Program-made: the position numbers and the translations under genes
Origin: Lachnospiraceae bacterium
GTDB lineage: Bacteria; Bacillota; Clostridia; Lachnospirales; Lachnospiraceae
Direction: 5' to 3'
Length of the DNA stretch: 58,173 bases
Assembly (NCBI GenBank): GCA_017397645.1
Contig: JAFQIE010000029.1
Coordinates: 1 to 58,173, forward strand
Notes under the pieces: model-generated
Database searches by the model: none
What the model was told of the DNA's origin: nothing
Seen by the model: only the letters and a program-made list of their open reading frames with translations
Shown: positions 1 through 58,173 of the stretch, in pieces
How the letters are laid out: each line of letters starts with the position of its first letter
Position numbering within the stretch: position 1 is the stretch's first letter

Positions 1-133
1 ATCTAAGCGTGAAGCCCCCCTCAAGATGAGATATCCAATAAGACCCCTTGAAGACGACGAGGTAGATAGGAGTGAGGTGTAAGCACAGCAATGTGTTCAG
101 CTGACACTTACTAATCGGTCAAAAGCTTAACCA
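1..133 (+). rRNA. 23S ribosomal RNA, 3' end (partial)
   Basis: The window opens inside the last part of a large-subunit rRNA gene. The terminal helix region is recognisable: GAAGCCCCCCTCAAGATGAG near the start and ACTAATCGGTC followed by GCTTAACC at the end, as in Firmicute 23S genes. The 3' end is placed at about 133 by that last motif and may be off by a few bases. The rest of the rRNA operon lies upstream. No 5S gene follows: only 64 bases separate it from the first tRNA. Confidence 0.93.
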
Positions 134-197
134 AGAAAGAGGACAAGGAAGTCAAAGAGAGTAGTTTCGTGTTCGGTTTTGAAGGTACAAACTTCAT

Positions 198-270
198 TCC
201 TCCTTAGCTCAGTCGGTAGAGCACCTGACTGTTAATCAGGGCGTCGTTGGTTCAAGTCCAACAGGGGGAG
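198..270 (+). tRNA. tRNA-Asn (anticodon GTT)
   Basis: A full cloverleaf can be folded by eye: acceptor TCCTCCT pairs with AGGGGGA, D stem GCTC/GAGC, anticodon stem CCTGA/TCAGG around the loop CTGTTAA, and T stem GTTGG/CCAAC around TTCAAGT. The anticodon is GTT, so the tRNA carries asparagine. The discriminator base is G and CCA is not encoded. It is the first of three tRNAs co-transcribed with the rRNA operon. Confidence 0.96.
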
Positions 271-290
271 TTAGCCTGGAAGGCGAATGC

Positions 291-362
291 GGCTCCATGG
301 TCAAGCGGTTAAGACATCGCCCTTTCACGGCGGTAACACGGGTTCGATTCCCGTTGGAGTCA
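291..362 (+). tRNA. tRNA-Glu (anticodon TTC)
   Basis: The acceptor GGCTCCA pairs with TGGAGTC, and the T arm reads CGGGTTCGATTCCCG. The anticodon loop CTTTCAC between CGCC and GGCG gives anticodon TTC, hence glutamate. Discriminator A; CCA not encoded. It lies 20 bases after tRNA-Asn in the same transcript. Confidence 0.96.
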
Positions 363-376
363 TTTCTAAATAATAT

Positions 377-448
377 GGTACGATAGCCAAGTGGTAAGGC
401 CCCGGTCTGCAACACCGTTATTCGCCGGTTCAAATCCGGCTCGTACCT
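377..448 (+). tRNA. tRNA-Cys (anticodon GCA)
   Basis: The acceptor GGTACGA pairs with TCGTACC, the T arm reads GCCGGTTCAAATCCGGC, and the anticodon loop contains GCA (cysteine). The short D loop is usual for tRNA-Cys. Discriminator T; CCA not encoded. It is the last gene of the rRNA/tRNA transcript and a terminator follows within a few bases. Confidence 0.96.
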
Positions 449-450
449 CT

Positions 451-486
451 AAAATCTCGAGTGTAAATACACTCGGGATTTTTTAT
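451..486 (+). terminator. Rho-independent terminator of the rRNA/tRNA operon
   Basis: An inverted repeat (AATCTCGAGTGT and ACACTCGGGATT around an AAAT loop) is followed by a T-run. It sits two bases after tRNA-Cys and should end the ribosomal transcript. Confidence 0.9.
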
Positions 487-510
487 TTTACCTAAATATT
501 ATTGACTGTA

Positions 511-539
511 TTGACTTCAATTTTTAGTACAAGTACAAT
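511..539 (+). promoter_or_regulatory. Sigma-A type promoter upstream of the first AraC gene
   Basis: TTGACT at 511-516 and TACAAT at 534-539 are separated by exactly 17 bases. It is the only good promoter between the tRNA terminator and the AraC gene at 661, so it probably drives the six-gene operon and/or the short structured leader that follows. Confidence 0.7.
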
Positions 540-548
540 TACAATAAA

Positions 549-628
549 TACCACAAAATTCTTGTTGAAGAATATTTTGGTATTGATGAAAAACATTACA
601 GATTTACACGCAAAGATGCGTTTTTTAT
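549..628 (+). other. Structured leader or candidate small RNA before the AraC operon
   Basis: Just downstream of the promoter there is a long imperfect hairpin (TACCACAAAATTCTT against AAGAATATTTTGGTA, 549-587). A short hairpin (ACGCA/TGCGT, 608-621) followed by six T then completes a weak terminator. This order, promoter then hairpin then short terminator, fits an attenuated leader or a short transcript of about 80 bases. The terminator stem is only 5 bp. I recognise no known RNA family. Confidence 0.4.
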
Positions 629-660
629 AATCAAATTGTAAGGTAAGGTGGAGGTAAGCG

Positions 661-1566
661 ATGAAGACCTATCTTCGGCATCGAATCAGCAATGTCATTG
701 ATGTGAAAGAGTTGATTGCTTTGGAACTTCTGGATTTTGAAGGGAAATACCGGAATTATGTGGAGACGCATGACTTTTGGGAAATTTGTTATGTGACCAA
801 GGGCGAAATTACGCTTTTTTTGGATGAAAAAGAGGTGACTGTCAGAGAGCATGAATTGGTGCTTGTTTCTCCCAATAGAAAGCATTCTTATTATTCTGAA
901 AAAGGGAATGAAAATCAGGCCTTTGTCGTTTGCTTTGACAGTTTTTCCCAAGCACTTAACGCCATAAGCGATCATGTTTTTGCAGAGGACAGCTTACAGT
1001 ATGGGTGCATGGAAAAGATTATGGAAGAAAGTGCAACAACCTTTCACATGAACGATAAGGAACACTTAGAGGTTTTGGACGCACCGCGTTTTGGAGGCCA
1101 GCAGGTGCTGTTGTTACAGTTGGAGTATTTGTTGATTGGTCTGGTTCGCAGAATGAGCGTCGAAAAAAACTCTGATATTGTATTTTTCAGTGATGAAAAC
1201 TTCTATGTGGATCTGGTCAATGCCATTGCCAGGTTTCTTCGTGAAAATGTGTCTCAAAAGATAACACTGGACGAAATTTGCACGAAGTTCAATTACTCAA
1301 AGTCCTTTATATGCAAGATTTTCAAGAAGGAAAAAGGTGTGACGGTAATCGCGTATTTTAATTCCCTGAAAGTCGAAGAGGCCAAGAGACTGTTAACGGA
1401 AAGCACACATTCTGTATCGCATATTGCGGATCTTTGTGGGTATCGGGAAGTGAAATATTTTGACACTATTTTCAAAAAACATACAGGAACTTCACCTGTG
1501 ACCTTTCGTAAGCTTACAACAAATCACAGAAATCAGGAGGCACGGTATGAGTTGTCAAAGAATTGA
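661..1566 (+). CDS. AraC family transcriptional regulator
   Basis: A 301-residue regulator. Residues about 20-105 form a cupin-like sensor domain with the typical short beta-strand pattern and a PNRKHSYY stretch. Residues about 195-290 carry the two helix-turn-helix units of the AraC/XylS DNA-binding domain (ITLDEICTKFNYSKSF, then VSHIADLCGYRE). The start at 661 follows the Shine-Dalgarno GGTGGAGG. Its last 20 bases overlap the next gene, so the regulator is probably translated together with the operon it controls. The inducer is unknown; cupin-type AraC proteins usually sense small sugars or their derivatives. Confidence 0.9.
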   Translation: MKTYLRHRISNVIDVKELIALELLDFEGKYRNYVETHDFWEICYVTKGEITLFLDEKEVTVREHELVLVSPNRKHSYYSEKGNENQAFVVCFDSFSQALNAISDHVFAEDSLQYGCMEKIMEESATTFHMNDKEHLEVLDAPRFGGQQVLLLQLEYLLIGLVRRMSVEKNSDIVFFSDENFYVDLVNAIARFLRENVSQKITLDEICTKFNYSKSFICKIFKKEKGVTVIAYFNSLKVEEAKRLLTESTHSVSHIADLCGYREVKYFDTIFKKHTGTSPVTFRKLTTNHRNQEARYELSKN

Positions 1567-2740
1567 AGCAAAAGAATATCTTCAGAGAGTAAAGGCGCTT
1601 CGGGCAAAAATGGCAGAAGCAAATGTGGATTTGGTGGTTGGTTTTTCCAATTTGCTTGAAATAGCAATTGTCCGTTATTATTGTGGGTTTGCACCGGTAA
1701 ATGAAAGCTCCGCCATTGTTATTCCCGCAGAGGGGGAAGTGATTGTCTGCAGTGGGCAGGCATCCTACGATTATTGCCTCGTGCAGAATGCCTTGCCGGA
1801 TAGCCGCATTGCGATACTCCCTGAAATCGGCGAGGTCAGTGGATTTGAGTATGATACAGAGGGCCAGTTAGAATTTGAGGAATTATTTAAGGAAGTGAAG
1901 GCGGCACACCCGAATGTAAAGAGAATTGGCTTTATCGGCAGATTGATCTTCCCTTCCATTATTATGGGCAAGTTAAAAAAGGTTTTTTCCGATGCTGAAA
2001 TAGTGGATTTTGATGATGTGCATTACGAGCAGAGAATCCGCAAAAGCTCCGCTGAAATTGAGCTATTAAAAGAAAACTGGAGTATGGTATCCACTATGTT
2101 TGAAAATGTAATGCCTAAGATTCAGGTTGGCATGACGGAGAGACATGTGGAAGGTATGTTTGAAGCGGAAATGATGCGCCTGGGTGCGGAAAGCTATGTT
2201 CAGGCATTTGCACCGATGGTGGCTACAGGATCGCAGAATTCATACATCAGTATGTGCAGAAATACCATGCGTCAGATAGGCGAAAGTGAAATTATCAACA
2301 TTGCAGCAGGTGTCTGCTATGAAGGCTATAATGGTATCATCTGCAGTCCGCTGGTTTTGGGCAAAATCCCGCAGAAGATAAAGGATGCGGTAATGTGTGC
2401 CTATGATGCACTAAATTATGCGTCAGCGAAAATGATTCCCGGCACGCCCTGCGATGTGGTGCTGAATGCGTATACCGAATACCTGACGAAATATGGTTAC
2501 ATTGATTATTGCCCTTATGGAAGTCTGCACAGCACCGGTATGTTGGAGTGTGAGGCCCCGGTGTTTACTGTGGGCAATAAGCGGGTAATCGAAGAGAATA
2601 TGGCGATTTGTATCGATGCATATTTCAAGGGTATGGAGTGGGGCTCCTTCCGTGTGGAAGATTGTTATTTAATCACGGACAAGGGCGCACAGCGCATGAC
2701 CACATACAATGATAAAGCGATTCCGGAGATTTTCGGATAA
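1547..2740 (+). CDS. M24 (creatinase/prolidase) family protein, metal site degenerate
   Basis: A 397-residue protein of the aminopeptidase P/creatinase superfamily: an N-terminal creatinase-like domain (about 10-155) and a C-terminal pita-bread domain (about 160-395). In metal-dependent members five residues (D, D, H, E, E) bind two metals. Here the two Asp positions read N (INIAAG) and G (GYNGII), the H is kept in LHSTGM, the first Glu is Asp (CIDAY), and the last Glu is kept in RVED. This pattern argues for a creatinase-like, non-metallo hydrolase, or a lyase, rather than a peptidase. The start overlaps the AraC gene and has the Shine-Dalgarno AGGAGGC. The substrate is unknown. Confidence 0.8.
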   Translation: MSCQRIEAKEYLQRVKALRAKMAEANVDLVVGFSNLLEIAIVRYYCGFAPVNESSAIVIPAEGEVIVCSGQASYDYCLVQNALPDSRIAILPEIGEVSGFEYDTEGQLEFEELFKEVKAAHPNVKRIGFIGRLIFPSIIMGKLKKVFSDAEIVDFDDVHYEQRIRKSSAEIELLKENWSMVSTMFENVMPKIQVGMTERHVEGMFEAEMMRLGAESYVQAFAPMVATGSQNSYISMCRNTMRQIGESEIINIAAGVCYEGYNGIICSPLVLGKIPQKIKDAVMCAYDALNYASAKMIPGTPCDVVLNAYTEYLTKYGYIDYCPYGSLHSTGMLECEAPVFTVGNKRVIEENMAICIDAYFKGMEWGSFRVEDCYLITDKGAQRMTTYNDKAIPEIFG

Positions 2741-2751
2741 AAGGAGCACGA

Positions 2752-3123
2752 ATGATGGAAAAAGGAAAGAAAAACTGGGTTTTTTGTGACGGATATCTTC
2801 CTCCCAACGGTGATAATCCGGAGTTCGAAGGCCATGAGGCTTTGATGTTAACCAATCTGAATAAAGAAAAGGCAACGATTGAGTTGGTATTTATTTTTGA
2901 AGACAGAGAACCGGAAGAAGGAATCTATGTAGAACTTGATGGCATGAGGACTACTTGCATTCGTTTGGATAAACCCATGGGAGAAAAAGAATTCCAACTC
3001 GGAGAATCTGTTCAGTATACCGTTTGGGTGAAAAGCGATACCCCCATTTGCGCATGTTTTGGACGACTGGATGTAAGACAGCCCAATATGGCTTACTATA
3101 GCGTAGAAGGATATGCTTTTTAA
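2752..3123 (+). CDS. ASRT-like (sensory rhodopsin transducer family) protein
   Basis: A 123-residue soluble protein that I recognise as related to the Anabaena sensory rhodopsin transducer family (Pfam PF07100). Shared features are an early W..CDGYLPP stretch, GHEALMLTN, a DREPEEG turn, a TP motif, and RLDVRQP followed by a conserved Y near the end. The family folds as a small beta-sandwich tetramer and is common in bacteria without rhodopsins, usually near carbohydrate genes. No rhodopsin gene is present in this window, so a role in ligand binding or regulation is more likely. It lies 11 bases after the M24 gene with a clear AAGGAG. Confidence 0.8.
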   Translation: MMEKGKKNWVFCDGYLPPNGDNPEFEGHEALMLTNLNKEKATIELVFIFEDREPEEGIYVELDGMRTTCIRLDKPMGEKEFQLGESVQYTVWVKSDTPICACFGRLDVRQPNMAYYSVEGYAF

Positions 3124-3161
3124 CAAAATCTTCGGTTTGAGAAAGTGAGGCTGTTCAATTT

Positions 3162-4172
3162 ATGATTACTACAGTTTTAGGAGAGATTTCAGAGGATAAA
3201 CTTGGTGTCACTTCCCCTCACGAGCATATTTTTATTGATATGCGGAAATGCGTAGATATCACGGGTGATGAAGCAAATTGCTTTTATGATAAGATTAGTG
3301 TCGAAAATCGGGCGGAGGTATTTGCTGCCCCCTATGCCATATTGGATAATGCCCTACTGGAAGGTTTGGAAGTGGCAGTAGAGGAACTAGATTATTTCAA
3401 GCAATGGGGCGGGCAGACAATTGTAGACTGTACCTTGGATGAAATAGGAAGGGACCCCGTTGCCTTAAGAGAGGTATCACAGCGCACGGGTGTTAATATT
3501 ATCCTTGGCTGTGGGCACTATTATCATAAGGCCCACGACGCATACGTGGAAATGGCAAGTGTCCGGGATCTTGCCGATGAGATGCGAAAAGACCTTCTTT
3601 CCGGAATCGGAAGGACAGAAATCAAGGCCGGAATCATCGGTGAAATTGGCACCAGTGCTGTGATAAGCGACAGGGAAAAAAAGGTGCTTAGAGCAGCTGG
3701 CATGGTGGGTGCAGAGACAGGAAGAGCCATTCATGTGCATACGGATTTGTATACAGAGAACGGATTTGAGGTCATCGACATACTGACCCGCGAAGGAGCG
3801 AGGCCTGATAAAATTTGCATTGATCATGTGGATGTTTGGCTTCGTCCTGATTATATCAGAGGGCTTTTGGACAAAGGTGTTTATGTGGAATTTGACAACT
3901 TTGGCAAGGAGTTTTATGTTTCGAAAAATAGGCGTTTTGCTTATGATTTGGAAAGAGTACAATTGCTATCAACCTTGATAAAGGAAGGGTACGCAAGTCA
4001 GATTCTCATTTGCAATGACATCTGCCTGAAAACCATGTGGAAAACATATGGTGGCAATGGTTACGCGCATATTCTTCGGACTGTTAGGGATATGGCGATA
4101 GAAGAAGGAATTGATAGAAGGGTGTATGACGCACTATTGACAGAAAACCCGAAAAGATTTTTGTCCTATTAA
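3162..4172 (+). CDS. Phosphotriesterase-family metal-dependent hydrolase
   Basis: A 336-residue TIM-barrel amidohydrolase of the phosphotriesterase (Php/PTE) branch. The metal ligands can be picked out: HEH near residue 20, the bridging acid in GIIGEIGTS near 160 (Glu where PTE has carboxylated Lys), His in HVHTD near 190, His in IDHVD near 220, and Asp in ICNDIC near 280. Members hydrolyse lactones or phosphoesters; many act on sugar lactones. The operon context suggests a lactonase or esterase on a sugar- or amide-derived compound. It starts 38 bases after the ASRT-like gene, behind a modest GTGAGG. Confidence 0.85.
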   Translation: MITTVLGEISEDKLGVTSPHEHIFIDMRKCVDITGDEANCFYDKISVENRAEVFAAPYAILDNALLEGLEVAVEELDYFKQWGGQTIVDCTLDEIGRDPVALREVSQRTGVNIILGCGHYYHKAHDAYVEMASVRDLADEMRKDLLSGIGRTEIKAGIIGEIGTSAVISDREKKVLRAAGMVGAETGRAIHVHTDLYTENGFEVIDILTREGARPDKICIDHVDVWLRPDYIRGLLDKGVYVEFDNFGKEFYVSKNRRFAYDLERVQLLSTLIKEGYASQILICNDICLKTMWKTYGGNGYAHILRTVRDMAIEEGIDRRVYDALLTENPKRFLSY

Positions 4173-4219
4173 TTGGCATGTTTGTATTGGATTATCAGGC
4201 TGACAAGGAGGAATTATCT

Positions 4220-6115
4220 ATGAACAACATTGGTGCAATGTACGGGAAAGAGGGCGCTTTCTTTCATAAAATGCCAAAAGAATTCGGTAATTATATCTGG
4301 ATGGAGCTGATAGGGTTTGACAATGAAAAGGACGACTGCGGTGTGGAAGATTTTTTGGCCACAGCGGGTTTTGTCCCTGCGGGTATATTCTTGCTTGTGA
4401 CAAGCATTGACATCATCAACACGCACCAAGGTCTGAATCATGAATACGAGTTGGACGAATTTTTTTGCTCGTATGCAGGTCATCCGTATAATGATGAACG
4501 CGCCAGACAGCGTTGGACAAACTATCAGCTGAAAAAGCTTGTGAGCGCGTTGCGTAAACACGGTATAGAAAGTTATATCAGCATCTTTGATTTTGTCAGC
4601 CCGAAAAAAGAGTTTCCCCATACCGAGATTTATACAACTGCGTGGCTGGATGGAAAAGCAGAGTCCCAAAGTTGCGTGTATATGACCAAGCGTTTTTCAG
4701 ATGGCAGTTTCTATGAGGACTTCTTTTTGGCATCCGCTATAAAACTTTTAGGCGACTATGGATTCGACGGCATTCATCTTGCAGATGGGGTATGTCGGCC
4801 GCGTTACCCGCTTCAGTGGGCAGATATGTCAGATGATATGCTTGCGCAGGCAGGAATCACCATCCCTGACGGCGAAGATAGGGCAAATTTCATTGCAAAG
4901 AATAAAAGAAACGAATGGATTACATTCTGTACCTTGCGTTGGGGGCAGTATTTGAAGAAAGTGGTGTGCGGAATCCACGAGGCAGGCTTTAAGGTTGCTG
5001 TCAACAGTACATGGACAAAGGATCCCATGGAAGCCGAATACCGCTATGGTGTTGACTATAAAATGCTTTCAACGCTGCCTATCGATTTATGTGTTGCCGA
5101 AAATGGTGCACCAACCATTTGTATGATAGATACCCCTTCCAACGCAGGCTACAAACAAAGCTATGAAGAGCGCAAGACAGTCCATCACGCTTTCCGCGCG
5201 TCATTAATGCTCATAGGGGTATGTATGCAAGATATGAAACTTGTTCCGCTTTACCCGGTGCGGGATACTCTGGAGCAATACGACGTGGTTCATCATCTGC
5301 CAACAGCACTTCCCAAACACAGTGCGGCGATTTTTTCAAGTTTTGAGTGGCGCAAGGAGGGATTGGTTCCGATAATTTCGGGAAATACTTTCTGTCTTGG
5401 GGATGGTCTCAGTGCGGATAACTGGAGATACCTGCGTCTGTGTGCGGATAACGCCTATGTAGAAAAAGTAAGTGGTATACCGGGAGCCACAATCATATGG
5501 TCTGATGAAAGAAACAAGAAGGAAATAGCAGAATTGATTTCTCACAGAACACCTTCTACTCACAGACTTTTGACGCTTATCTTAAGAAGAGGTGCTGCTG
5601 TATTTAAGACCGCGCATATTGACAATCTGGAATGTGTAAAAGGGGACATTCTTGTTACAAATCCTCATCTCTTGCCCGAAGACGAACTTGAAAAGATAAA
5701 GAATTATACAGACGGAAGAATCATATATTTATCGGCGGATAAAGTGGAAACATATTATTCTGCAGAATTTAATCCGTCTGGTGTGGGATTCCCGTACCCA
5801 TTGTATTATGCCGATGCATCGGAGGATACGCTAATCAATTGCGTCAATGAGATCAATGAGGGCCTTTGTTATATCTCGGACGAAAAAGAAGCATGCCGAG
5901 TGCAGGAAATTGTGACAGGAGAAAAAACCTCGCGCTATATCGTAACAAATGATGAATATTATTATACGCGTCCTGTGGTTCACACAGGCAGAACCATCAA
6001 GTCAGCAACAGACATAACTAAGGTGAGAGGATATAATACGCATGTGAACGAGGACACCTTTTCGGTTTTAGTGCCGCTTATGGGGGCTGCCATTGTGGAA
6101 GTGGAATTTGAATAA
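4220..6115 (+). CDS. Unrecognised TIM-barrel-like protein (putative glycoside hydrolase)
   Basis: I do not recognise the family. The reading frame opens at 4178, but AAGGAG at 4205-4210 points to the ATG at 4220, giving 631 residues. The N-terminal half has barrel-like alternation, with YGFDGIHLADGV near residue 190, a strand ending in acidic residues as in glycosidase active sites, followed by VNSTWTKDP near 270. The C-terminal third (about 435-505) has a Rossmann-like pattern reminiscent of the trimerisation domain of some beta-galactosidases, then a small beta domain. There is no signal peptide, so it is cytoplasmic. The operon position suggests it acts on the same substrate as its neighbours. 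Confidence 0.6.
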   Translation: MNNIGAMYGKEGAFFHKMPKEFGNYIWMELIGFDNEKDDCGVEDFLATAGFVPAGIFLLVTSIDIINTHQGLNHEYELDEFFCSYAGHPYNDERARQRWTNYQLKKLVSALRKHGIESYISIFDFVSPKKEFPHTEIYTTAWLDGKAESQSCVYMTKRFSDGSFYEDFFLASAIKLLGDYGFDGIHLADGVCRPRYPLQWADMSDDMLAQAGITIPDGEDRANFIAKNKRNEWITFCTLRWGQYLKKVVCGIHEAGFKVAVNSTWTKDPMEAEYRYGVDYKMLSTLPIDLCVAENGAPTICMIDTPSNAGYKQSYEERKTVHHAFRASLMLIGVCMQDMKLVPLYPVRDTLEQYDVVHHLPTALPKHSAAIFSSFEWRKEGLVPIISGNTFCLGDGLSADNWRYLRLCADNAYVEKVSGIPGATIIWSDERNKKEIAELISHRTPSTHRLLTLILRRGAAVFKTAHIDNLECVKGDILVTNPHLLPEDELEKIKNYTDGRIIYLSADKVETYYSAEFNPSGVGFPYPLYYADASEDTLINCVNEINEGLCYISDEKEACRVQEIVTGEKTSRYIVTNDEYYYTRPVVHTGRTIKSATDITKVRGYNTHVNEDTFSVLVPLMGAAIVEVEFE

Positions 6116-6145
6116 GATGCAGGTTCTATGAAAAGGAGAAATTAC

Positions 6146-7081
6146 ATGCTGACGAAAGAGCTTTTGGAAAGAATCGGATTTGATTTTGATGACATAGACT
6201 TTATATTAGAAAAAAACCAAATGTATACAGATGAGATTATGCCGATTGTGAAGGAATATGTATCCGGATTAGACCAGACGCCTTATGTTCCGTATGAAGG
6301 AAAAGGGAGGTCCCTGTCCTTGCAAAGAGCCAATCAGTTTGCCCAACAAGTGCAGGAAAAAATTCCTGAAGAGAATGCGTATGTATTGAATCTTTTGGCT
6401 TGGCTTAATTGTATTCCGTACCTTCACGACACGTATACACAGTTTGGCATCAGCGACGATATCTTCTACGAGTCCATGAAGGATTTTTCCTATAAGGCAA
6501 AGGAATGCAAGATGGTTTATGGCGTCTTAGGGGTGTTTGTGAATTGGTTTTTCTTATTTTTTGAACTTAAGGAGTTTTCCTTAGGAAGGCTTCAGTACGA
6601 GGCATACCACTTTGATTACGACACATATACCTATGAAGATATTCAGTTGAAAAAAGGTGACAGAGTTTATTTTTGCCATATCCCCTCCAGCGGAAAGCTT
6701 ACTTATGATATGTGTATGGAGTCATTTCAAAAGGCGTATGAATTCTTCAAACCGCATTATTTAGGGGATATTATTCCCATCATCAGTGATACATGGCTGT
6801 TGTATCAGCCATACATTGATAAGGTCTTTCCGGAAGGTTCTAATCTGAAGCGGTTTGCGAAATTATTTGACAACATAGATAATTACATTGTTGACAATGA
6901 TTTTTATGACAGTTGGAGAGTGTTTCACAGAAGTTACAAAGACTCAACGAAAGACTTGCCCGCTGATACCACTTTGAGACGAAATTTTATTGAGTATATC
7001 AATTCCGGCGGTGATTTTGGATACGGTTACGGAATTATTCTCTATGACGGGAAAAAGAAAAGAATTGTTAATGTTTCATAA
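6146..7081 (+). CDS. GNAT-like acyltransferase domain protein
   Basis: A 311-residue protein resembling the two-domain acyltransferase family with an N-terminal helical NAT_N domain (residues about 1-120) and a GNAT-like C-terminal domain (about 125-270). Visible stretches are LAWLNCIPYL, the strand-rich FDYDTYTYED, and GDRVYFCHIPSSGKL. An upstream ATG exists at 6128, but AAGGAG at 6132-6137 is ideally spaced for the ATG at 6146. It is the last gene of the AraC operon and ends at a strong hairpin. The acceptor is unknown; it could acylate a product of the upstream enzymes. Confidence 0.65.
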   Translation: MLTKELLERIGFDFDDIDFILEKNQMYTDEIMPIVKEYVSGLDQTPYVPYEGKGRSLSLQRANQFAQQVQEKIPEENAYVLNLLAWLNCIPYLHDTYTQFGISDDIFYESMKDFSYKAKECKMVYGVLGVFVNWFFLFFELKEFSLGRLQYEAYHFDYDTYTYEDIQLKKGDRVYFCHIPSSGKLTYDMCMESFQKAYEFFKPHYLGDIIPIISDTWLLYQPYIDKVFPEGSNLKRFAKLFDNIDNYIVDNDFYDSWRVFHRSYKDSTKDLPADTTLRRNFIEYINSGGDFGYGYGIILYDGKKKRIVNVS

Positions 7082-7131
7082 AGAACGCCCCCTTCCTATC
7101 GGATTATACGATAAGAAGGGGGTGTTCTTGC
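7082..7131. terminator. Hairpin between convergent operons
   Basis: A long inverted repeat (AGAACGCCCCCTTCCTATCG against CGATAAGAAGGGGGTGTTCT) fills the gap between the convergent genes ending at 7081 and 7143. T-tracts are short on both sides (TTCTT on plus, TTCTTT on minus), but the stem is long enough to act as a shared terminator. Confidence 0.75.
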
Positions 7132-7142
7132 GAATTCATTAT

Positions 7143-8138
7143 TTATACTTCACAACACTGAAGCAGTATTTTGTATAACTCCAATTCATAATCGCAGGTA
7201 TAGGGATTTTCTTTTTCTCCTCTCACAAAGGAAGCGAACCCTTCCATCATGGCATCATATCGGCCAAACTGTTCACTTTCGGTGGTTTGCCCTCTGTCAT
7301 CCCAATTTTCTTTTGCGTAGGTGGTCATGGTAGCAAATTGCAGCTCTCCTTCCCCAAACATTTCCAAGGGGCAGATTTCTACGGTTTTTTTACTGCCGGT
7401 GACAACCAGGGAGCGTCTCGCAAACCCGCCGACCTGGGCGTCGGTGGTTTTCGCCATCGACACACCGTGGGGATATTTCATTACCACCATGCCGAAGTCC
7501 TTAGAGGTGACCCCTTCTAATCCGGTAGAACAGCTGAGGGGGATGATTTCCTCCGGTTTTCCCTGGATGGAATAAATCATATCAATCAGGTGACAACCAA
7601 GGAAGAAGAGCATGCCGGAGGGTAGCTCATGCAGCCATTCCCTGACTTCCTTAGGGTGCGTACAGTTCATCTGGGCTTCTACGCTGAAAATTTCGCCCAA
7701 TTCACCTGCTTTGATCTGTTTCAGCAGCTCCACCACACAAGGGTTGTAGCGGTACATATATCCGGTGTGGAAAACCAGGTTGTTTTTCTTCACGGTTGCA
7801 ATCAATTCTTCAAATTCCGGGAGATTGGGACTGCCGGGCTTTTCCATATGGATGTGTTTGCCGGCTTTGGCCGCCATCAACGCGTATTTGGTCAAATAGA
7901 TTTCATCTGTTTCTACGATAATTGCATCGATGGTAGGGTCGTTTAACAATTCCTCCACAGAAAACTCCGGGTACCCGTCAAGGTGCTTCACCTGTTGTGG
8001 CAATCGCTCCCGTTCCCTTTCCGGCAGAGCATAGCCAACCAACTCATAAGTGTCTGTCAGGGCCTTCATGGTGTCCCAGACAAAAGGTCCGTGACTATAA
8101 AAATTCGTGCCTATCTGTGCTACTCTGATTTTTCTCAT
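7143..8138 (-). CDS. Gfo/Idh/MocA family oxidoreductase
   Basis: A 331-residue NAD(P)-dependent sugar or cyclitol dehydrogenase-type protein. Residues 1-120 form the Rossmann domain, starting RVAQIGTNF and containing the family EKPGSPN motif near residue 100. The remainder is the alpha/beta substrate domain, with GCHLIDM carrying the family histidine. It overlaps the dehydrogenase gene upstream by 4 bases (stop-start overlap), so the two are translationally coupled. The exact substrate cannot be read from sequence. Confidence 0.88.
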   Translation of the reverse strand: MRKIRVAQIGTNFYSHGPFVWDTMKALTDTYELVGYALPERERERLPQQVKHLDGYPEFSVEELLNDPTIDAIIVETDEIYLTKYALMAAKAGKHIHMEKPGSPNLPEFEELIATVKKNNLVFHTGYMYRYNPCVVELLKQIKAGELGEIFSVEAQMNCTHPKEVREWLHELPSGMLFFLGCHLIDMIYSIQGKPEEIIPLSCSTGLEGVTSKDFGMVVMKYPHGVSMAKTTDAQVGGFARRSLVVTGSKKTVEICPLEMFGEGELQFATMTTYAKENWDDRGQTTESEQFGRYDAMMEGFASFVRGEKENPYTCDYELELYKILLQCCEV

Positions 8139-9163
8139 AATAACCTCCAGTCAAATTGAACAATGGGGAAGGATTTTTCGTTGGCCAGCCTTGTGTAGAC
8201 GTCCGGTGCTTCTGCGGGAGAATGTATCTCATCCACCAGAGAGGCCAAATTGATTCTTCCCATTTCGGTCAGTTTTATCAAAGCCTGAATATCGTCTTTT
8301 TGTGTCCACCAGCCCTTAGAAGACTCAAATTTGGGTCTTGCCATGGTGTGGGCACCTATCAATGTAATGCCGGGGCAGTGTACCTTGCCGTAGTAATCAA
8401 TGGTGAAGTTTTTGTTCCTGGTGCATCCCAACAAGGCCACTCGTCCAAAGGGGGCCATACAGTCTAAGATACCGTCCAGGCCGGCACCTACACCGGTAAC
8501 TTCGATTCCCACATTGGCGCCACCACCGGTGACTTCCTTTACCTGTTTTGCAAAGTTAGGATCGTAAGGGTCGAAAGCAAAGTCTGCGCCCGAGGCAAGG
8601 GCTTTTTCACGCTTTTCAGGTACGGGGTCAACTGCAATCACGGGTGCCGCTCCTGCAGCCTTCAGCAGGGGTATGGCAAACAAGCCTAAAATACCCATGC
8701 CCATAACAATGGCACTTTCGCCGATTTCCAGACCACATTTTCTGATGGCAGCTAATGGGAAGGTTCCAATCTGGAACAGCGCCGCATTCTCATCGGAAAT
8801 TTTGTTGCTGACGGGATATACATGTGCCCGTTCATAAATATCGGTATGGTTAATGTTGATCAGCTCCCGGTGGGTGGTCCAGGCCATGGCCACCCTGTCG
8901 CCTACTTTCAAATCGGTCACATCGGAGCCTATGGCTTCAATGACACCGCAGCTGCTATATCCTAATGCTCTTGGCCAGATGACCTGATTGCCGGTGCCCA
9001 TGGAAACATTGGGGTCACCCACTAAATTTGCCCGTTCCGTTCCACTGCTGACGGTGGACATGGTTAGGCGTACCTGTACCTCGTTCGCCTTAGGGGCTCC
9101 GATTTCATCTTCCACGAGAGCGGCCACAGAAGGTCCTGTAAATAAGATATTTCTGCTTTTCAT
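8135..9163 (-). CDS. Medium-chain dehydrogenase (alcohol dehydrogenase-like)
   Basis: A 342-residue MDR-superfamily protein. Residues about 1-135 are the GroES-like domain, and about 145-280 are the nucleotide-binding domain with GMGILGLF and the acidic end of strand 2 in AVDPVPEKR. Where zinc alcohol dehydrogenases have the catalytic Cys (GICGSD), this protein has TVSSGTER, so the catalytic zinc site appears absent; the structural four-Cys lobe is absent too. This SSGTER type often occurs next to, or fused with, Gfo/Idh/MocA proteins, as here. It is first in a two-gene operon with Shine-Dalgarno AAGGAG. Confidence 0.85.
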   Translation of the reverse strand: MKSRNILFTGPSVAALVEDEIGAPKANEVQVRLTMSTVSSGTERANLVGDPNVSMGTGNQVIWPRALGYSSCGVIEAIGSDVTDLKVGDRVAMAWTTHRELININHTDIYERAHVYPVSNKISDENAALFQIGTFPLAAIRKCGLEIGESAIVMGMGILGLFAIPLLKAAGAAPVIAVDPVPEKREKALASGADFAFDPYDPNFAKQVKEVTGGGANVGIEVTGVGAGLDGILDCMAPFGRVALLGCTRNKNFTIDYYGKVHCPGITLIGAHTMARPKFESSKGWWTQKDDIQALIKLTEMGRINLASLVDEIHSPAEAPDVYTRLANEKSFPIVQFDWRLL

Positions 9164-9233
9164 CTGAAAACTCCTTTCAAATTTGTATTGTTTCGATGGT
9201 TGCGTTCAAATTGTTCTATCATGTTTTACTATG

Positions 9234-9262
9234 ATTGTAGTGCGTTGACCTATCGGAAACAA
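9234..9262 (-). promoter_or_regulatory. Promoter of the dehydrogenase operon
   Basis: Read on the minus strand, TTGTTT (9257-9262) and TACAAT (9234-9239) are 17 bases apart. It overlaps the opposing promoter of the AraC gene. An ATCAT/ATGAT inverted repeat at 9219-9236 touches the -10 and could be an operator. Confidence 0.6.
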
Positions 9263-9273
9263 TATGCTATTCT
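9245..9273 (+). promoter_or_regulatory. Promoter of the second AraC gene
   Basis: TTGACC (9245-9250) and TATTCT (9268-9273) are 17 bases apart, about 45 bases before the AraC start. Its -35 region interleaves with the divergent promoter, so the two are unlikely to fire together. Confidence 0.6.
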
Positions 9274-9318
9274 TTTAGAAAAGAGGTAAAATTCTGTGAT
9301 TATAGGTGGTGATTTCGC

Positions 9319-10074
9319 ATGAATTACACATTTTTATTCGATGAATGTTGCTTTTTAAAGATAAGCCTTACGAAAAAACAGTATACAGACAGCAGAAAAG
9401 GAGCTCCTTTTCACTATGTGGCAAGATTGATGAAGGGAAGTGCAAGAATACGGAGTATGGGAGAAACCATTCGTCTTTCCCCGGGCGATGTGTTTTACAT
9501 TCCTAAAGACATTCCTTATGAATCTTTTTGGTCCGGCAGTGAGATCGAATGGTATTCCTATGGATTTTCTTATTTTCCGGAAGCAGAGCACATGGATTAT
9601 AAAATTCAGAAAATAGACTGTGATGATGGACTGAAGGAAGAACTCATTGCCCTGCCCACATCCGTCGGTGTCACCAGCCGGACTTTGGCTGACTTCTATG
9701 GTGTTCTTGCCAAGTTAATCCCCCAAATGGCGGTGGACGAGAAAACCAACGAGGAGGGTATCTTTCGAAAATCCAAGGCACTGATGGAAAAACACCTGGA
9801 CCTAACCATCAGCGATATTGCCCGGGAATGTCATGTCAGCGATTCTACCTTATATTCCATGTACAGAAAGGTTTGCGGGAAAACGCCCAATACTATCCGA
9901 CAGGAAATTTTGGTCCAAAGGGCGGTTTTGCTACTCTCCACCACTGACCGGCCCGTGCAGGAAATCAGTGATACGCTGGGGTTTTCTTCCACATCTTATT
10001 TTCGAAAGATACTAAAAAGCCATACCTCCCTTACGCCAACGCAGATAAGGAAGGAAAGGACTAACATGTTTTGA
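9319..10074 (+). CDS. AraC family transcriptional regulator
   Basis: A 251-residue regulator. It has an N-terminal cupin-type sensing domain (about 1-110, with LSPGDVFYIPKDIPYE) and a C-terminal AraC domain (about 155-248) with two helix-turn-helix units, LTISDIARECHVSDST and VQEISDTLGFSSTSYF. It is transcribed away from the dehydrogenase operon from overlapping promoters, so it most likely controls that operon and itself. The last 14 bases overlap the convergent sirtuin gene. Confidence 0.9.
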   Translation: MNYTFLFDECCFLKISLTKKQYTDSRKGAPFHYVARLMKGSARIRSMGETIRLSPGDVFYIPKDIPYESFWSGSEIEWYSYGFSYFPEAEHMDYKIQKIDCDDGLKEELIALPTSVGVTSRTLADFYGVLAKLIPQMAVDEKTNEEGIFRKSKALMEKHLDLTISDIARECHVSDSTLYSMYRKVCGKTPNTIRQEILVQRAVLLLSTTDRPVQEISDTLGFSSTSYFRKILKSHTSLTPTQIRKERTNMF

Positions 10075-10795
10075 GTTTAAGATTACGAAACACCTCTCCA
10101 ATGGGTGCCTGTATCAGTAAATCAGCTTTTGCATCTCTTGGCGTGGAAGCCTTATTGATAACTACTAATTTGTCTCCGTTGAAGTAATCAATCAATCCTG
10201 CGGCAGGATAAACGGAAAGAGAAGTTCCGCCGATAATTAACACGTCGCAGGTACGTATATATTGTATAGATTTAGTGATAGTTTCCTCGTTTAGGGCTTC
10301 TTCATAAAGCACTACATCCGGTTTGACAGGGCCACCGCAATTTTCGCATTTTGGAACACCATCTGCTCTTACAATATATTCTAAGGTGTGGAAATGCCCG
10401 CAATTCTCGCAATAATTGCGCAACGTGGAGCCGTGTAATTCCAGCACATTTTTGCTTCCGGCTGCCTGATGCAAACCATCGATATTTTGTGTGATAACAG
10501 CTTTCAGTTTCCCGGCCTGTTCCAACTCGGCAAGACCCAGATGAGCGCTGTTTTGTTTGGCATTTGGAAAATACATCTTATTGCGATAAAAGCGGTAAAA
10601 TTCCTCTGGTTTTCGACGGTAGAAGGAATGACTTAGAATTGCCTCCGGCGGATAATCATATTGTTGGTGATAAAGGCCGTCCACACTTCTGAAATCAGGG
10701 ATACCACTTTCTGTAGATACTCCTGCACCGCCGAAAAACACGATGTTGTCATATTTTTCTATAATCTCTTTTAGATTTTGAATTCTTTCTTGCAT
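10061..10795 (-). CDS. NAD-dependent protein deacylase (sirtuin)
   Basis: A 244-residue Sir2-family enzyme that removes acyl groups from lysines using NAD. Motifs are GAGVSTESGIPDFRS (NAD binding), QNIDGLH, the catalytic His in ELHGS, and two CENC pairs spaced as a zinc-binding four-Cys module in the small domain. An in-frame ATG exists 16 codons upstream, but the Shine-Dalgarno AGGAGGT precedes the ATG at 10795. It is a single gene between convergent and divergent neighbours. Desuccinylase or deacetylase specificity was not assigned. Confidence 0.92.
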   Translation of the reverse strand: MQERIQNLKEIIEKYDNIVFFGGAGVSTESGIPDFRSVDGLYHQQYDYPPEAILSHSFYRRKPEEFYRFYRNKMYFPNAKQNSAHLGLAELEQAGKLKAVITQNIDGLHQAAGSKNVLELHGSTLRNYCENCGHFHTLEYIVRADGVPKCENCGGPVKPDVVLYEEALNEETITKSIQYIRTCDVLIIGGTSLSVYPAAGLIDYFNGDKLVVINKASTPRDAKADLLIQAPIGEVFRNLKLKTC

Positions 10796-10961
10796 ATTCG
10801 TAGAAAACCTCCTTCTGTCATCTGTTACAATTTTACCACCCAATTCGTTAAAATTCTATCTGCAATATGGGCTTAGATCATGTTTTTTATTGAGAAAAGA
10901 GGGCCTTTTTGGTATAGTTAATATGATACTAACAGAGAAAAGTGTACAAGATAGGAGTGCT

Positions 10962-11714
10962 ATGCGAAAAACCCTAGGTATCATTTCTTTCATTTTAGGC
11001 ATATTATCAGTTTTATACTGCGTCGGTATTTCTTTTGCGGGATTTGGCACCTATTTCTTTTTGATATGGGTTGCAATCGGCATGGTGCTTTTTGCAATGG
11101 CGTATTTATTTTGGGATCCTGTTTTGTGGCATCGGATTCCCATATATGTAAAAGCCGCCACGGGTATTATTATAGGCGTGGGACTTCTTATCTTTATCAT
11201 TGTGGAAGGTATGGTGCTGACACATTTTTCTGCAATTCCGGATACGGGTGCTGATTACTGCATCATTTTGGGCGCCCAGTGGAAGAAAAACGGCCCCAGC
11301 ACTGTGTTAAAATACCGTTTGGATGAGGCGGTCAGCTATCTGCAAGAGAACCCGGAGACAAAGGTGATTGTGTCCGGTGGCAAGGGATATAACGAGCCTA
11401 TGGCAGAGGCGGATGGAATGAGGGAGTACCTGTTGAAAGCAGGTGTTGGAGCAAATAGAATTATCACGGAAAATAAATCTTCAAATACTTATGAAAACCT
11501 GACATTCAGTGCGGAATTTTTAGACAAAGAGAAGGACTGCGTGGTCATAGTAACGAACAATTTCCATATGTTTCGTGCCTTGAGAATTGCTGAAAAGCAG
11601 GGTTATGGCAACGTGCAGGGATTGTCGGCGAAATCGGTGGTTGGTTTTTTGCCCAACAATCTGTTGCGGGAGTTTGTCGGTGTCATGAAGGATTGGCTGT
11701 TTGGTAACCTATAG
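10962..11714 (+). CDS. YdcF/SanA-like (DUF218) membrane protein
   Basis: A 250-residue protein with three or four N-terminal membrane segments (about residues 3-80) followed by a DUF218 domain (about 93-235) containing DYCIILGAQ, VSGGKGYNE, ENKSSNTYEN and VTNNFHMFRA. The family is linked to envelope functions, but its reaction is unknown. The frame is open upstream to 10890; GGAG just before 10962 and the clean hydrophobic start MRKTLGIISF support this start. The DUF951 gene follows after 9 bases, so the two form an operon. Confidence 0.85.
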   Translation: MRKTLGIISFILGILSVLYCVGISFAGFGTYFFLIWVAIGMVLFAMAYLFWDPVLWHRIPIYVKAATGIIIGVGLLIFIIVEGMVLTHFSAIPDTGADYCIILGAQWKKNGPSTVLKYRLDEAVSYLQENPETKVIVSGGKGYNEPMAEADGMREYLLKAGVGANRIITENKSSNTYENLTFSAEFLDKEKDCVVIVTNNFHMFRALRIAEKQGYGNVQGLSAKSVVGFLPNNLLREFVGVMKDWLFGNL

Positions 11715-11723
11715 GAGGTAAAA

Positions 11724-11903
11724 ATGGATATCAATGTAGGAGATGTATTAAAACTAAAGAAGCAACACCCCTGTGGCAGTAAGGAATGGGAAGTGTTGCG
11801 TGTAGGTGCGGACTTCCGGCTGAAGTGCAAAGGGTGTGGACATCAGATTATGATTGCCCGTAAAATGCTTGAGAAGAACATAAAGGAAATTTCGCCCTCA
11901 TAA
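11724..11903 (+). CDS. DUF951 family small protein
   Basis: A 59-residue protein (starts MDINVGDVLKLKKQHPCG) recognised as DUF951. It has three cysteines, one in HPCGSKEW and two in CKGCGHQI, placed as a possible metal or nucleic-acid site, and is basic overall. It has a perfect AGGAGGT ribosome-binding site. The family is conserved near ribosomal and replication genes in Firmicutes, and here it lies just before rpsF. No function is established. Confidence 0.88.
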   Translation: MDINVGDVLKLKKQHPCGSKEWEVLRVGADFRLKCKGCGHQIMIARKMLEKNIKEISPS

Positions 11904-11939
11904 ATGTACGAAAAATTGTCAAAAAAATGATAAAAACCC

Positions 11940-11968
11940 TTGAAATGTCTGGGGGTTTATGATATCAT
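11940..11968 (+). promoter_or_regulatory. Promoter of the rpsF-ssb-rpsR operon
   Basis: TTGAAA (11940-11945) and TATCAT (11963-11968) have a 17-base spacer. A leader of about 65 bases follows with a small CACAC/GTGTG-like fold (CTCACACTTTAGATGTGGG), which might be the S6-S18 autoregulatory element known upstream of rpsF in bacteria; I could not confirm its CCG signature. Confidence 0.65.
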
Positions 11969-12040
11969 ATCTACTCGTGATGAATAAATTCCTTGCTCAC
12001 ACTTTAGATGTGGGCCAGAGACCAAAAGGAGGTAACAAGC

Positions 12041-12331
12041 ATGAACAAGTATGAATTAGCCGTAGTTGTGTCCGCTAAGATCGAGGACGAAGAAAGAGCA
12101 GCAGTTGTTGATAAGTGCAAGGCTCTGATTGAAAGATTTGGCGGTGCCATCACAGAAGTGGATGATTGGGGCAAGAAGAGACTTGCTTACGAAGTCCAGA
12201 AGATGAATGAAGCTTTTTATTATTTCATCAAGTTTGACGCTGAGAGTACTGCACCCGCTGAAATCGAGAGCCGTGTTCGTATTATGGAAAACGTAATCAG
12301 ATACTTGGTTGTTCGACAGGATGAGGCTTAA
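12041..12331 (+). CDS. rpsF: 30S ribosomal protein S6
   Basis: A 96-residue S6 protein with the typical start MNKYELAVVV, central WGKKRLAYEVQK and C-terminal IRYLVVRQDE. S6 binds the platform of the small subunit as a dimer with S18. The frame is open upstream to 12008, but AAAGGAGGT lies at the correct distance from the ATG at 12041. It heads the conserved rpsF-ssb-rpsR operon. Confidence 0.97.
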   Translation: MNKYELAVVVSAKIEDEERAAVVDKCKALIERFGGAITEVDDWGKKRLAYEVQKMNEAFYYFIKFDAESTAPAEIESRVRIMENVIRYLVVRQDEA

Positions 12332-12351
12332 TTAGAAAGCGAGATGTAAAT

Positions 12352-12813
12352 ATGAATAAAGTAATTCTTATGGGAAGATTAACCAGGGACCCCGAGATTA
12401 GATACTCACAGGGAGCAAATCAGACTGCAATCGGTAGATTTTCTGTTGCAGTTGACAGAAGATTTAAGCGTGACGGCGAGCCCGACGCAGATTTCTTCAA
12501 CTGTACTTGCTTTGGCAAGCAGGCTGAGTTTATCGAGAAGTATCTTCGCAAGGGTACCAAGGTCGTTCTGAGTGGTAGACTTCAGAATGACAACTACACC
12601 AACAAGGACGGACAGATGGTATACAGTGTTCGTGTCATGGTAGATGAGATTGAGTTTGCTGAGAGCAAGAACGCTTCTGCCGGAAATGATGGTGGTTACA
12701 ACAATGCAGGGTTCAATGGAGGATTCGGTGGCAACAGCGCACCCGCATCCGATGCAGGAGATGGTTTTATGAACCTTCCTGATGGTATTGAAGAAGACCT
12801 GCCGTTTATCTAA
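12352..12813 (+). CDS. ssb: Single-stranded DNA-binding protein
   Basis: A 153-residue SSB with an OB fold (residues 1-105: MNKVILMGRLTRDPE, then NCTCFGKQAEF), a Gly/Asn-rich linker and the acidic tip EEDLPFI, which recruits replication and repair partners. It is essential for replication, recombination and repair. It sits between rpsF and rpsR, the usual bacterial order. Confidence 0.97.
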   Translation: MNKVILMGRLTRDPEIRYSQGANQTAIGRFSVAVDRRFKRDGEPDADFFNCTCFGKQAEFIEKYLRKGTKVVLSGRLQNDNYTNKDGQMVYSVRVMVDEIEFAESKNASAGNDGGYNNAGFNGGFGGNSAPASDAGDGFMNLPDGIEEDLPFI

Positions 12814-12844
12814 GTTTGATTATGTAGAATAGGAGGCACTTAAA

Positions 12845-13108
12845 ATGGCTTTTGTAAAGAATGATAAGTCCGATGCTCCGATGAGAAAGAAAGCTGGCAT
12901 TCGTAGAAGAAAGAAAGTTTGCGTTTTCTGCGGTAAGGACAATGTAATTAGCTATAAGGATACAGCAAAGTTGAGAAAGTACGTATCTGAGAGAGGTAAA
13001 ATCCTTCCTCGTCGTATTACCGGCAACTGTGCAAAGCATCAGAGAGCATTGACCTCTGCTATCAAGAGAGCACGTCACGTTGCATTGATGCCTTATGTTC
13101 AGGATTAA
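12845..13108 (+). CDS. rpsR: 30S ribosomal protein S18
   Basis: An 87-residue S18 with the family core [20 protein letters not shown] and [10 protein letters not shown]. An N-terminal CVFCG and the Cys of GNCAKH make this the cysteine-containing (zinc-type) form. The Shine-Dalgarno is AGGAGG. It is the last gene of the operon, ended by a clear terminator. Confidence 0.97.
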
Positions 13109-13146
13109 TTTTCGGAACAAGTAATAAATATCTTGAAATGTAAAAT

Positions 13147-13182
13147 GAAAGGACATTTTCCGTATGGAAGATGTCCTTTTTG
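13147..13182 (+). terminator. Terminator after rpsR
   Basis: AAAGGACATTTTCC and GGAAGATGTCCTTT form a long stem with a GTAT loop, followed by a T-run. It closes the rpsF-ssb-rpsR transcript. Confidence 0.93.
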
Positions 13183-13311
13183 ATTGTGTTTGGTATATTG
13201 ATTTGAGATATATCAAATAGATGTTAGGTTAAATTAAATAGTGGCATACCAAATAAAAGTGTGGTAATATAAAATAGTATATTAATGTGCGTCTGAAAAA
13301 GAGGTATGCAT

Positions 13312-15357
13312 ATGAATGAAAAAACAAGATTAAACAGACGAATGAAAGCGTATTTACAGTATAGTATTTACCTTGGCATATTGCTGACCCTGTTGGATGC
13401 AGCGATGTTTGCGTTTGATGCAAAAGCAGCTGTGTTTTTGCTCTTCTACTTGATCTTTTATTATGCTGTGACATTGCTTTTGTATTTTCATAACCGAAGC
13501 ATTGTGATGAATGAAATGATAAGCTTCGCTACGGAATATGGTCAGATTCAGGGACAGTTACTGCGTGAACTGGATTTGCCACATGCGTTGTTGGACGAGA
13601 CCGGTAAGGTTTTGTGGACCAATGAAGCATTTGAAGAGGTCGTGCATGAGCCCAAGGGATACCGTAAGTCTATCACCGCGCTCTTTCCCACCATTACAAA
13701 AGACAAATTGCCTGACGCAACCGGTGAGATGCAAGCCCAATATAAAATAGAGCATGAGGGAAGCAATTATCAAGCGAAATTCAAGACTCTATTCTTAAAG
13801 AATATGACCGATCCACAGGAGATGCTGGAGGGAGAAGAGGGTAATTACCTGATTGCAATGTATCTGTTTGATGAGACCGCATTGCACCTTGCTTTGCAGG
13901 AAGTGGACGACCAGAGTCTTGCGGTTGGCCTGATTTATATCGACAATTACGACGAAGCCATGAAGAGCGTGGAAGAGGTTCGCCGTTCCCTCCTGACAGC
14001 GGTGATTGACCGACGAATCAATAAGTACATTTCATCTGTAGATGGTATTTGTAAGAAGTTGGAGAAAGACAAGTATCTGATTGTCTTAAGAAAGCGTTCT
14101 CTATCCCAGTTAAGGCAGACCAGATTCGAGATTTTGGAAGAGATCAAGGGCCTGAACATAGGAAATGAGATGGCGGTAACGATTAGTATTGGCGTAGGAC
14201 TGGATGGCCTGTCCTATGCGCAGAATTATGAGTTTGCACGTAACGCCATCGATTTAGCTCTGGGACGTGGCGGAGACCAGACAGTAGTCAAGGCGAAGGA
14301 TAGCATTACATATTATGGCGGAAAGAGCCAGCATGTAGAGAAAAACACCCGCGTAAAAGCCCGTGTAAAAGCACATGCATTGAGAGAAATTATCAATGGT
14401 AAGGACCAGGTGCTTGTGATGGGACACAGAGGTGCTGACCCGGATTGTTTTGGTGCGTCTATGGGTATTTATCGTGTAGCGCAGACACTCGGCAGAAAAG
14501 CACACATTGTGATGGACAATCCACCCACAGCAATACAGCCTATGCTTGATATGTTTAAGAATCATCCTGAGTATGAAGAGGGTATCATCATCAACGGGCA
14601 GCAGGCAATGGATATGGCTGGCGGAGGCACAGTACTTGTGGTAGTGGATGTGAATAAGCCTTCACTTACGGAGTATCCGGAATTGTTGCGGGCATGTAAG
14701 ACGGTAGTAGTATTAGACCACCATAGGCAGGGCGAGGAAACTATAGATAATGCAACACTTTCCTATGTAGAGCCATACGCATCCAGTGCCTGTGAGTTGG
14801 TATCTGAAATTTTGCAATACACACACGACAATATCAAGATGCGTCCTGAAGAGGCAGATTGTATGTATGCCGGCATTATGGTGGATACCAATAACTTCAT
14901 GGCAAAAACCGGAGTACGAACCTTTGAGTCAGCAGCTTTTTTGCGTAGAAACGGAGCAGATGCATCCCGTGTAAGAAAGTTGTTTAGAGAAGATGTGTTG
15001 GAATACAAATCCAGAGCGGATGTAGTTAGCCATGCGGAAATATACAAGCAGTTTGCCATCTCAGAGTGTAAGGCAGAAGGGCTTTCCAGCCCCTTGGTGT
15101 TAGGTGCCCAGGCGGCAGACGAACTTTTGAATATTCGTGGAGTAAAGGCAAGCTTCGTTCTGACGGATTATCAAGGACAGGTGAACATCAGTGCCCGCTC
15201 TATCGACGAGGTTAACGTACAGTTGATTATGGAAAAAATGGGTGGCGGCGGTCACTTGAACAATGCAGCATGCCAAATCAAAGAGGCAAAGGTGGAAGAT
15301 GTGGTAGCCACCTTGAAAAAGACCATCGACAGCATGTTGGAAAATAATGAGATTTAG
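13312..15357 (+). CDS. gdpP: Cyclic-di-AMP phosphodiesterase GdpP
   Basis: A 681-residue membrane enzyme that hydrolyses the second messenger c-di-AMP. It has two N-terminal membrane segments (about 14-55), a PAS domain (about 75-150), a degenerate GGDEF domain (about 175-315) without the signature residues, a DHH domain (about 345-500) with VMGHRGADPDCFG and VVVLDHHRQ, and a DHHA1 domain ending GGGGHLNNAAC. The frame begins at 13306, but GAGG lies too close to that ATG and fits the one at 13312. It lies between rpsR and rplI, the classical location. Confidence 0.95.
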   Translation: MNEKTRLNRRMKAYLQYSIYLGILLTLLDAAMFAFDAKAAVFLLFYLIFYYAVTLLLYFHNRSIVMNEMISFATEYGQIQGQLLRELDLPHALLDETGKVLWTNEAFEEVVHEPKGYRKSITALFPTITKDKLPDATGEMQAQYKIEHEGSNYQAKFKTLFLKNMTDPQEMLEGEEGNYLIAMYLFDETALHLALQEVDDQSLAVGLIYIDNYDEAMKSVEEVRRSLLTAVIDRRINKYISSVDGICKKLEKDKYLIVLRKRSLSQLRQTRFEILEEIKGLNIGNEMAVTISIGVGLDGLSYAQNYEFARNAIDLALGRGGDQTVVKAKDSITYYGGKSQHVEKNTRVKARVKAHALREIINGKDQVLVMGHRGADPDCFGASMGIYRVAQTLGRKAHIVMDNPPTAIQPMLDMFKNHPEYEEGIIINGQQAMDMAGGGTVLVVVDVNKPSLTEYPELLRACKTVVVLDHHRQGEETIDNATLSYVEPYASSACELVSEILQYTHDNIKMRPEEADCMYAGIMVDTNNFMAKTGVRTFESAAFLRRNGADASRVRKLFREDVLEYKSRADVVSHAEIYKQFAISECKAEGLSSPLVLGAQAADELLNIRGVKASFVLTDYQGQVNISARSIDEVNVQLIMEKMGGGGHLNNAACQIKEAKVEDVVATLKKTIDSMLENNEI

Positions 15358-15371
15358 AAAGGGATTCCTAT

Positions 15372-15818
15372 ATGAAGATTATATTATTGCAGGACGAAAA
15401 GAAACTTGGAAAAAAAGGGGAGATTATAGAAGCTAGCGAGGGCTATGCAAGAAACTATATTTTGCCCAAAAAGATAGGTGTGGAGGCTACCCCAAAGAAT
15501 CTGAACGACTTGAAATTGCAAAAGGCCAACCAGGAAAAGGTTGCACAAGAGAATTTGGAGGCTGCGCAAAAACTCGCAGCTGATTTGGAAACGAAACAGG
15601 TAGTAGTCAAAATCAAGGCCGGGGAAGGTGGTAGAGCCTTTGGTTCTGTTTCTTCTAAGGAAATTGCAGTAGCGTGCAAGGAGCAGACAGGAATTGAGAT
15701 TGATAAAAAGAAGATTCAGTTGGCAGAAAGTTTAAAGAACTTTGGAGCCTACGAAGTCAGCATTAAATTGCATCCTCAGGTAACCGGGAAGTTGACTGTA
15801 AAGGTACAGGAAGCATAA
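15372..15818 (+). CDS. rplI: 50S ribosomal protein L9
   Basis: A 148-residue L9 with the N-terminal rRNA-binding domain (MKIILLQDEKKLGKKGE, then GYARNYILPKKIG), a long connecting helix rich in Lys, Glu and Ala, and the C-terminal domain. It starts 14 bases after gdpP and 35 bases before dnaB, forming the widely conserved gdpP-rplI-dnaB operon. Confidence 0.97.
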   Translation: MKIILLQDEKKLGKKGEIIEASEGYARNYILPKKIGVEATPKNLNDLKLQKANQEKVAQENLEAAQKLAADLETKQVVVKIKAGEGGRAFGSVSSKEIAVACKEQTGIEIDKKKIQLAESLKNFGAYEVSIKLHPQVTGKLTVKVQEA

Positions 15819-15853
15819 ATCCGGCCCTGATTGTTTGGAAGAGGAAGAATTAG

Positions 15854-17197
15854 ATGGAAGAAAATGTATTAAAGAGGGTATTGCCCCACTCTGATGAGGC
15901 AGAGCAATCGGTTATTGGTTCCATGATTATGGATAGAGATGCTATCGTGGTGGCTTCGGAGATGATAACCGGGGACGATTTTTACAATAAAATGTATGGC
16001 GTTCTATTTGAGACCATGGTGGAACTAAACGAGAACGGAAGTCCTGTGGATTTGGTTACTCTCCAGAATAAATTGCGTGAAAAGAATGTACCTCCTGAGG
16101 TGAGCAGTTTAGAGTTTGTCCGTGATATCATCACCGCCGTGCCTACGTCTGCAAATATTAAGCATTATGCGAATATTGTGGCACAGAAGGCGACTCTGCG
16201 CCGTTTGATTAAAACAACGGAACAGATTGCCAATGAGTGTTATGATCCGAAGGAAAGTGTGGAAACCATTTTGGACGAAACGGAGAAAAAAGTCTTTAAG
16301 GTAGTACAAAGCCGAACCTCCGAAGATTTTGTGCCTATCCGCCAGGTAGTGATGAATGCTATGGAGAGGATTGATAAGGCTTCGAGAAACAAAGGGGGCG
16401 TTACAGGTATTCCTACCGGATTTACGGAGTTAGATTATAAAACGGCCGGAATGCAGCCGTCTGACCTGATTCTGATTGCAGCCAGACCGTCTATGGGTAA
16501 AACAGCGTTTGTGTTGAATATTGCTCAGTACATGGCCTTTAGAAAAGATTTGACCGTTGCTATTTTCAGTCTGGAAATGAGTAAGGAGCAGTTGGTGAAC
16601 CGTCTATTCTCTCTGGAATCGAATGTAGATGCACAGAAGCTTAGAACAGGACAACTCAGCGACAATGAATGGGAAAAACTCATAGAAGGTGCCGGGATTA
16701 TTGGAAAGTCCAATCTAATCATTGACGATACACCCGGTATCAGCATTGGCGAGTTGCGCTCTAAATGCCGTAAGTATAAATTAGAACACAATTTGTCGGC
16801 GATTATGATCGACTATATCCAGTTGATGTCCGGAAGCGGCAAGAGTGATTCCAGACAGCAGGAAGTATCTGAAATATCCCGTTCTTTGAAGGCGTTGGCG
16901 AGAGAACTAAATGTGCCGGTGATCGCCCTGTCGCAGTTGTCCCGTGAAGTGGAAAAGCGAGAGGATAAGAGACCTATGCTTTCTGACCTTAGAGAATCGG
17001 GAGCAATCGAGCAGGATGCCGATGTGGTAATGTTTATCTATAGAGATGATTATTACAAGAAGGATACGGACAAAAAAGGAATCTCCGAGATTATCATTGC
17101 AAAACAGCGTAATGGTCCGGTTGGTCCCATTGAATTGGCGTGGTTGCCGGAGTTTACCAAGTTTGCGAATCTCGAGCCCAAAAGAAGGGAAGAGTAA
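15854..17197 (+). CDS. dnaB: Replicative DNA helicase DnaB
   Basis: A 447-residue hexameric helicase (called DnaC in Bacillus). The N-terminal primase-interacting domain (about 5-110) has EAEQSVIGSMI. The RecA-like motor has the Walker A ARPSMGKTA near residue 213, Walker B IMIDYIQLM near 315, and the arginine-finger region SRSLKALARELN. The C-terminal end KRNGPVG-type motif is seen as KQRNGPVGPIEL. It is the third gene of the gdpP operon, with a strong terminator right after. Confidence 0.97.
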   Translation: MEENVLKRVLPHSDEAEQSVIGSMIMDRDAIVVASEMITGDDFYNKMYGVLFETMVELNENGSPVDLVTLQNKLREKNVPPEVSSLEFVRDIITAVPTSANIKHYANIVAQKATLRRLIKTTEQIANECYDPKESVETILDETEKKVFKVVQSRTSEDFVPIRQVVMNAMERIDKASRNKGGVTGIPTGFTELDYKTAGMQPSDLILIAARPSMGKTAFVLNIAQYMAFRKDLTVAIFSLEMSKEQLVNRLFSLESNVDAQKLRTGQLSDNEWEKLIEGAGIIGKSNLIIDDTPGISIGELRSKCRKYKLEHNLSAIMIDYIQLMSGSGKSDSRQQEVSEISRSLKALARELNVPVIALSQLSREVEKREDKRPMLSDLRESGAIEQDADVVMFIYRDDYYKKDTDKKGISEIIIAKQRNGPVGPIELAWLPEFTKFANLEPKRREE

Positions 17198-17225
17198 AGC
17201 AGAAAGAAAACATAGAAATGAAAAA

Positions 17226-17267
17226 AAGAGAGACATTTTCAAGCGAAAATGTCTCTCATCTTTTTGT
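17226..17267. terminator. Bidirectional terminator between dnaB and ferredoxin gene
   Basis: GAGAGACATTTTC and GAAAATGTCTCTC form a perfect 13-bp stem with an AAGC loop. There is a T-run after it on the plus strand and A-run before it, so it can stop transcription from both directions. Confidence 0.93.
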
Positions 17268-17269
17268 GA

Positions 17270-17440
17270 TTATTCTTCTTCGATAGCACCTACAGGGCAC
17301 TGACCTGCACAAGCACCACAACTGATGCACTTGTCGGGATCGATTTCAAATTTACCATCGCCCATGCTGATAGCGCCTACGGGGCACTGTGCTTCACAAG
17401 CACCACATGCTACACAAGTATCGTTGATAACGAATGCCAT
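17270..17440 (-). CDS. 2[4Fe-4S] ferredoxin
   Basis: A 56-residue ferredoxin starting MAFVINDTCVACGACEAQ. It has two CxxCxxCxxxCP clusters in an internal duplication (ACGACEAQCPVGAI and SCGACAGQCPVGAI), as in clostridial ferredoxins. It carries electrons in anaerobic metabolism. The ribosome-binding site is AGGAGG. It lies immediately downstream of pflA on the same strand, with an 80-base gap, so it could supply the electron that the radical-SAM activase needs; that link is inference. Confidence 0.95.
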   Translation of the reverse strand: MAFVINDTCVACGACEAQCPVGAISMGDGKFEIDPDKCISCGACAGQCPVGAIEEE

Positions 17441-17532
17441 AGTCTAATCCTCCTTTTGTATACAAAGCAAATCAATTAAGTATATTTTAATATAAACCTT
17501 TCGCGAATACAAGAGAGAAATTGTGGAATTCT

Positions 17533-18294
17533 TTATTTCGCTTCCATTTCCGCCCTTCTTGCACGAATACCATTAAGAATTGCCTGCTTCTTATCTAATA
17601 AGAGTTCTTTATCCATAGGAGGCACACCCTTTAATTTGTATTCCATTCCGAGAGCTTCATACTTCTTTTCTCCCATAGTGTGGTAGGGTAAAACATCCAA
17701 GGCTTTCAGGTTGTGCAGTGCTCCTATAAAGTAGCCCAAATCATACAAGTATTTTTCGTCATCTGTAAGACCGGGTACTACTACGTGGCGAATCCACATA
17801 TCCACATTTTTTTCATTCAGATATTCTGCAAATTTCAGAATATTGTGGTTGGGATGCTGGGTAAGTTCTTTGTGCTTTTCAGGATCAATATGCTTGATGT
17901 CGAGCATCACCAGGTCTGTCAAAGGCATTAGCTTATCTAACTTTTCCATGAAGTAGGGGTTCTCGGGGTTATACATAATACCGGAACTGTCAATGCATGT
18001 GTGAATGCCCTTTTCCTTCGCCAACGAAAACAATTCGATCAGGAAATCCACCTGCATCAAAGGTTCTCCGCCGGTTACCGTAAGACCGCCACCGTTGGCG
18101 TAGAAGGGTTTGTTTCTTTCGTATTGTTCTATGATGTAGGCCGGTTCCATGAGTTTACCACCTTTCACATCCCAGGTGTCGGGATTGTGGCAGTACGCAC
18201 AACGCATGGGGCAACCCTGGGTAAACACCACAAAGCGAGTGCCGGGACCGTCTACTGTACCAAAACTTTCTAATGAGTGAATTCTACCTTGCAT
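17533..18294 (-). CDS. pflA: Pyruvate formate-lyase activating enzyme
   Basis: A 253-residue radical-SAM enzyme that installs the glycyl radical on PFL. The cluster-binding CPMRCAYCHNPDTW (CxxxCxxC) is near residues 29-42, followed by GGGLTVTGGEP. The length and the start MQGRIHSLESFG with VDGPGTRF are typical of PflA. It lies 69 bases downstream of the detached glycyl-radical domain gene, separated by a hairpin that may let only part of the transcript through. Confidence 0.96.
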   Translation of the reverse strand: MQGRIHSLESFGTVDGPGTRFVVFTQGCPMRCAYCHNPDTWDVKGGKLMEPAYIIEQYERNKPFYANGGGLTVTGGEPLMQVDFLIELFSLAKEKGIHTCIDSSGIMYNPENPYFMEKLDKLMPLTDLVMLDIKHIDPEKHKELTQHPNHNILKFAEYLNEKNVDMWIRHVVVPGLTDDEKYLYDLGYFIGALHNLKALDVLPYHTMGEKKYEALGMEYKLKGVPPMDKELLLDKKQAILNGIRARRAEMEAK

Positions 18295-18308
18295 TTTTAA
18301 ATCCTTTC

Positions 18309-18339
18309 AAAAAAAGCGGGAAGATAACTTCCCGCTTTT
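18309..18339 (-). terminator. Terminator between the PFL pieces and pflA
   Basis: On the minus strand AAAAGCGGGAAG and CTTCCCGCTTTT form a 12-bp stem with a TTAT loop followed by T's. It could end the pflB transcript or reduce pflA expression relative to PFL. Confidence 0.88.
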
Positions 18340-18363
18340 GACTAAACTGAATCGAACTTAAGA

Positions 18364-18606
18364 TTAGATGGACTCGTGGAAGGTACGAGAAATAACATCT
18401 GCCTGCTGTTCGGGAGTCAACTTAATGAAGTTAACTGCGTATCCGGATACACGGATGGTCAGCTGGGGATATTTCTCAGGATGCTGCTGAGCGTCCAACA
18501 GAGTTTCTCTATTCAATACGTTTACGTTCAAATGATGGCCGCCCTTCTGGCTATATCCATCTAACAAGTTTACAAGATTATCAACCTGTGCGGAATTAAC
18601 TGTCAT
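18364..18606 (-). CDS. Detached glycyl-radical domain of pyruvate formate-lyase (GrcA-like)
   Basis: An 80-residue protein equal to the C-terminal end of normal PFL. It has [24 protein letters not shown], then [13 protein letters not shown] with the radical glycine, and ends near FHESI. In E. coli PFL the same sequence lies at about residues 680-760 of one chain; GrcA (YfiD) is a free spare copy. Here the catalytic chain lacks this part, so this protein is probably the required radical subunit and not just a spare. It has its own AGGAGG and starts 36 bases after the 67-residue gene. Confidence 0.93.
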
Positions 18607-18642
18607 GATTTTATCCTCCTTGATTTTTATTTAATTATTAGA

Positions 18643-18846
18643 TTACTTAAAGTCATCCAAACCTTGTTCCAGGGTGGGGACACTACAAGCCAGTGGAGTT
18701 CTGGAACAATCGGTGCATCCCAGAGTCTGTACCTCTCTGGATTTCTCAGCATCGTCGGTACATTCCACATTGATGTGGCCTACGCCGTCTGTCATGCCTG
18801 CGTCTAACATTTTCACCAAGTCGTCAATCATCATCTTCTGATCCAT
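18643..18846 (-). CDS. 67-residue Cys-rich protein related to the PFL C-terminal region
   Basis: A 67-residue protein lying between the PFL core and its radical domain. Its first half (IDDLVKMLDAGMTDGVGHINVE) aligns with the start of the radical domain ([11 protein letters not shown], then GHHLNVN), but the radical motif RVSGYAV is missing. Instead there is a Cys-rich tail with three cysteines after the N-terminal one, LGCTDCSRTPLAC. It has a strong AGGAGG and good coding character. I infer a paralogue that lost the radical segment; the role is unknown and could be assembly, redox or metal-related. Confidence 0.75.
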   Translation of the reverse strand: MDQKMMIDDLVKMLDAGMTDGVGHINVECTDDAEKSREVQTLGCTDCSRTPLACSVPTLEQGLDDFK

Positions 18847-18878
18847 AGTGCCTCCTCCTTTCAGGAATTTTATTTAGA

Positions 18879-20918
18879 TTATTTATTCAAGTCTAACTCG
18901 ATGTCGCCAGCGAAGATTTGGTCTTCCTTACCAAGAGCACCGGGAATGATGGTGAAGGTATTGGAGATACCGTCCTGAGCATCTACGAAAGGAAGCTTAG
19001 AAACGGAAGACAAGCTTGCTACTGCACCATGAGTATCACGTCCGTGCATGGGGTTAGCACCGGGAGCAAAAGGCTGGCCTTTCTTACGTCCGTCGGGCGT
19101 GTTACCGGTTGCCTTACCATAGGTTACGTTGGAAGTAATGGTAAGGATAGAAGTGGTGGGAACACCATTTCTGTAGGTGTGATGTCTTCTGATAGCGGTC
19201 ATAAACTTATGAACGATATCCTGTGCAATAGAGTCTACGCGGTCATCGTCGTTACCATATTTAGGGAAGTCGCCGGTGGTCTTGAAGTCAACGATTACGC
19301 CGTCTTCGTCACGAACAACTTCTACCTTAGCGTACTTAATAGCGGACAAGGAGTCAGCTACGATGGAAAGACCTGCAACACCGGTTGCGAAGTATCTCTT
19401 AACATCTCTGTCATGAAGAGCCATCTCTGCTCTCTCGTAGCAGTACTTGTCATGCATATAGTGGATGATGTTCAAGGTGTTTACATAAACATCTGCCTGC
19501 CACTCGATCATGTCTACGAATTTATCCATTACATCGTCGAAGTCAAGAACGTCGCCTTCTACAGGACGATACTTAGGACCAACCTGCTTCTTGGAAACTT
19601 CGTCAACACCACCGTTCAAAGCGTAAAGCAAACATTTTGCAAGGTTTGCACGAGCACCAAAGAACTGCATTTCCTTACCGATTACCATGGAAGATACGCA
19701 ACATGCGATACCATAGTCGTCGCCGTGATCAGGTCTCATCAACTCGTCGTTCTCGTACTGGATGGAAGAGGTCAGGATGGACATCTTTGCGCAGTACTTC
19801 TTCCAAGCTTCAGGAAGTCTGGGAGACCAAAGTACAGTCAGGTTAGGCTCGGGAGATGCACCAAGGTTTGTCAAGGTGTGCAGATAACGGAAACTCATTC
19901 TGGTAACCATAGGTCTGCCGTCTACGCCAACCCCAGCCAAAGACTCGGTAACCCATACGGGATCGCCTGCAAAAATCTGGTTGTATTCAGGAGTACGAGC
20001 GAATTTGATCATTCTCAGCTTCATGATGAAGTGGTCAACAAATTCCTGAATCTCCTGCTCGGTAAAGGTACCGTTCTTCAAGTCTCTCTCTGCGTAGCAG
20101 TCAAGGAAGGTGGAAGTACGTCCAAGGGACATAGCAGCACCGTTCTGTTCTTTTACTGCGCAAAGGTAACCGAAGTAGGTCCACTGAATAGCTTCTTTTA
20201 CGTTTGCTGCGGGCTTGGAAATATCGCAACCATAGGTAGCAGCCATTTCCTTCATCATCTTCAAAGCAACGATCTGCTCAGAGATTTCTTCGCGAAGACG
20301 GATAACGTCATCAGTCATTACCTTGCCGGTAGAATCCTTCTGGGTCAATTTGTCCTCGATCAATCTGTCAATACCGTACAGAGCGATACGTCTGTAGTCA
20401 CCGATGATACGGCCACGGCCATAAGCATCAGGAAGACCGGTAATGATGTGGGAAGAACGGCAAGCTCTCATCTCTGCATTGTAAGCGTCGAAACAACCTG
20501 CGTTGTGTGTCTTTCTGTGAGTAGAGAAGAACTCGGAAATCTCGGGATCTACCTCATATCCGTTGTCGGAGCAAGCCTTCTCTGCCATACGGATACCGCC
20601 GTAAGGCTGCAAGGAACGCTTGAAGGGCTTGTCAGTCTGGAAACCAACGATGGTTTCTTTGCTCTTGTCCAAGTAACCGGGGCCATGAGAAGTGATAGTA
20701 GAAACAACCTTGGTGTCCATATCGAGAACGCCGCCTGCTTCTCTCTCTGCCTTCTGAAGCTCAAGTACCTGTGCCCATAAGTCTTTTGTGTTCTGTGTAG
20801 CTTCAGCAAGGAAACTTTCATCTCCATCATAAGGATGATAGTTTTTCTGGATGAAATCACGTACGTTGATTTCACTTTCCCATTTGCCGGCTACGAAATC
20901 GGTCCATTCTGGTCTCAT
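18879..20918 (-). CDS. pflB: Pyruvate formate-lyase catalytic core (lacks glycyl-radical domain)
   Basis: A 679-residue chain that matches E. coli PflB over its first 680 residues or so and then stops. The catalytic Cys pair is present in [11 protein letters not shown], with the conserved [20 protein letters not shown] after it. It ends just after [15 protein letters not shown], exactly where the radical domain begins in the single-chain enzyme (about 760 residues). PFL converts pyruvate and CoA to acetyl-CoA and formate anaerobically. The radical glycine must come from the separate 80-residue protein encoded two genes downstream. The Shine-Dalgarno is AGGAGG. Confidence 0.95.
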
Positions 20919-20988
20919 TTCGAAATACCTCCTGTAAAAAATAAATTAGTATAAAAATTAAAAAATAAAACTTCTAACTTTCAATTTC

Positions 20989-21017
20989 ATTATATGTAAA
21001 ACGTAAGTTTCAGTCAA
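20989..21017 (-). promoter_or_regulatory. Promoter of the pfl operon
   Basis: On the minus strand TTGACT (21012-21017) and TATAAT (20989-20994) are 17 bases apart, near consensus. A 5' leader of about 65 AT-rich bases precedes pflB. I see no clear Rex or FNR site. Confidence 0.85.
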
Positions 21018-21061
21018 TAATCAGGAGTGTACTTTTTCCCGTACAAATCTAAAAGAACCCC

Positions 21062-21090
21062 TTGCGTGTGCACATATAAAGAATTATAAT
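21062..21090 (+). promoter_or_regulatory. Promoter of the DUF1858 gene
   Basis: TTGCGT (21062-21067) and TATAAT (21085-21090) are separated by 17 bases. The start codon is 50 bases further. It fires away from the pfl promoter 45 bases to the left. Confidence 0.8.
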
Positions 21091-21139
21091 GAGATAGCAA
21101 TAAAGCAACTATTATGGTGGATATAAGGAGGATACAGAT

Positions 21140-21334
21140 ATGGCACAAGTTACAAAGGAAATGACAATTGGCGAGATTTTGCGTGCAAACCCCAATGTTG
21201 CACCTGTTCTTTTGGAAGCAGGAATGCATTGCCTGGGTTGCCCTTCCGCACAGGGAGAGTCTTTAGAGGAAGCTGCAATGGTACATGGCTTGGATATTGA
21301 TGCTTTGATGGCAGCAATTGCGGCGGTAGAATAA
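21140..21334 (+). CDS. DUF1858 domain protein
   Basis: A 64-residue protein made of a single DUF1858 domain: [27 protein letters not shown]. The paired cysteines in HCLGCPS are typical and resemble the N-terminal domain of ScdA/RIC-type proteins and hybrid-cluster-associated proteins. A role in iron-sulfur or redox chemistry is possible but not proved. AAGGAGG lies before the ATG. It is divergent from the PFL operon, so both may respond to the anaerobic state. Confidence 0.9.
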
Positions 21335-21350
21335 TTATTGAGTCCGTAAG

Positions 21351-21404
21351 AAAGAGGGTATTCCGTAAGTCTTTGGTTGTGACTTATGGCATACCCTCTT
21401 TTTG
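21351..21404. terminator. Terminator shared by DUF1858 gene and mecA
   Basis: AAAGAGGGTATTCCGTAAGTC pairs with GACTTATGGCATACCCTCTTT with one mismatch region, followed by T's. It lies between the convergent DUF1858 and mecA genes; the minus strand also has CTTTCTTA after the stem. Confidence 0.9.
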
Positions 21405-21440
21405 TTTCGTTTTATATTATACTATTTATACTATGAAGCT

Positions 21441-22154
21441 TTATACTTCAGCGATATCGCTGATGGCGTGGATTGCCTTGGAGGCAATCAATGTTTCGCA
21501 ATGCTCTGTTAGAAATGCAATGCTTCCACTAAGATTACGCTGTATAGATCCGTATTCGGATGCGATGTTGCAAGCCCGGTCAAATATATCGTCGCTACAT
21601 GCTCCCTGTGTTAAGGAGAGAAGGAAATGTCCGGAAGAATCCTTGTAAAGCGCACTTTCTCCGGAATAACCGCGGACCATGATTGCTGCCGCATCCATAA
21701 CGTGAGACAGAGTAGAAAAGGCAAACATCCGGGACCGGGGGTCCTGCTTTTTAGAAGTTTCTATCTTTCCGTCTGTTGCGACCTCCTGTACGTGTCTGAA
21801 CAAATCGGATACGCCCAGTGCAATCTCATCCAAATCTTCTGCCTGCAGCTCTTGTTCCTCCAGGATAGAGGGGGAAAAACGGGCGAAACGGGTGTCCAGT
21901 TCTTCGGGATCCTCTACCTTCGTGATAATTAACACGAGAGAGTCGGAATTCATTGGGATTGCTTCTATCATAAGAGGAATGTCCTCTGCTTCAAAACCAA
22001 ATTCATGGTTGGCCTGCTTCATCATATCACGAAACAAGGATTTTGCCTTTTCGGTGCCGTAAGCCAATTCGCTGATGCGAATATGTCGGCTGGCCAAATC
22101 CTCACGGGTCAGAGTGCAGCGAATCTGGTTCTCATTTACTTTTTCAATTTTCAT
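21441..22154 (-). CDS. mecA: Adaptor protein MecA
   Basis: A 237-residue adaptor that delivers substrates to the ClpC/ClpP protease. The N-terminal domain (MKIEKVNENQIRCTLTREDL) binds targets and the C-terminal domain (about 130-237) binds ClpC; an acidic linker (DLDEIALGVSD) separates them. An upstream ATG at 22175 exists, but AAGGATGG precedes 22154 and this is the standard family start. A good promoter lies upstream. Confidence 0.92.
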   Translation of the reverse strand: MKIEKVNENQIRCTLTREDLASRHIRISELAYGTEKAKSLFRDMMKQANHEFGFEAEDIPLMIEAIPMNSDSLVLIITKVEDPEELDTRFARFSPSILEEQELQAEDLDEIALGVSDLFRHVQEVATDGKIETSKKQDPRSRMFAFSTLSHVMDAAAIMVRGYSGESALYKDSSGHFLLSLTQGACSDDIFDRACNIASEYGSIQRNLSGSIAFLTEHCETLIASKAIHAISDIAEV

Positions 22155-22205
22155 AAGACACCATCCTTTCTGCAATTCTTTGCCTAGTGTTTACTTTGTG
22201 ATGTC

Positions 22206-22234
22206 ATAATATACTTTCCCGAGATTTTCGTCAA
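22206..22234 (-). promoter_or_regulatory. Promoter of mecA
   Basis: On the minus strand TTGACG (22229-22234) and TATTAT (22206-22211) have a 17-base spacer, about 50 bases before the mecA start. Confidence 0.75.
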
Positions 22235-22281
22235 GGTTTGTGTCGAAGTTTAAGAAAATTTAATATTCCGCAGGTTCGCAC

Positions 22282-22310
22282 TTGCATAGATTTACGGAAT
22301 GGTCTATAAT
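22282..22310 (+). promoter_or_regulatory. Strong promoter of a candidate small RNA
   Basis: TTGCAT (22282-22287) and a perfect TATAAT (22305-22310) are 17 bases apart. No open reading frame follows for about 380 bases; a structured stretch begins a few bases after the expected start near 22317. Confidence 0.85.
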
Positions 22311-22316
22311 GAATTT

Positions 22317-22417
22317 TGCAAATGCCTTCGGTACTTTGTGTACGGGAGGGAGGCAAGTTCTAAAATCGGTTGATTCAGCATAATCCGGAACGGTCGTTCC
22401 AAATCATCCTATTTTTA
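22317..22417 (+). ncRNA. Candidate small RNA, family unknown
   Basis: About 100 bases with two hairpins. The first (22323-22355) has TGCCTTC/GGGAGGCA-like outer pairing and an inner GTAC/GTAC stem. The second (22368-22409) has GGTTGATT against AATCATCC, one mismatch, with an inner GGAACG/CGTTCC, and runs directly into TATTTTTA, which makes it look like an intrinsic terminator. Promoter, defined 5' end and terminator all fit one short transcript. It does not match 6S, SRP, tmRNA, RNase P or any riboswitch consensus I know. It could also be an attenuator for the gene at 22690. Confidence 0.6.
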
Positions 22418-22689
22418 CAATTTATATTATTGTATGTAGTTTCAATAATTTAATCTCTAATTATTTCTAAGAAATTAAATCTAAGGATGTCTTACAGGTA
22501 ATTTAGGAATTCTTACCTGCAAATCAATGTTATTCACAAAGTTTTTCACGATTATGATTTTAATTCAAAGCAGCTGAATGTAAGATTCGTACCGCCGGAG
22601 TCGTTTGCATCATTTCAAGATGAAAAGGGTGTCTTTATTCATCACATATGTCCTTTTGGTAAGATGCCCGTGAAAGGGGGATTTATTTC
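22418..22689 (+). other. AT-rich non-coding stretch with inverted repeats
   Basis: About 270 bases without a convincing gene. It holds a CAGGTAA/TTACCTG inverted repeat (about 22495-22521) without a T-run, and an AAAAGG/CCTTTT hairpin (22621-22657) ending about 20 bases before the ribosome-binding site of the next gene. It may be the 5' leader of the 78-residue protein gene if transcription passes the upstream terminator. Confidence 0.4.
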
Positions 22690-22926
22690 GTGCGGGAAAC
22701 AGAAAGGAAAGCACAGGAGATGGAAAGGCTGAGGACGAAAGTGCGTTCTGAATTAGAGGAAATGTACAATCAGGGCGTCGAACTTTTCGTTGATAATCGT
22801 GCGGTTCGTCCCGAAGAAGTGGTGGCGAAAGCAGTGAGAGAGAACAGCCCTTACATGGCTGATTATGTGCTGGATTCCCATGGTGCGGTAACGGAGGTAC
22901 GGTTTGACCGAGTGACACGCCGTTAG
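22690..22926 (+). CDS. Small protein of unknown function (78 residues)
   Basis: Not recognised. It starts with GTG, preceded by AAAGGGGGA at good spacing. The first 30 residues form a charged helix (ERKAQEMERLRTKVRSELEEM), followed by a compact region with VELFVDNRAVRPEE and ENSPYMADYVLDSHGAV. It is soluble with no signal peptide. Its dense charged and hydrophobic pattern and low stop frequency suggest a real gene. It is followed by a long hairpin. Confidence 0.6.
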   Translation: MRETERKAQEMERLRTKVRSELEEMYNQGVELFVDNRAVRPEEVVAKAVRENSPYMADYVLDSHGAVTEVRFDRVTRR

Positions 22927-22955
22927 TTATAGGTGCCGACTATTCTACAAAGAAA

Positions 22956-23007
22956 AGGCCGCCACAAGGGAAAATGGGATTGCCTCTCGTGTTGCTTGGG
23001 GCGGCCT
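22956..23007. other. Long GC-rich hairpin
   Basis: AGGCCGCCACAAG pairs with CTTGGGGCGGCCT (12 of 13 positions) around a loop of 26 bases. On the plus strand no T-run follows (GACTTCACAAAA), but on the minus strand the stem is followed by TTTTCTTTG. It is thus a better terminator leftwards, although no leftward gene is near. It could also protect the 3' end of the 78-residue gene transcript. Confidence 0.6.
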
Positions 23008-23048
23008 GACTTCACAAAAAAAATCATTGATTACGAGCAGATAAAGAC

Positions 23049-23077
23049 TTTACACAAGAATCAATCCACCTTATAAT
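23049..23077 (+). promoter_or_regulatory. Promoter of the 58-residue protein gene
   Basis: TTTACA (23049-23054) and TATAAT (23072-23077) with a 17-base spacer, 43 bases before the start codon. Confidence 0.8.
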
Positions 23078-23119
23078 GGAAATGTAAAGTCAAATCTGAA
23101 GAAGAAAGGTGGTGAAAGG

Positions 23120-23296
23120 ATGGAACAAACAATGACTTTAGAGGAACAGAAAATGGTTTTGATCGACAATTACATCAACCTCATGAGAATCAAAAGATTT
23201 CAAAAAGAGGAAAATGAAGAACTGGAGTATCAAATCAAGGCAACAAGGGCGAAGTTGTCCAATTATAGTGTTGATATTTCACAGTTCGAGTACTAA
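23120..23296 (+). CDS. Small protein of unknown function (58 residues)
   Basis: A 58-residue protein starting MEQTMTLEEQKMVLIDNYI and ending VDISQFEY. It is highly charged and predicted almost wholly helical, with heptad-like spacing from about residue 8 to 48, so it may form a coiled coil. It has its own consensus-like promoter, a GGTGG ribosome-binding region and a terminator, so it is a stand-alone gene. I do not recognise a family. Confidence 0.65.
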   Translation: MEQTMTLEEQKMVLIDNYINLMRIKRFQKEENEELEYQIKATRAKLSNYSVDISQFEY

Positions 23297-23349
23297 AGAG
23301 TGAGTATAAAAAAGATAAGGACAAGCGTTTTAATATACAAATGAAAAGT

Positions 23350-23396
23350 GAAGTGTAAAGCCAACATTGGATTTATAACCGGCTTTGCACTTTTTG
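23350..23396 (+). terminator. Terminator after the 58-residue protein gene
   Basis: AAGTGTAAAGCC pairs with GGCTTTGCACTT, then a T-run. Because it overlaps the first in-frame ATG of the following frame (23385), that ATG is unlikely to be the true start of the GH18 gene. Confidence 0.88.
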
Positions 23397-23435
23397 AATA
23401 ATAGATACCAACAACAAAAGATATGGAGAAACAAA

Positions 23436-25223
23436 ATGCGAAACAATATGGAAGATTTTGACGATTCTTACGAGAGAGGGTTCCGTAGGGGAAATACCGG
23501 GATGGACATGCGTAAAATGTTCCCGATTATCGGTATCGCAGCTGTGGTGCTGATAGCCGTAATCGTGCTACTTGGGAAACTTGCATTCAGCAAGATATTC
23601 TACGGAAGCGAAAGGGTGGATTTGCCCACCTATATGGATGAATATTATCAGGTGCAGCCGGACCTGCTTTCTGTGATTTATCAGGACGAGTTACAGGAAG
23701 ACAAGGCGAAAGTCATAGAAGGACGGTTGTATTTTACCATAGATACGGTGAAGAAATTTTTGAATGAAGGATTTTACGCCGACGTGGAAGAAGAAAAACT
23801 TCTTTACACCGGTCCTACGGATACTACAACGATTATGTTTGCCGACACAGCCTATACTGATGCCGAAGGAAAGCATGAGCTGGACTACGTGCCTTGCCTG
23901 ATGAAGGAAGATCAGGTTTGGCTGGCGGCAGAATACTTGGAAGGATATGCCAATTTTACTTACACGCAGAATGACAGAGGCGTGTGGCTGTATACCGAGG
24001 AGACACCGTATACTTTGGCGGTGCTTAAGAAGAATACCAAGGTAAGGGAAAAGGGTGGCACCAAGAGCCCAATTCTGACAGATGTGTCAAAAAAAGATTC
24101 TGTGGAAGTCATCGAATCCATGGATAAATGGAGCAAAGTTCGAACCACAGACATGGTGGTAGGCTATGTGGAAAACAAATGCCTGACCGGGTATTCCGAC
24201 CAAGTGAGAACCATGCCGGCAAATTACGTGGAAGAGGAATACGGATTCACCAAATTCCCTAAGCAGGAAAAGATTAGCATGGGCTGGCACTACATTGGTG
24301 GAAAAGGTGGCAACAAGACGCTGGATGCTATGATTAAAGAGGGCGTTGGCATGAATGTCATTGCACCTACCTGGTACAGCCTAATCGACAACGATGGTAA
24401 TTACCGTGATTTTTCGGACGCGGATTATGTGGAAAAAGCACACAGCAAGGGCCTGCAGGTTTGGGGCTCCTGGGATAATTTCAATTACAAGAATGAACGG
24501 AATGCAGATATCAGTACCTACGCAGTGCTTTCTTCTACCACCAAGAGACAACGTCTGGTAAAGAATATGATTGCTTCCTCCAAGGAAGTGGGTGTGGACG
24601 GCATCAATATCGATTACGAAGGATTGACGGCAGACTGTGGGCCTCATTTCATTCAGTTTTTGAGAGAGTTATCAGTGGAATGTCGTAAGGAAGGTTTGAT
24701 TCTATCCGTAGCCAATTACGTACCGTTTAATTTCAATAACTTCTATCGCTTAGATATTCAAGGTGAAATTGCAGACTATGTCATCATCATGGGATATGAC
24801 GAGCATTATCATGGCAGTGGAGACCCCGGAAGCGTGGCAAGTATCGGTTATGTGTCCAATGGTATTGACAAGACCCTGGAGCAGGTGCCCAAGGAGAGAG
24901 TGATCAACGCGTTGGCATTCTATACCATCCTATGGAAGACGGAGGGCGCCAAGGTAACAGACGAATATATAACATTGAAGAATTTAGATGATTTTCTGAA
25001 GAGAACTAAGATTAAGCCCGTATGGGATGAAGAAACCTGTCAGAATTACGCAGAGTGGACAAGCGGTTCTGCAAGATATCAGATATGGTTGGAGGATGCG
25101 GACTCCCTAAAGGTAAAGATTAATGTAATGCATTCCAAGGACATTGCCGGTGTGGCAGTTTGGAGACTGGATTATGGTTCCAAAACAGCATGGGAACTTA
25201 TGAAGGTGTATAAGGATTTGTAA
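23436..25223 (+). CDS. Membrane-anchored GH18-family protein with SH3-like domain
   Basis: A 595-residue cell-wall protein. A single membrane segment lies at about 26-48 after a charged cytoplasmic tail, so it is a type II anchored protein. A copper-amine-oxidase-like/SH3 region follows (SH3 about 195-250: KVREKGGTKSPILTDVSKKD). The C-terminal half (about 280-595) is a GH18 barrel with the catalytic signature DGINIDYEG and MGYDEH. Related YaaH/YdhD-type proteins cleave N-acetylglucosamine linkages in peptidoglycan. The start at 23436 follows GGAGA; the upstream ATG overlaps a terminator. Confidence 0.88.
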   Translation: MRNNMEDFDDSYERGFRRGNTGMDMRKMFPIIGIAAVVLIAVIVLLGKLAFSKIFYGSERVDLPTYMDEYYQVQPDLLSVIYQDELQEDKAKVIEGRLYFTIDTVKKFLNEGFYADVEEEKLLYTGPTDTTTIMFADTAYTDAEGKHELDYVPCLMKEDQVWLAAEYLEGYANFTYTQNDRGVWLYTEETPYTLAVLKKNTKVREKGGTKSPILTDVSKKDSVEVIESMDKWSKVRTTDMVVGYVENKCLTGYSDQVRTMPANYVEEEYGFTKFPKQEKISMGWHYIGGKGGNKTLDAMIKEGVGMNVIAPTWYSLIDNDGNYRDFSDADYVEKAHSKGLQVWGSWDNFNYKNERNADISTYAVLSSTTKRQRLVKNMIASSKEVGVDGINIDYEGLTADCGPHFIQFLRELSVECRKEGLILSVANYVPFNFNNFYRLDIQGEIADYVIIMGYDEHYHGSGDPGSVASIGYVSNGIDKTLEQVPKERVINALAFYTILWKTEGAKVTDEYITLKNLDDFLKRTKIKPVWDEETCQNYAEWTSGSARYQIWLEDADSLKVKINVMHSKDIAGVAVWRLDYGSKTAWELMKVYKDL

Positions 25224-25248
25224 AGTAAACAAAGAACGATGAAAGACA

Positions 25249-25283
25249 TAAAAAAGCCTCTGCGAGCTGCAGAGGCTTTTTTA
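25249..25283. terminator. Bidirectional terminator after the GH18 gene
   Basis: AAAAAGCCTCTGC and GCAGAGGCTTTTT form a perfect 13-bp stem with a GAGCT loop, with T-runs in both orientations. It serves the convergent GH18 gene and sortase-substrate gene. Confidence 0.95.
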
Positions 25284-25306
25284 TGCATATTTTAAATCAA
25301 TTATAA

Positions 25307-26128
25307 TTAGTTTGCTTTTCTCTTCAAAGTGAAGCTACCAGCCATGCAAAGAGATGCTGCGCTAAGCAGAGCGATCATCATGCTGCTGTCGCCGGTCTTA
25401 GGAACGCTGTCATACTGACCTGCGCTCTGTGCGGGCTGCTGGGGCTGAGGAGCGGGAGCTGCTGCAGGAGCCTGTGTAGGAGCGGCTGCTGCAGGTGCGT
25501 TCCAAGAGAATGCCCAATCAGGAGTGGTTACATTACCGTTCATAACTTGGAATTTACCTTCATGGAAGTTGTAAATCTGGAAGTAGGTATAGCTACCATC
25601 CATAGAAGCCAAACGATACTGGTCAACAACGCCGGCACAACTGATGTTGGTATTAGCATTGTGTCCATCTTTGTAAAGGGTCAGGTTCTGTACATTTCCG
25701 TTGAAACTTGCTACAGCGGGATCATATACATGGCCGTTTGTTACATTACAGTTAAGGGATACAGAAGTGTTGCCCAAGATAAAAGCGTCTGTAATATCAC
25801 CGGAGAAGATGATGGTATGCTTTGCGGTGGTAACAACGGTTAAGTTGGACAACTTGATGCTTCCTAAATTCAAATCAGGTGCGCTATCGGATTCGCTGTA
25901 AACAACAACGATATCGCCGTCCTTCATTTCCTGAAGCATGTAGTATACTTCTCTGTGAGGATAGCCTTCATCGAACTTGGAAGTGTTTGCCTGATAACGC
26001 CACTGATTACCTAAACACTTTACAGAGTAGGTAACAGGGTTTGATGCCTCAGCAGTAAGTCCTGCTGTGGGCAACAAAAACATTGCGAGTACAGCAAACA
26101 GTGTTACAATTGCTTTGATTCTTTTCAT
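25307..26128 (-). CDS. Sortase-anchored surface protein (VPKTGD sorting signal)
   Basis: A 273-residue secreted protein. Residues 1-29 are a signal peptide (basic MKRIK, hydrophobic core, cleavage near AEA). A beta-rich domain (about 30-205) of unknown family with conserved Asn/Ser runs follows, then a Pro/Ala/Gln stalk (about 209-240). The C-terminus has VPKTGD at 242-247, a hydrophobic helix and the positive tail KRKAN: a cell-wall sorting signal. The sortase gene lies 28 bases upstream in the same operon, so it is the probable substrate of that enzyme. Confidence 0.85.
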   Translation of the reverse strand: MKRIKAIVTLFAVLAMFLLPTAGLTAEASNPVTYSVKCLGNQWRYQANTSKFDEGYPHREVYYMLQEMKDGDIVVVYSESDSAPDLNLGSIKLSNLTVVTTAKHTIIFSGDITDAFILGNTSVSLNCNVTNGHVYDPAVASFNGNVQNLTLYKDGHNANTNISCAGVVDQYRLASMDGSYTYFQIYNFHEGKFQVMNGNVTTPDWAFSWNAPAAAAPTQAPAAAPAPQPQQPAQSAGQYDSVPKTGDSSMMIALLSAASLCMAGSFTLKRKAN

Positions 26129-26156
26129 GAAAAAAACCTCCTTGATTTTACTTGCT

Positions 26157-27017
26157 CTATTGAGTTATGGGTAAATATCGGTCACCCTGGCTCACTTCTT
26201 TTGCTACGACAACGAATCTTCCGTTGGTCACATGGTAAGTACATGTGGCAAGGGTGATGAAGTTGTCTCCGAACTCGGCAGTCACGCCGGTGTCGTACAA
26301 GGACATTGCCTTGATGTTGTTGTAAAAGTCATCAAATTCCTCTTGCGTGGTCGCGTTAAAGAATTTGTAGAACTTAAACACCTGATCTGTAGTTTTATAA
26401 ATCTGGGAACGGAATACTGCAACAATTTCGTAATTGCGTTGCACATCTTCTGTATATAGTATGATGTTTTTATGCTCGTTGTAATAGTCTACGCTGTCAT
26501 ATTTCAACAAAGAGCCGAACATAGCACCGGACTTCATATTATGTCCGTGAATAATCAAATTCGTGGACAGAGGGTTGGTGCAGCTGTCTGTGTCTAAAAT
26601 CAGGCAACCGTTTTGATTCTTCTTTTTGTCAAAACCTCGGTACAGGTAGTATTCCTCATCAGCGGGAGTCCACATAACGGGATAGTCAATCACCGTTCCG
26701 GGAACCTGAATCCAGGCTGCGGTGTCTGCATTTTGCAGAAAGGCTTCCTTATAAGGATGTTCTACCGGTTCGGGTGTAGGCTCCGGCGTAGGTTCTAATG
26801 TAGGCCCCGGCGTAGCGGTAGGCATAACCTCGGGAACAACCTCCACGTAACCATCGTCGTTGGAAGGCTTCAGGCCGTCAATCAACCGGTTGGTGGCAAG
26901 ATAGTCGCGCACGTAGAGGACTGCTAAAGCGCCGGCTGCCAGAAAACAAAGAATCGCAATAATCAGTAAAAACTTTGAGAAAAAATTCTTTTTGCTCTTT
27001 CTTTCATTCATAACCAT
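26157..27017 (-). CDS. Class B sortase
   Basis: A 286-residue membrane-bound transpeptidase. It has an N-terminal membrane helix (about 13-33), a Pro/Thr/Glu-rich stalk (about 60-88), and a sortase domain with the catalytic His in IIHGHN, Cys in LATCTYH and Arg in NGRFVVVAK. The TLxTCxY arrangement with a following Arg is class B. The frame has ATGs at 27029, 27017 and 27011; the GAGG spacing favours 27017. It is co-transcribed with the VPKTG-containing surface protein. Class B sortases of clostridia are known to use PxTG-type signals, which fits. Confidence 0.9.
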   Translation of the reverse strand: MVMNERKSKKNFFSKFLLIIAILCFLAAGALAVLYVRDYLATNRLIDGLKPSNDDGYVEVVPEVMPTATPGPTLEPTPEPTPEPVEHPYKEAFLQNADTAAWIQVPGTVIDYPVMWTPADEEYYLYRGFDKKKNQNGCLILDTDSCTNPLSTNLIIHGHNMKSGAMFGSLLKYDSVDYYNEHKNIILYTEDVQRNYEIVAVFRSQIYKTTDQVFKFYKFFNATTQEEFDDFYNNIKAMSLYDTGVTAEFGDNFITLATCTYHVTNGRFVVVAKEVSQGDRYLPITQ

Positions 27018-27054
27018 AAAAAACCTCATTATTCAATTTTAATTCCTACTCTTA

Positions 27055-27083
27055 ATATTAGTAGAAAATTTCAGATAATGCAA
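27055..27083 (-). promoter_or_regulatory. Promoter of the sortase operon
   Basis: On the minus strand TTGCAT (27078-27083) and TAATAT (27055-27060) are 17 bases apart, about 38 bases before the chosen start. Confidence 0.7.
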
Positions 27084-27192
27084 CTTTTTTCTCGCTTTTA
27101 GACAAAAAATAACCAAAAAAATGTATGTAATGCCCCTAAAAGTCACCGAATATACATATTAAGAGGTAAAAATTGGGAAAATTGAGATCAAA

Positions 27193-27891
27193 ATGAGTGA
27201 AAATCAATATCGGATATTGTCCATGGCAATGACCGCCATACTATTAGTGTCAAGCTTCTTTTTAGGCAAAGAAGCTGCAATACTCACATGGTCCGACAGC
27301 GTAAAGAGGGCAGAAAAATGTGTGGTGCTGGATGCCGGGCATGGTGGTATAGATCCCGGCAAGGTGGGGGTCAACGGAGTGGAGGAAAAACACATCAATT
27401 TGGCAATCACGCAAAAAGTAAAAAACTATCTGGAAGCGTCGGATGTGAAGGTGGTATTAACCAGGGAAGCGGATGAGAATCTGGGCGATGGAACCGGGAA
27501 AAATAAAAAAGTACAGGATATGCGCAAACGGGTAGAAGTGGTAGAGGGTGAACGTCCTGATGTGGTGGTGAGCATCCATCAAAATAGTTTTCCACAGGAG
27601 TCTGTGCATGGTGCTCAGGTATTCTATTATACCGGAAGTGGCAACGGACAAAAGTTAGCTGCCCGGGTACAGGGTACAATCACAAGGTATGCGGACGTGG
27701 GGAATACGAGACAAATCAAGCCAAACGACAGTTATTATCTGTTGAAAAAAACCAGTGCACCCATTGTTATCGTAGAGTGCGGATTTTTGTCGAATTGGAA
27801 AGAAGCAGAAAAACTTTGCACAGAAGAATATCAAGATAGAATGGCGTGGGCAATAGCAGTGGGAATCCTACAATATTTGAACGCTGGTTAA
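27193..27891 (+). CDS. cwlD: N-acetylmuramoyl-L-alanine amidase, CwlD-like
   Basis: A 232-residue amidase_3-family protein. The N-terminal hydrophobic segment (about 8-27) is a signal anchor. Zinc ligands can be placed: His in LDAGHGGIDPG, Glu in VEEKHIN, His in SIHQNSF, and the catalytic Glu in IVECGFLSN. In spore formers CwlD makes muramic-delta-lactam in the cortex; in other species it is a general cell-wall amidase. The start codon has only a weak GAGAT ribosome-binding site. Confidence 0.9.
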   Translation: MSENQYRILSMAMTAILLVSSFFLGKEAAILTWSDSVKRAEKCVVLDAGHGGIDPGKVGVNGVEEKHINLAITQKVKNYLEASDVKVVLTREADENLGDGTGKNKKVQDMRKRVEVVEGERPDVVVSIHQNSFPQESVHGAQVFYYTGSGNGQKLAARVQGTITRYADVGNTRQIKPNDSYYLLKKTSAPIVIVECGFLSNWKEAEKLCTEEYQDRMAWAIAVGILQYLNAG

Positions 27892-27893
27892 TG

Positions 27894-27922
27894 TTGCAGT
27901 GGCGGTATTTTTGCGCTATAAT
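27894..27922 (+). promoter_or_regulatory. Promoter of the HAD-Sua5 genes
   Basis: TTGCAG (27894-27899) and TATAAT (27917-27922) with a 17-base spacer, starting right after the cwlD stop codon. Confidence 0.82.
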
Positions 27923-27957
27923 GGAAAGGACGGAAAATTCGACGGAGGAATCCTACG

Positions 27958-28617
27958 ATGGAGATAAAAGGTGCTATCTTTGACCTGGACGGAACGTTGA
28001 TTAACTCCCTGTTCTTCTGGGAAAGATTTTGGGAGAAACTGGGAGAGAAATATCTTGGCGATAAAAACTTTTTGCCGGAATTAGATATGCAGAAGGCAGT
28101 GCGCACCGTGACCTTCGTGGATGCTTCAGAAATGATCCATGGGAAATACGGATTCGGCACTCCTGAGGAAATCTACACCCTGATGCATGATTTTTGCGTG
28201 GAGATATATCAAAAGGAAGCAACCTTTAAACCGGGAGCGAAAGAACTTTTGGATTACATGAAATCCCGTGAGATAAAGATGTGCGTCGCAAGTGCTTCTA
28301 TGCCGGATTTGCTACGTGTAATTTTTGACCGGTTCGGGTTAGATGACTATGTACCGAAAATTATTTCTTGCGCAGAAGTGGGCAAAGGAAAGTCACACCC
28401 GGATGTATTCATTGCTGCCCAGAATTATTTGGGCACGTCTAGGGAGAACACATGGGTGTTTGAGGATTCGGCGGTTTCTCTGCGGACGGCCTCTGACGCA
28501 GGTTTCCCTACTGTTGGGGTGTTTGATAAACACAATTTCGGCGTAAATGTTGAAGATGTATCCACAGAATATATTGCAGAAGGCGATTCGTTTCTTCGCC
28601 TGATTGAGAAGATGTAA
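27958..28617 (+). CDS. HAD-superfamily phosphatase (beta-phosphoglucomutase-like)
   Basis: A 219-residue hydrolase. The nucleophile motif FDLDGTLINS is at residue 8, a helical cap follows, motif II lies in CVASASMP, and the acidic motif in VFEDSAVSLRTASDAG. The substrate cannot be told from the sequence: phosphosugar or nucleotide phosphatase are both possible. The 3' end is close to the next gene (19 bases), so they are co-transcribed. Confidence 0.88.
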   Translation: MEIKGAIFDLDGTLINSLFFWERFWEKLGEKYLGDKNFLPELDMQKAVRTVTFVDASEMIHGKYGFGTPEEIYTLMHDFCVEIYQKEATFKPGAKELLDYMKSREIKMCVASASMPDLLRVIFDRFGLDDYVPKIISCAEVGKGKSHPDVFIAAQNYLGTSRENTWVFEDSAVSLRTASDAGFPTVGVFDKHNFGVNVEDVSTEYIAEGDSFLRLIEKM

Positions 28618-28636
28618 TCAAGAAAGGTGTACCGCT

Positions 28637-29701
28637 ATGGATACAGAAATCCTAAGAATAGAAAGTGCAGGGGAGCATCTGACTCCGGATGCGGACGAGC
28701 TTTTACAACGTGCAGGAGCAATCATCAGGCAGGGAGGTCTGGTGGCCTTTCCCACCGAGACAGTGTATGGCTTGGGGGGAGATGCGTTGAATGCTTCTTC
28801 TTCTGAAAAGATATACGCAGCAAAAGGCCGCCCGTCGGACAATCCCCTGATTATCCATATTTGTCGAATAGAAGATCTGAGGGGAATCGTGAAAGATGTT
28901 CCGGAAGTGGCCTACAAAATAGCGAAGGCATTTTGGCCCGGACCGCTTACCATGATTATGGAAAAGGCGGATATTGTACCTACCCAAACCACAGGTGGTC
29001 TGAACACCGTGGCGGTTAGATTCCCGTCACACAAAATAGCGCAAAAACTGATTGAGTATAGCGGTGGATTTGTGGCAGCACCCAGCGCCAACTTATCCGG
29101 CAAACCCAGTCCTACCGGGGCAAAATATGTAATAGAAGATATGAGGGGCCGAATCGATGCCATCATCGATGGTGGAGATGTGGGCATAGGTTTGGAATCT
29201 ACCATTCTTGATTTGACTGTAACACCGCCCCAGATTCTTCGTCCCGGATATGTGACGCAACAGATGCTGGAAGAATTGTTAGGAGAGGTAGAAATAGACC
29301 GCACCACACTTCGGGAAGATACCAAAGAAGCGCCCAAAGCACCCGGAATGAAATACAGGCATTATGCACCAAAAGCAGACCTCCTCATTGTTGAAGGTTC
29401 ATTGGAGGCGGTGGTGGCGTATATCAATCGGCGCTCGAAAACAGACCGTCAACAGGGCAAAAAGGTGGGCATTATTGCCACCGGAGAAACCTGTGATTCC
29501 TATGAAGCAGATGTGATAAAGGATGTGGGCTTCAGAGGAGATCAGGAAACCATAGCAAGAAATTTATTTCGCGTTTTGCGGGAGTTTGATGATGCGGGGG
29601 TAGACTGCATCTATTCAGAGGGCTTTGACACCGATGGATTGGGACAAGCCATTATGAACCGTCTGTTAAAGGCAGCGGGACACAAAAGAATACAGGTATA
29701 A
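28637..29701 (+). CDS. Threonylcarbamoyl-AMP synthase (Sua5/YwlC type)
   Basis: A 354-residue enzyme that makes threonylcarbamoyl-AMP for t6A modification of tRNAs. The N-terminal YrdC domain (about 15-205) has GGLVAFPTETVYGLG, AKGRPSDNPLI and APSANLSGKPSPT. The linker motif APGMKYRHYAPKA and a C-terminal Sua5 domain (about 245-354) make it the long Sua5 form. The frame is open upstream to 28604, but AAAGG and spacing favour the ATG at 28637, after the HAD stop. Confidence 0.94.
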   Translation: MDTEILRIESAGEHLTPDADELLQRAGAIIRQGGLVAFPTETVYGLGGDALNASSSEKIYAAKGRPSDNPLIIHICRIEDLRGIVKDVPEVAYKIAKAFWPGPLTMIMEKADIVPTQTTGGLNTVAVRFPSHKIAQKLIEYSGGFVAAPSANLSGKPSPTGAKYVIEDMRGRIDAIIDGGDVGIGLESTILDLTVTPPQILRPGYVTQQMLEELLGEVEIDRTTLREDTKEAPKAPGMKYRHYAPKADLLIVEGSLEAVVAYINRRSKTDRQQGKKVGIIATGETCDSYEADVIKDVGFRGDQETIARNLFRVLREFDDAGVDCIYSEGFDTDGLGQAIMNRLLKAAGHKRIQV

Positions 29702-29775
29702 ACGATACGGACTGTTTTATGTATCGTGGCGACAAAAGAAATAATCCCGGATGGGACAAAAGGAAGGGAAAAAAT

Positions 29776-30207
29776 ATGATAGCAATTGGATGTGACCATG
29801 GCGGTTATGAATTGAAAGAAATGGTGGTGGCTCACCTTCAGAAAAATGGTTATGAGGTGAAGGATGTGGGCTGTTACAGCAAGGACAGCGTGGATTATCC
29901 TGCCATGGGACATGCTGTTGGAAAAGCTGTGGCGGCAGGCGAGTGCGAAAAAGGCATCGTAATCTGTACCACAGGTATCGGCATCAGCATTTCTGCCAAT
30001 AAGATAAAGGGTGTGCGGTGCGCACTTTGCGGAGATTCTTTCTCGGCAAAAATGACAAGACTGCACAATGATGCCAACGTGCTTGCCATGGGAGCAGGAA
30101 TTGTAGGTGGAAATCTGGCACTGGAAATCGTGGATGTGTTCTTGGGCACGGAATTTTCCGGTGAAGAAAGACATCAAAGAAGAATTGATTTGATAGAAAG
30201 TATTTAG
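29776..30207 (+). CDS. rpiB: Ribose-5-phosphate isomerase B
   Basis: A 143-residue isomerase interconverting ribose 5-phosphate and ribulose 5-phosphate. Signature residues are DHGGYELK, the catalytic Cys in CTTGIGISISANK, and TRLHNDANVLAMG. The open frame starts at 29719, but AAGGAAGGG precedes the ATG at 29776 and the protein then has the usual length. It works with nearby upp and dCMP deaminase genes around pentose and nucleotide salvage. Confidence 0.95.
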   Translation: MIAIGCDHGGYELKEMVVAHLQKNGYEVKDVGCYSKDSVDYPAMGHAVGKAVAAGECEKGIVICTTGIGISISANKIKGVRCALCGDSFSAKMTRLHNDANVLAMGAGIVGGNLALEIVDVFLGTEFSGEERHQRRIDLIESI

Positions 30208-30278
30208 TTGTAAAGACAACTATTAAATGCAAATAATAAAAAGAAAAAACAAAAGTGTATTTACCAAAGGAGGTTATT

Positions 30279-30908
30279 ATGGCAAAAGTAGTAGTTATGG
30301 ATCATCCCCTGATTCAGCACAAAATCGGATTTATCCGCAGAACAGACACAGGAACAAAGGATTTCAGACAGACCATCAGTGAGATTGCAATGCTTATCTG
30401 CTATGAAGCAACCAGAGATTTGAAATTAGCGGACGAAGAGATTGAAACTCCCATCTGCAAAACCACAGTAAAAAAACTTAGCGGCAAGAAGTTGGCGATT
30501 GTACCTATTCTTCGCGCAGGTTTAGGTATGGTGGATGGTATGCTTTCCATGATTCCTGCAGCAAAGATTGGACATATCGGTCTATATAGAGACCCTGAGA
30601 CCTTGATGCCTGTTGAGTATTATTGCAAACTGCCCGCAGACTGCGCAGATAGAGAAGTTTTCGTAGTGGATCCTATGTTGGCAACCGGTGGTTCATCCAT
30701 CGCAGCCATTCAGATGTTGAAGGATAAAGGTTGTAAGAAGATTCATTTCATGTGTATCATTGCAGCACCTGAAGGTGTGGCAGCAATGGAGGCAGCACAT
30801 CCCGATGTGGATATGTACATTGGTGCGCTGGACGAGAAACTGAACGACCATGGCTATATCGTTCCCGGTTTGGGTGATGCAGGCGACCGTATTTTCGGTA
30901 CCAAATAA
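30279..30908 (+). CDS. upp: Uracil phosphoribosyltransferase
   Basis: A 209-residue enzyme that converts uracil and PRPP to UMP. The PRPP loop is [14 protein letters not shown] and the uracil-binding region [13 protein letters not shown] is at the C-terminus. An upstream ATG at 30255 exists, but AAAGGAGG gives the start at 30279 and the usual length. A small AGTTGT/ACAACT hairpin lies between it and rpiB. dCMP deaminase follows after 12 bases. Confidence 0.97.
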
Positions 30909-30920
30909 GAAAGGTATATT

Positions 30921-31406
30921 ATGAGCGGCAAAAGACAGGACTATATTAGTTGGAGCGAGTATTTTATGGGTGTAGCCCAGTTGGCAGGTATGCGTTCTAA
31001 AGACCCCAATACACAGGTGGGTGCATGCATTGTCAGTGATGATAATAAAATCCTTTCTATGGGATATAACGGGTTTCCCGCCGGTTGCTCTGATGAGGAT
31101 TTTCCCTGGGCACGGGAGGGTGAGGAGACAGAAACCAAATACCCTTACGTAACCCACGCAGAGTTGAATGCGATTTTGAACTATCGCGGAGGTTCTTTGG
31201 AGGGGACCACTGTGTATGTTTCTCTTTTCCCCTGCAATGAGTGTGCCAAGGCCATCATTCAGGCGGGCATCAAAAGAGTGGTATACGATAGTGACAAATA
31301 TAACGGTACCCCCGGGAATATTGCCTGCAAAAGGATGTTTGACGCGGCTGGAATAGAGTATATTCCCTATTCCGGAAGTGGACGCCAAATACATATTAAG
31401 GTTTGA
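30921..31406 (+). CDS. dCMP deaminase (ComEB-like)
   Basis: A 161-residue deaminase of the cytidine/deoxycytidylate family. The zinc site is H-A-E (THAELNAIL) and PCNECAKAI. The allosteric region near NTQVGACI is present. It converts dCMP to dUMP, supplying thymidylate synthesis. Located 12 bases after upp; this cluster handles pyrimidine salvage. Confidence 0.92.
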   Translation: MSGKRQDYISWSEYFMGVAQLAGMRSKDPNTQVGACIVSDDNKILSMGYNGFPAGCSDEDFPWAREGEETETKYPYVTHAELNAILNYRGGSLEGTTVYVSLFPCNECAKAIIQAGIKRVVYDSDKYNGTPGNIACKRMFDAAGIEYIPYSGSGRQIHIKV

Positions 31407-31419
31407 TGAGGGTGAATGC

Positions 31420-32595
31420 TTGAGGTGGAAAAGCGTTTGTAAAGCAACTGCAGCCATAATGAGCGTGATAATAATGACCGGACTGCTGAGTGAAGCATCC
31501 GGTTCATTTGTCGTGCACGCTACTTCCACCCAAAGTCAGATTGACCAAACACAAAAGGATAAGAATGCATTGCAACAACAGTTGCAGCAGGAACAACAGA
31601 ATATCCAGACGCTGGAAGGTGAACAAAACCAGCTGATGAAGGAACTGAATACTCTAAACACCGAGAGGCAAAAGGTGTTGGATAACCTGGCGGATTTAGA
31701 GGCTAAGATTCACGCAAAAGAGGACGAAATCTCCGAAGCCTTGAAAGAGTTGGAGGAGGCTAAAGCCACGGAACAGTGGCAGAAAGAAACTATGGAAATG
31801 CAAGTACGATGTATGTACGAGCGAAAGGATGACAGTTATTTAAAACTGCTGATATCCTCCGGAAGTATGGCAAAAATGCTGAACATGGCTTATTACATTG
31901 AGCGTGTGATGGAGTATGATAAAGAGCAATTGGAAAATTTCATTGCCATCCGTCAACAGATAGAAGTGGAAGAAGCTAAACTTCAGGAAGAGAAGAATCA
32001 ATTGCAGGTATTGCAGGCCTTGGCAGAAGATGAGCGGAACAAATTATCAAAGTTGATTGCGGACACGCAAAGTTCCATTGCCAAGTACAAGGACCAGTTG
32101 GAAGCGGCGGAAAAGAAAGCACTGGAGTTTGAAAAGGCCATCCGTGAAAAAGAGAGTACCTTGGCACAGTTAAAGATTAAACTGGCGCAGGAAATGGCTT
32201 TTTCGCAAGCGGCACAAAATGCTACCTGGCGGGATATTTCCCAGGTGAGTTTTGCAGAGAATGATTTGTATCTCTTGGCAAATTTGATTTACTGCGAAGC
32301 CGGAGGAGAGCCCTATGTAGGGCAGTTGGCTGTAGGAGCTGTGGTAATCAACCGTGTGTTAAGTTCAAAATTTCCGGATACTTTGGCCGGAGTAATCTAT
32401 CAGAAAAACCAGTTTGCACCGGTGACCAGCGGACGTTTGGATTTGGCTATGGCGGCAAACAAGGCTACGGTCAGTTGCTATAAGGCGGCGGAGGAAGCCA
32501 TGAAAGGGATTACGAATGTAGGTACTTGTGTGTTTTTCAGAACTCCGATTCCCGGACTGACAGGTATACAGATTGGCGGACATATTTTCTATTGA
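31420..32595 (+). CDS. Coiled-coil cell wall hydrolase (SleB/CwlJ-type)
   Basis: A 391-residue exported protein. I choose a TTG start at 31420, preceded by GAGGG; it gives a normal signal peptide (MRWKSVCKATAAIM onward, cleavage near VHA). The ATG at 31378 would overlap the previous gene and put charged residues before the signal. Residues about 38-260 are a long coiled coil rich in Gln, Glu and Lys, like PcsB/EnvC-type proteins. The C-terminal domain (about 285-391: LLANLIYCEAGGEP, AVGAVVINRVLS) is the SleB/CwlJ hydrolase fold. Confidence 0.85.
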   Translation: MRWKSVCKATAAIMSVIIMTGLLSEASGSFVVHATSTQSQIDQTQKDKNALQQQLQQEQQNIQTLEGEQNQLMKELNTLNTERQKVLDNLADLEAKIHAKEDEISEALKELEEAKATEQWQKETMEMQVRCMYERKDDSYLKLLISSGSMAKMLNMAYYIERVMEYDKEQLENFIAIRQQIEVEEAKLQEEKNQLQVLQALAEDERNKLSKLIADTQSSIAKYKDQLEAAEKKALEFEKAIREKESTLAQLKIKLAQEMAFSQAAQNATWRDISQVSFAENDLYLLANLIYCEAGGEPYVGQLAVGAVVINRVLSSKFPDTLAGVIYQKNQFAPVTSGRLDLAMAANKATVSCYKAAEEAMKGITNVGTCVFFRTPIPGLTGIQIGGHIFY

Positions 32596-32613
32596 TTTAC
32601 ACACATTTATGGA

Positions 32614-32637
32614 GAAAGCACAGATACGTGCTTTTTT
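32614..32637 (+). terminator. Terminator after the SleB-like gene
   Basis: AAAGCAC pairs with GTGCTTT around AGATAC, followed by further T's. It closes the upp/dCMP-deaminase/SleB-like transcript. Confidence 0.8.
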
Positions 32638-32694
32638 CCATTCACAGCCAAAGGCGAAGAAGCATATTCTGTAAAAAAGGCTGTGGAGATTGGT

Positions 32695-33063
32695 ATGGAC
32701 TATCAGGGAATAAATTGGAAGGGACCGCTTCCTTTTTATATGACATATCCGGAGTATATTGCACCCAATCGGGAAAAGGATATGCTGAAGGATATGGAAT
32801 ACTTACAGCAGATGTATCCGAAGGATGTGCGAAGATTTCAGAAACGCATTTCTGAAATGTTAGATAAGGCGGATTATGAGGGAAGTTTTGTTTATGACGA
32901 GTACCCGGACAGATATAGTTTAAGGTCAATGGCAAAAACCATGCTGTTGGTTTTGCAAAAAGAAGAAGAGGACGCACCTGGGGAAGATTTGGTTCAGGTG
33001 CTGTTATTCAATGAGATTTACAAGCGCCGGCATAGGCAGCAGCGTGGAAAAAGATATTTTTAG
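32695..33063 (+). CDS. Conserved-looking protein of unknown function (122 residues)
   Basis: Not recognised. The frame opens with GTG at 32683, but GGAG at 32685-32688 fits the ATG at 32695. The protein is acidic to neutral with several Tyr and Pro residues at the start (PLPFYMTYPEY), a helical centre with KRISEMLDKADYEGSF, and a basic C-terminal end (KRRHRQQRGKR). It has no membrane segment. It overlaps the downstream methyltransferase gene by 53 bases, suggesting translational coupling. Confidence 0.65.
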   Translation: MDYQGINWKGPLPFYMTYPEYIAPNREKDMLKDMEYLQQMYPKDVRRFQKRISEMLDKADYEGSFVYDEYPDRYSLRSMAKTMLLVLQKEEEDAPGEDLVQVLLFNEIYKRRHRQQRGKRYF

Positions 33064-34282
33064 ATTGGTCACGGATGGTTTCGACAAAGGATTGCATATG
33101 GAAAAACTACATGAACTTCTGGAAAACTGCATGAACAAAGAGTTGCAACAGATGGTGTTAAGCAACAGTAAAAACCCTGGGATTGGTACCAAGGTGAAAG
33201 TACGCCCGGTACTATTGAAGGGGGAGCTTTGCTTTCAGGAGACTTTGTATCGGGGAACCCAAGTGTTTCATGTGAATAAGTCCGCATCCGATATGGTGGA
33301 CGAAGTATGTGATTTGATGGAACAGGTCTTTCGTCAGGTGCAGATTACCACATTGCACCGGGAATGTACCGTACTGATATCTAAGAAAGGGACCGTAACC
33401 ATCAAAAGTAAAAGAAAAGAGAGCGATACCGCTGGGGATTTGAGAAATGCAGAGACCGGCAACGGTCGAACAAATGCAGAACCCTTGGAACACAATCGCA
33501 CAAAACAGTATATTTTACCGGAGGGAGATCCGGTGGACTTTTTGATTGGTTTGGGGGTGCAGACTCCGGATGGCAGAATTGCTAAGACCAGATATGACAA
33601 ATTTCGACAAATCAACCGCTATTTGGAATTTATAGAGGATATATTGGAGCAGCTTCCTGCAGACAGAACCATCAAAATCGTGGATTTTGGCTGTGGGAAG
33701 TCCTACCTGACTTTTGCCATGTATTATTATTTGCATAAGCGACAGGGAAGAGATATAGAAGTGATAGGGTATGACTTAAAAGAGGATGTCATCAAAAAAT
33801 GCAATGCCTTGGCGCAGCAACTTGATTACAAGAATTTAAGCTTCCGGCAGGGAGATATCAGTGATTGTGATGATAAGGATGACGTGGACATGGTGGTAAG
33901 CCTTCATGCCTGCGACAAAGCCACGGACTATGCTTTGGAGAAGGCGGTGAAATGGGGAGCGAAAGTGATTATGGCAGTACCCTGTTGTCACCATGAGTTG
34001 AATGGCCAGATTAAAAATGATATGCTGCAGCCGGTCCTTAAATATGGCGTCATCAAGGAGAGAATGGCAGCCCTTCTGACAGATGCACTACGCGCGAATC
34101 TGTTGGAGGAACAAGGATACAGCACGCAGATTTTGGAATTTATTGATATGGAGCACACACCGAAAAATCTAATGATTAGAGGTGTGAAGAGAGAGGGCAT
34201 ACGTCCCACTAAAAAGACGGATAAAGTGACGCAATTGATGGAAGAATTGCAAGTGAAGCCTACATTAAGGGAGCTTATATGA
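33011..34282 (+). CDS. SAM-dependent methyltransferase (Methyltransf_32-like)
   Basis: A 423-residue protein. The N-terminal half (about 1-185) is a poorly conserved accessory region. The C-terminal half is a class I methyltransferase with motif I VDFGCGKSYLTFAMYYYL, acidic motif II in GYDLKEDV, motif III VSLHACDKATDYAL and the family PCCHHELN. These last motifs are typical of the Methyltransf_32 group, members of which modify RNA. The target is unknown. It overlaps the previous gene at its start and the next gene by 4 bases (stop-start overlap). Confidence 0.8.
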   Translation: MRFTSAGIGSSVEKDIFRLVTDGFDKGLHMEKLHELLENCMNKELQQMVLSNSKNPGIGTKVKVRPVLLKGELCFQETLYRGTQVFHVNKSASDMVDEVCDLMEQVFRQVQITTLHRECTVLISKKGTVTIKSKRKESDTAGDLRNAETGNGRTNAEPLEHNRTKQYILPEGDPVDFLIGLGVQTPDGRIAKTRYDKFRQINRYLEFIEDILEQLPADRTIKIVDFGCGKSYLTFAMYYYLHKRQGRDIEVIGYDLKEDVIKKCNALAQQLDYKNLSFRQGDISDCDDKDDVDMVVSLHACDKATDYALEKAVKWGAKVIMAVPCCHHELNGQIKNDMLQPVLKYGVIKERMAALLTDALRANLLEEQGYSTQILEFIDMEHTPKNLMIRGVKREGIRPTKKTDKVTQLMEELQVKPTLRELI

Positions 34283-36804
34283 AAAAAACATTGGTAAAGA
34301 TAGGGGTATTTGTAGCGGTATTTATCCTTACAAGCTTTATAGCGAATCAGTTTATGAATAAGAATAGGGATAATATGACCACAGAGATGGAAGTTCCATC
34401 TCTGCCTTTGCTGACCATGGAATTAGATAATATCCCCTACAACCAGTTATATGGATATACGGAGCCTGTGGAGATTGCTTTTCAAAGAGACTCCATCACC
34501 ATATTGGGTGAGAATAGGGAAGCGGATTTTACGGTGCAGACCTATGGTGCCAATGTATCCGGCATTCGGGTGGAGGTGCGTAGTGAGGACGGATCCCGAT
34601 TGATAGAGAACTCTGAAGTGACAGATTATCATAGAAGCGGAATGTCTATAGAAGGGAAAATATCTCTGAAAGATTTGTTGGAAAGAGATACAGTGTATTC
34701 TTTGGTAATTGTACTGGAGATAGATGGTGATAGAGAAGTCAGATACTATACCAGAGGTATTTGGAGTGATTCTCTGTATGCCAAAGAAAAGTTACAGTAT
34801 GTGATAGACTTTCACAATAAACTCTACGACCCGATAGCAGCCAAGGATTTAACCAAGTATTTAGAGACCAACTATTCTTTGGAAGACAATCGTTCCTTCC
34901 ATAAAGTAAATATACACAGTAGTTTTCGTCAAATTACATGGGATCAACTGGGTGTGAAGGAAGTGTCGGAGCCGAAGGTACGCCTGGCAGAAATATCCGA
35001 ACAAATGGCCACGATTATGGTGGACTATGTGATTAGCAGCACACAAGATGAAAAAGATACATACTATCTTGCTCAGGAATACTTCTACATCCGGTATACT
35101 AAGGATAGGATTTATCTTTTGGATTATGAGCGTACTACCACTCAGATTCCGGTGGGAAGCTTCATGTGCACCAATGACAAAATCGCACTGGGTATCACCG
35201 GGACGGACATCCATAAAAAGGAAAGTCCGGATGGCAAAACGGTAGCTTTTGTGAGTGCTAACCGACTGTTTTCTTATAATGTAAGCGACAATAAGCTTGC
35301 CCTGTTGTTTAGTTTTTATGAAGAAAAAGTACAGGACATCAGAACCTTAAATAATCATCATAATATCCGGATTTTGAATGTGAATGATACGGGCGATGTG
35401 CAGTTTGCCGTGTATGGATATATGAATCGTGGAAGACATGAAGGACAGATGGGCATCGCAATTTATGCATACCAAAGTGCACTGAATACCTTGGAGGAAA
35501 TGCTGTTCATTCCTTATGACAGGTCCTATGCTTTGCTGGAAGCGGAGATGGATCAATTGATTAGTCTGAATGATACAAATGATATTTACCTGCTTTTGAA
35601 CAACCGGGTTGTCAGAATAAGTCTTTCGGAGCGTATTTTTGAAGTAATACTAGAATATGCCCAGGAATCCGGATTTATGGTATCCGATAACCACGAAATC
35701 GCTATGTGGCAGTATCCCAGAGAAGGCAAGGACGTGCCGGGAGTGAAGGTATATAATTTTGCCACAAATACCTCCTACAATTTAGAGATTGGTGAAGGAG
35801 AAGTGGTGGTACCTCTTGGGTTTATGGAGAACGATATTATCTGCGGTGTCACATGGAAACAGGATATCGTAACGGAAAAATCCGGCGGAAAGTTTTATCC
35901 CATGTACAAGGTTACCATCACAGATGCCCAGGGCGAATTGCTGAAGGAATATCAGCAGGAAGGCGTCTATATCACCGGTATGGAGACGGTAGACAATCAT
36001 ATCACATTGCACCGGGTAGAAAAAAAGGCGGATGGTTCCTATCTGAAAATTGCTGACGACCATATTATGAATAATAACGAAGATGGGCAGGGGAAGAACC
36101 CTATCACAGTAGCGGTGATTGACAGATACAAAGAATATGTACAGATTCAGGTTTCCAAGAAGATAGACGAAGACACATTGGCGATTACCACACCTAAGGA
36201 AGTGGCAATGGAGGGAGAAAGAAATCTGACCTTACCTGAGAGAGGGGAGGATGGCAGATATTATGTGTATCGTGGAGATAGCGTGGAAGGCATCTTCCGC
36301 CAACCCGCAGCCGCCGTTCGCTTGGCGCACGGTAGTGCCGGAACTGTTTTGGATGGCCGTGGACGCGTGATTTGGGAAAAAGGAAACCTTGTTTCCAAGA
36401 ATCAAATTATGGCCATAAAAGAGCCGGAAAAAACGGCACCGGGCAAGAGCCTGGCGAAGTGTCTGGATACTATATCTGAATTTGAGGGCATGGTAAGACC
36501 TTCTGAAATCCGCTTAAGCCAGGGGAAAACAGCGCTGCAGATACTAACCGAGAACCTTTCGGATGATACAGTTTTGGATTTGTCAGGCACCAATTTGGAT
36601 GCTATGTTATATTATCTGAATATGGATATTCCTGTTCTCGTACTGCTGAACAATGGCGAAGCGGTTGTGCTTACAGGATTCAATGAGCAGCAGGTAGTGA
36701 TTATGGAGCCGTCAACGGGTGGCTTGTACAAGATTACAAAGACCGAAGCGGCGAAATGGTTTGAGGAAAACGGAAACACCTTCATTACCTATATGCGTCA
36801 TTAA
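34279..36804 (+). CDS. Large membrane-anchored protein with possible degenerate C39-like domain
   Basis: An 841-residue protein I cannot assign with confidence. Residues 5-24 form a signal anchor, so most of the chain lies outside the membrane. Residues about 45-690 are beta-rich with WD- or propeller-like repeated strands (for example SPDGKTVAFVSAN). The last 110 residues resemble a C39-like papain fold: MDIPVLVLLNNGEAVVLTGFN, then VVIMEPSTGG, as in peptidase C39-like domains. The position where such domains have His reads GEAVVLTG, and no clear catalytic Cys precedes it. It is coupled to the methyltransferase and overlaps queT by 20 bases. Confidence 0.65.
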   Translation: MKKTLVKIGVFVAVFILTSFIANQFMNKNRDNMTTEMEVPSLPLLTMELDNIPYNQLYGYTEPVEIAFQRDSITILGENREADFTVQTYGANVSGIRVEVRSEDGSRLIENSEVTDYHRSGMSIEGKISLKDLLERDTVYSLVIVLEIDGDREVRYYTRGIWSDSLYAKEKLQYVIDFHNKLYDPIAAKDLTKYLETNYSLEDNRSFHKVNIHSSFRQITWDQLGVKEVSEPKVRLAEISEQMATIMVDYVISSTQDEKDTYYLAQEYFYIRYTKDRIYLLDYERTTTQIPVGSFMCTNDKIALGITGTDIHKKESPDGKTVAFVSANRLFSYNVSDNKLALLFSFYEEKVQDIRTLNNHHNIRILNVNDTGDVQFAVYGYMNRGRHEGQMGIAIYAYQSALNTLEEMLFIPYDRSYALLEAEMDQLISLNDTNDIYLLLNNRVVRISLSERIFEVILEYAQESGFMVSDNHEIAMWQYPREGKDVPGVKVYNFATNTSYNLEIGEGEVVVPLGFMENDIICGVTWKQDIVTEKSGGKFYPMYKVTITDAQGELLKEYQQEGVYITGMETVDNHITLHRVEKKADGSYLKIADDHIMNNNEDGQGKNPITVAVIDRYKEYVQIQVSKKIDEDTLAITTPKEVAMEGERNLTLPERGEDGRYYVYRGDSVEGIFRQPAAAVRLAHGSAGTVLDGRGRVIWEKGNLVSKNQIMAIKEPEKTAPGKSLAKCLDTISEFEGMVRPSEIRLSQGKTALQILTENLSDDTVLDLSGTNLDAMLYYLNMDIPVLVLLNNGEAVVLTGFNEQQVVIMEPSTGGLYKITKTEAAKWFEENGNTFITYMRH

Positions 36805-37276
36805 ATAGTCTACCCGCGTGTTTTAGCAGGGTATGCAACAGTAACATGCCGAGTACACCGCAGGAGAGAATCTCGCCGATGGTCACCGTTACAAAAGCGA
36901 ACCATAGGGGACGCATATCGTAAACATAATATAAAACAAGAGGAATCAGGATGGCATTGGACACAATGGGTGGAACCGGTGCCATCCATTTATATTTACG
37001 GAATTTGTAAGTGAAAAGGGCGCCCATTAGGGTAGCAAAGGAACCCACCAGAACGTCGGGAACGGCACAACCGGTGAGTATATTGGCAAGCAAGCATCCG
37101 GTAAATAATCCCGGAATGGCAGCAGGCGTAAAAAAAGGCAGTATGGTAAGTGCTTCGGAAAAGCGGATTTGTATGACGCCGGAAGCCAGACCAAAGGCAT
37201 TGGCAAGAAATGTCAGTACGATGTACAGAGCGGCGATGATTGCCGCATGGGAAAGAAAAGATGTTTTGTTGTTCAT
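36785..37276 (-). CDS. queT: QueT-family queuosine-precursor transporter
   Basis: A 163-residue membrane protein with five or six helices, matching the QueT substrate-binding (S) component of ECF transporters: SHAAIIAALYIVLTFLANAFG, and RFSEALTILPFFTPAAI. QueT proteins import preQ0/preQ1-type precursors of queuosine. A preQ1-type riboswitch lies directly upstream, which supports the call. The gene is downstream of bioY with a 78-base gap. Confidence 0.93.
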   Translation of the reverse strand: MNNKTSFLSHAAIIAALYIVLTFLANAFGLASGVIQIRFSEALTILPFFTPAAIPGLFTGCLLANILTGCAVPDVLVGSFATLMGALFTYKFRKYKWMAPVPPIVSNAILIPLVLYYVYDMRPLWFAFVTVTIGEILSCGVLGMLLLHTLLKHAGRLFNDAYR

Positions 37277-37284
37277 AATACAGT

Positions 37285-37327
37285 CTCCTTTAGTTTTGTT
37301 TAGGGTCAGGAAGGTTTCGAACTGACC
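37285..37327 (-). promoter_or_regulatory. preQ1 class I riboswitch, overlapping the queT ribosome-binding site
   Basis: On the minus strand a 6-bp stem GGTCAG/CTGACC encloses the loop TTCGAAACCTTC, followed by an A-rich tail CTAAACAAAACTAA, and the Shine-Dalgarno AGGAG comes immediately after. Loop CCUU can pair with the AAGG just after the tail, forming an H-type pseudoknot that would hide the ribosome-binding site. This is the preQ1-I architecture, closest to the Thermoanaerobacter type with its AACAAAAC tail. Loop sequence differs from the Bacillus consensus, so the match is by structure, tail and gene. Confidence 0.75.
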
Positions 37328-37354
37328 ATTATTAAGATTCCGACAAGGAATTCT

Positions 37355-37921
37355 TTAGGATATGACTTTGCCAAGGCGTAGGCGTAACTGACGCCCTAAT
37401 GCTAGAGCGATAATTGCCTTTATCGCATCTCCGGGGATATAGGGAAGCACACCAACGACAATGGTTTCTGAAAATGTCAGTGCATGATGGAAAGAAAGCC
37501 ACAAACAGCCGAATACGTAGCAACTAAGGGTGCCAAGCAATAACCCCATAAGAGATGGAAGCAACCGGTGCTTTCCTTTGGCGCTACAGAAACCATAGAT
37601 GGCAGCAAATGGTAGGTATCCGATGATGTAACCTCCGGTGGAGCCAAGCAGTGTCCCTGCGCCTGACATAAAGCCGGCATATACAGGAAGCCCTACCAAA
37701 CCAAGTAAAATATAAATACACACAGTGATAACTCCCTTTTTAGTACCCAGTAAGGTAACTGCAAAAGTCACCGCGAGAGTGCCGAGGGAAATCGGAACCG
37801 GGCTTACAGGAAGGCTCACCATAATTGGGCTAATGAGACACATAATAGCCGCCATGGCACCAACCAGTACCAGAGATGATAGATTATATTTTCTTTTGAT
37901 AGCAGGCGTTTCGCTGTTCAT
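37355..37921 (-). CDS. bioY: Biotin transporter BioY
   Basis: A 188-residue integral membrane protein with six helices and the BioY signatures SPVPISLGTLAVTFAV and GGYIIGYLPFA, plus GLPVYAGFMSGAGTLLGSTG. BioY is the biotin-binding S component of ECF transporters. It sits between prs and queT on the minus strand; a terminator lies between it and prs. It may use the shared energy-coupling module encoded elsewhere. Confidence 0.95.
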   Translation of the reverse strand: MNSETPAIKRKYNLSSLVLVGAMAAIMCLISPIMVSLPVSPVPISLGTLAVTFAVTLLGTKKGVITVCIYILLGLVGLPVYAGFMSGAGTLLGSTGGYIIGYLPFAAIYGFCSAKGKHRLLPSLMGLLLGTLSCYVFGCLWLSFHHALTFSETIVVGVLPYIPGDAIKAIIALALGRQLRLRLGKVIS

Positions 37922-37927
37922 GTACTT

Positions 37928-37966
37928 TCTCCAAAAAAAGGGGGGCTTTACAGCTCGCCCCTTTTG
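37928..37966 (-). terminator. Terminator after prs
   Basis: On the minus strand AAAAGGGGC pairs with GCCCCCCTTTT across GAGCTGTAAA, followed by T's. It overlaps the prs stop codon region, so prs and bioY are only partly co-transcribed. Confidence 0.85.
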
Positions 37967-39132
37967 TATCTTGCAACAATATTCTGGATTCTCTCGTTGG
38001 GATTCAACAAATCATTGATAGAGGAATCGTGGTTCAATGTATCAATAATATATGCGATATACTTACTCATATCACAGTTGATATACCATTCTCTGTTTAA
38101 CAATTCAGGAGTCTGATAGATCAAATTAGTAGTAAGAACCCGGTCTATCATACCATTCTCGTAAGCTTTGTCGAATTTCTCCAATCCGTTGGTAAACAGG
38201 CCGAAGGTGGAGAAGACGAAAATCTTATTCGCTTTGCGTTTCTTGAGCTCTGCGGCAACTTCCAACATGCTTTCGCCGGAGGAAATCATATCGTCCACGA
38301 TAATCATGTCCTTGCCTTCTACATTGCTTCCCAAAAACTCGTGAGCCACAATGGGATTACGTCCGTTAACAATAGTAGTATAATCGCGTCTCTTGTAGAA
38401 CATACCCATATCCAAACCGAGTACGTTGGCAATATAGATAGCTCGTCCCATACCACCTTCGTCAGGGCTGATTACCATCATATGGTCAGAATCGATGGTA
38501 AGACTCTTTTCGTTTTTCAACAGACCCTTGATGAACTGATATACGGGCTGTACGGTTTCAAATCCATGTAGAGGAATTGCGTTCTGCACACGGGGATCAT
38601 GTGCGTCAAAGGTGATGATATTGTCCACACCCATCTGTACTAATTCTTGTAATGCCAGTGCGCAGTCCAAAGATTCTCTGGCTGTTCTGCGGTGCTGACG
38701 GCCTTCGTAGAGGAAAGGCATAATTACAGTGATACGACGTGCCTTACCACCTACTGCAGCGATGATACGCTTCAAATCCTGATAGTGATCATCGGGAGAC
38801 ATATGATTGCGATGTCCGCTCAAGGAGTAGGTGAGGGAATAGTTACATACATCCACCAACAAATAAAGGTCGGTACCTCTTACGGATTCCAGAATCATAC
38901 CCTTTGCTTCGCCGGAGCCAAAGCGGGGTACTTTGGCACTCAGCATATAGCTGTCGCGCTGATAACCCGCAAATGCAAGAGAGTCTTTGTGCTCGCTTTC
39001 ACGCTCTGCCCTCCATTTTACCAGATACTTGTCTACTTTTTCGCCCAGAATTTTACAACCTTCCAGAGCAATCATTCCTAAAGAACCAACAGGAATGGTT
39101 TCCAAATTTCTTTTTTCTTCGCGGTTACCCAT
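37948..39132 (-). CDS. prs: Ribose-phosphate pyrophosphokinase, long form
   Basis: A 394-residue PRPP synthetase; ordinary bacterial Prs has about 315 residues. The PRPP-binding loop is IIVDDMISSGESM near residue 285, and the pyrophosphate loop region is visible as MPFLYEGRQHRRTARES. The extra length is mostly an N-terminal extension (residues 1-55) and a few internal insertions. This long form is familiar from several Lachnospiraceae. It makes PRPP for the nucleotide and salvage reactions encoded nearby (upp). It follows the DnaC-like gene by 40 bases on the same strand. Confidence 0.92.
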   Translation of the reverse strand: MGNREEKRNLETIPVGSLGMIALEGCKILGEKVDKYLVKWRAERESEHKDSLAFAGYQRDSYMLSAKVPRFGSGEAKGMILESVRGTDLYLLVDVCNYSLTYSLSGHRNHMSPDDHYQDLKRIIAAVGGKARRITVIMPFLYEGRQHRRTARESLDCALALQELVQMGVDNIITFDAHDPRVQNAIPLHGFETVQPVYQFIKGLLKNEKSLTIDSDHMMVISPDEGGMGRAIYIANVLGLDMGMFYKRRDYTTIVNGRNPIVAHEFLGSNVEGKDMIIVDDMISSGESMLEVAAELKKRKANKIFVFSTFGLFTNGLEKFDKAYENGMIDRVLTTNLIYQTPELLNREWYINCDMSKYIAYIIDTLNHDSSINDLLNPNERIQNIVARYKRGEL

Positions 39133-39172
39133 GAGATGATCCTTTCTGTAGTAGAATATTTTAAAGGAAACG

Positions 39173-40162
39173 TTAGTTGGCCTGATTTGCCATACGTTTC
39201 TTTAATATACGAATGTCAGGTCCTGAAAGTTTACACAGCGTATAATTACTCATAATTCTTGAGAAAATCCGCTCGGAATAGCGGTCCCGCAGTTCTTCCA
39301 GGTTAATATTGGTAGATATGATAGTAGATTTCTTTGCCAAGTGGCGCTCGTTCAAACAAGCAAAAAGTTGGGTGGTTACAAAGCTATTTGTCATCTCGGT
39401 GCCCAAATCATCAATAATCAACAAATCGCAACGAACGATATCATCAAAAGGATTTGTCAGGGAGTCCTTTGATTTAGAGTGAAAGGCGTACTCTGCAAGA
39501 GAATCAAACAGCGCGGAAGCACTGAAATAAATAACGGATTTGCCCTCTCTCAAAAGCTCGTTTGCGATGCAACCGGACAAAAAACTTTTCCCAGTACCCA
39601 CTGTACCATAAAAGAAAAGATTTTGGTAGACTTGTTCGAAGTTTTGTACAAATTTTTTGCTTATTTCTACAGTATTTTGGAAGCGCACCAAATCTTCACC
39701 CTCATAATACCTGTCAGAAAGGGTGGAAAAGTTCTCAGTGGCAAGCATTTCCTGAATGTTAGACTGCTTGTACAGAATACTTAATTCCTGATTTAGGAAA
39801 CAATGGCATTTCTCTTTTCCGCCCGCGGGATTCGTCATATACCCGGTGTCCTGACAATCAGGACAGGTATAGATGGGCGCCAGGTAATCTGCAGGGAATC
39901 CGCCCGCCATCAAAGCTTCTTCTTTTTTTTGAATTGTTTCGGATAGTTTTTCGCGCGTAGTCTCCATCAGGGAGATTTGGTCGGAAAGGTTATATTTGGT
40001 ATATTCTAATGATAGTTGACTGACGGCAGCTTCCAACTCCTGATACAAGGGAATGCATTTATAAACTTCTTGCTTCCTTGCCTCGAGTGTCAAACGATTG
40101 GAGGCCTGTGTCAGTTGATATTGTTTCATAATACTGTCGTATTGGGAATTGGTCAGGGCCAT
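39173..40162 (-). CDS. DnaC-like replication ATPase (helicase loader)
   Basis: A 329-residue AAA+ ATPase of the DnaC/IstB/DnaI group. Walker A is GTVGTGKSFLSGC near residue 190, Walker B LLIIDDLGTE near 255, and the C-terminal arginine finger lies in RYSERIFSRI. The N-terminal part is helical with a CPDCQDTGY Cys pair and a second CHC, a likely zinc site, as in Firmicute DnaI-type loaders. It is translated 30 bases after the DnaD-like gene. Its neighbour and conserved zinc region point to a helicase loader and not to a transposase helper. Confidence 0.88.
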   Translation of the reverse strand: MALTNSQYDSIMKQYQLTQASNRLTLEARKQEVYKCIPLYQELEAAVSQLSLEYTKYNLSDQISLMETTREKLSETIQKKEEALMAGGFPADYLAPIYTCPDCQDTGYMTNPAGGKEKCHCFLNQELSILYKQSNIQEMLATENFSTLSDRYYEGEDLVRFQNTVEISKKFVQNFEQVYQNLFFYGTVGTGKSFLSGCIANELLREGKSVIYFSASALFDSLAEYAFHSKSKDSLTNPFDDIVRCDLLIIDDLGTEMTNSFVTTQLFACLNERHLAKKSTIISTNINLEELRDRYSERIFSRIMSNYTLCKLSGPDIRILKKRMANQAN

Positions 40163-40191
40163 AGTGATATCCTTTCCATATAATCAGGGGA

Positions 40192-41295
40192 TTAATTGCT
40201 TAATAGTTCTTCTTCCAATAAAGTGAAGTCATATGTATTTTGTGCAAAACGATTAAATTGGTTTGCACTCTTGGGTGTAACAGAAGCAGGTTTTTTGGAC
40301 TGTCTGTGCATATCATCCATCTTTTCGATGTCGGATATGTGGTGCACCTTTTGCTCGTGCCAATTGCACAGAATCTTCTCAGCGTAGGCAAAGCGTTGCC
40401 TGTCTGTGGCCAGAACTGTACGGCCGCAAGCTTCTAAAATCACATCGGTGGAGAAACCGTACTCCTTTGTCCAACGGGAAATGTACTCCATCTCTTTGGT
40501 GGTAGGAGAGCCGGATTTGCCAAGACCATTCATAATAGTGTACACATTTTGGTCGTACTTGGTGGCATTTTTCTGTGCCTGTTTTGGCGTTGTAATTCCG
40601 GCGGTCGCCCAACTGACGGCAACCTTTTCGATATATCTGAAATCTTTTTTGCCCCTGTCCACACAGTACTGAATCAGGTAATCAATCAAGTCATCTGAAA
40701 AATTCAGGACATCGGTGAAATACAAAATACTTTTCATCTCGGAAGGGGTCAAGGGTTTGCCAAGATAAGATTCGGCGATGAAGAACAGCTGTGCCGTGTT
40801 TTCCTGTTCTTTGAAACTCTTTAACTGTGCCGTGGTGTAGGTGGGTTTCGCGTAAGGGTCTGTCTCTTCACCTGTTTCTTCCCCGGTCAAATCCTCTGCC
40901 ATTGGTTGCTGTAGGGTTACTGTCCGAAGAGGAGTAGTGTGGGTAGGACTGACTAAAGTAGGGACAATGGCTGTGGCCATAGGTTTCCTGCCACGGGCGG
41001 TAATGTCTACGATGTTAATGCCCACCAAGTTTTTATTCACGTCAAAATCCAGAGAGAGCAGCCCTTGCTTCTCCCAATATTTCAGGGCGCGAAGAACCTC
41101 TTTCTCCGTGTGGTTAAATTTGTCCGCAATATCAGATACACTGGTGGCTTCATGGGCGCTCATCATGCGCAGAAGGTACAAATAAACCTTCAACTGGGCG
41201 TCGTTGGCACCGGTCATATATTCATCTATAAAAAGGTTGGAGATTGCGGTGGAATCCACGGAACTTGAGTTTTTGTAAATATTAAAGTGGGTCAT
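40192..41295 (-). CDS. DnaD-like replication initiation protein
   Basis: A 367-residue protein of the DnaD/DnaB family. An N-terminal winged-helix DDBH1-type domain (about 25-105: DAQLKVYLYLLRMM, SVSDIADKFN) is followed by a low-complexity linker and a C-terminal DDBH2 DnaD domain (about 170-300) ending in the YxxxIxxxW-like region. It should help load the replicative helicase at DnaA-bound origins. Frames are open to 41349; I favour the ATG at 41295, after AGGAAG. The operon is DnaD-like, DnaC-like, prs, from a promoter next to a DnaA-box cluster. Confidence 0.85.
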   Translation of the reverse strand: MTHFNIYKNSSSVDSTAISNLFIDEYMTGANDAQLKVYLYLLRMMSAHEATSVSDIADKFNHTEKEVLRALKYWEKQGLLSLDFDVNKNLVGINIVDITARGRKPMATAIVPTLVSPTHTTPLRTVTLQQPMAEDLTGEETGEETDPYAKPTYTTAQLKSFKEQENTAQLFFIAESYLGKPLTPSEMKSILYFTDVLNFSDDLIDYLIQYCVDRGKKDFRYIEKVAVSWATAGITTPKQAQKNATKYDQNVYTIMNGLGKSGSPTTKEMEYISRWTKEYGFSTDVILEACGRTVLATDRQRFAYAEKILCNWHEQKVHHISDIEKMDDMHRQSKKPASVTPKSANQFNRFAQNTYDFTLLEEELLSN

Positions 41296-41374
41296 GATTG
41301 GTACTTCGCTTCCTAACATAATCTGTCTAAGCATAGAGACAGTAGGCAAAGTATAGCATATGAAATTTTAAAAA

Positions 41375-41404
41375 GATATAGGCAAAATTACGAATATTTG
41401 ACAA
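41375..41404 (-). promoter_or_regulatory. Probable promoter of the DnaD/DnaC operon
   Basis: On the minus strand TTGTCA (41399-41404) and TATATC (41375-41380) have an 18-base spacer. A TATACT lies further downstream as an alternative. The first DnaA box begins 21 bases upstream of the -35. Confidence 0.5.
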
Positions 41405-41424
41405 TAATTTTTGACATCGTTTTT

Positions 41425-41604
41425 TGTGGAAAATTGTGGATATTGTGGATATTGTGGATAAGAAAAAATGAATTCTTTAAAAGCACAAATAAACACTGGA
41501 ATTAGGAGCTTATGGCAAAAATAATGTTATCCACAAAACACAAAAAAATATCCACAGGCATAAATCGAAAATAATCAATTCTTGTCTGTGGATAATGTGG
41601 ACAA
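41425..41604. promoter_or_regulatory. Cluster of eight DnaA boxes
   Basis: Eight 9-mers match TTATCCACA or its complement with at most one mismatch. Reverse orientation: TGTGGAAAA (41425), TGTGGATAT (41435, 41444), TGTGGATAA (41453), TGTGGATAA (41587), TGTGGACAA (41596). Forward: TTATCCACA (41527), ATATCCACA (41548). Three are perfect. The boxes at 41435-41461 and at 41587-41604 are contiguous in tandem. The segment is AT-rich. It lies between murC and the DnaD/DnaC-like operon. It may regulate that operon through DnaA or serve as a DnaA-binding cluster; no dnaA-dnaN is in view. Confidence 0.9.
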
Positions 41605-41605
41605 A

Positions 41606-42985
41606 CTAGATTCCAAGGAGATTTTCCCCGATTTTATGGACATCTCCCGCCCCCATAGTTATCAACAAATCGTCTTTTGTGCAATTTTCCAATAGGAAAT
41701 TTTCTATCTCATCAAAACTTGGAAAATAATCACATTTTTTACCTAACTTAAGAATCTCTTTTTGCAAATCCTCACTGGATATTCCACAGGTGTTGGTCTC
41801 TCTGGCTGCAAAGATATCTGCCAAAACCACATGGTCTGCCAAAGCAAGTGCCTGAGCAAATTCTTTTAAGAAGGATTTCGTGCGGGTGTAGGTGTGGGGC
41901 TGGAATACGCACCATAGGGTTTTGTGTTCAATACCCCCCGCGGCTTCCAGGCAGGAACGGATTTCTGTAGGGTGGTGGGCATAGTCATCAATGATGGTGA
42001 CGCCGCCGATGGCTCCCTTGTATTCGAAACGCCGGTCGGGTCCTGCAAATTCAAGTAAGGCTGTCTGAATGCATTTGTCGGAAATGCCCAAGTAGTCTGC
42101 TGTCACAATGGCTGCCAGAGCATTGGCCAAATTGTGCTCTCCGGGTACGGACAGGTTAATCTGACGGTCAGTCCGATGGGGGGAATGCAGGGTAAAGCTC
42201 GCACATCCCATGCGATTATAGGATATTTCATCACAGCGGTAATCGGCCGGCTGCTTGATACCAAATGTCACCACCTGACAGGGCAGGCCGGTGATCAATT
42301 CCTGATAGTTAGGGATGTCAGCGTTAATCACCAGCAACCCGTTGGCTGGCAGTAACTGTGCAAAACGACGGAAGGACGCTCTAATGTCATCCAGGTCTTT
42401 GAAGAAATCCAGATGGTCTTCTTCTATGTTAAGTATGATTCCGATACGAGGGAAAAAACTTAAAAAACTGTTGGTATATTCACAGGCTTCAGTGACAAAA
42501 TATTCGGAAGAACCGATGCGTACATTACCCTGAATGGTTTTCAGAGTGCCGCCAATGAACAATGTGGGATCCGTATCTGCCTCCAGCAGAATCTGGCTAA
42601 TCATGGAAGTAGTTGTGGTTTTCCCATGTGTACCGCTGATAGCAATAGGGCTATCATATTGTTTCATCACCTGTCCCATCAATTCGCCTCTGGTCAGGCA
42701 GGGGATATTTTTCTCATGTGCAGCAATGTATTCCGGATTATCGGGATGGATGGCACTGGTAAAAACCACACAATCCAAATCGTCGGTTATATTTTCATAG
42801 CGTTGTCCATAAAATACAGTAATCCCTTTTTCCTCTAAAGTACGTGTCAAGGGACTGGGAGAGCGGTCGGAGCCGGATACCTTGCATCCCACATGGGCAA
42901 GCAATTGTGCGAGTCCGCACATGCTGACACCGCCGATTCCTACAAAATATATGGAGGAAGGATTGGTGAAATCTATTTCATACAT
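41606..42985 (-). CDS. murC: UDP-N-acetylmuramate--L-alanine ligase
   Basis: A 459-residue Mur ligase adding the first residue of the peptidoglycan stem peptide. The N-terminal nucleotide domain has FVGIGGVSMCGLAQLL, the ATP-loop is SGTHGKTTTTSM near residue 113, and DDYAHHPTEIR lies in the C-terminal domain. Length is normal. The stop codon directly touches the DnaA-box cluster; its promoter is divergent from the glgC one. Confidence 0.97.
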   Translation of the reverse strand: MYEIDFTNPSSIYFVGIGGVSMCGLAQLLAHVGCKVSGSDRSPSPLTRTLEEKGITVFYGQRYENITDDLDCVVFTSAIHPDNPEYIAAHEKNIPCLTRGELMGQVMKQYDSPIAISGTHGKTTTTSMISQILLEADTDPTLFIGGTLKTIQGNVRIGSSEYFVTEACEYTNSFLSFFPRIGIILNIEEDHLDFFKDLDDIRASFRRFAQLLPANGLLVINADIPNYQELITGLPCQVVTFGIKQPADYRCDEISYNRMGCASFTLHSPHRTDRQINLSVPGEHNLANALAAIVTADYLGISDKCIQTALLEFAGPDRRFEYKGAIGGVTIIDDYAHHPTEIRSCLEAAGGIEHKTLWCVFQPHTYTRTKSFLKEFAQALALADHVVLADIFAARETNTCGISSEDLQKEILKLGKKCDYFPSFDEIENFLLENCTKDDLLITMGAGDVHKIGENLLGI

Positions 42986-43021
42986 AAGTGTGACATCCTT
43001 TTCTATGGGTTGTTATGATAT

Positions 43022-43050
43022 ATTATAAGCGTAAACGGCCAAAAAGACAA
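43022..43050 (-). promoter_or_regulatory. Promoter of murC
   Basis: On the minus strand TTGTCT (43045-43050) and TATAAT (43022-43027) are 17 bases apart; the murC start is about 37 bases downstream. Confidence 0.8.
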
Positions 43051-43080
43051 TTGTAGTTTTGTTTTCGGGTGTGGTATAAT
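43051..43080 (+). promoter_or_regulatory. Promoter of glgCD
   Basis: TTGTAG (43051-43056) and a perfect TATAAT (43075-43080) with an 18-base spacer. It abuts the divergent murC promoter with no gap. A short CGATGAT/GTCGTCG hairpin lies in the 5' leader. Confidence 0.65.
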
Positions 43081-43148
43081 CAATTTACAGAAACTACGAT
43101 GATGTAAAGTGTCGTCGCAGTGACAAAAAAACAAGGGGTGGTGAGCAA

Positions 43149-44417
43149 ATGGCTAGAAAAGAAATGATTGCCATGCTGTTGGCAGGCGGACAGGGAAGCA
43201 GACTCGGTGTCCTGACTAACAAGGTGGCGAAGCCCGCGGTAGCTTTCGGGGGAAAATACCGCATAATCGATTTCCCTTTATCTAACTGTATTAACTCAGG
43301 TGTTGATACGGTGGGCGTACTGACACAGTATCGTCCTTTGCGTTTGAATTCGCATATTGGTATCGGTATTCCCTGGGATTTGGACCGCAATATCGGTGGT
43401 GTTACTGTATTGCCGCCCTATGAGAAGAGTGAAAACAGTGAATGGTATACCGGTACGGCCAACGCAATTTACCAAAATATAGAATATATGGAGAGTTTTC
43501 ATCCGGAATATGTGCTGATTCTGTCCGGAGACCACATCTACAAGATGGATTATGAACTGATGTTGGACTTCCATAAAACAAACGGCGCGGAAGTTACCAT
43601 AGCTGTTATGCCGGTGCCCATGGAGGAAGCCAGCCGCTTCGGTATTATGATTACCGATGAAAACCGGAGAATTACAGAATTTGAAGAAAAACCCGCTCAG
43701 CCCAGAAGTAATCTGGCAAGTATGGGTATTTACATTTTTAATTGGAAGACTTTAAAAGACGCTCTTATTGAGATGGCCCAGGAGCCTGCTTTGGATTTTG
43801 GCAAGCATGTGATTCCCCATTGTCATCAGAAAGGGGCACCTTTGTATGCCTACGAATTCAATGGCTATTGGAAGGATGTAGGTACACTCAGTTCCTATTG
43901 GGAAGCCAATATGGAACTCATTGATCTGGTACCAGAATTCAATTTGTATGAAGAATATTGGAAAATCTATACCAAGAGCGAGATTCAGCCGCCTCAGTAT
44001 TTCTCATCGGACAGTGTGGTGGAAAGAAGTATCATCGGTGAAGGTACCAATGTCTATGGACAGGTCTACAATTCCGTTATCGGATGTGGTGTGGAGATTG
44101 GAAAAGGCACGGTGGTGCGGGATTCCATCATTATGAGCAATACCAAATTAGGCGAGAATTGTGAGATTTACAAAGCCATTGTTGCAGAAGATGTGACCAT
44201 CGGTGACAATGTGGCATTGGGTATCGGGGATGAAGTGCCCAATGAAACCGCACCCCATATTTATAATCAGGGGCTTGTGACGGTGGGAGAAAAGAGTTCT
44301 ATACCCAGTGGTGTGAAAGTCGGCAAAAATACAGTGATATATGGCTGCACAGAGGAATCGGACTATGACAACTTCTATCTTCCCGGTGGCAGAACTTTGG
44401 TGAAGGCAGGTGAATAA
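43149..44417 (+). CDS. glgC: Glucose-1-phosphate adenylyltransferase (GlgC)
   Basis: A 422-residue ADP-glucose pyrophosphorylase, the first step of glycogen synthesis. The nucleotide-binding loop [13 protein letters not shown], the acidic [10 protein letters not shown] and [11 protein letters not shown], and the C-terminal left-handed beta-helix of hexapeptide repeats are clear. Shine-Dalgarno is GGGTGG. Paired with GlgD two bases later, as is usual in Clostridia. Confidence 0.96.
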
Positions 44418-44419
44418 CA

Positions 44420-45541
44420 GTGAAGGCAATAGGATTAATTCTAGCAGGCGGAAAAAACTATCGGATGCAGGAACTCTCTAAGAAGCGGGCCATAGGTGCC
44501 ATGCCTATCGCGGGCAGTTACCGGAGCATTGACTTTACCCTCAGTAACATGTCCAACTCTCACATTCATAAAGTGGCTGTGCTGACCCAATATAATGCCA
44601 GAAGTTTGAACGAACATTTGAATTCCTCCAAATGGTGGGATTTTGGTCGAAAACAGGGCGGACTTAGTGTTCTCGCCCCGGTGGTCAATGCAGATAGAAG
44701 CAGCTGGTACAGAGGAACCATTGACGCCATTTATCAAAACATTGATTTCTTAAAGAAGAGCCACGAGCCCTATGTGGTCATCGCTCCGGCAGACTGTGTT
44801 TATAAATTGAACTTTAATAAGGTGATTGCCTATCATGTGGAAAACAATGCGGATATTACGGTGGTTTGCCATGAGGTAGAGCAGGGCATTGACGTGGAGC
44901 GTTACGGTATTTTGGCGTTAGATGATGACGGAAGAATCGTAGAGTTTGACGAGAAACCCCTGCAGGCAAAGACGAATTTGGTATCCTGTGGTATTTATGT
45001 GGTGCGCCGCAGATTCTTGATTGAGATGATTGAACTGTCCGCACAGGAAGAACGATATGATTTTGTGCGGGATATTCTGATGCGCTACAAGGATGTGAAA
45101 AAGTTTTGTGGATATAATATGAAGGAGTATTGGCGCAACATTGCTTCGGTAGAGGATTATTTCGGCACCAATATGGACTTTTTGAAACCGGAGGTACGGG
45201 ATTATTTCTTCCGTCAGTACCCGGATATCTATTCCAAGGTAGACGATTTGCCACCTGCGAAGTATAATTACGGTGCAAGTGTACGCAATAGTCTGATTTC
45301 CAGCGGATGTATCGTGAATGGTGTGGTAGAGGACTCTGTCGTATTCAAGAAGAGTTATATTGGCAACAATTGCGTCATTAAGAATTCTATTATCTTGAAT
45401 GATGTTTATATCGGCGACGATTGTTATATTGAAAACTGCATCGTTGAGAGCAGGGATACCATCAAAGCCGGCTCCCGATATGTGGGAGAAGATGGTAAAA
45501 TCCGTATCGTGTTGGAACGAAACGACAGATACGATATGTAA
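44420..45541 (+). CDS. glgD: GlgD subunit of ADP-glucose pyrophosphorylase
   Basis: A 373-residue homologue of GlgC beginning with GTG. The nucleotide loop reads LAGGKNYRMQELS and thus lacks the glycine-rich GxGSRL, consistent with the non-catalytic or regulatory GlgD subunit. EFDEKPLQAKT and the C-terminal beta-helix remain. Overlap of the two genes' reading frames is absent; two bases separate them, and the start lies within a coupled context. GlgC/GlgD form a mixed tetramer in Firmicutes. Confidence 0.94.
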   Translation: MKAIGLILAGGKNYRMQELSKKRAIGAMPIAGSYRSIDFTLSNMSNSHIHKVAVLTQYNARSLNEHLNSSKWWDFGRKQGGLSVLAPVVNADRSSWYRGTIDAIYQNIDFLKKSHEPYVVIAPADCVYKLNFNKVIAYHVENNADITVVCHEVEQGIDVERYGILALDDDGRIVEFDEKPLQAKTNLVSCGIYVVRRRFLIEMIELSAQEERYDFVRDILMRYKDVKKFCGYNMKEYWRNIASVEDYFGTNMDFLKPEVRDYFFRQYPDIYSKVDDLPPAKYNYGASVRNSLISSGCIVNGVVEDSVVFKKSYIGNNCVIKNSIILNDVYIGDDCYIENCIVESRDTIKAGSRYVGEDGKIRIVLERNDRYDM

Positions 45542-45543
45542 AA

Positions 45544-45559
45544 GCCTTTCGCGAAAGGC
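45544..45559. repeat. 16-bp perfect palindrome between glgD and pth
   Basis: GCCTTTCGCGAAAGGC is a perfect palindrome starting one base after the glgD stop codon. It has no T-run, so is not a standard terminator; it could be a transcript-stabilising hairpin or protein site. Confidence 0.6.
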
Positions 45560-45586
45560 GAAAAGTAAGAAAGAGGAACCATATCC

Positions 45587-46150
45587 ATGTATATTATAGT
45601 AGGATTGGGAAATCCCGGACGGGAGTATCAAAATACCAGACACAATGTGGGATATGAGGTGATTGATGCACTGGCCGATCAGGCAAATATCCCCGTCATA
45701 GAAAAAAAGCATAAATCCATCATTGGGAAAGGCATTCTCGGAGGGCAGAAATGTATTCTTGCCAAACCCACCACCTATATGAACCTAAGCGGCGAAGCCG
45801 TACGGGAAATGGTGGATTATTACAAAATTGACGAAGAGTGCGAATTGATTGTGATCTCCGATGATGTGAGCCTGGACGTGGGACGAATCCGTATCCGCAA
45901 AAAAGGTAGCGCCGGAGGACACAACGGACTTCGTAACATTATCCTGCACCTTGGTCATGAGAATTTTATCCGGGTGAGGATGGGCGTGGGCGAGAAGCCT
46001 GCCGGATGGGACCTTGCAGATTATGTGCTGGGAAGAATCTCCGGACCGGAGCGGGAGGTACTGGCAGACAGTGCAAAGCAGGCTGCAAAGGCGATATGCA
46101 CTATCATGGAAAAGGGTCCGGACGAAGCGATGAATTTGTACAACGCGTAA
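45587..46150 (+). CDS. pth: Peptidyl-tRNA hydrolase
   Basis: A 187-residue enzyme recycling peptidyl-tRNAs released during translation. The family motif GLGNPGREYQNTRHNVG contains catalytic residues Asn and His, and the acid lies in VISDDVSLDVGRIR, followed by GSAGGHNGLR. It precedes mfd by 30 bases, the order conserved in many Firmicutes. Confidence 0.96.
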   Translation: MYIIVGLGNPGREYQNTRHNVGYEVIDALADQANIPVIEKKHKSIIGKGILGGQKCILAKPTTYMNLSGEAVREMVDYYKIDEECELIVISDDVSLDVGRIRIRKKGSAGGHNGLRNIILHLGHENFIRVRMGVGEKPAGWDLADYVLGRISGPEREVLADSAKQAAKAICTIMEKGPDEAMNLYNA

Positions 46151-46179
46151 GACCTATAGAAAAAGAGGGCTGAAGAGGT

Positions 46180-49100
46180 ATGCAAGTTTTACTGAAACCG
46201 ATTCAGGAATTGGCAGAATTCGATGAACTCAAAAAGATTCTGCAAAAAGAGGGGCGTAGCGCGGCGCTTACCGGCTGCGTAGACTCTCAAAAACTGCATA
46301 TGATGTGCGGATTTAGCGATGGCTTTCAAACGAAAGTCATCGCTACTTATAGTGACTTGAAGGCAAAAGAGATTTATGAGGAATATAAATTTTATGACAG
46401 GAATGTCATGTTTTATCCTGCTAAGGATCTGATTTTCTTTCAGGCGGATATTCACGGCAATCAGTTGATCCGTGAGCGAATTAGAACACTCAGAAGATTG
46501 TTGGAAGGAAAGCCGGTGACAATCGTCACCACTTACGCTGCACTGATGACCCATCAGGCCATGTGGGATATCGAAAAAGATGTCATACATTTGGAGCGGG
46601 GGGATGTGATTTCGGAGCAGGATTTGAGTTACAGACTGGTGGACATGGGATATGAGAAGACCCATCAGGTGGATAGTCCCGGACAGTTTTCTGTCCGTGG
46701 TGGTATCGTGGATGTCTTTGATTTGACGGAGGAAAACCCCTACAGAATAGAACTGTGGGGAGACGAGATTGACTCCATCCGCAGTTTTGATGTGCTCAGC
46801 CAGCGTTCCATTGAAAAACTGGAAAGTATTTCTGTTTTTCCAGCCACGGAGTTCGTGTTAGAGGAATCCCGTATCAGACTGGGAATTGAAAAGATTGAAA
46901 GGGAAGCGGCAAAACAGGAAAAAATCCTTCGGGAGGCGTTTCTAACCGAGGAAGCACATCGTATCAGTGTGCAGGTGAAGGAGTTAAAAGAACAACTCCT
47001 AGAGTTTAAGAGCAAAGTAAACATCGAAAGTTATCTGTCATACTTTTATCAGGAAACCTTTTGTTTGCCGGAAATCTTGATAAACCTTTATAAAGGACGT
47101 GAAAATAGTGGCAGGAAACTAATCTTTTTCCTGGATGAACCGGCCAGACTGCGGGAGCAGGCACAGGCAATTGAAATGGAGTTTTCGGAGAGTTGCGAGC
47201 AGCGTGTCAGCAAGGGATATATGCTGCCCGGACAGATGAACCTTCTGTATAGCGGAGAACAGGTGGCAGCCAAGATTGCATCTGTTCCACATCTGACGCT
47301 GTCCACCATTGACATGAAGGGTAGTTACTTCAAACCGGCTAAAAAGGTAGACATTGGGGCTCGAAATATAGCTTCTTATAACCATAGCTTTGAGGCTCTG
47401 GTAAAGGATTTGAAGCAGTGGAGTAAGAACGGCTATCGGGTCCTTTTGGTGTCCGGCTCAAGAACCAGGGCCAAACGCCTGGCGGAGGACTTAAGAGACC
47501 ATGAACTGACGGCTCTTTATACAGAAGATCCTTTCCGGGTGGTGCAGCCCGGGGAAGTGGTGACCTACTACGGACAGGTGAGACGGGGATTCGAGTACCC
47601 CAACTTAAAATTCGTGGTGGTTTCCGACACGGATATTTTCGGTGGCGAAAAAAAGAAAAAAGCCAAAAAGAAATACCATGGCCAACAGATTAAAGATTTC
47701 AACGACCTGCGGGTGGGTGACTATGTGGTACATGTCAGCCATGGCGTAGGCATCTATCGTGGCATTGAAAAAGTGGCCATGGACGGTGTGGTAAAGGATT
47801 ATATGAAGATAGAATACCGGGAGGGTGGCAATTTGTATGTGCTTGCCACCGGTTTGGATGTGATCCAAAAATATGCCACGGCGGATGCCAAGAAGCCCAA
47901 ACTCAATAAATTAGGCGGAAAAGAGTGGGAGAAAACCAAAACCAAGGTCCGCAGCGCAGTCAGCGAAGTGGCGAAGGACCTGGTGCAATTATACGCTACC
48001 CGCCAGCAGACGGCAGGTTACCAATACGGCAAAGACACTGTATGGCAAAAAGAATTTGAAGAGATGTTCCTCTATGAAGAGACAGAGGACCAAATGAACG
48101 CTATTATCGACACCAAGGCGGATATGGAAAGCACGAAAATCATGGACCGTCTAATCTGCGGTGACGTGGGATATGGGAAGACGGAGATTGCCATCCGTGC
48201 GGCTTTTAAGGCTGTGCAAGAGGGAAAACAAGTGGTATACCTGGTGCCCACTACCATCTTAGCGCAACAGCATTATGCTACCTTTGCCCAGAGAATGAAA
48301 GATTTTCCCGTGCGGGTGGACCTGATGAGTCGTTTCCGCAGCCCGAAGGAAATCAAAAAGACCGTGACCGATTTGCAAAAAGGGTTGGTGGACATCGTGA
48401 TCGGTACCCACAGGGTATTGTCCGAGGATGTTAAATTTAAGGATTTGGGTTTGCTTATCATTGACGAGGAACAGCGTTTCGGCGTTACTCACAAAGAAAA
48501 GATAAAGAAATTAAAAGAAAATGTGGACGTGCTCACGTTGACGGCGACGCCCATTCCAAGAACCTTGCATATGAGCTTGATTGGGATTCGGGATATGAGC
48601 CTTTTGGAGGAACCCCCGGGAGACCGTTTACCCATTCAGACCTTTGTATGTGAATACAACGAGGAAATGGTGCGCGAGGCGATTTCCAGAGAAATGACCC
48701 GAGGCGGACAGGTGTATTATGTGTACAATAGGGTCAACAACATCGCAGATGTGACGGAGCGCATCAGTGCGCTGATACCCGAGGCTCATGTTGCATACGC
48801 CCATGGCCAGATGAAGGAGCAGGAGCTGGAGCGCATTATGTTCGATTTTGTCAATGGCGAAATCGATGTGCTTGTGTCCACCACCATCATAGAAACAGGA
48901 TTGGATATTCCCAATGTAAATACCATTATTATTCATGATTCCGATACCTTCGGATTGTCCCAACTTTATCAGTTGAGAGGTCGGGTGGGCCGTTCCAACC
49001 GTACCGCCTATGCCTTCCTCATGTATAAGCGGGATAGGATGCTAACGGAAGTGGCAGAAAAGCGCCTGACAGCCATCCGTGAATTCACGGATTTGGGCAG

Positions 49101-49749
49101 TGGTTTTAAGATTGCCATGCGGGATTTGGAAATTCGAGGTGCCGGCAACCTTTTGGGTATGCGCCAGCATGGACATATGGAAGCTGTGGGCTATGATATG
49201 TACTGCAAAATGCTGGACGAGGAAGTGAAGAAGCAGAAAGGTCTTTCTGTGGCAGAAGATTTTTCCACGGTGGTTGATTTGGATGTGGATGCCTACATTC
49301 CTGCCACCTACATCGTGAACGAGGTGCAAAAGCTGGACATCTATAAGCGTATTGCAAGTATCGAAAGTGACAGGGAGCGGGACGACATGCGGGATGAGTT
49401 GTTGGACCGTTTTGGGGAAATACCGAAGTCTGCGGAAAACCTGCTTCGTATTGCACTCATCCGTATGTCAGCGCACAACTTATACATCACAGAGGTGAAA
49501 GGCAAAAACGATAGGATTACATTCCAGTTCCGTCCGGATGCCAAGGTAAATCCGGCGGGAATTCCACAGCTTTTGCAAAAGTACGGCGATCGGCTGGCAT
49601 TTACCGCATACGGGAATCCCTATTTTACCTATCGGTATAAGCGCACTGGGCTGGTGGAGACTGAGGGGGAGAAACTGTTGTCTTTGACAGAAGAATTGCT
49701 AAAGGACATGACCGAGGTACTGATGTTGCCCCAAAATATAGAAAAGTAG
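46180..49749 (+). CDS. mfd: Transcription-repair coupling factor
   Basis: An 1189-residue translocase that removes stalled RNA polymerase and recruits UvrA. In order: UvrB-like N-terminal domain (about 1-390), RNA-polymerase-interacting CarD-like domain (about 508-580, with VGDYVVHVSHGVGIYRG), a RecG-like motor with Walker A CGDVGYGKTEIA near 661 and IIDEEQRFGVTH near 764, ETGLDIPNVN and QLRGRVGRS motifs, and the C-terminal D7 domain (about 1035-1140). Full-length, no interruptions. The 3' gap has no terminator before the GH105 promoter. Confidence 0.97.
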   Translation: MQVLLKPIQELAEFDELKKILQKEGRSAALTGCVDSQKLHMMCGFSDGFQTKVIATYSDLKAKEIYEEYKFYDRNVMFYPAKDLIFFQADIHGNQLIRERIRTLRRLLEGKPVTIVTTYAALMTHQAMWDIEKDVIHLERGDVISEQDLSYRLVDMGYEKTHQVDSPGQFSVRGGIVDVFDLTEENPYRIELWGDEIDSIRSFDVLSQRSIEKLESISVFPATEFVLEESRIRLGIEKIEREAAKQEKILREAFLTEEAHRISVQVKELKEQLLEFKSKVNIESYLSYFYQETFCLPEILINLYKGRENSGRKLIFFLDEPARLREQAQAIEMEFSESCEQRVSKGYMLPGQMNLLYSGEQVAAKIASVPHLTLSTIDMKGSYFKPAKKVDIGARNIASYNHSFEALVKDLKQWSKNGYRVLLVSGSRTRAKRLAEDLRDHELTALYTEDPFRVVQPGEVVTYYGQVRRGFEYPNLKFVVVSDTDIFGGEKKKKAKKKYHGQQIKDFNDLRVGDYVVHVSHGVGIYRGIEKVAMDGVVKDYMKIEYREGGNLYVLATGLDVIQKYATADAKKPKLNKLGGKEWEKTKTKVRSAVSEVAKDLVQLYATRQQTAGYQYGKDTVWQKEFEEMFLYEETEDQMNAIIDTKADMESTKIMDRLICGDVGYGKTEIAIRAAFKAVQEGKQVVYLVPTTILAQQHYATFAQRMKDFPVRVDLMSRFRSPKEIKKTVTDLQKGLVDIVIGTHRVLSEDVKFKDLGLLIIDEEQRFGVTHKEKIKKLKENVDVLTLTATPIPRTLHMSLIGIRDMSLLEEPPGDRLPIQTFVCEYNEEMVREAISREMTRGGQVYYVYNRVNNIADVTERISALIPEAHVAYAHGQMKEQELERIMFDFVNGEIDVLVSTTIIETGLDIPNVNTIIIHDSDTFGLSQLYQLRGRVGRSNRTAYAFLMYKRDRMLTEVAEKRLTAIREFTDLGSGFKIAMRDLEIRGAGNLLGMRQHGHMEAVGYDMYCKMLDEEVKKQKGLSVAEDFSTVVDLDVDAYIPATYIVNEVQKLDIYKRIASIESDRERDDMRDELLDRFGEIPKSAENLLRIALIRMSAHNLYITEVKGKNDRITFQFRPDAKVNPAGIPQLLQKYGDRLAFTAYGNPYFTYRYKRTGLVETEGEKLLSLTEELLKDMTEVLMLPQNIEK

Positions 49750-49771
49750 TTGTATTTTATGCTTTTTATTA

Positions 49772-49800
49772 TAGACAAAAAGTGGAAATTTCTATATACT
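49772..49800 (+). promoter_or_regulatory. Promoter of the GH105 gene
   Basis: TAGACA (49772-49777) and TATACT (49795-49800) with 17 bases between them. A GGCAG/CTGCC hairpin lies in the 5' leader. No terminator separates it from mfd. Confidence 0.65.
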
Positions 49801-49849
49801 TAAGGGGCAGGTAAAACTGCCTGAATAATGCGAACGAGAGGTGGAAGGG

Positions 49850-51922
49850 ATGAAACCATATTATCCAGAGGACAAGAAGGGTGTTACAGGTAACACCGAG
49901 CAAGTAATGAGAAAGTTGCTGAACAGATATATCAAGGCGAATCCGGAAGAGACCCTATATTACAGGGCATATACCGATGACGGATTGAGGCGGGAGCGCT
50001 CAGGAATTTTTGCTGTTGATTTCAACCAAATTTTCCCAGAGGCAGAATTTGGAGATTATGCATATGCATACGCACAGTATAATGTAGACGGATATGACCC
50101 CCATTTTTATTTCGGTGCACAGGATGAGACTGTGGTTTATGTCAATGGGGAGAAAGTCACCAAGACGGATATATTTACGGAACTTTTGGAGGAAGACAAA
50201 CTGGTACATATTCCGTCCAAACCCGGATATAACACCATCATGATCAAATGTAAAAAAGGTTCCCTGGGATTCGGTTTCCGCTTTGGCGCCATGAATCATA
50301 AGGGAAATGGCATTGAGTTCTATAAAGCCTTTGCCGAAAATGCCGGCGAGTTGGGCTGGAACTACTGTGGTCCTTTTAGGGAGGATATTTATAAAGAGCC
50401 TTTGAGTGGAAATCCTTCCATGGAGGCACATTGGTATCCCCAGCCTTATGAGGCAAAGATGCCTTCCTTCCCGGGACATACCGAGATGTATGCGGTAAGC
50501 ACTCTTGTGTGCGACAAGGACGGTGAAGTTTCCTTCTGCGCTGAGGCGGCAGCAGATATGGAACTGTACATAGATGGAGCTCTAAACGGCCAGGGTAAAG
50601 ATAAATTGTGTGCAAAATTGAACTTAGCGAAGGGAACTCATGCAGTTTCCGTTCGTCTGTTCAACAAAGCAGCAGATGCAACTTTTAGTGCGACTGCTGA
50701 CGGCGCAGTACTGGCATTGCCTGACTGCACAAGAGATGTAAAGGGACAATGGTTGTACTTGGACAGCGCGGATGAGAGAGCAAAGGCAGGTTTTAACAAA
50801 TATCAGCTTTATGATGGATATGCAGGTGAGAAGACTTACTTTATGTGTGGTGAGAATACCTACTTGAGACCTATCATCGAGTCAAAGCAATTTGGTAGAT
50901 TGACCTATCCCAACGGTGTGGTAATGTACGGATTGTTAGAGTCGGGAAATTTCCTGCAGGATGAAGATGTTTTAGAATATGCACACGCCCACATTCAGAC
51001 TTGTTATGGACCTTTGGAGTTAGCTCTTTGGGAAAGAGAGAAATTCGGATGGGCATGTGTGGACCATAAACTGATGGACATCACTTTCTTGGACGACTGT
51101 GGTTCCTTCTCCGCAATGGTGTTGGAAGATTATCTGAAATACCACAAGGATGAAAGAATCAAATTCTATGCGGAGTTCATTGCGGATTATATTTTGAACC
51201 AGCAGGAACGTCTGGAGAATGGTATGTTCTACAGAATTGCTGAAGGTAAATACCAGCAGCAAACTATTTGGGCGGATGACATCTACATGTCTACACCTTT
51301 CATGATGCGATACGCACAGATGACCGGCAAGAAGGAAGTGCTGGAGGATGTCGTAAATCAGTTCCTCTGCTACAAAGAGAAACTATATATGCCTGAGCAC
51401 AAATTGCTTGGTCATGTATATAGTTTAAGACATCAGAAGTGCACCAGAGTGCCTTGGGGACGCGGCAATGGTTGGGTATTGTTCTCCCTGACTGAGCTTT
51501 TGGCAGTATTGCCTAAGGATCATGAGAAGTACGGAGAGATTAAGACATTCTTCCTGGAATTGGCAGAAGGCTTCTTGAGTAATGTCGATGAGGAAGGCAT
51601 CATCCATCAGGTGATTTGGGATAAGGATTCCTTCGAGGAAGCATCCGGTACTGCAATGTGCGCAGCAGCATTTGCAAGAGGTGTGCGCATGGGACTGCTC
51701 CCGGAAGAAGGTTATAAAGCATCCAGTGAGCGAAGCGTAGAGGCTCTGAAGAAGTATTGCATTGATGACGAAGGTAATATTTACGGCGTATGCCGTGGTT
51801 CCGGATACTCCTTCCGCTTGGATTATTACAAGCATGACTTGGCGTGTGTGACCAACGATACCCACGGAACAGGTATTGTGTTGATTGCCCTTCTGGAAGT
51901 AGAGAAGAACCGTAATCTGTAA
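49850..51922 (+). CDS. GH105/GH88-type unsaturated glycuronyl hydrolase with N-terminal beta domains
   Basis: A 690-residue cytoplasmic protein (no signal peptide). The C-terminal half (about 340-690) is an (alpha/alpha)6 barrel of the YteR/GH105 type: the catalytic Asp lies in TIWADDIYMSTPF, followed by WGRGNGWV and SGTAMCAAAFARG. Such enzymes release unsaturated galacturonate or similar sugars from pectin or glycosaminoglycan fragments. The N-terminal half (about 40-330) has two beta-rich regions probably binding sugars, which makes the protein nearly twice the size of single-domain YteR (about 370 residues). The ATG at 49850 follows GAGAGG. Confidence 0.85.
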   Translation: MKPYYPEDKKGVTGNTEQVMRKLLNRYIKANPEETLYYRAYTDDGLRRERSGIFAVDFNQIFPEAEFGDYAYAYAQYNVDGYDPHFYFGAQDETVVYVNGEKVTKTDIFTELLEEDKLVHIPSKPGYNTIMIKCKKGSLGFGFRFGAMNHKGNGIEFYKAFAENAGELGWNYCGPFREDIYKEPLSGNPSMEAHWYPQPYEAKMPSFPGHTEMYAVSTLVCDKDGEVSFCAEAAADMELYIDGALNGQGKDKLCAKLNLAKGTHAVSVRLFNKAADATFSATADGAVLALPDCTRDVKGQWLYLDSADERAKAGFNKYQLYDGYAGEKTYFMCGENTYLRPIIESKQFGRLTYPNGVVMYGLLESGNFLQDEDVLEYAHAHIQTCYGPLELALWEREKFGWACVDHKLMDITFLDDCGSFSAMVLEDYLKYHKDERIKFYAEFIADYILNQQERLENGMFYRIAEGKYQQQTIWADDIYMSTPFMMRYAQMTGKKEVLEDVVNQFLCYKEKLYMPEHKLLGHVYSLRHQKCTRVPWGRGNGWVLFSLTELLAVLPKDHEKYGEIKTFFLELAEGFLSNVDEEGIIHQVIWDKDSFEEASGTAMCAAAFARGVRMGLLPEEGYKASSERSVEALKKYCIDDEGNIYGVCRGSGYSFRLDYYKHDLACVTNDTHGTGIVLIALLEVEKNRNL

Positions 51923-51934
51923 TATAAAGTGTTC

Positions 51935-51979
51935 AAAGGACCCCGACGCCCAACCGGACGGTTGGGGTCTTTGTTCTTT
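51935..51979 (+). terminator. Terminator after the GH105 gene
   Basis: An interrupted stem (AAAGGACCCC with GGGGTCTTT, and inside it CCCAACCG with CGGTTGGG) is followed by a T-rich stretch. Confidence 0.75.
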
Positions 51980-52023
51980 GGTTGACGGGATTTGTGAGAA
52001 GACCTAAAGAGTGTGTTGTGACT

Positions 52024-53493
52024 ATGAGTGAGAAAACGGAAAGAATAATTTCATATGGCATACTGCTCCTTTTGGTGTTGAGTCTCATTCCGGTGATGTA
52101 TTTGGGTCGTTTCAATCATCCCACAGGGGATGATTATTACTATGGCGCAGCCACCAAAAATGTGTTAGAAGAAACAGGTAGCTTGACCGCCACTATAGCG
52201 GAGGCGGCGAGAGGGGTAGGTGTACAGTATCAGCGTTGGCAGGGGACCTATTCCGCAATGTTTTTCATGCATTTGCCCCCGCAACTGTTTGGAGATTGGG
52301 CGTATCGCTTATTCCCGACGATTTTGTTGCTGACCTTGGTGGGAGGTATTTTCTATCTGTGCAAGCCGCTTATGTGTCAGATATTACAGGGAAGCAAATG
52401 GCTGTGGCTTGCGACGTCTTCCGTGGCTTCTATGCTTGCGGTGCAGACCGTTCCTACCCGGGGAGAAACCTTTTACTGGTACAATGGTGCCATGTACTAC
52501 ACCGGCTTCTTTGCCTTGGGGCTGTATATACTTGGGTTGTTTGTAAGATGGCTGTATCGCGGCGGCAAGGGTAAGGTTGTAGCAATGGTGGCATTAGGCC
52601 TTCTGTTCGCCGGAGGGAACTACGTATCTTTATTGCCCATGGTGTTGACAGTGGCAGCGGTTTTGGGCGTGTTATTGTATCGAAGAGACAGACGCTTCAT
52701 AGGTAGTCTGCTTCTGCTGCTTTCGTTAGTCGTTGGTCTCCTCATCAGTGCCATGGCACCGGGAAATCAGTTGAGACAAGATGGCATGTGGCAGATACCA
52801 GCCTGGAAGGCGGTCCTGAAATCCTTGATGCAGGGCGTTCGTTACATGACTGCATGGACCTCACTGTGGTGGTGGATGGCGGCCATCCTGTTGACTCCGT
52901 TTTTGTGGAAGTATTTGCCGAGGATAAAAACAAGATGGTACTGGCTTGGGGCATTGGGATACGGATATGGCGTGTTCTGCAGTATGTCCTGTCCTACCTT
53001 TTACACCATGAATTCCACCGGTCCGGCCAGGGCAGTGGCAATTGTGTATTATGGTTACGTTTTATCTTCTTTATGTGGATATGTCTGGATACTGGCTGGG
53101 ATAAAAACAAGATGGATTTTATATTGCGAGAGAAACAGCGGTAAAGTCCAAAAAAAAGCGGATAGAAAATACAAAATTAAGGGAAACTATGTGTGGATGG
53201 CAATCCTTATAGTCTTGCTTGCATTGCAGCTGGTGCGAGGTGCCGGAGCAGAAACCTCTATGGCAATGGCGGTGGATTCTCTGGTAAGCGATGAAGCGGC
53301 AGGCTACGAAGAAGAATACCAAAACCGCGTAGAAATATGGGAGAATGACAATATACAGGAAGTGATACTGCAACCCTACAAGAACCGGCCCGTTATGCTT
53401 TATGTGGGTGATTTTTCCTGTGATCCGGAGGAACCCACAAACCAAAAAGTAGCTGAATATTATCAGAAGAACTCGGTGCGAGTGAATCACTGA
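52024..53493 (+). CDS. Polytopic membrane protein (DUF6056-like)
   Basis: A 489-residue protein with about 10 membrane helices. A short extracytoplasmic loop after the first helix has FNHPTGDDYYYG, an acidic pair like that of lipid-linked glycosyltransferases of the GT-C fold. The C-terminal soluble tail (about 415-489) ends with VADEAAG-type helical and acidic residues. I think it is a DUF6056/GT-C-type envelope protein but cannot name a substrate. The alternative TTG start at 51982 is not supported by a Shine-Dalgarno; the ATG at 52024 has only a weak one. Confidence 0.65.
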   Translation: MSEKTERIISYGILLLLVLSLIPVMYLGRFNHPTGDDYYYGAATKNVLEETGSLTATIAEAARGVGVQYQRWQGTYSAMFFMHLPPQLFGDWAYRLFPTILLLTLVGGIFYLCKPLMCQILQGSKWLWLATSSVASMLAVQTVPTRGETFYWYNGAMYYTGFFALGLYILGLFVRWLYRGGKGKVVAMVALGLLFAGGNYVSLLPMVLTVAAVLGVLLYRRDRRFIGSLLLLLSLVVGLLISAMAPGNQLRQDGMWQIPAWKAVLKSLMQGVRYMTAWTSLWWWMAAILLTPFLWKYLPRIKTRWYWLGALGYGYGVFCSMSCPTFYTMNSTGPARAVAIVYYGYVLSSLCGYVWILAGIKTRWILYCERNSGKVQKKADRKYKIKGNYVWMAILIVLLALQLVRGAGAETSMAMAVDSLVSDEAAGYEEEYQNRVEIWENDNIQEVILQPYKNRPVMLYVGDFSCDPEEPTNQKVAEYYQKNSVRVNH

Positions 53494-53533
53494 TAACATA
53501 GATACAATTGTGATTAAGAAAGGAGAAAAGAAC

Positions 53534-53854
53534 ATGGCAGAAATCAAATTGACAAGCGAGAACTTTATGGCAGAGGTAATGGAAGCAGAAGTCCCTGTAT
53601 TGGTAGACTTTTACGCAGACTGGTGTGGACCTTGCAAGATGTTGGGACCCGTGATTGCCCAGTTAGCAGAGGAATATGAGGGAAAGGCAAAGATTGCCAA
53701 GGCAAATGTGGATGAACAGATGGAACTGGCATCCAAATTCAGAGTAGTGAGTATACCGACCATCCTTCTTTTCGATAAAGGACAGGTGGTAAAACAGTTT
53801 GTGGGATTCACCGCTAAGAATCAGTTGGCGGCAGAGTTGGACAAACTTGTATAA
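53534..53854 (+). CDS. trxA: Thioredoxin
   Basis: A 106-residue thioredoxin with the active site WCGPCK at about 30-35 and the cis-proline in VSIPTILLF. It keeps cytoplasmic thiols reduced. The frame begins upstream at 53510, but AAAGGAG precedes the ATG at 53534. It stands alone, 40 bases after the membrane protein. Confidence 0.97.
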   Translation: MAEIKLTSENFMAEVMEAEVPVLVDFYADWCGPCKMLGPVIAQLAEEYEGKAKIAKANVDEQMELASKFRVVSIPTILLFDKGQVVKQFVGFTAKNQLAAELDKLV

Positions 53855-53870
53855 GCAGACAGATTCTGCA

Positions 53871-53898
53871 AAAGGGTGCGCTGTTTCATCCGCCTTTA
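53871..53898. terminator. Possible terminator between trxA and the third AraC gene
   Basis: AAAGG and CCTTT flank a bulged stem (GGTG/CATCC) in the gap between convergent genes. The stem is imperfect and T-runs are short. Confidence 0.4.
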
Positions 53899-54693
53899 AG
53901 AAAGAATGTCTAACACATTATTTCGCTGCCTATATTGCAAGGGAGTTATCTGCTCCCTTGCCTTGAAAGCCCTGATAAAATGTGAGGAATTACTAAACCC
54001 ACATAAATCGGCAATATCTTCAATGCTTAAATTGGTGGTGCGCAGGTAGATGATAGCGTTAGACAATCGTACATTTTTTTGATATTCGGCCGGCGATATG
54101 CCGGCCTCTTTTTTGAATTTCCGCTGGATATAGACCGGATGCATATGAATGGCTTGGGCAATATCTTCTAAAGTAATCTGCCTGCGATAATTTTCGTCAA
54201 TGTAATTCTTAATTTGTGTGATGGTCTTGGTCTTATTATTTCTTTCTTGCATCTGATATTGTTCTTTAATTCTTCCTAATAAATACCAGAGGCTGTTCAT
54301 ACATTCAAATCCGTCTTGCGCGATATAAGCGACAATGAGTTTCTTTAGAATAGAAATTTCCTTGTCGACATTTGGTATCGTAATAAAAGAAGGAATATTC
54401 TTAAACATTTCCCGTCCAATTTCAACATTGTCCACTTGAAAATGCACTACATAAACTTCGTTAAAACGATAACTATACACTTTATCTCCGGGACGATGAA
54501 ATCTAACAGATCCGGCATGTATAATATGCTTCTTTCCATTGATAACAGAGTATCCCCCATCTTTCAAAAACAAAACCAGTTCAAAACGTGTGACGGTGCG
54601 CTCCTTGGTAATAACTGTGTCTTTAAAACAAGGATGCTCCTGCACGAAAATGGCGCGTTTGATTTTTAAACCTATTCCCGGACTGTATGTCAT
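53896..54693 (-). CDS. AraC family transcriptional regulator
   Basis: A 265-residue regulator. The N-terminal cupin sensor (about 20-100, with GSVRFHRPGDKVYSYRF) and the C-terminal AraC domain (about 165-262) with ITLEDIAQAIHMHPVYI and IEDIADLCGFSNSSHFI are clear. An ATG at 54732 is possible, but AGAAAGGAA precedes 54693. It is divergent from the sugar-acid operon and probably controls it. The promoter is a perfect sigma-A consensus. Confidence 0.9.
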   Translation of the reverse strand: MTYSPGIGLKIKRAIFVQEHPCFKDTVITKERTVTRFELVLFLKDGGYSVINGKKHIIHAGSVRFHRPGDKVYSYRFNEVYVVHFQVDNVEIGREMFKNIPSFITIPNVDKEISILKKLIVAYIAQDGFECMNSLWYLLGRIKEQYQMQERNNKTKTITQIKNYIDENYRRQITLEDIAQAIHMHPVYIQRKFKKEAGISPAEYQKNVRLSNAIIYLRTTNLSIEDIADLCGFSNSSHFIRAFKAREQITPLQYRQRNNVLDILS

Positions 54694-54771
54694 AATTTTC
54701 CTTTCTATATACAAAAAGTTAAGAATGTGCAATTTATGGTTGCTATCAGGAATTGATACGTGTGGTTTCTT

Positions 54772-54800
54772 ATTATAGAATCAAGTTGCAAGAATGTCAA
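54772..54800 (-). promoter_or_regulatory. Full-consensus promoter of the third AraC gene
   Basis: On the minus strand TTGACA (54795-54800) and TATAAT (54772-54777) with 17 bases between them: both hexamers are perfect, unusual for a regulator gene. Confidence 0.88.
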
Positions 54801-54829
54801 CCTAGGTCCAACGAAAACAAATGTTGACA
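54795..54829. promoter_or_regulatory. Inverted repeat in the AraC/metallo-hydrolase intergenic region
   Basis: TGTCAAC at 54795-54801 and GTTGACA at 54823-54829 form an inverted repeat with a 21-base gap (centres 28 bases apart). One half overlaps the -35 of the AraC promoter, and the other lies next to the Shine-Dalgarno of the downstream gene, so it could be an operator. Confidence 0.45.
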
Positions 54830-54840
54830 GAAGGAATGCT

Positions 54841-55512
54841 ATGAAAGTTACATGGTTGGGTCAAGCAGGTCTGCTGTTTGAGGTGAAAAATAAAACAATT
54901 TTAATCGACCCGTACTTGTCGGATAGCGTGGCTGCGATTAACCCGCAGCATACAAGAAGGGTGCCGGTGGAGGAGACCTTTCTCGATTTAACACCTGACA
55001 TAATTATCCTAACGCATGATCATGCAGACCATACAGATATGGAAACGTTGCGTCATTATCTGACAGGGGATGGTCAGGTAGTGGTATTGGCATCAAAGAA
55101 TGCGTGGAATCATGTCCGTCAATTGAAAGGTAAGCACAACTACATTATGTTTAACCGTCATACCGAATGGACACAGGACGATATTACCATCAAGGCGGTT
55201 AAGGCGGAGCATTCTGATGAATTTTCCATAGGAATCATCCTTGAAGCAGAGGATAAGATCTATTACATTACGGGAGACACCCTATATAACACGGATATTT
55301 TTGAGGACCTACCCTCAAAAATAGATTACGTGTTTTTGCCCGTCAACGGATATGGCAACAATATGAACATGATACAGGCAAAAAAGTTTTGTGAGAAGAT
55401 TGATGCCACAGCCATTCCTGTACACTGCGGAATGTTTGATGATATTAATGGGCGTGACTTTGAATATGAGCCTAAAATTGTGCCGGAAATTTATCGGGCG
55501 TTTGATATATAA
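54841..55512 (+). CDS. UlaG-like metallo-beta-lactamase-fold hydrolase
   Basis: A 223-residue MBL-fold protein. Metal ligands are in THDHADHTD (HxHxDH), the Asp in ITGDTLY and the His in VHCGMF. It resembles UlaG (L-ascorbate-6-phosphate lactonase) and related lactonases. The frame is open from 54760, but GAAGGA precedes the ATG at 54841. First gene of a rightward operon with SDR, enolase-superfamily and RraA-like genes, so it could open a sugar lactone. Confidence 0.85.
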   Translation: MKVTWLGQAGLLFEVKNKTILIDPYLSDSVAAINPQHTRRVPVEETFLDLTPDIIILTHDHADHTDMETLRHYLTGDGQVVVLASKNAWNHVRQLKGKHNYIMFNRHTEWTQDDITIKAVKAEHSDEFSIGIILEAEDKIYYITGDTLYNTDIFEDLPSKIDYVFLPVNGYGNNMNMIQAKKFCEKIDATAIPVHCGMFDDINGRDFEYEPKIVPEIYRAFDI

Positions 55513-55537
55513 ACCACACATTGGAAAGAGTGTAAAG

Positions 55538-56290
55538 ATGAAGAGAGCAGTTTTGATTACAGGTGCCGCATCAGGCACAGGATTTTGCATTGCAGAAAGA
55601 TTTGCCAAAGAAGGATATGCTGTTTTTATCACCAGCCGAAATGGAGACGATGCTGAAAAGTCGGCGGAAGTGATTCGGCAAACATATGGTGTTTATGCAA
55701 AGGGATTACAGATATCTTCCGACTCTATGGTAGAAGTGGATGAGGCTTTTGATGAAGTAGAAAAGTCCGGGTATTATCTGAGTTCGCTTGTTTTAAATGC
55801 CGCAGATTTGGGCATGAACATGCCCGTACTTACAACGGATATTGACGATTGGATGCGTGTTATAACTACGAATCTGGGCTGGAATTTCAAAATCACACAA
55901 AGAGCAGCGAGATTAATGACTAAGGCCGGAGGTTCCATTGTTTTTGTTGGGTCCAATACGGCGAATAGAGCCATTAAAAACAGAAGCGCATACATCGCGT
56001 CCAAGGGAGGCATTATTTCCTTGGCGAAGGCATTGGCTGTGGAGCTTGGAGAGTATGGAATCAGAGTCAACACGTTGGTGTCCGGGTCCATAAAGACCAG
56101 TCGCTTTGATGCTCTTTCTGCAGAGCAACAGGAGGAAAAAAAGAAAAGAGTTCCCATCAATGACTTTGCGGATTTTGAAGATATTGCAAATGCGGCATGG
56201 TTTTTAGCTACAGATATGTCGAAGAATGTAACGGGTACCACACTGACCGTGGATGGCGGGGCGGATGCCCAACTTTTACCGGGTGTTTAA
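55538..56290 (+). CDS. SDR family oxidoreductase
   Basis: A 250-residue short-chain dehydrogenase. The cofactor motif is ITGAASGTGFCIAE, the NAG-like motif VLNAADLG, the catalytic Ser in FVGSNTAN, and Tyr/Lys in SAYIASKGG. The C-terminus GTTLTVDGGA is classical. Many such proteins oxidise sugar acids or polyols. Start chosen at 55538 behind AAAGAG; the frame is open upstream into the previous gene. Confidence 0.92.
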   Translation: MKRAVLITGAASGTGFCIAERFAKEGYAVFITSRNGDDAEKSAEVIRQTYGVYAKGLQISSDSMVEVDEAFDEVEKSGYYLSSLVLNAADLGMNMPVLTTDIDDWMRVITTNLGWNFKITQRAARLMTKAGGSIVFVGSNTANRAIKNRSAYIASKGGIISLAKALAVELGEYGIRVNTLVSGSIKTSRFDALSAEQQEEKKKRVPINDFADFEDIANAAWFLATDMSKNVTGTTLTVDGGADAQLLPGV

Positions 56291-56331
56291 CAACGGATAA
56301 GTATTTAAATTTAAATATATGGAGGAACAAT

Positions 56332-57528
56332 ATGAGAATTGAAAAAATCGAAACAATCAGAGTGAATATTCCTTTTGAGGCACCGATTCTTTGGTCACAG
56401 GGATACAGAAACTCCACCACGAGAACGTTGGTTAAGGTTTACACCGACGAAGGTATCACCGGTATTGGTGAGACCAGAGGCGATAACGGTATCGAAGAGA
56501 TGATCCGTGAAATGTCCAAGAAACTCATCGGTGAGGATCCTTTTAATATTGAAACCATTTTGGAAAGATTCCACATGAAAGCATATTTCCATGGCTACTT
56601 TGGCTTGAGTGCCATCGCTGGAATCGAAATCGCCCTTTGGGACATCATTGCAAAGAAGGCAGATAGGCCCCTTTGTGAAATGATTGGTGGTATGTATCGC
56701 AAGGAGGTTCCTTTCTCCGGATATGTATTCTTCAGACTAAAGGACGAAGAGACCGGTGCGGGCGGTGAGAAGACCCCTGAAGAGATTATCAAGTTCTGTG
56801 AGAAGGCAGTGGCAGAGCACGGCTTTGACTGTCTGAAACTGAAGGGCGGCGCACATAATCCTGCTCATGAAATCGAAGTGCTGAGAGCACTCAGAAATCA
56901 TTTCGGTCCTAAGTTCAAGTTGAGAATTGACCCCAATGGTTGCTGGAGTCCTCAGACAGCTATCAAGTACGCACAGGAACTGGATGAAATCGGTCTTGAA
57001 TACCTGGAGGATCCCTGCTGGGGTATCGAGGGTATGTCGAGAGTGAGAAAGGATATCCATATTCCCATTGCAACCAATATGTGCGTTGTGAACTTCGACA
57101 CACTTCCCGTAGGTATCAGAGAAAATGCCTGCGATATTATCCTGGCAGATGCCCATAAGTGGGGCGGTATCTGGGTAACCAAGAAATTGGCGGCTGTATG
57201 TGAAGCATTCCATTTGGGTATGAGTATGCATGCCGGAGCAGAGGTTGGTGTTTCTACTGCAGTGAATATCCACTTAGCAGCATCCACACCTCAGATTAAC
57301 TACTCTATCGATGGACATTACCATCACGAATTGGACGACATTATCAAGGGCGGTAAGCACAAATATGTGAACGGCAAGATGCTGGTTCCCGATGCACCCG
57401 GTCTTGGTGTAGAACTGGATGAGGAAAAGGTTGCGTTCTATCATGAAAGATGGAAAAACCTTGAGTTTGAAGCAATGAACGGTGAAAGACCTGACACGGA
57501 CAGACATCTTTCCAGATGCCAATTCTAA
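56332..57528 (+). CDS. Enolase-superfamily sugar-acid dehydratase (MR/MLE type)
   Basis: A 398-residue protein of the mandelate racemase/muconate cycloisomerase group. The catalytic Lys pair is in CLKLKGGA, the metal ligands in RIDPNG, YLEDPC and a third acid in VVNFD, the Asp of DIILADAHKWGG follows, and a His lies in HAGAEVG. The pattern fits a sugar-acid dehydratase, for example glucarate- or mannonate-like. The substrate cannot be fixed. The frame is open upstream, but AGGAGG precedes 56332. It is 13 bases before the RraA-like gene. Confidence 0.88.
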   Translation: MRIEKIETIRVNIPFEAPILWSQGYRNSTTRTLVKVYTDEGITGIGETRGDNGIEEMIREMSKKLIGEDPFNIETILERFHMKAYFHGYFGLSAIAGIEIALWDIIAKKADRPLCEMIGGMYRKEVPFSGYVFFRLKDEETGAGGEKTPEEIIKFCEKAVAEHGFDCLKLKGGAHNPAHEIEVLRALRNHFGPKFKLRIDPNGCWSPQTAIKYAQELDEIGLEYLEDPCWGIEGMSRVRKDIHIPIATNMCVVNFDTLPVGIRENACDIILADAHKWGGIWVTKKLAAVCEAFHLGMSMHAGAEVGVSTAVNIHLAASTPQINYSIDGHYHHELDDIIKGGKHKYVNGKMLVPDAPGLGVELDEEKVAFYHERWKNLEFEAMNGERPDTDRHLSRCQF

Positions 57529-57540
57529 GGAGGAAACGAC

Positions 57541-58173
57541 ATGCATTTTAATGTGAAGGAAGATATTATCGCACTCACACCCCAGTGGAAGGGAGAGAGA
57601 TTCCCTGATGGAAGACCGAAAGTAGAAGATAAATACTTAAAAGCGCTTAGAAACCTTACACTGGAAGAGGTGTGGAAGCCCATATTTGTAAAGGGCTATG
57701 AAAGCCAGTTTGAAGGAAGATTACATACCCTCCACGACGATGGAAGAAAATTGATCGGCCGGGCTGTTACCGCTACCTTTGCACCCACCAGACCGGACCT
57801 GCATGAGACCATGTTCGGTATCGGTATGGAGGAAGGCAGAAAGGGTAACTACAACCAGTGGGTTATCGACAGCCTGGTAGAAGGTGACGTGGTGGTTGCC
57901 GATATGTATGACAAAATCTATAAGGGAACCTTTTTAGGCGGAAACCTGACCACGGCCATCAAGGCAAAGACAAAGACCGGTGGTGGCGTTATCTGGGGTG
58001 GTGTAAGAGATGTGGAACAGATGAAGAAAGTGGAAGATGTTCAGGTGTACTATCGTGGTATTGACCCCACACCTATCCGTGACTTCATTATGACAGGATT
58101 CAATACACCCACCAGAATCGGTAATGCGATTGTACTTCCCGGTGATATCGTATTCGGTGCAGGCGGCGGTGTG
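57541..58173 (+). CDS. RraA/dimethylmenaquinone methyltransferase-like protein (partial, cut by window end)
   Basis: The open frame runs to the last base; 211 residues are visible. It has the RraA-like signature GGNLTTAIKAKTKTGGGVIWGGVRD, including the R and D that in related aldolases bind metal and substrate. Members of the family act as HMG/oxaloacetate aldolases or as RNase E inhibitors (RraA). In this operon an aldolase acting on the product of the enolase-superfamily enzyme is the best guess. AGGAGG precedes the ATG. Confidence 0.85.
   Translation, partial: MHFNVKEDIIALTPQWKGERFPDGRPKVEDKYLKALRNLTLEEVWKPIFVKGYESQFEGRLHTLHDDGRKLIGRAVTATFAPTRPDLHETMFGIGMEEGRKGNYNQWVIDSLVEGDVVVADMYDKIYKGTFLGGNLTTAIKAKTKTGGGVIWGGVRDVEQMKKVEDVQVYYRGIDPTPIRDFIMTGFNTPTRIGNAIVLPGDIVFGAGGGV

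Follow-up and report, generated by a model that had tools for sequence, protein, structure and literature searches.

The window, that is, the whole stretch of 58,173 nucleotides that was analyzed, comes from a Lachnospiraceae bacterium and carries on its minus strand the gene for a catalytic chain of pyruvate formate-lyase (PFL), 679 amino acids long and without the glycyl-radical domain (GRD) (positions 18879 to 20918). It is followed by the gene for a protein of 67 amino acids, here called P67, that bears the dithiol tail GCTDCSRTPLACSVPTLEQGLDD and has no glycine loop (18643 to 18846), and by the gene for a glycyl-radical subunit of 80 amino acids, GrcA3, whose RVSGYAV motif contains Gly55 (18364 to 18606). 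The coordinates and lengths given for these three open reading frames by the first-pass annotation were exact, and Shine-Dalgarno sequences, of which it had seen the one before the radical-domain gene, could be read as AGGAGG before each of the three genes. Further along the same strand lie the genes for PflA, the radical-SAM activating enzyme (17533 to 18294; 299.4 bits against TIGR02493, exceeding the cut-off of 231.75), and, 3' of pflA, for a ferredoxin-like protein of 56 amino acids (17270 to 17440), recognized by CxxCxxCxxxC motifs read in its translation. The divergent neighbor of the catalytic-chain gene, on the plus strand (21140 to 21334), encodes a DUF1858/hybrid-cluster-associated redox disulfide protein of 64 amino acids, identified by Pfam and NCBIfam matches, which we regard as a candidate member of the system.

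A sigma-70-like promoter, TTGACT-17-TATAAT, is predicted on the minus strand 5' of the catalytic-chain gene (20989 to 21017); it matches the consensus at 11 of 12 positions, and the consensus scan found 11 such sites in the region against 7.2 expected. Between the GrcA3 gene and pflA, comparison with 200 shuffled sequences revealed a hairpin of 12 bp with a U run (18309 to 18339, minus strand), the stretch from 18296 to 18363 having a folding energy of -24.4 kcal/mol (z -5.5). This hairpin, which was absent from a simple terminator scan of the region, is a probable terminator or attenuator and could allow the three structural genes to outproduce the activase. A second, terminator-like hairpin past the ferredoxin gene (17228 to 17257, minus strand) is predicted from a consensus match.

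The 679-residue chain scored 723.4 bits against PF02901 (cut-off, 24.3) and 1,092.8 bits against TIGR01255, aligning with model positions 2 to 664 of 744; 80 model positions are missing from it, yet the curated cut-off of 994.2 is exceeded. The 80-residue protein covers TIGR01255 positions 664 to 744, and since the two proteins meet at position 664, the chain is broken at the domain border. In an alignment with Escherichia coli PFL (1h16), residues 10 to 681 correspond to the 679-residue chain and residues 682 to 758 to the 80-residue chain, whose Gly55, counted through the alignment, falls on Gly734. The claim, made initially from the window alone, that the catalytic chain ends where the radical domain begins thus holds both at border 664 of TIGR01255 and at border 681/682 of 1h16, an alignment of the two chains on a PFL structure having been one of the checks proposed with it. 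Beyond this border the catalytic chain runs on for 13 residues. The active-site cysteine pair already noticed, C406-C407 in IACCVSSM, was invariant in all 11 aligned sequences; its E. coli counterpart is C418/C419 according to an excerpt of PMC12338860. The GRD is thus not part of the 679-residue chain and is encoded by a separate gene. Its product matches PF01228 (positions 52 to 106) and is by score a member of NF038360, the GrcA3 family (162.9 bits against a cut-off of 158). Whereas the family name implies an autonomous cofactor, here the protein is the sole radical domain found for the PFL; the name GrcA3 was not found in the open-license PMC literature.

The genome to which the window belongs is a MAG that is 74.28% complete, and its single PFL-like match is the split locus. 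Within the genus, P67 is present in 22 of 25 genomes, this one included, and the order truncated PFL-P67-GrcA3 was found in all 22 of these loci as well as in G034, a genome of another family (G and L numbers are sample labels for genomes and loci). Within the fetched stretches, PflA came next in 18 and the ferredoxin in 13 of the 22 same-genus loci, and whole-chain identity among relatives was 85 to 94%. In six near-complete genomes of the genus, the split PFL was the sole PFL match (G002, G015, and G016 at E 1e-50; G013, G223, and G238 at E 1e-150). In G006, a 99%-complete same-genus genome in one contig, the PFL is fused (755 amino acids, 63% identical) and P67 is lacking, while G020 and G024 (80 and 70% complete), likewise of the genus and without P67, gave no PFL match at E 1e-50. 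A second intact PFL gene, the search for which had been suggested as a check, was found at the thresholds used neither in the 74%-complete MAG nor in the six near-complete relatives, and the sole split match in the latter argues against both a frameshift and a further intact gene. A third Gly_radical match in the own genome, an open frame of 45 amino acids with the motif RVRVTGYSEYF on contig C23 (L003, about 1450 to 1584, minus strand), was rejected as a part of the system; it is probably what is left of a different radical enzyme.

Two samples were used to determine how the split is distributed. At order level, 392 genomes were searched and 277 had a PFL at E 1e-150; at class level, 151 of 291 genomes had a PFL. 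The split locus is also present in two cultured relatives, Kineothrix alysoides and Acetatifactor muris. PFLs were classed as split when the match reached residue 675 to 679 in a frame that had no room for a radical domain or, on fetching, no sign of one; in fused PFLs, the match ended near residue 664 to 672. Among the matches listed, a split PFL occurred in at least 78 of the 277 genomes with a PFL at order level and in at least 10 further genomes, from other orders, at class level. The same split thus came up in related gut bacteria, a survey of relatives having been among the proposed checks. One PFL frame of the class sample (L237 in G610) has an internal stop and reads as two open reading frames. 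A frameshift or otherwise damaged gene was rejected because the border is identical in at least 78 genomes of the order sample. That GrcA3 is a mere spare part and the short catalytic chain a damaged gene, with another intact PFL doing the work, could appeal to the role of GrcA/YfiD as a spare part in E. coli (PMC8683613), to the incompleteness of the own genome, and to G371 and G658, which hold both split and fused forms, but it is exceedingly improbable in view of this shared truncation, of the high whole-chain identity in relatives, and of near-complete same-genus genomes whose one PFL match is the split one. The permanent two-chain PFL proposed by the first-pass annotation is in line with the wide occurrence of the split and with its being the only match in the six near-complete genomes, and judged from these sequences the enzyme is almost certainly an obligate two-chain PFL.

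For phylogeny, quick maximum-likelihood trees with a midpoint root were computed from the catalytic parts; the first comprised 79 of 128 different sequences, L237 was left out, and L030 to L109 represent the best 80 of 441 confirmed places, mostly from one family. In this tree, every split PFL fell into one clade of 61 rows (SH-aLRT 96), with 5 fused PFLs inside the clade and 18 outside. When 9 class-level rows and 2 PDB chains were added, the split clade grew to 71 rows with a support of 99, and all 65 split rows lay in this single clade, again with 5 fused PFLs nested among them. From their placement, these five look like re-fusions, which would make the split reversible. The swapping of oxygen-damaged radical subunits, initially put forward as the benefit of the split, is reasonable by analogy with E. 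coli GrcA but may not be the reason why the split is kept, because some members appear to have re-fused. One of the nested fused PFLs, L184 (G397; 424 to 2724, plus strand), has a cysteine-rich stretch, VTCGCEEVTCAVD, between its catalytic part and its radical domain and is likely, from this layout, a tailed catalytic chain re-joined to GrcA3 with the tail retained. At L272 (G598, plus strand), a split PFL of 676 amino acids (335 to 2365) is followed by a stop and by a radical protein of 76 amino acids that starts from ATG (2388 to 2618). L272, like the PDB chain 38la, lies near the root of the tree, where placement is poorly defined; it may have branched off early or have been split independently.

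The PDB chains 38lb and 38la, both entitled "Formate acetyltransferase," are the closest solved chains to the 679-residue protein (1,124 and 1,090 bits, respectively). Both were missing from the PDB search for the radical domain and look like PFL chains without it, and PDB searches found no P67-like or GrcA3-like chains of these entries. 38lb extends 44 residues beyond the matched part, which ends at its position 695. Because 38lb, a PFL chain without the radical domain, falls inside the split clade, the split itself has probably already been recognized by others; 38la might be split by nature or be a construct that was cut. Among the papers listed in searches of the open-license PMC literature, we found none treating a split PFL, which is weak evidence of absence.

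The 67-residue gene had been taken for a spacer, and here the initial reading has to be revised: the gene is conserved, GRD derived, and tied to the split. The N-terminal part of P67 (about residues 1 to 30) is homologous to the N terminus of the GRD, as hhalign aligned P67 with GrcA3 over 28 columns at 32% identity (E 2.1e-5). NCBIfam gave a weak match of the window's P67 to the GrcA3 N terminus (E 0.023), and three diverged P67s gave GrcA3 matches at E 2.5e-4 and 4.1e-4 and no match, respectively. A wider P67 profile also matched GrcA3s and 30 frames of 742 to 802 amino acids at profile positions of about 2 to 37, and the long-frame matches that were compared turned out to be the radical-domain start of fused PFLs. 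No Pfam match and no convincing PDB relative of P67 were found, and the RVSGYAV glycine loop was absent from the P67s of both sets shown (12 of 12 and 11 of 11).

In the members read, P67 consists of the N-terminal part, a variable linker, and a tail of the form C-x(4-5)-AC-x2-P[TN]; M1, G23, H24, C47, A53, C54, and P57 were invariant in 11 diverse P67s. Over 65 sequences (2,080 pairs), the whole gene had a pN/pS ratio of 0.17, a rough measure here since synonymous differences are near saturation. Within the gene, the ratio fell to 0.06 in the tail, stood at 0.16 in the N-terminal 30 codons, and rose to 0.47 in the linker. A spacer or chance open reading frame was rejected on the basis of these ratios, of the presence of P67 in most same-genus genomes, and of its occurrence in the samples. 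At least six genomes encode a family of P67 paralogs (L028, 1393 to 1644, minus strand; L029, 1471 to 1728, plus strand; L166 to L170) with the tail GRCDVGSPWAxGTVxNCDAID or a close form, whose sole NCBIfam match was the GrcA3 N terminus (E 0.026). No PFL, GrcA3, or PflA match was found in the stretches examined around them, and given such paralogs, the N-terminal domain of P67 may have other work.

The first P67 profile matched 63 genomes of the order sample, three of which (G250, G330, and G272) were cross-matches to GrcA3 or to a long PFL frame; the other 60 were all split, 58 according to their PFL rows, G166 according to its locus, and G097 according to the start of its contig. In the class sample, nine genomes matched over most of P67, and the additional ones, G465, G518, and G559, were all split. 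Across both samples, P67 was present in 63 genomes, and 63 of 63 had a split PFL. In the genus labeled g52 (G355, G376, and G399), P67 is encoded apart from the PFL genes, next to what we take, from the translations, to be proB/proA and a YitT-like gene. The wider P67 profile detected no P67 elsewhere in the 20 split genomes without an adjacent P67, nor in the 5 nested fused genomes.

Most split PFLs without P67 carry cysteines on the catalytic chain itself. Among the 65 split rows of the tree, 39 have P67 (elsewhere in the genome in the three g52 rows), 24 have a cis tail with at least two cysteines, 2 have neither, and none has both; thus, 24 of the 26 rows without P67 have two or more cysteines at the end of the catalytic chain. 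Conversely, no cysteine occurs at the end of the catalytic chain in any of the 151 PFL loci adjoining P67 (66 different ends, some genomes being repeated). With L237 and L272 included, the 67 representative split PFLs comprise 39 with P67, 25 with a cysteine tail, 3 with neither, and 0 with both. The P67 motif itself recurs in eight of these 24 tails, such as DCSNGACSTPTLFEGLDNDEE in L231, which tblastn with P67 queries picked up (E 8.7e-5), and also in the tail of L237, outside the tree; another 14 are of the form C-x-CCEP and 2 of other forms, with a loose resemblance to the P67 tail. L156 (G212), L238 (G658), and L272 (G598) lack both P67 and a two-cysteine tail; the dithiol is not universal among split PFLs. 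A single cysteine is found in the PFL tail of L162 (g52), and the P67 frame of G338 stops within the tail, an exception inside the P67 group. Well-supported branches force at least five changes for P67 and at least four for cis tails. P67 was also considered as a precursor peptide, with a cysteine-rich tail behind a leader-like N terminus, but its place in a PFL operon and the existence of cis tails speak against this. As a separate observation, a DUF1858 gene lies within 1,200 nucleotides upstream of PFL in 51 of 66 split loci versus 1 of 20 fused loci, counted where at least 800 nucleotides of upstream sequence were present and with the split loci skewed to one family and including some repeats.

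At the level of sequence, these comparisons establish the split and its conservation, the homology of P67 to the GRD, purifying selection, and the complementarity of cis and trans tails. The mechanism that we propose starts from the 679-residue chain, which would fold the barrel with the catalytic cysteine pair, and GrcA3, which would dock on it as the missing radical domain and supply the glycyl radical in trans. PflA would activate GrcA3, with the neighboring ferredoxin as the likely electron donor. P67 would serve as a third, accessory subunit and descend from a duplicated radical domain; it would retain the N-terminal stretch that packs on the barrel in ordinary PFL, by which it could dock on the catalytic chain, and the dithiol tail would replace the glycine loop. 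Since most lineages without P67 have a cis cysteine tail, the probable target of the tail is the catalytic chain or its empty radical-domain site, and the tail would work at the end of that chain, beside the place where the radical domain docks. We consider it very likely from the comparative evidence that the dithiol tail acts on the two-chain PFL, and the explanation as a whole, an obligate multichain PFL with P67 as its GRD-derived dithiol partner, likely.

The closest known system is E. coli PflB with GrcA/YfiD, which belongs to the same family and in which a separate RVSGYAV protein can complete a PFL without its tail (PMC8683613). There, however, YfiD serves to repair a PFL that is made intact and then cleaved by oxygen, whereas here the chain is encoded without the domain and P67 lies beside it. 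E. coli PFL cut at residue 695 and combined with YfiD reached wild-type activity once activated, but binding was undetectable and activation was 32-fold lower (Andorfer et al. 2021, PMC8683613). Such poor binding and activation make it plausible that a permanent split needs extra parts.

The role of P67 could be read in other ways. If it were a redox-insensitive placeholder, that is, a dummy radical domain that stabilizes the empty catalytic chain and whose tail is incidental, the homology of its N-terminal part to the radical domain would be accounted for, but the tail is the most constrained part of P67, and most lineages without P67 have the tail and no dummy domain; we thus regard this reading as very unlikely. 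P67 and the cis tails might instead bind a metal or an iron-sulfur cluster, making P67 a small structural or electron transfer subunit. Small subunits whose functions are called unclear, some of them with Fe4S4, are known from other glycyl radical enzymes (PMC11194802), the tails are cysteine rich, and a ferredoxin gene lies downstream. Benzylsuccinate synthase and 4-hydroxyphenylacetate decarboxylase have small subunits that resemble P67 in being accessory proteins of glycyl radical enzymes. They differ in holding Fe4S4, whereas P67, compared by sequence through Pfam and PDB searches, is GRD derived and has two invariant cysteines. These two, C47 and C54 in 11 P67s, are too few for a usual cluster unless two chains share one, and P67 has no Pfam or PDB match, which leaves metal binding an unlikely role. 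Somewhat better placed, though still rather improbable, is the view that P67 or the tail helps to dock or recruit PflA or GrcA3, the cysteines being structural: residues 696 to 733 of E. coli PFL and 1 to 60 of YfiD matter for binding (PMC8683613), the split catalytic chain has no equivalent of 696 to 733, and GrcA3 lacks a long YfiD-like N terminus. Docking alone, however, would not require that both cysteines be among the seven invariant residues of P67.

A redox-guard role for the P67 thiols is what we tentatively suggest within the multichain PFL. When GrcA3 is away, P67 would sit at the docking edge, where its thiols could guard or gate the site, either by capping the active-site cysteines reversibly or by quenching a stranded glycyl radical. 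Thiol quenching of PFL radicals is known from an anaerobe; no paper on it was found in the open-license PMC literature. More generally, it is conceivable, as a working idea drawn from the sequence patterns, that in split PFLs a dithiol tail, provided in trans by P67 or in cis on the catalytic chain, serves to cap the radical site reversibly, or to re-reduce it, whenever the radical subunit is absent or oxidized. The DUF1858 protein is a possible redox partner of this tail.

In many fermenting bacteria, acetyl-CoA and formate come in large part from PFL, a classic target of oxygen. As far as our literature searches go, P67 and the cis/trans tail are undescribed, and in an automatic annotation of the operon, the catalytic chain may well appear as a truncated PFL, P67 as a hypothetical protein, and GrcA3 as a spare part. 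With separable PFL chains, as encoded by this clade of Lachnospiraceae and relatives, docking, activation, and replacement of the radical domain would become directly measurable. A GRD-derived partner that is exchanged, in cis or in trans, with a cysteine tail suggests that the radical is protected or controlled at a level that has gone unexamined and, if the proposed role is true, the dithiol tail would give a glycyl radical enzyme a redox guard of its own.
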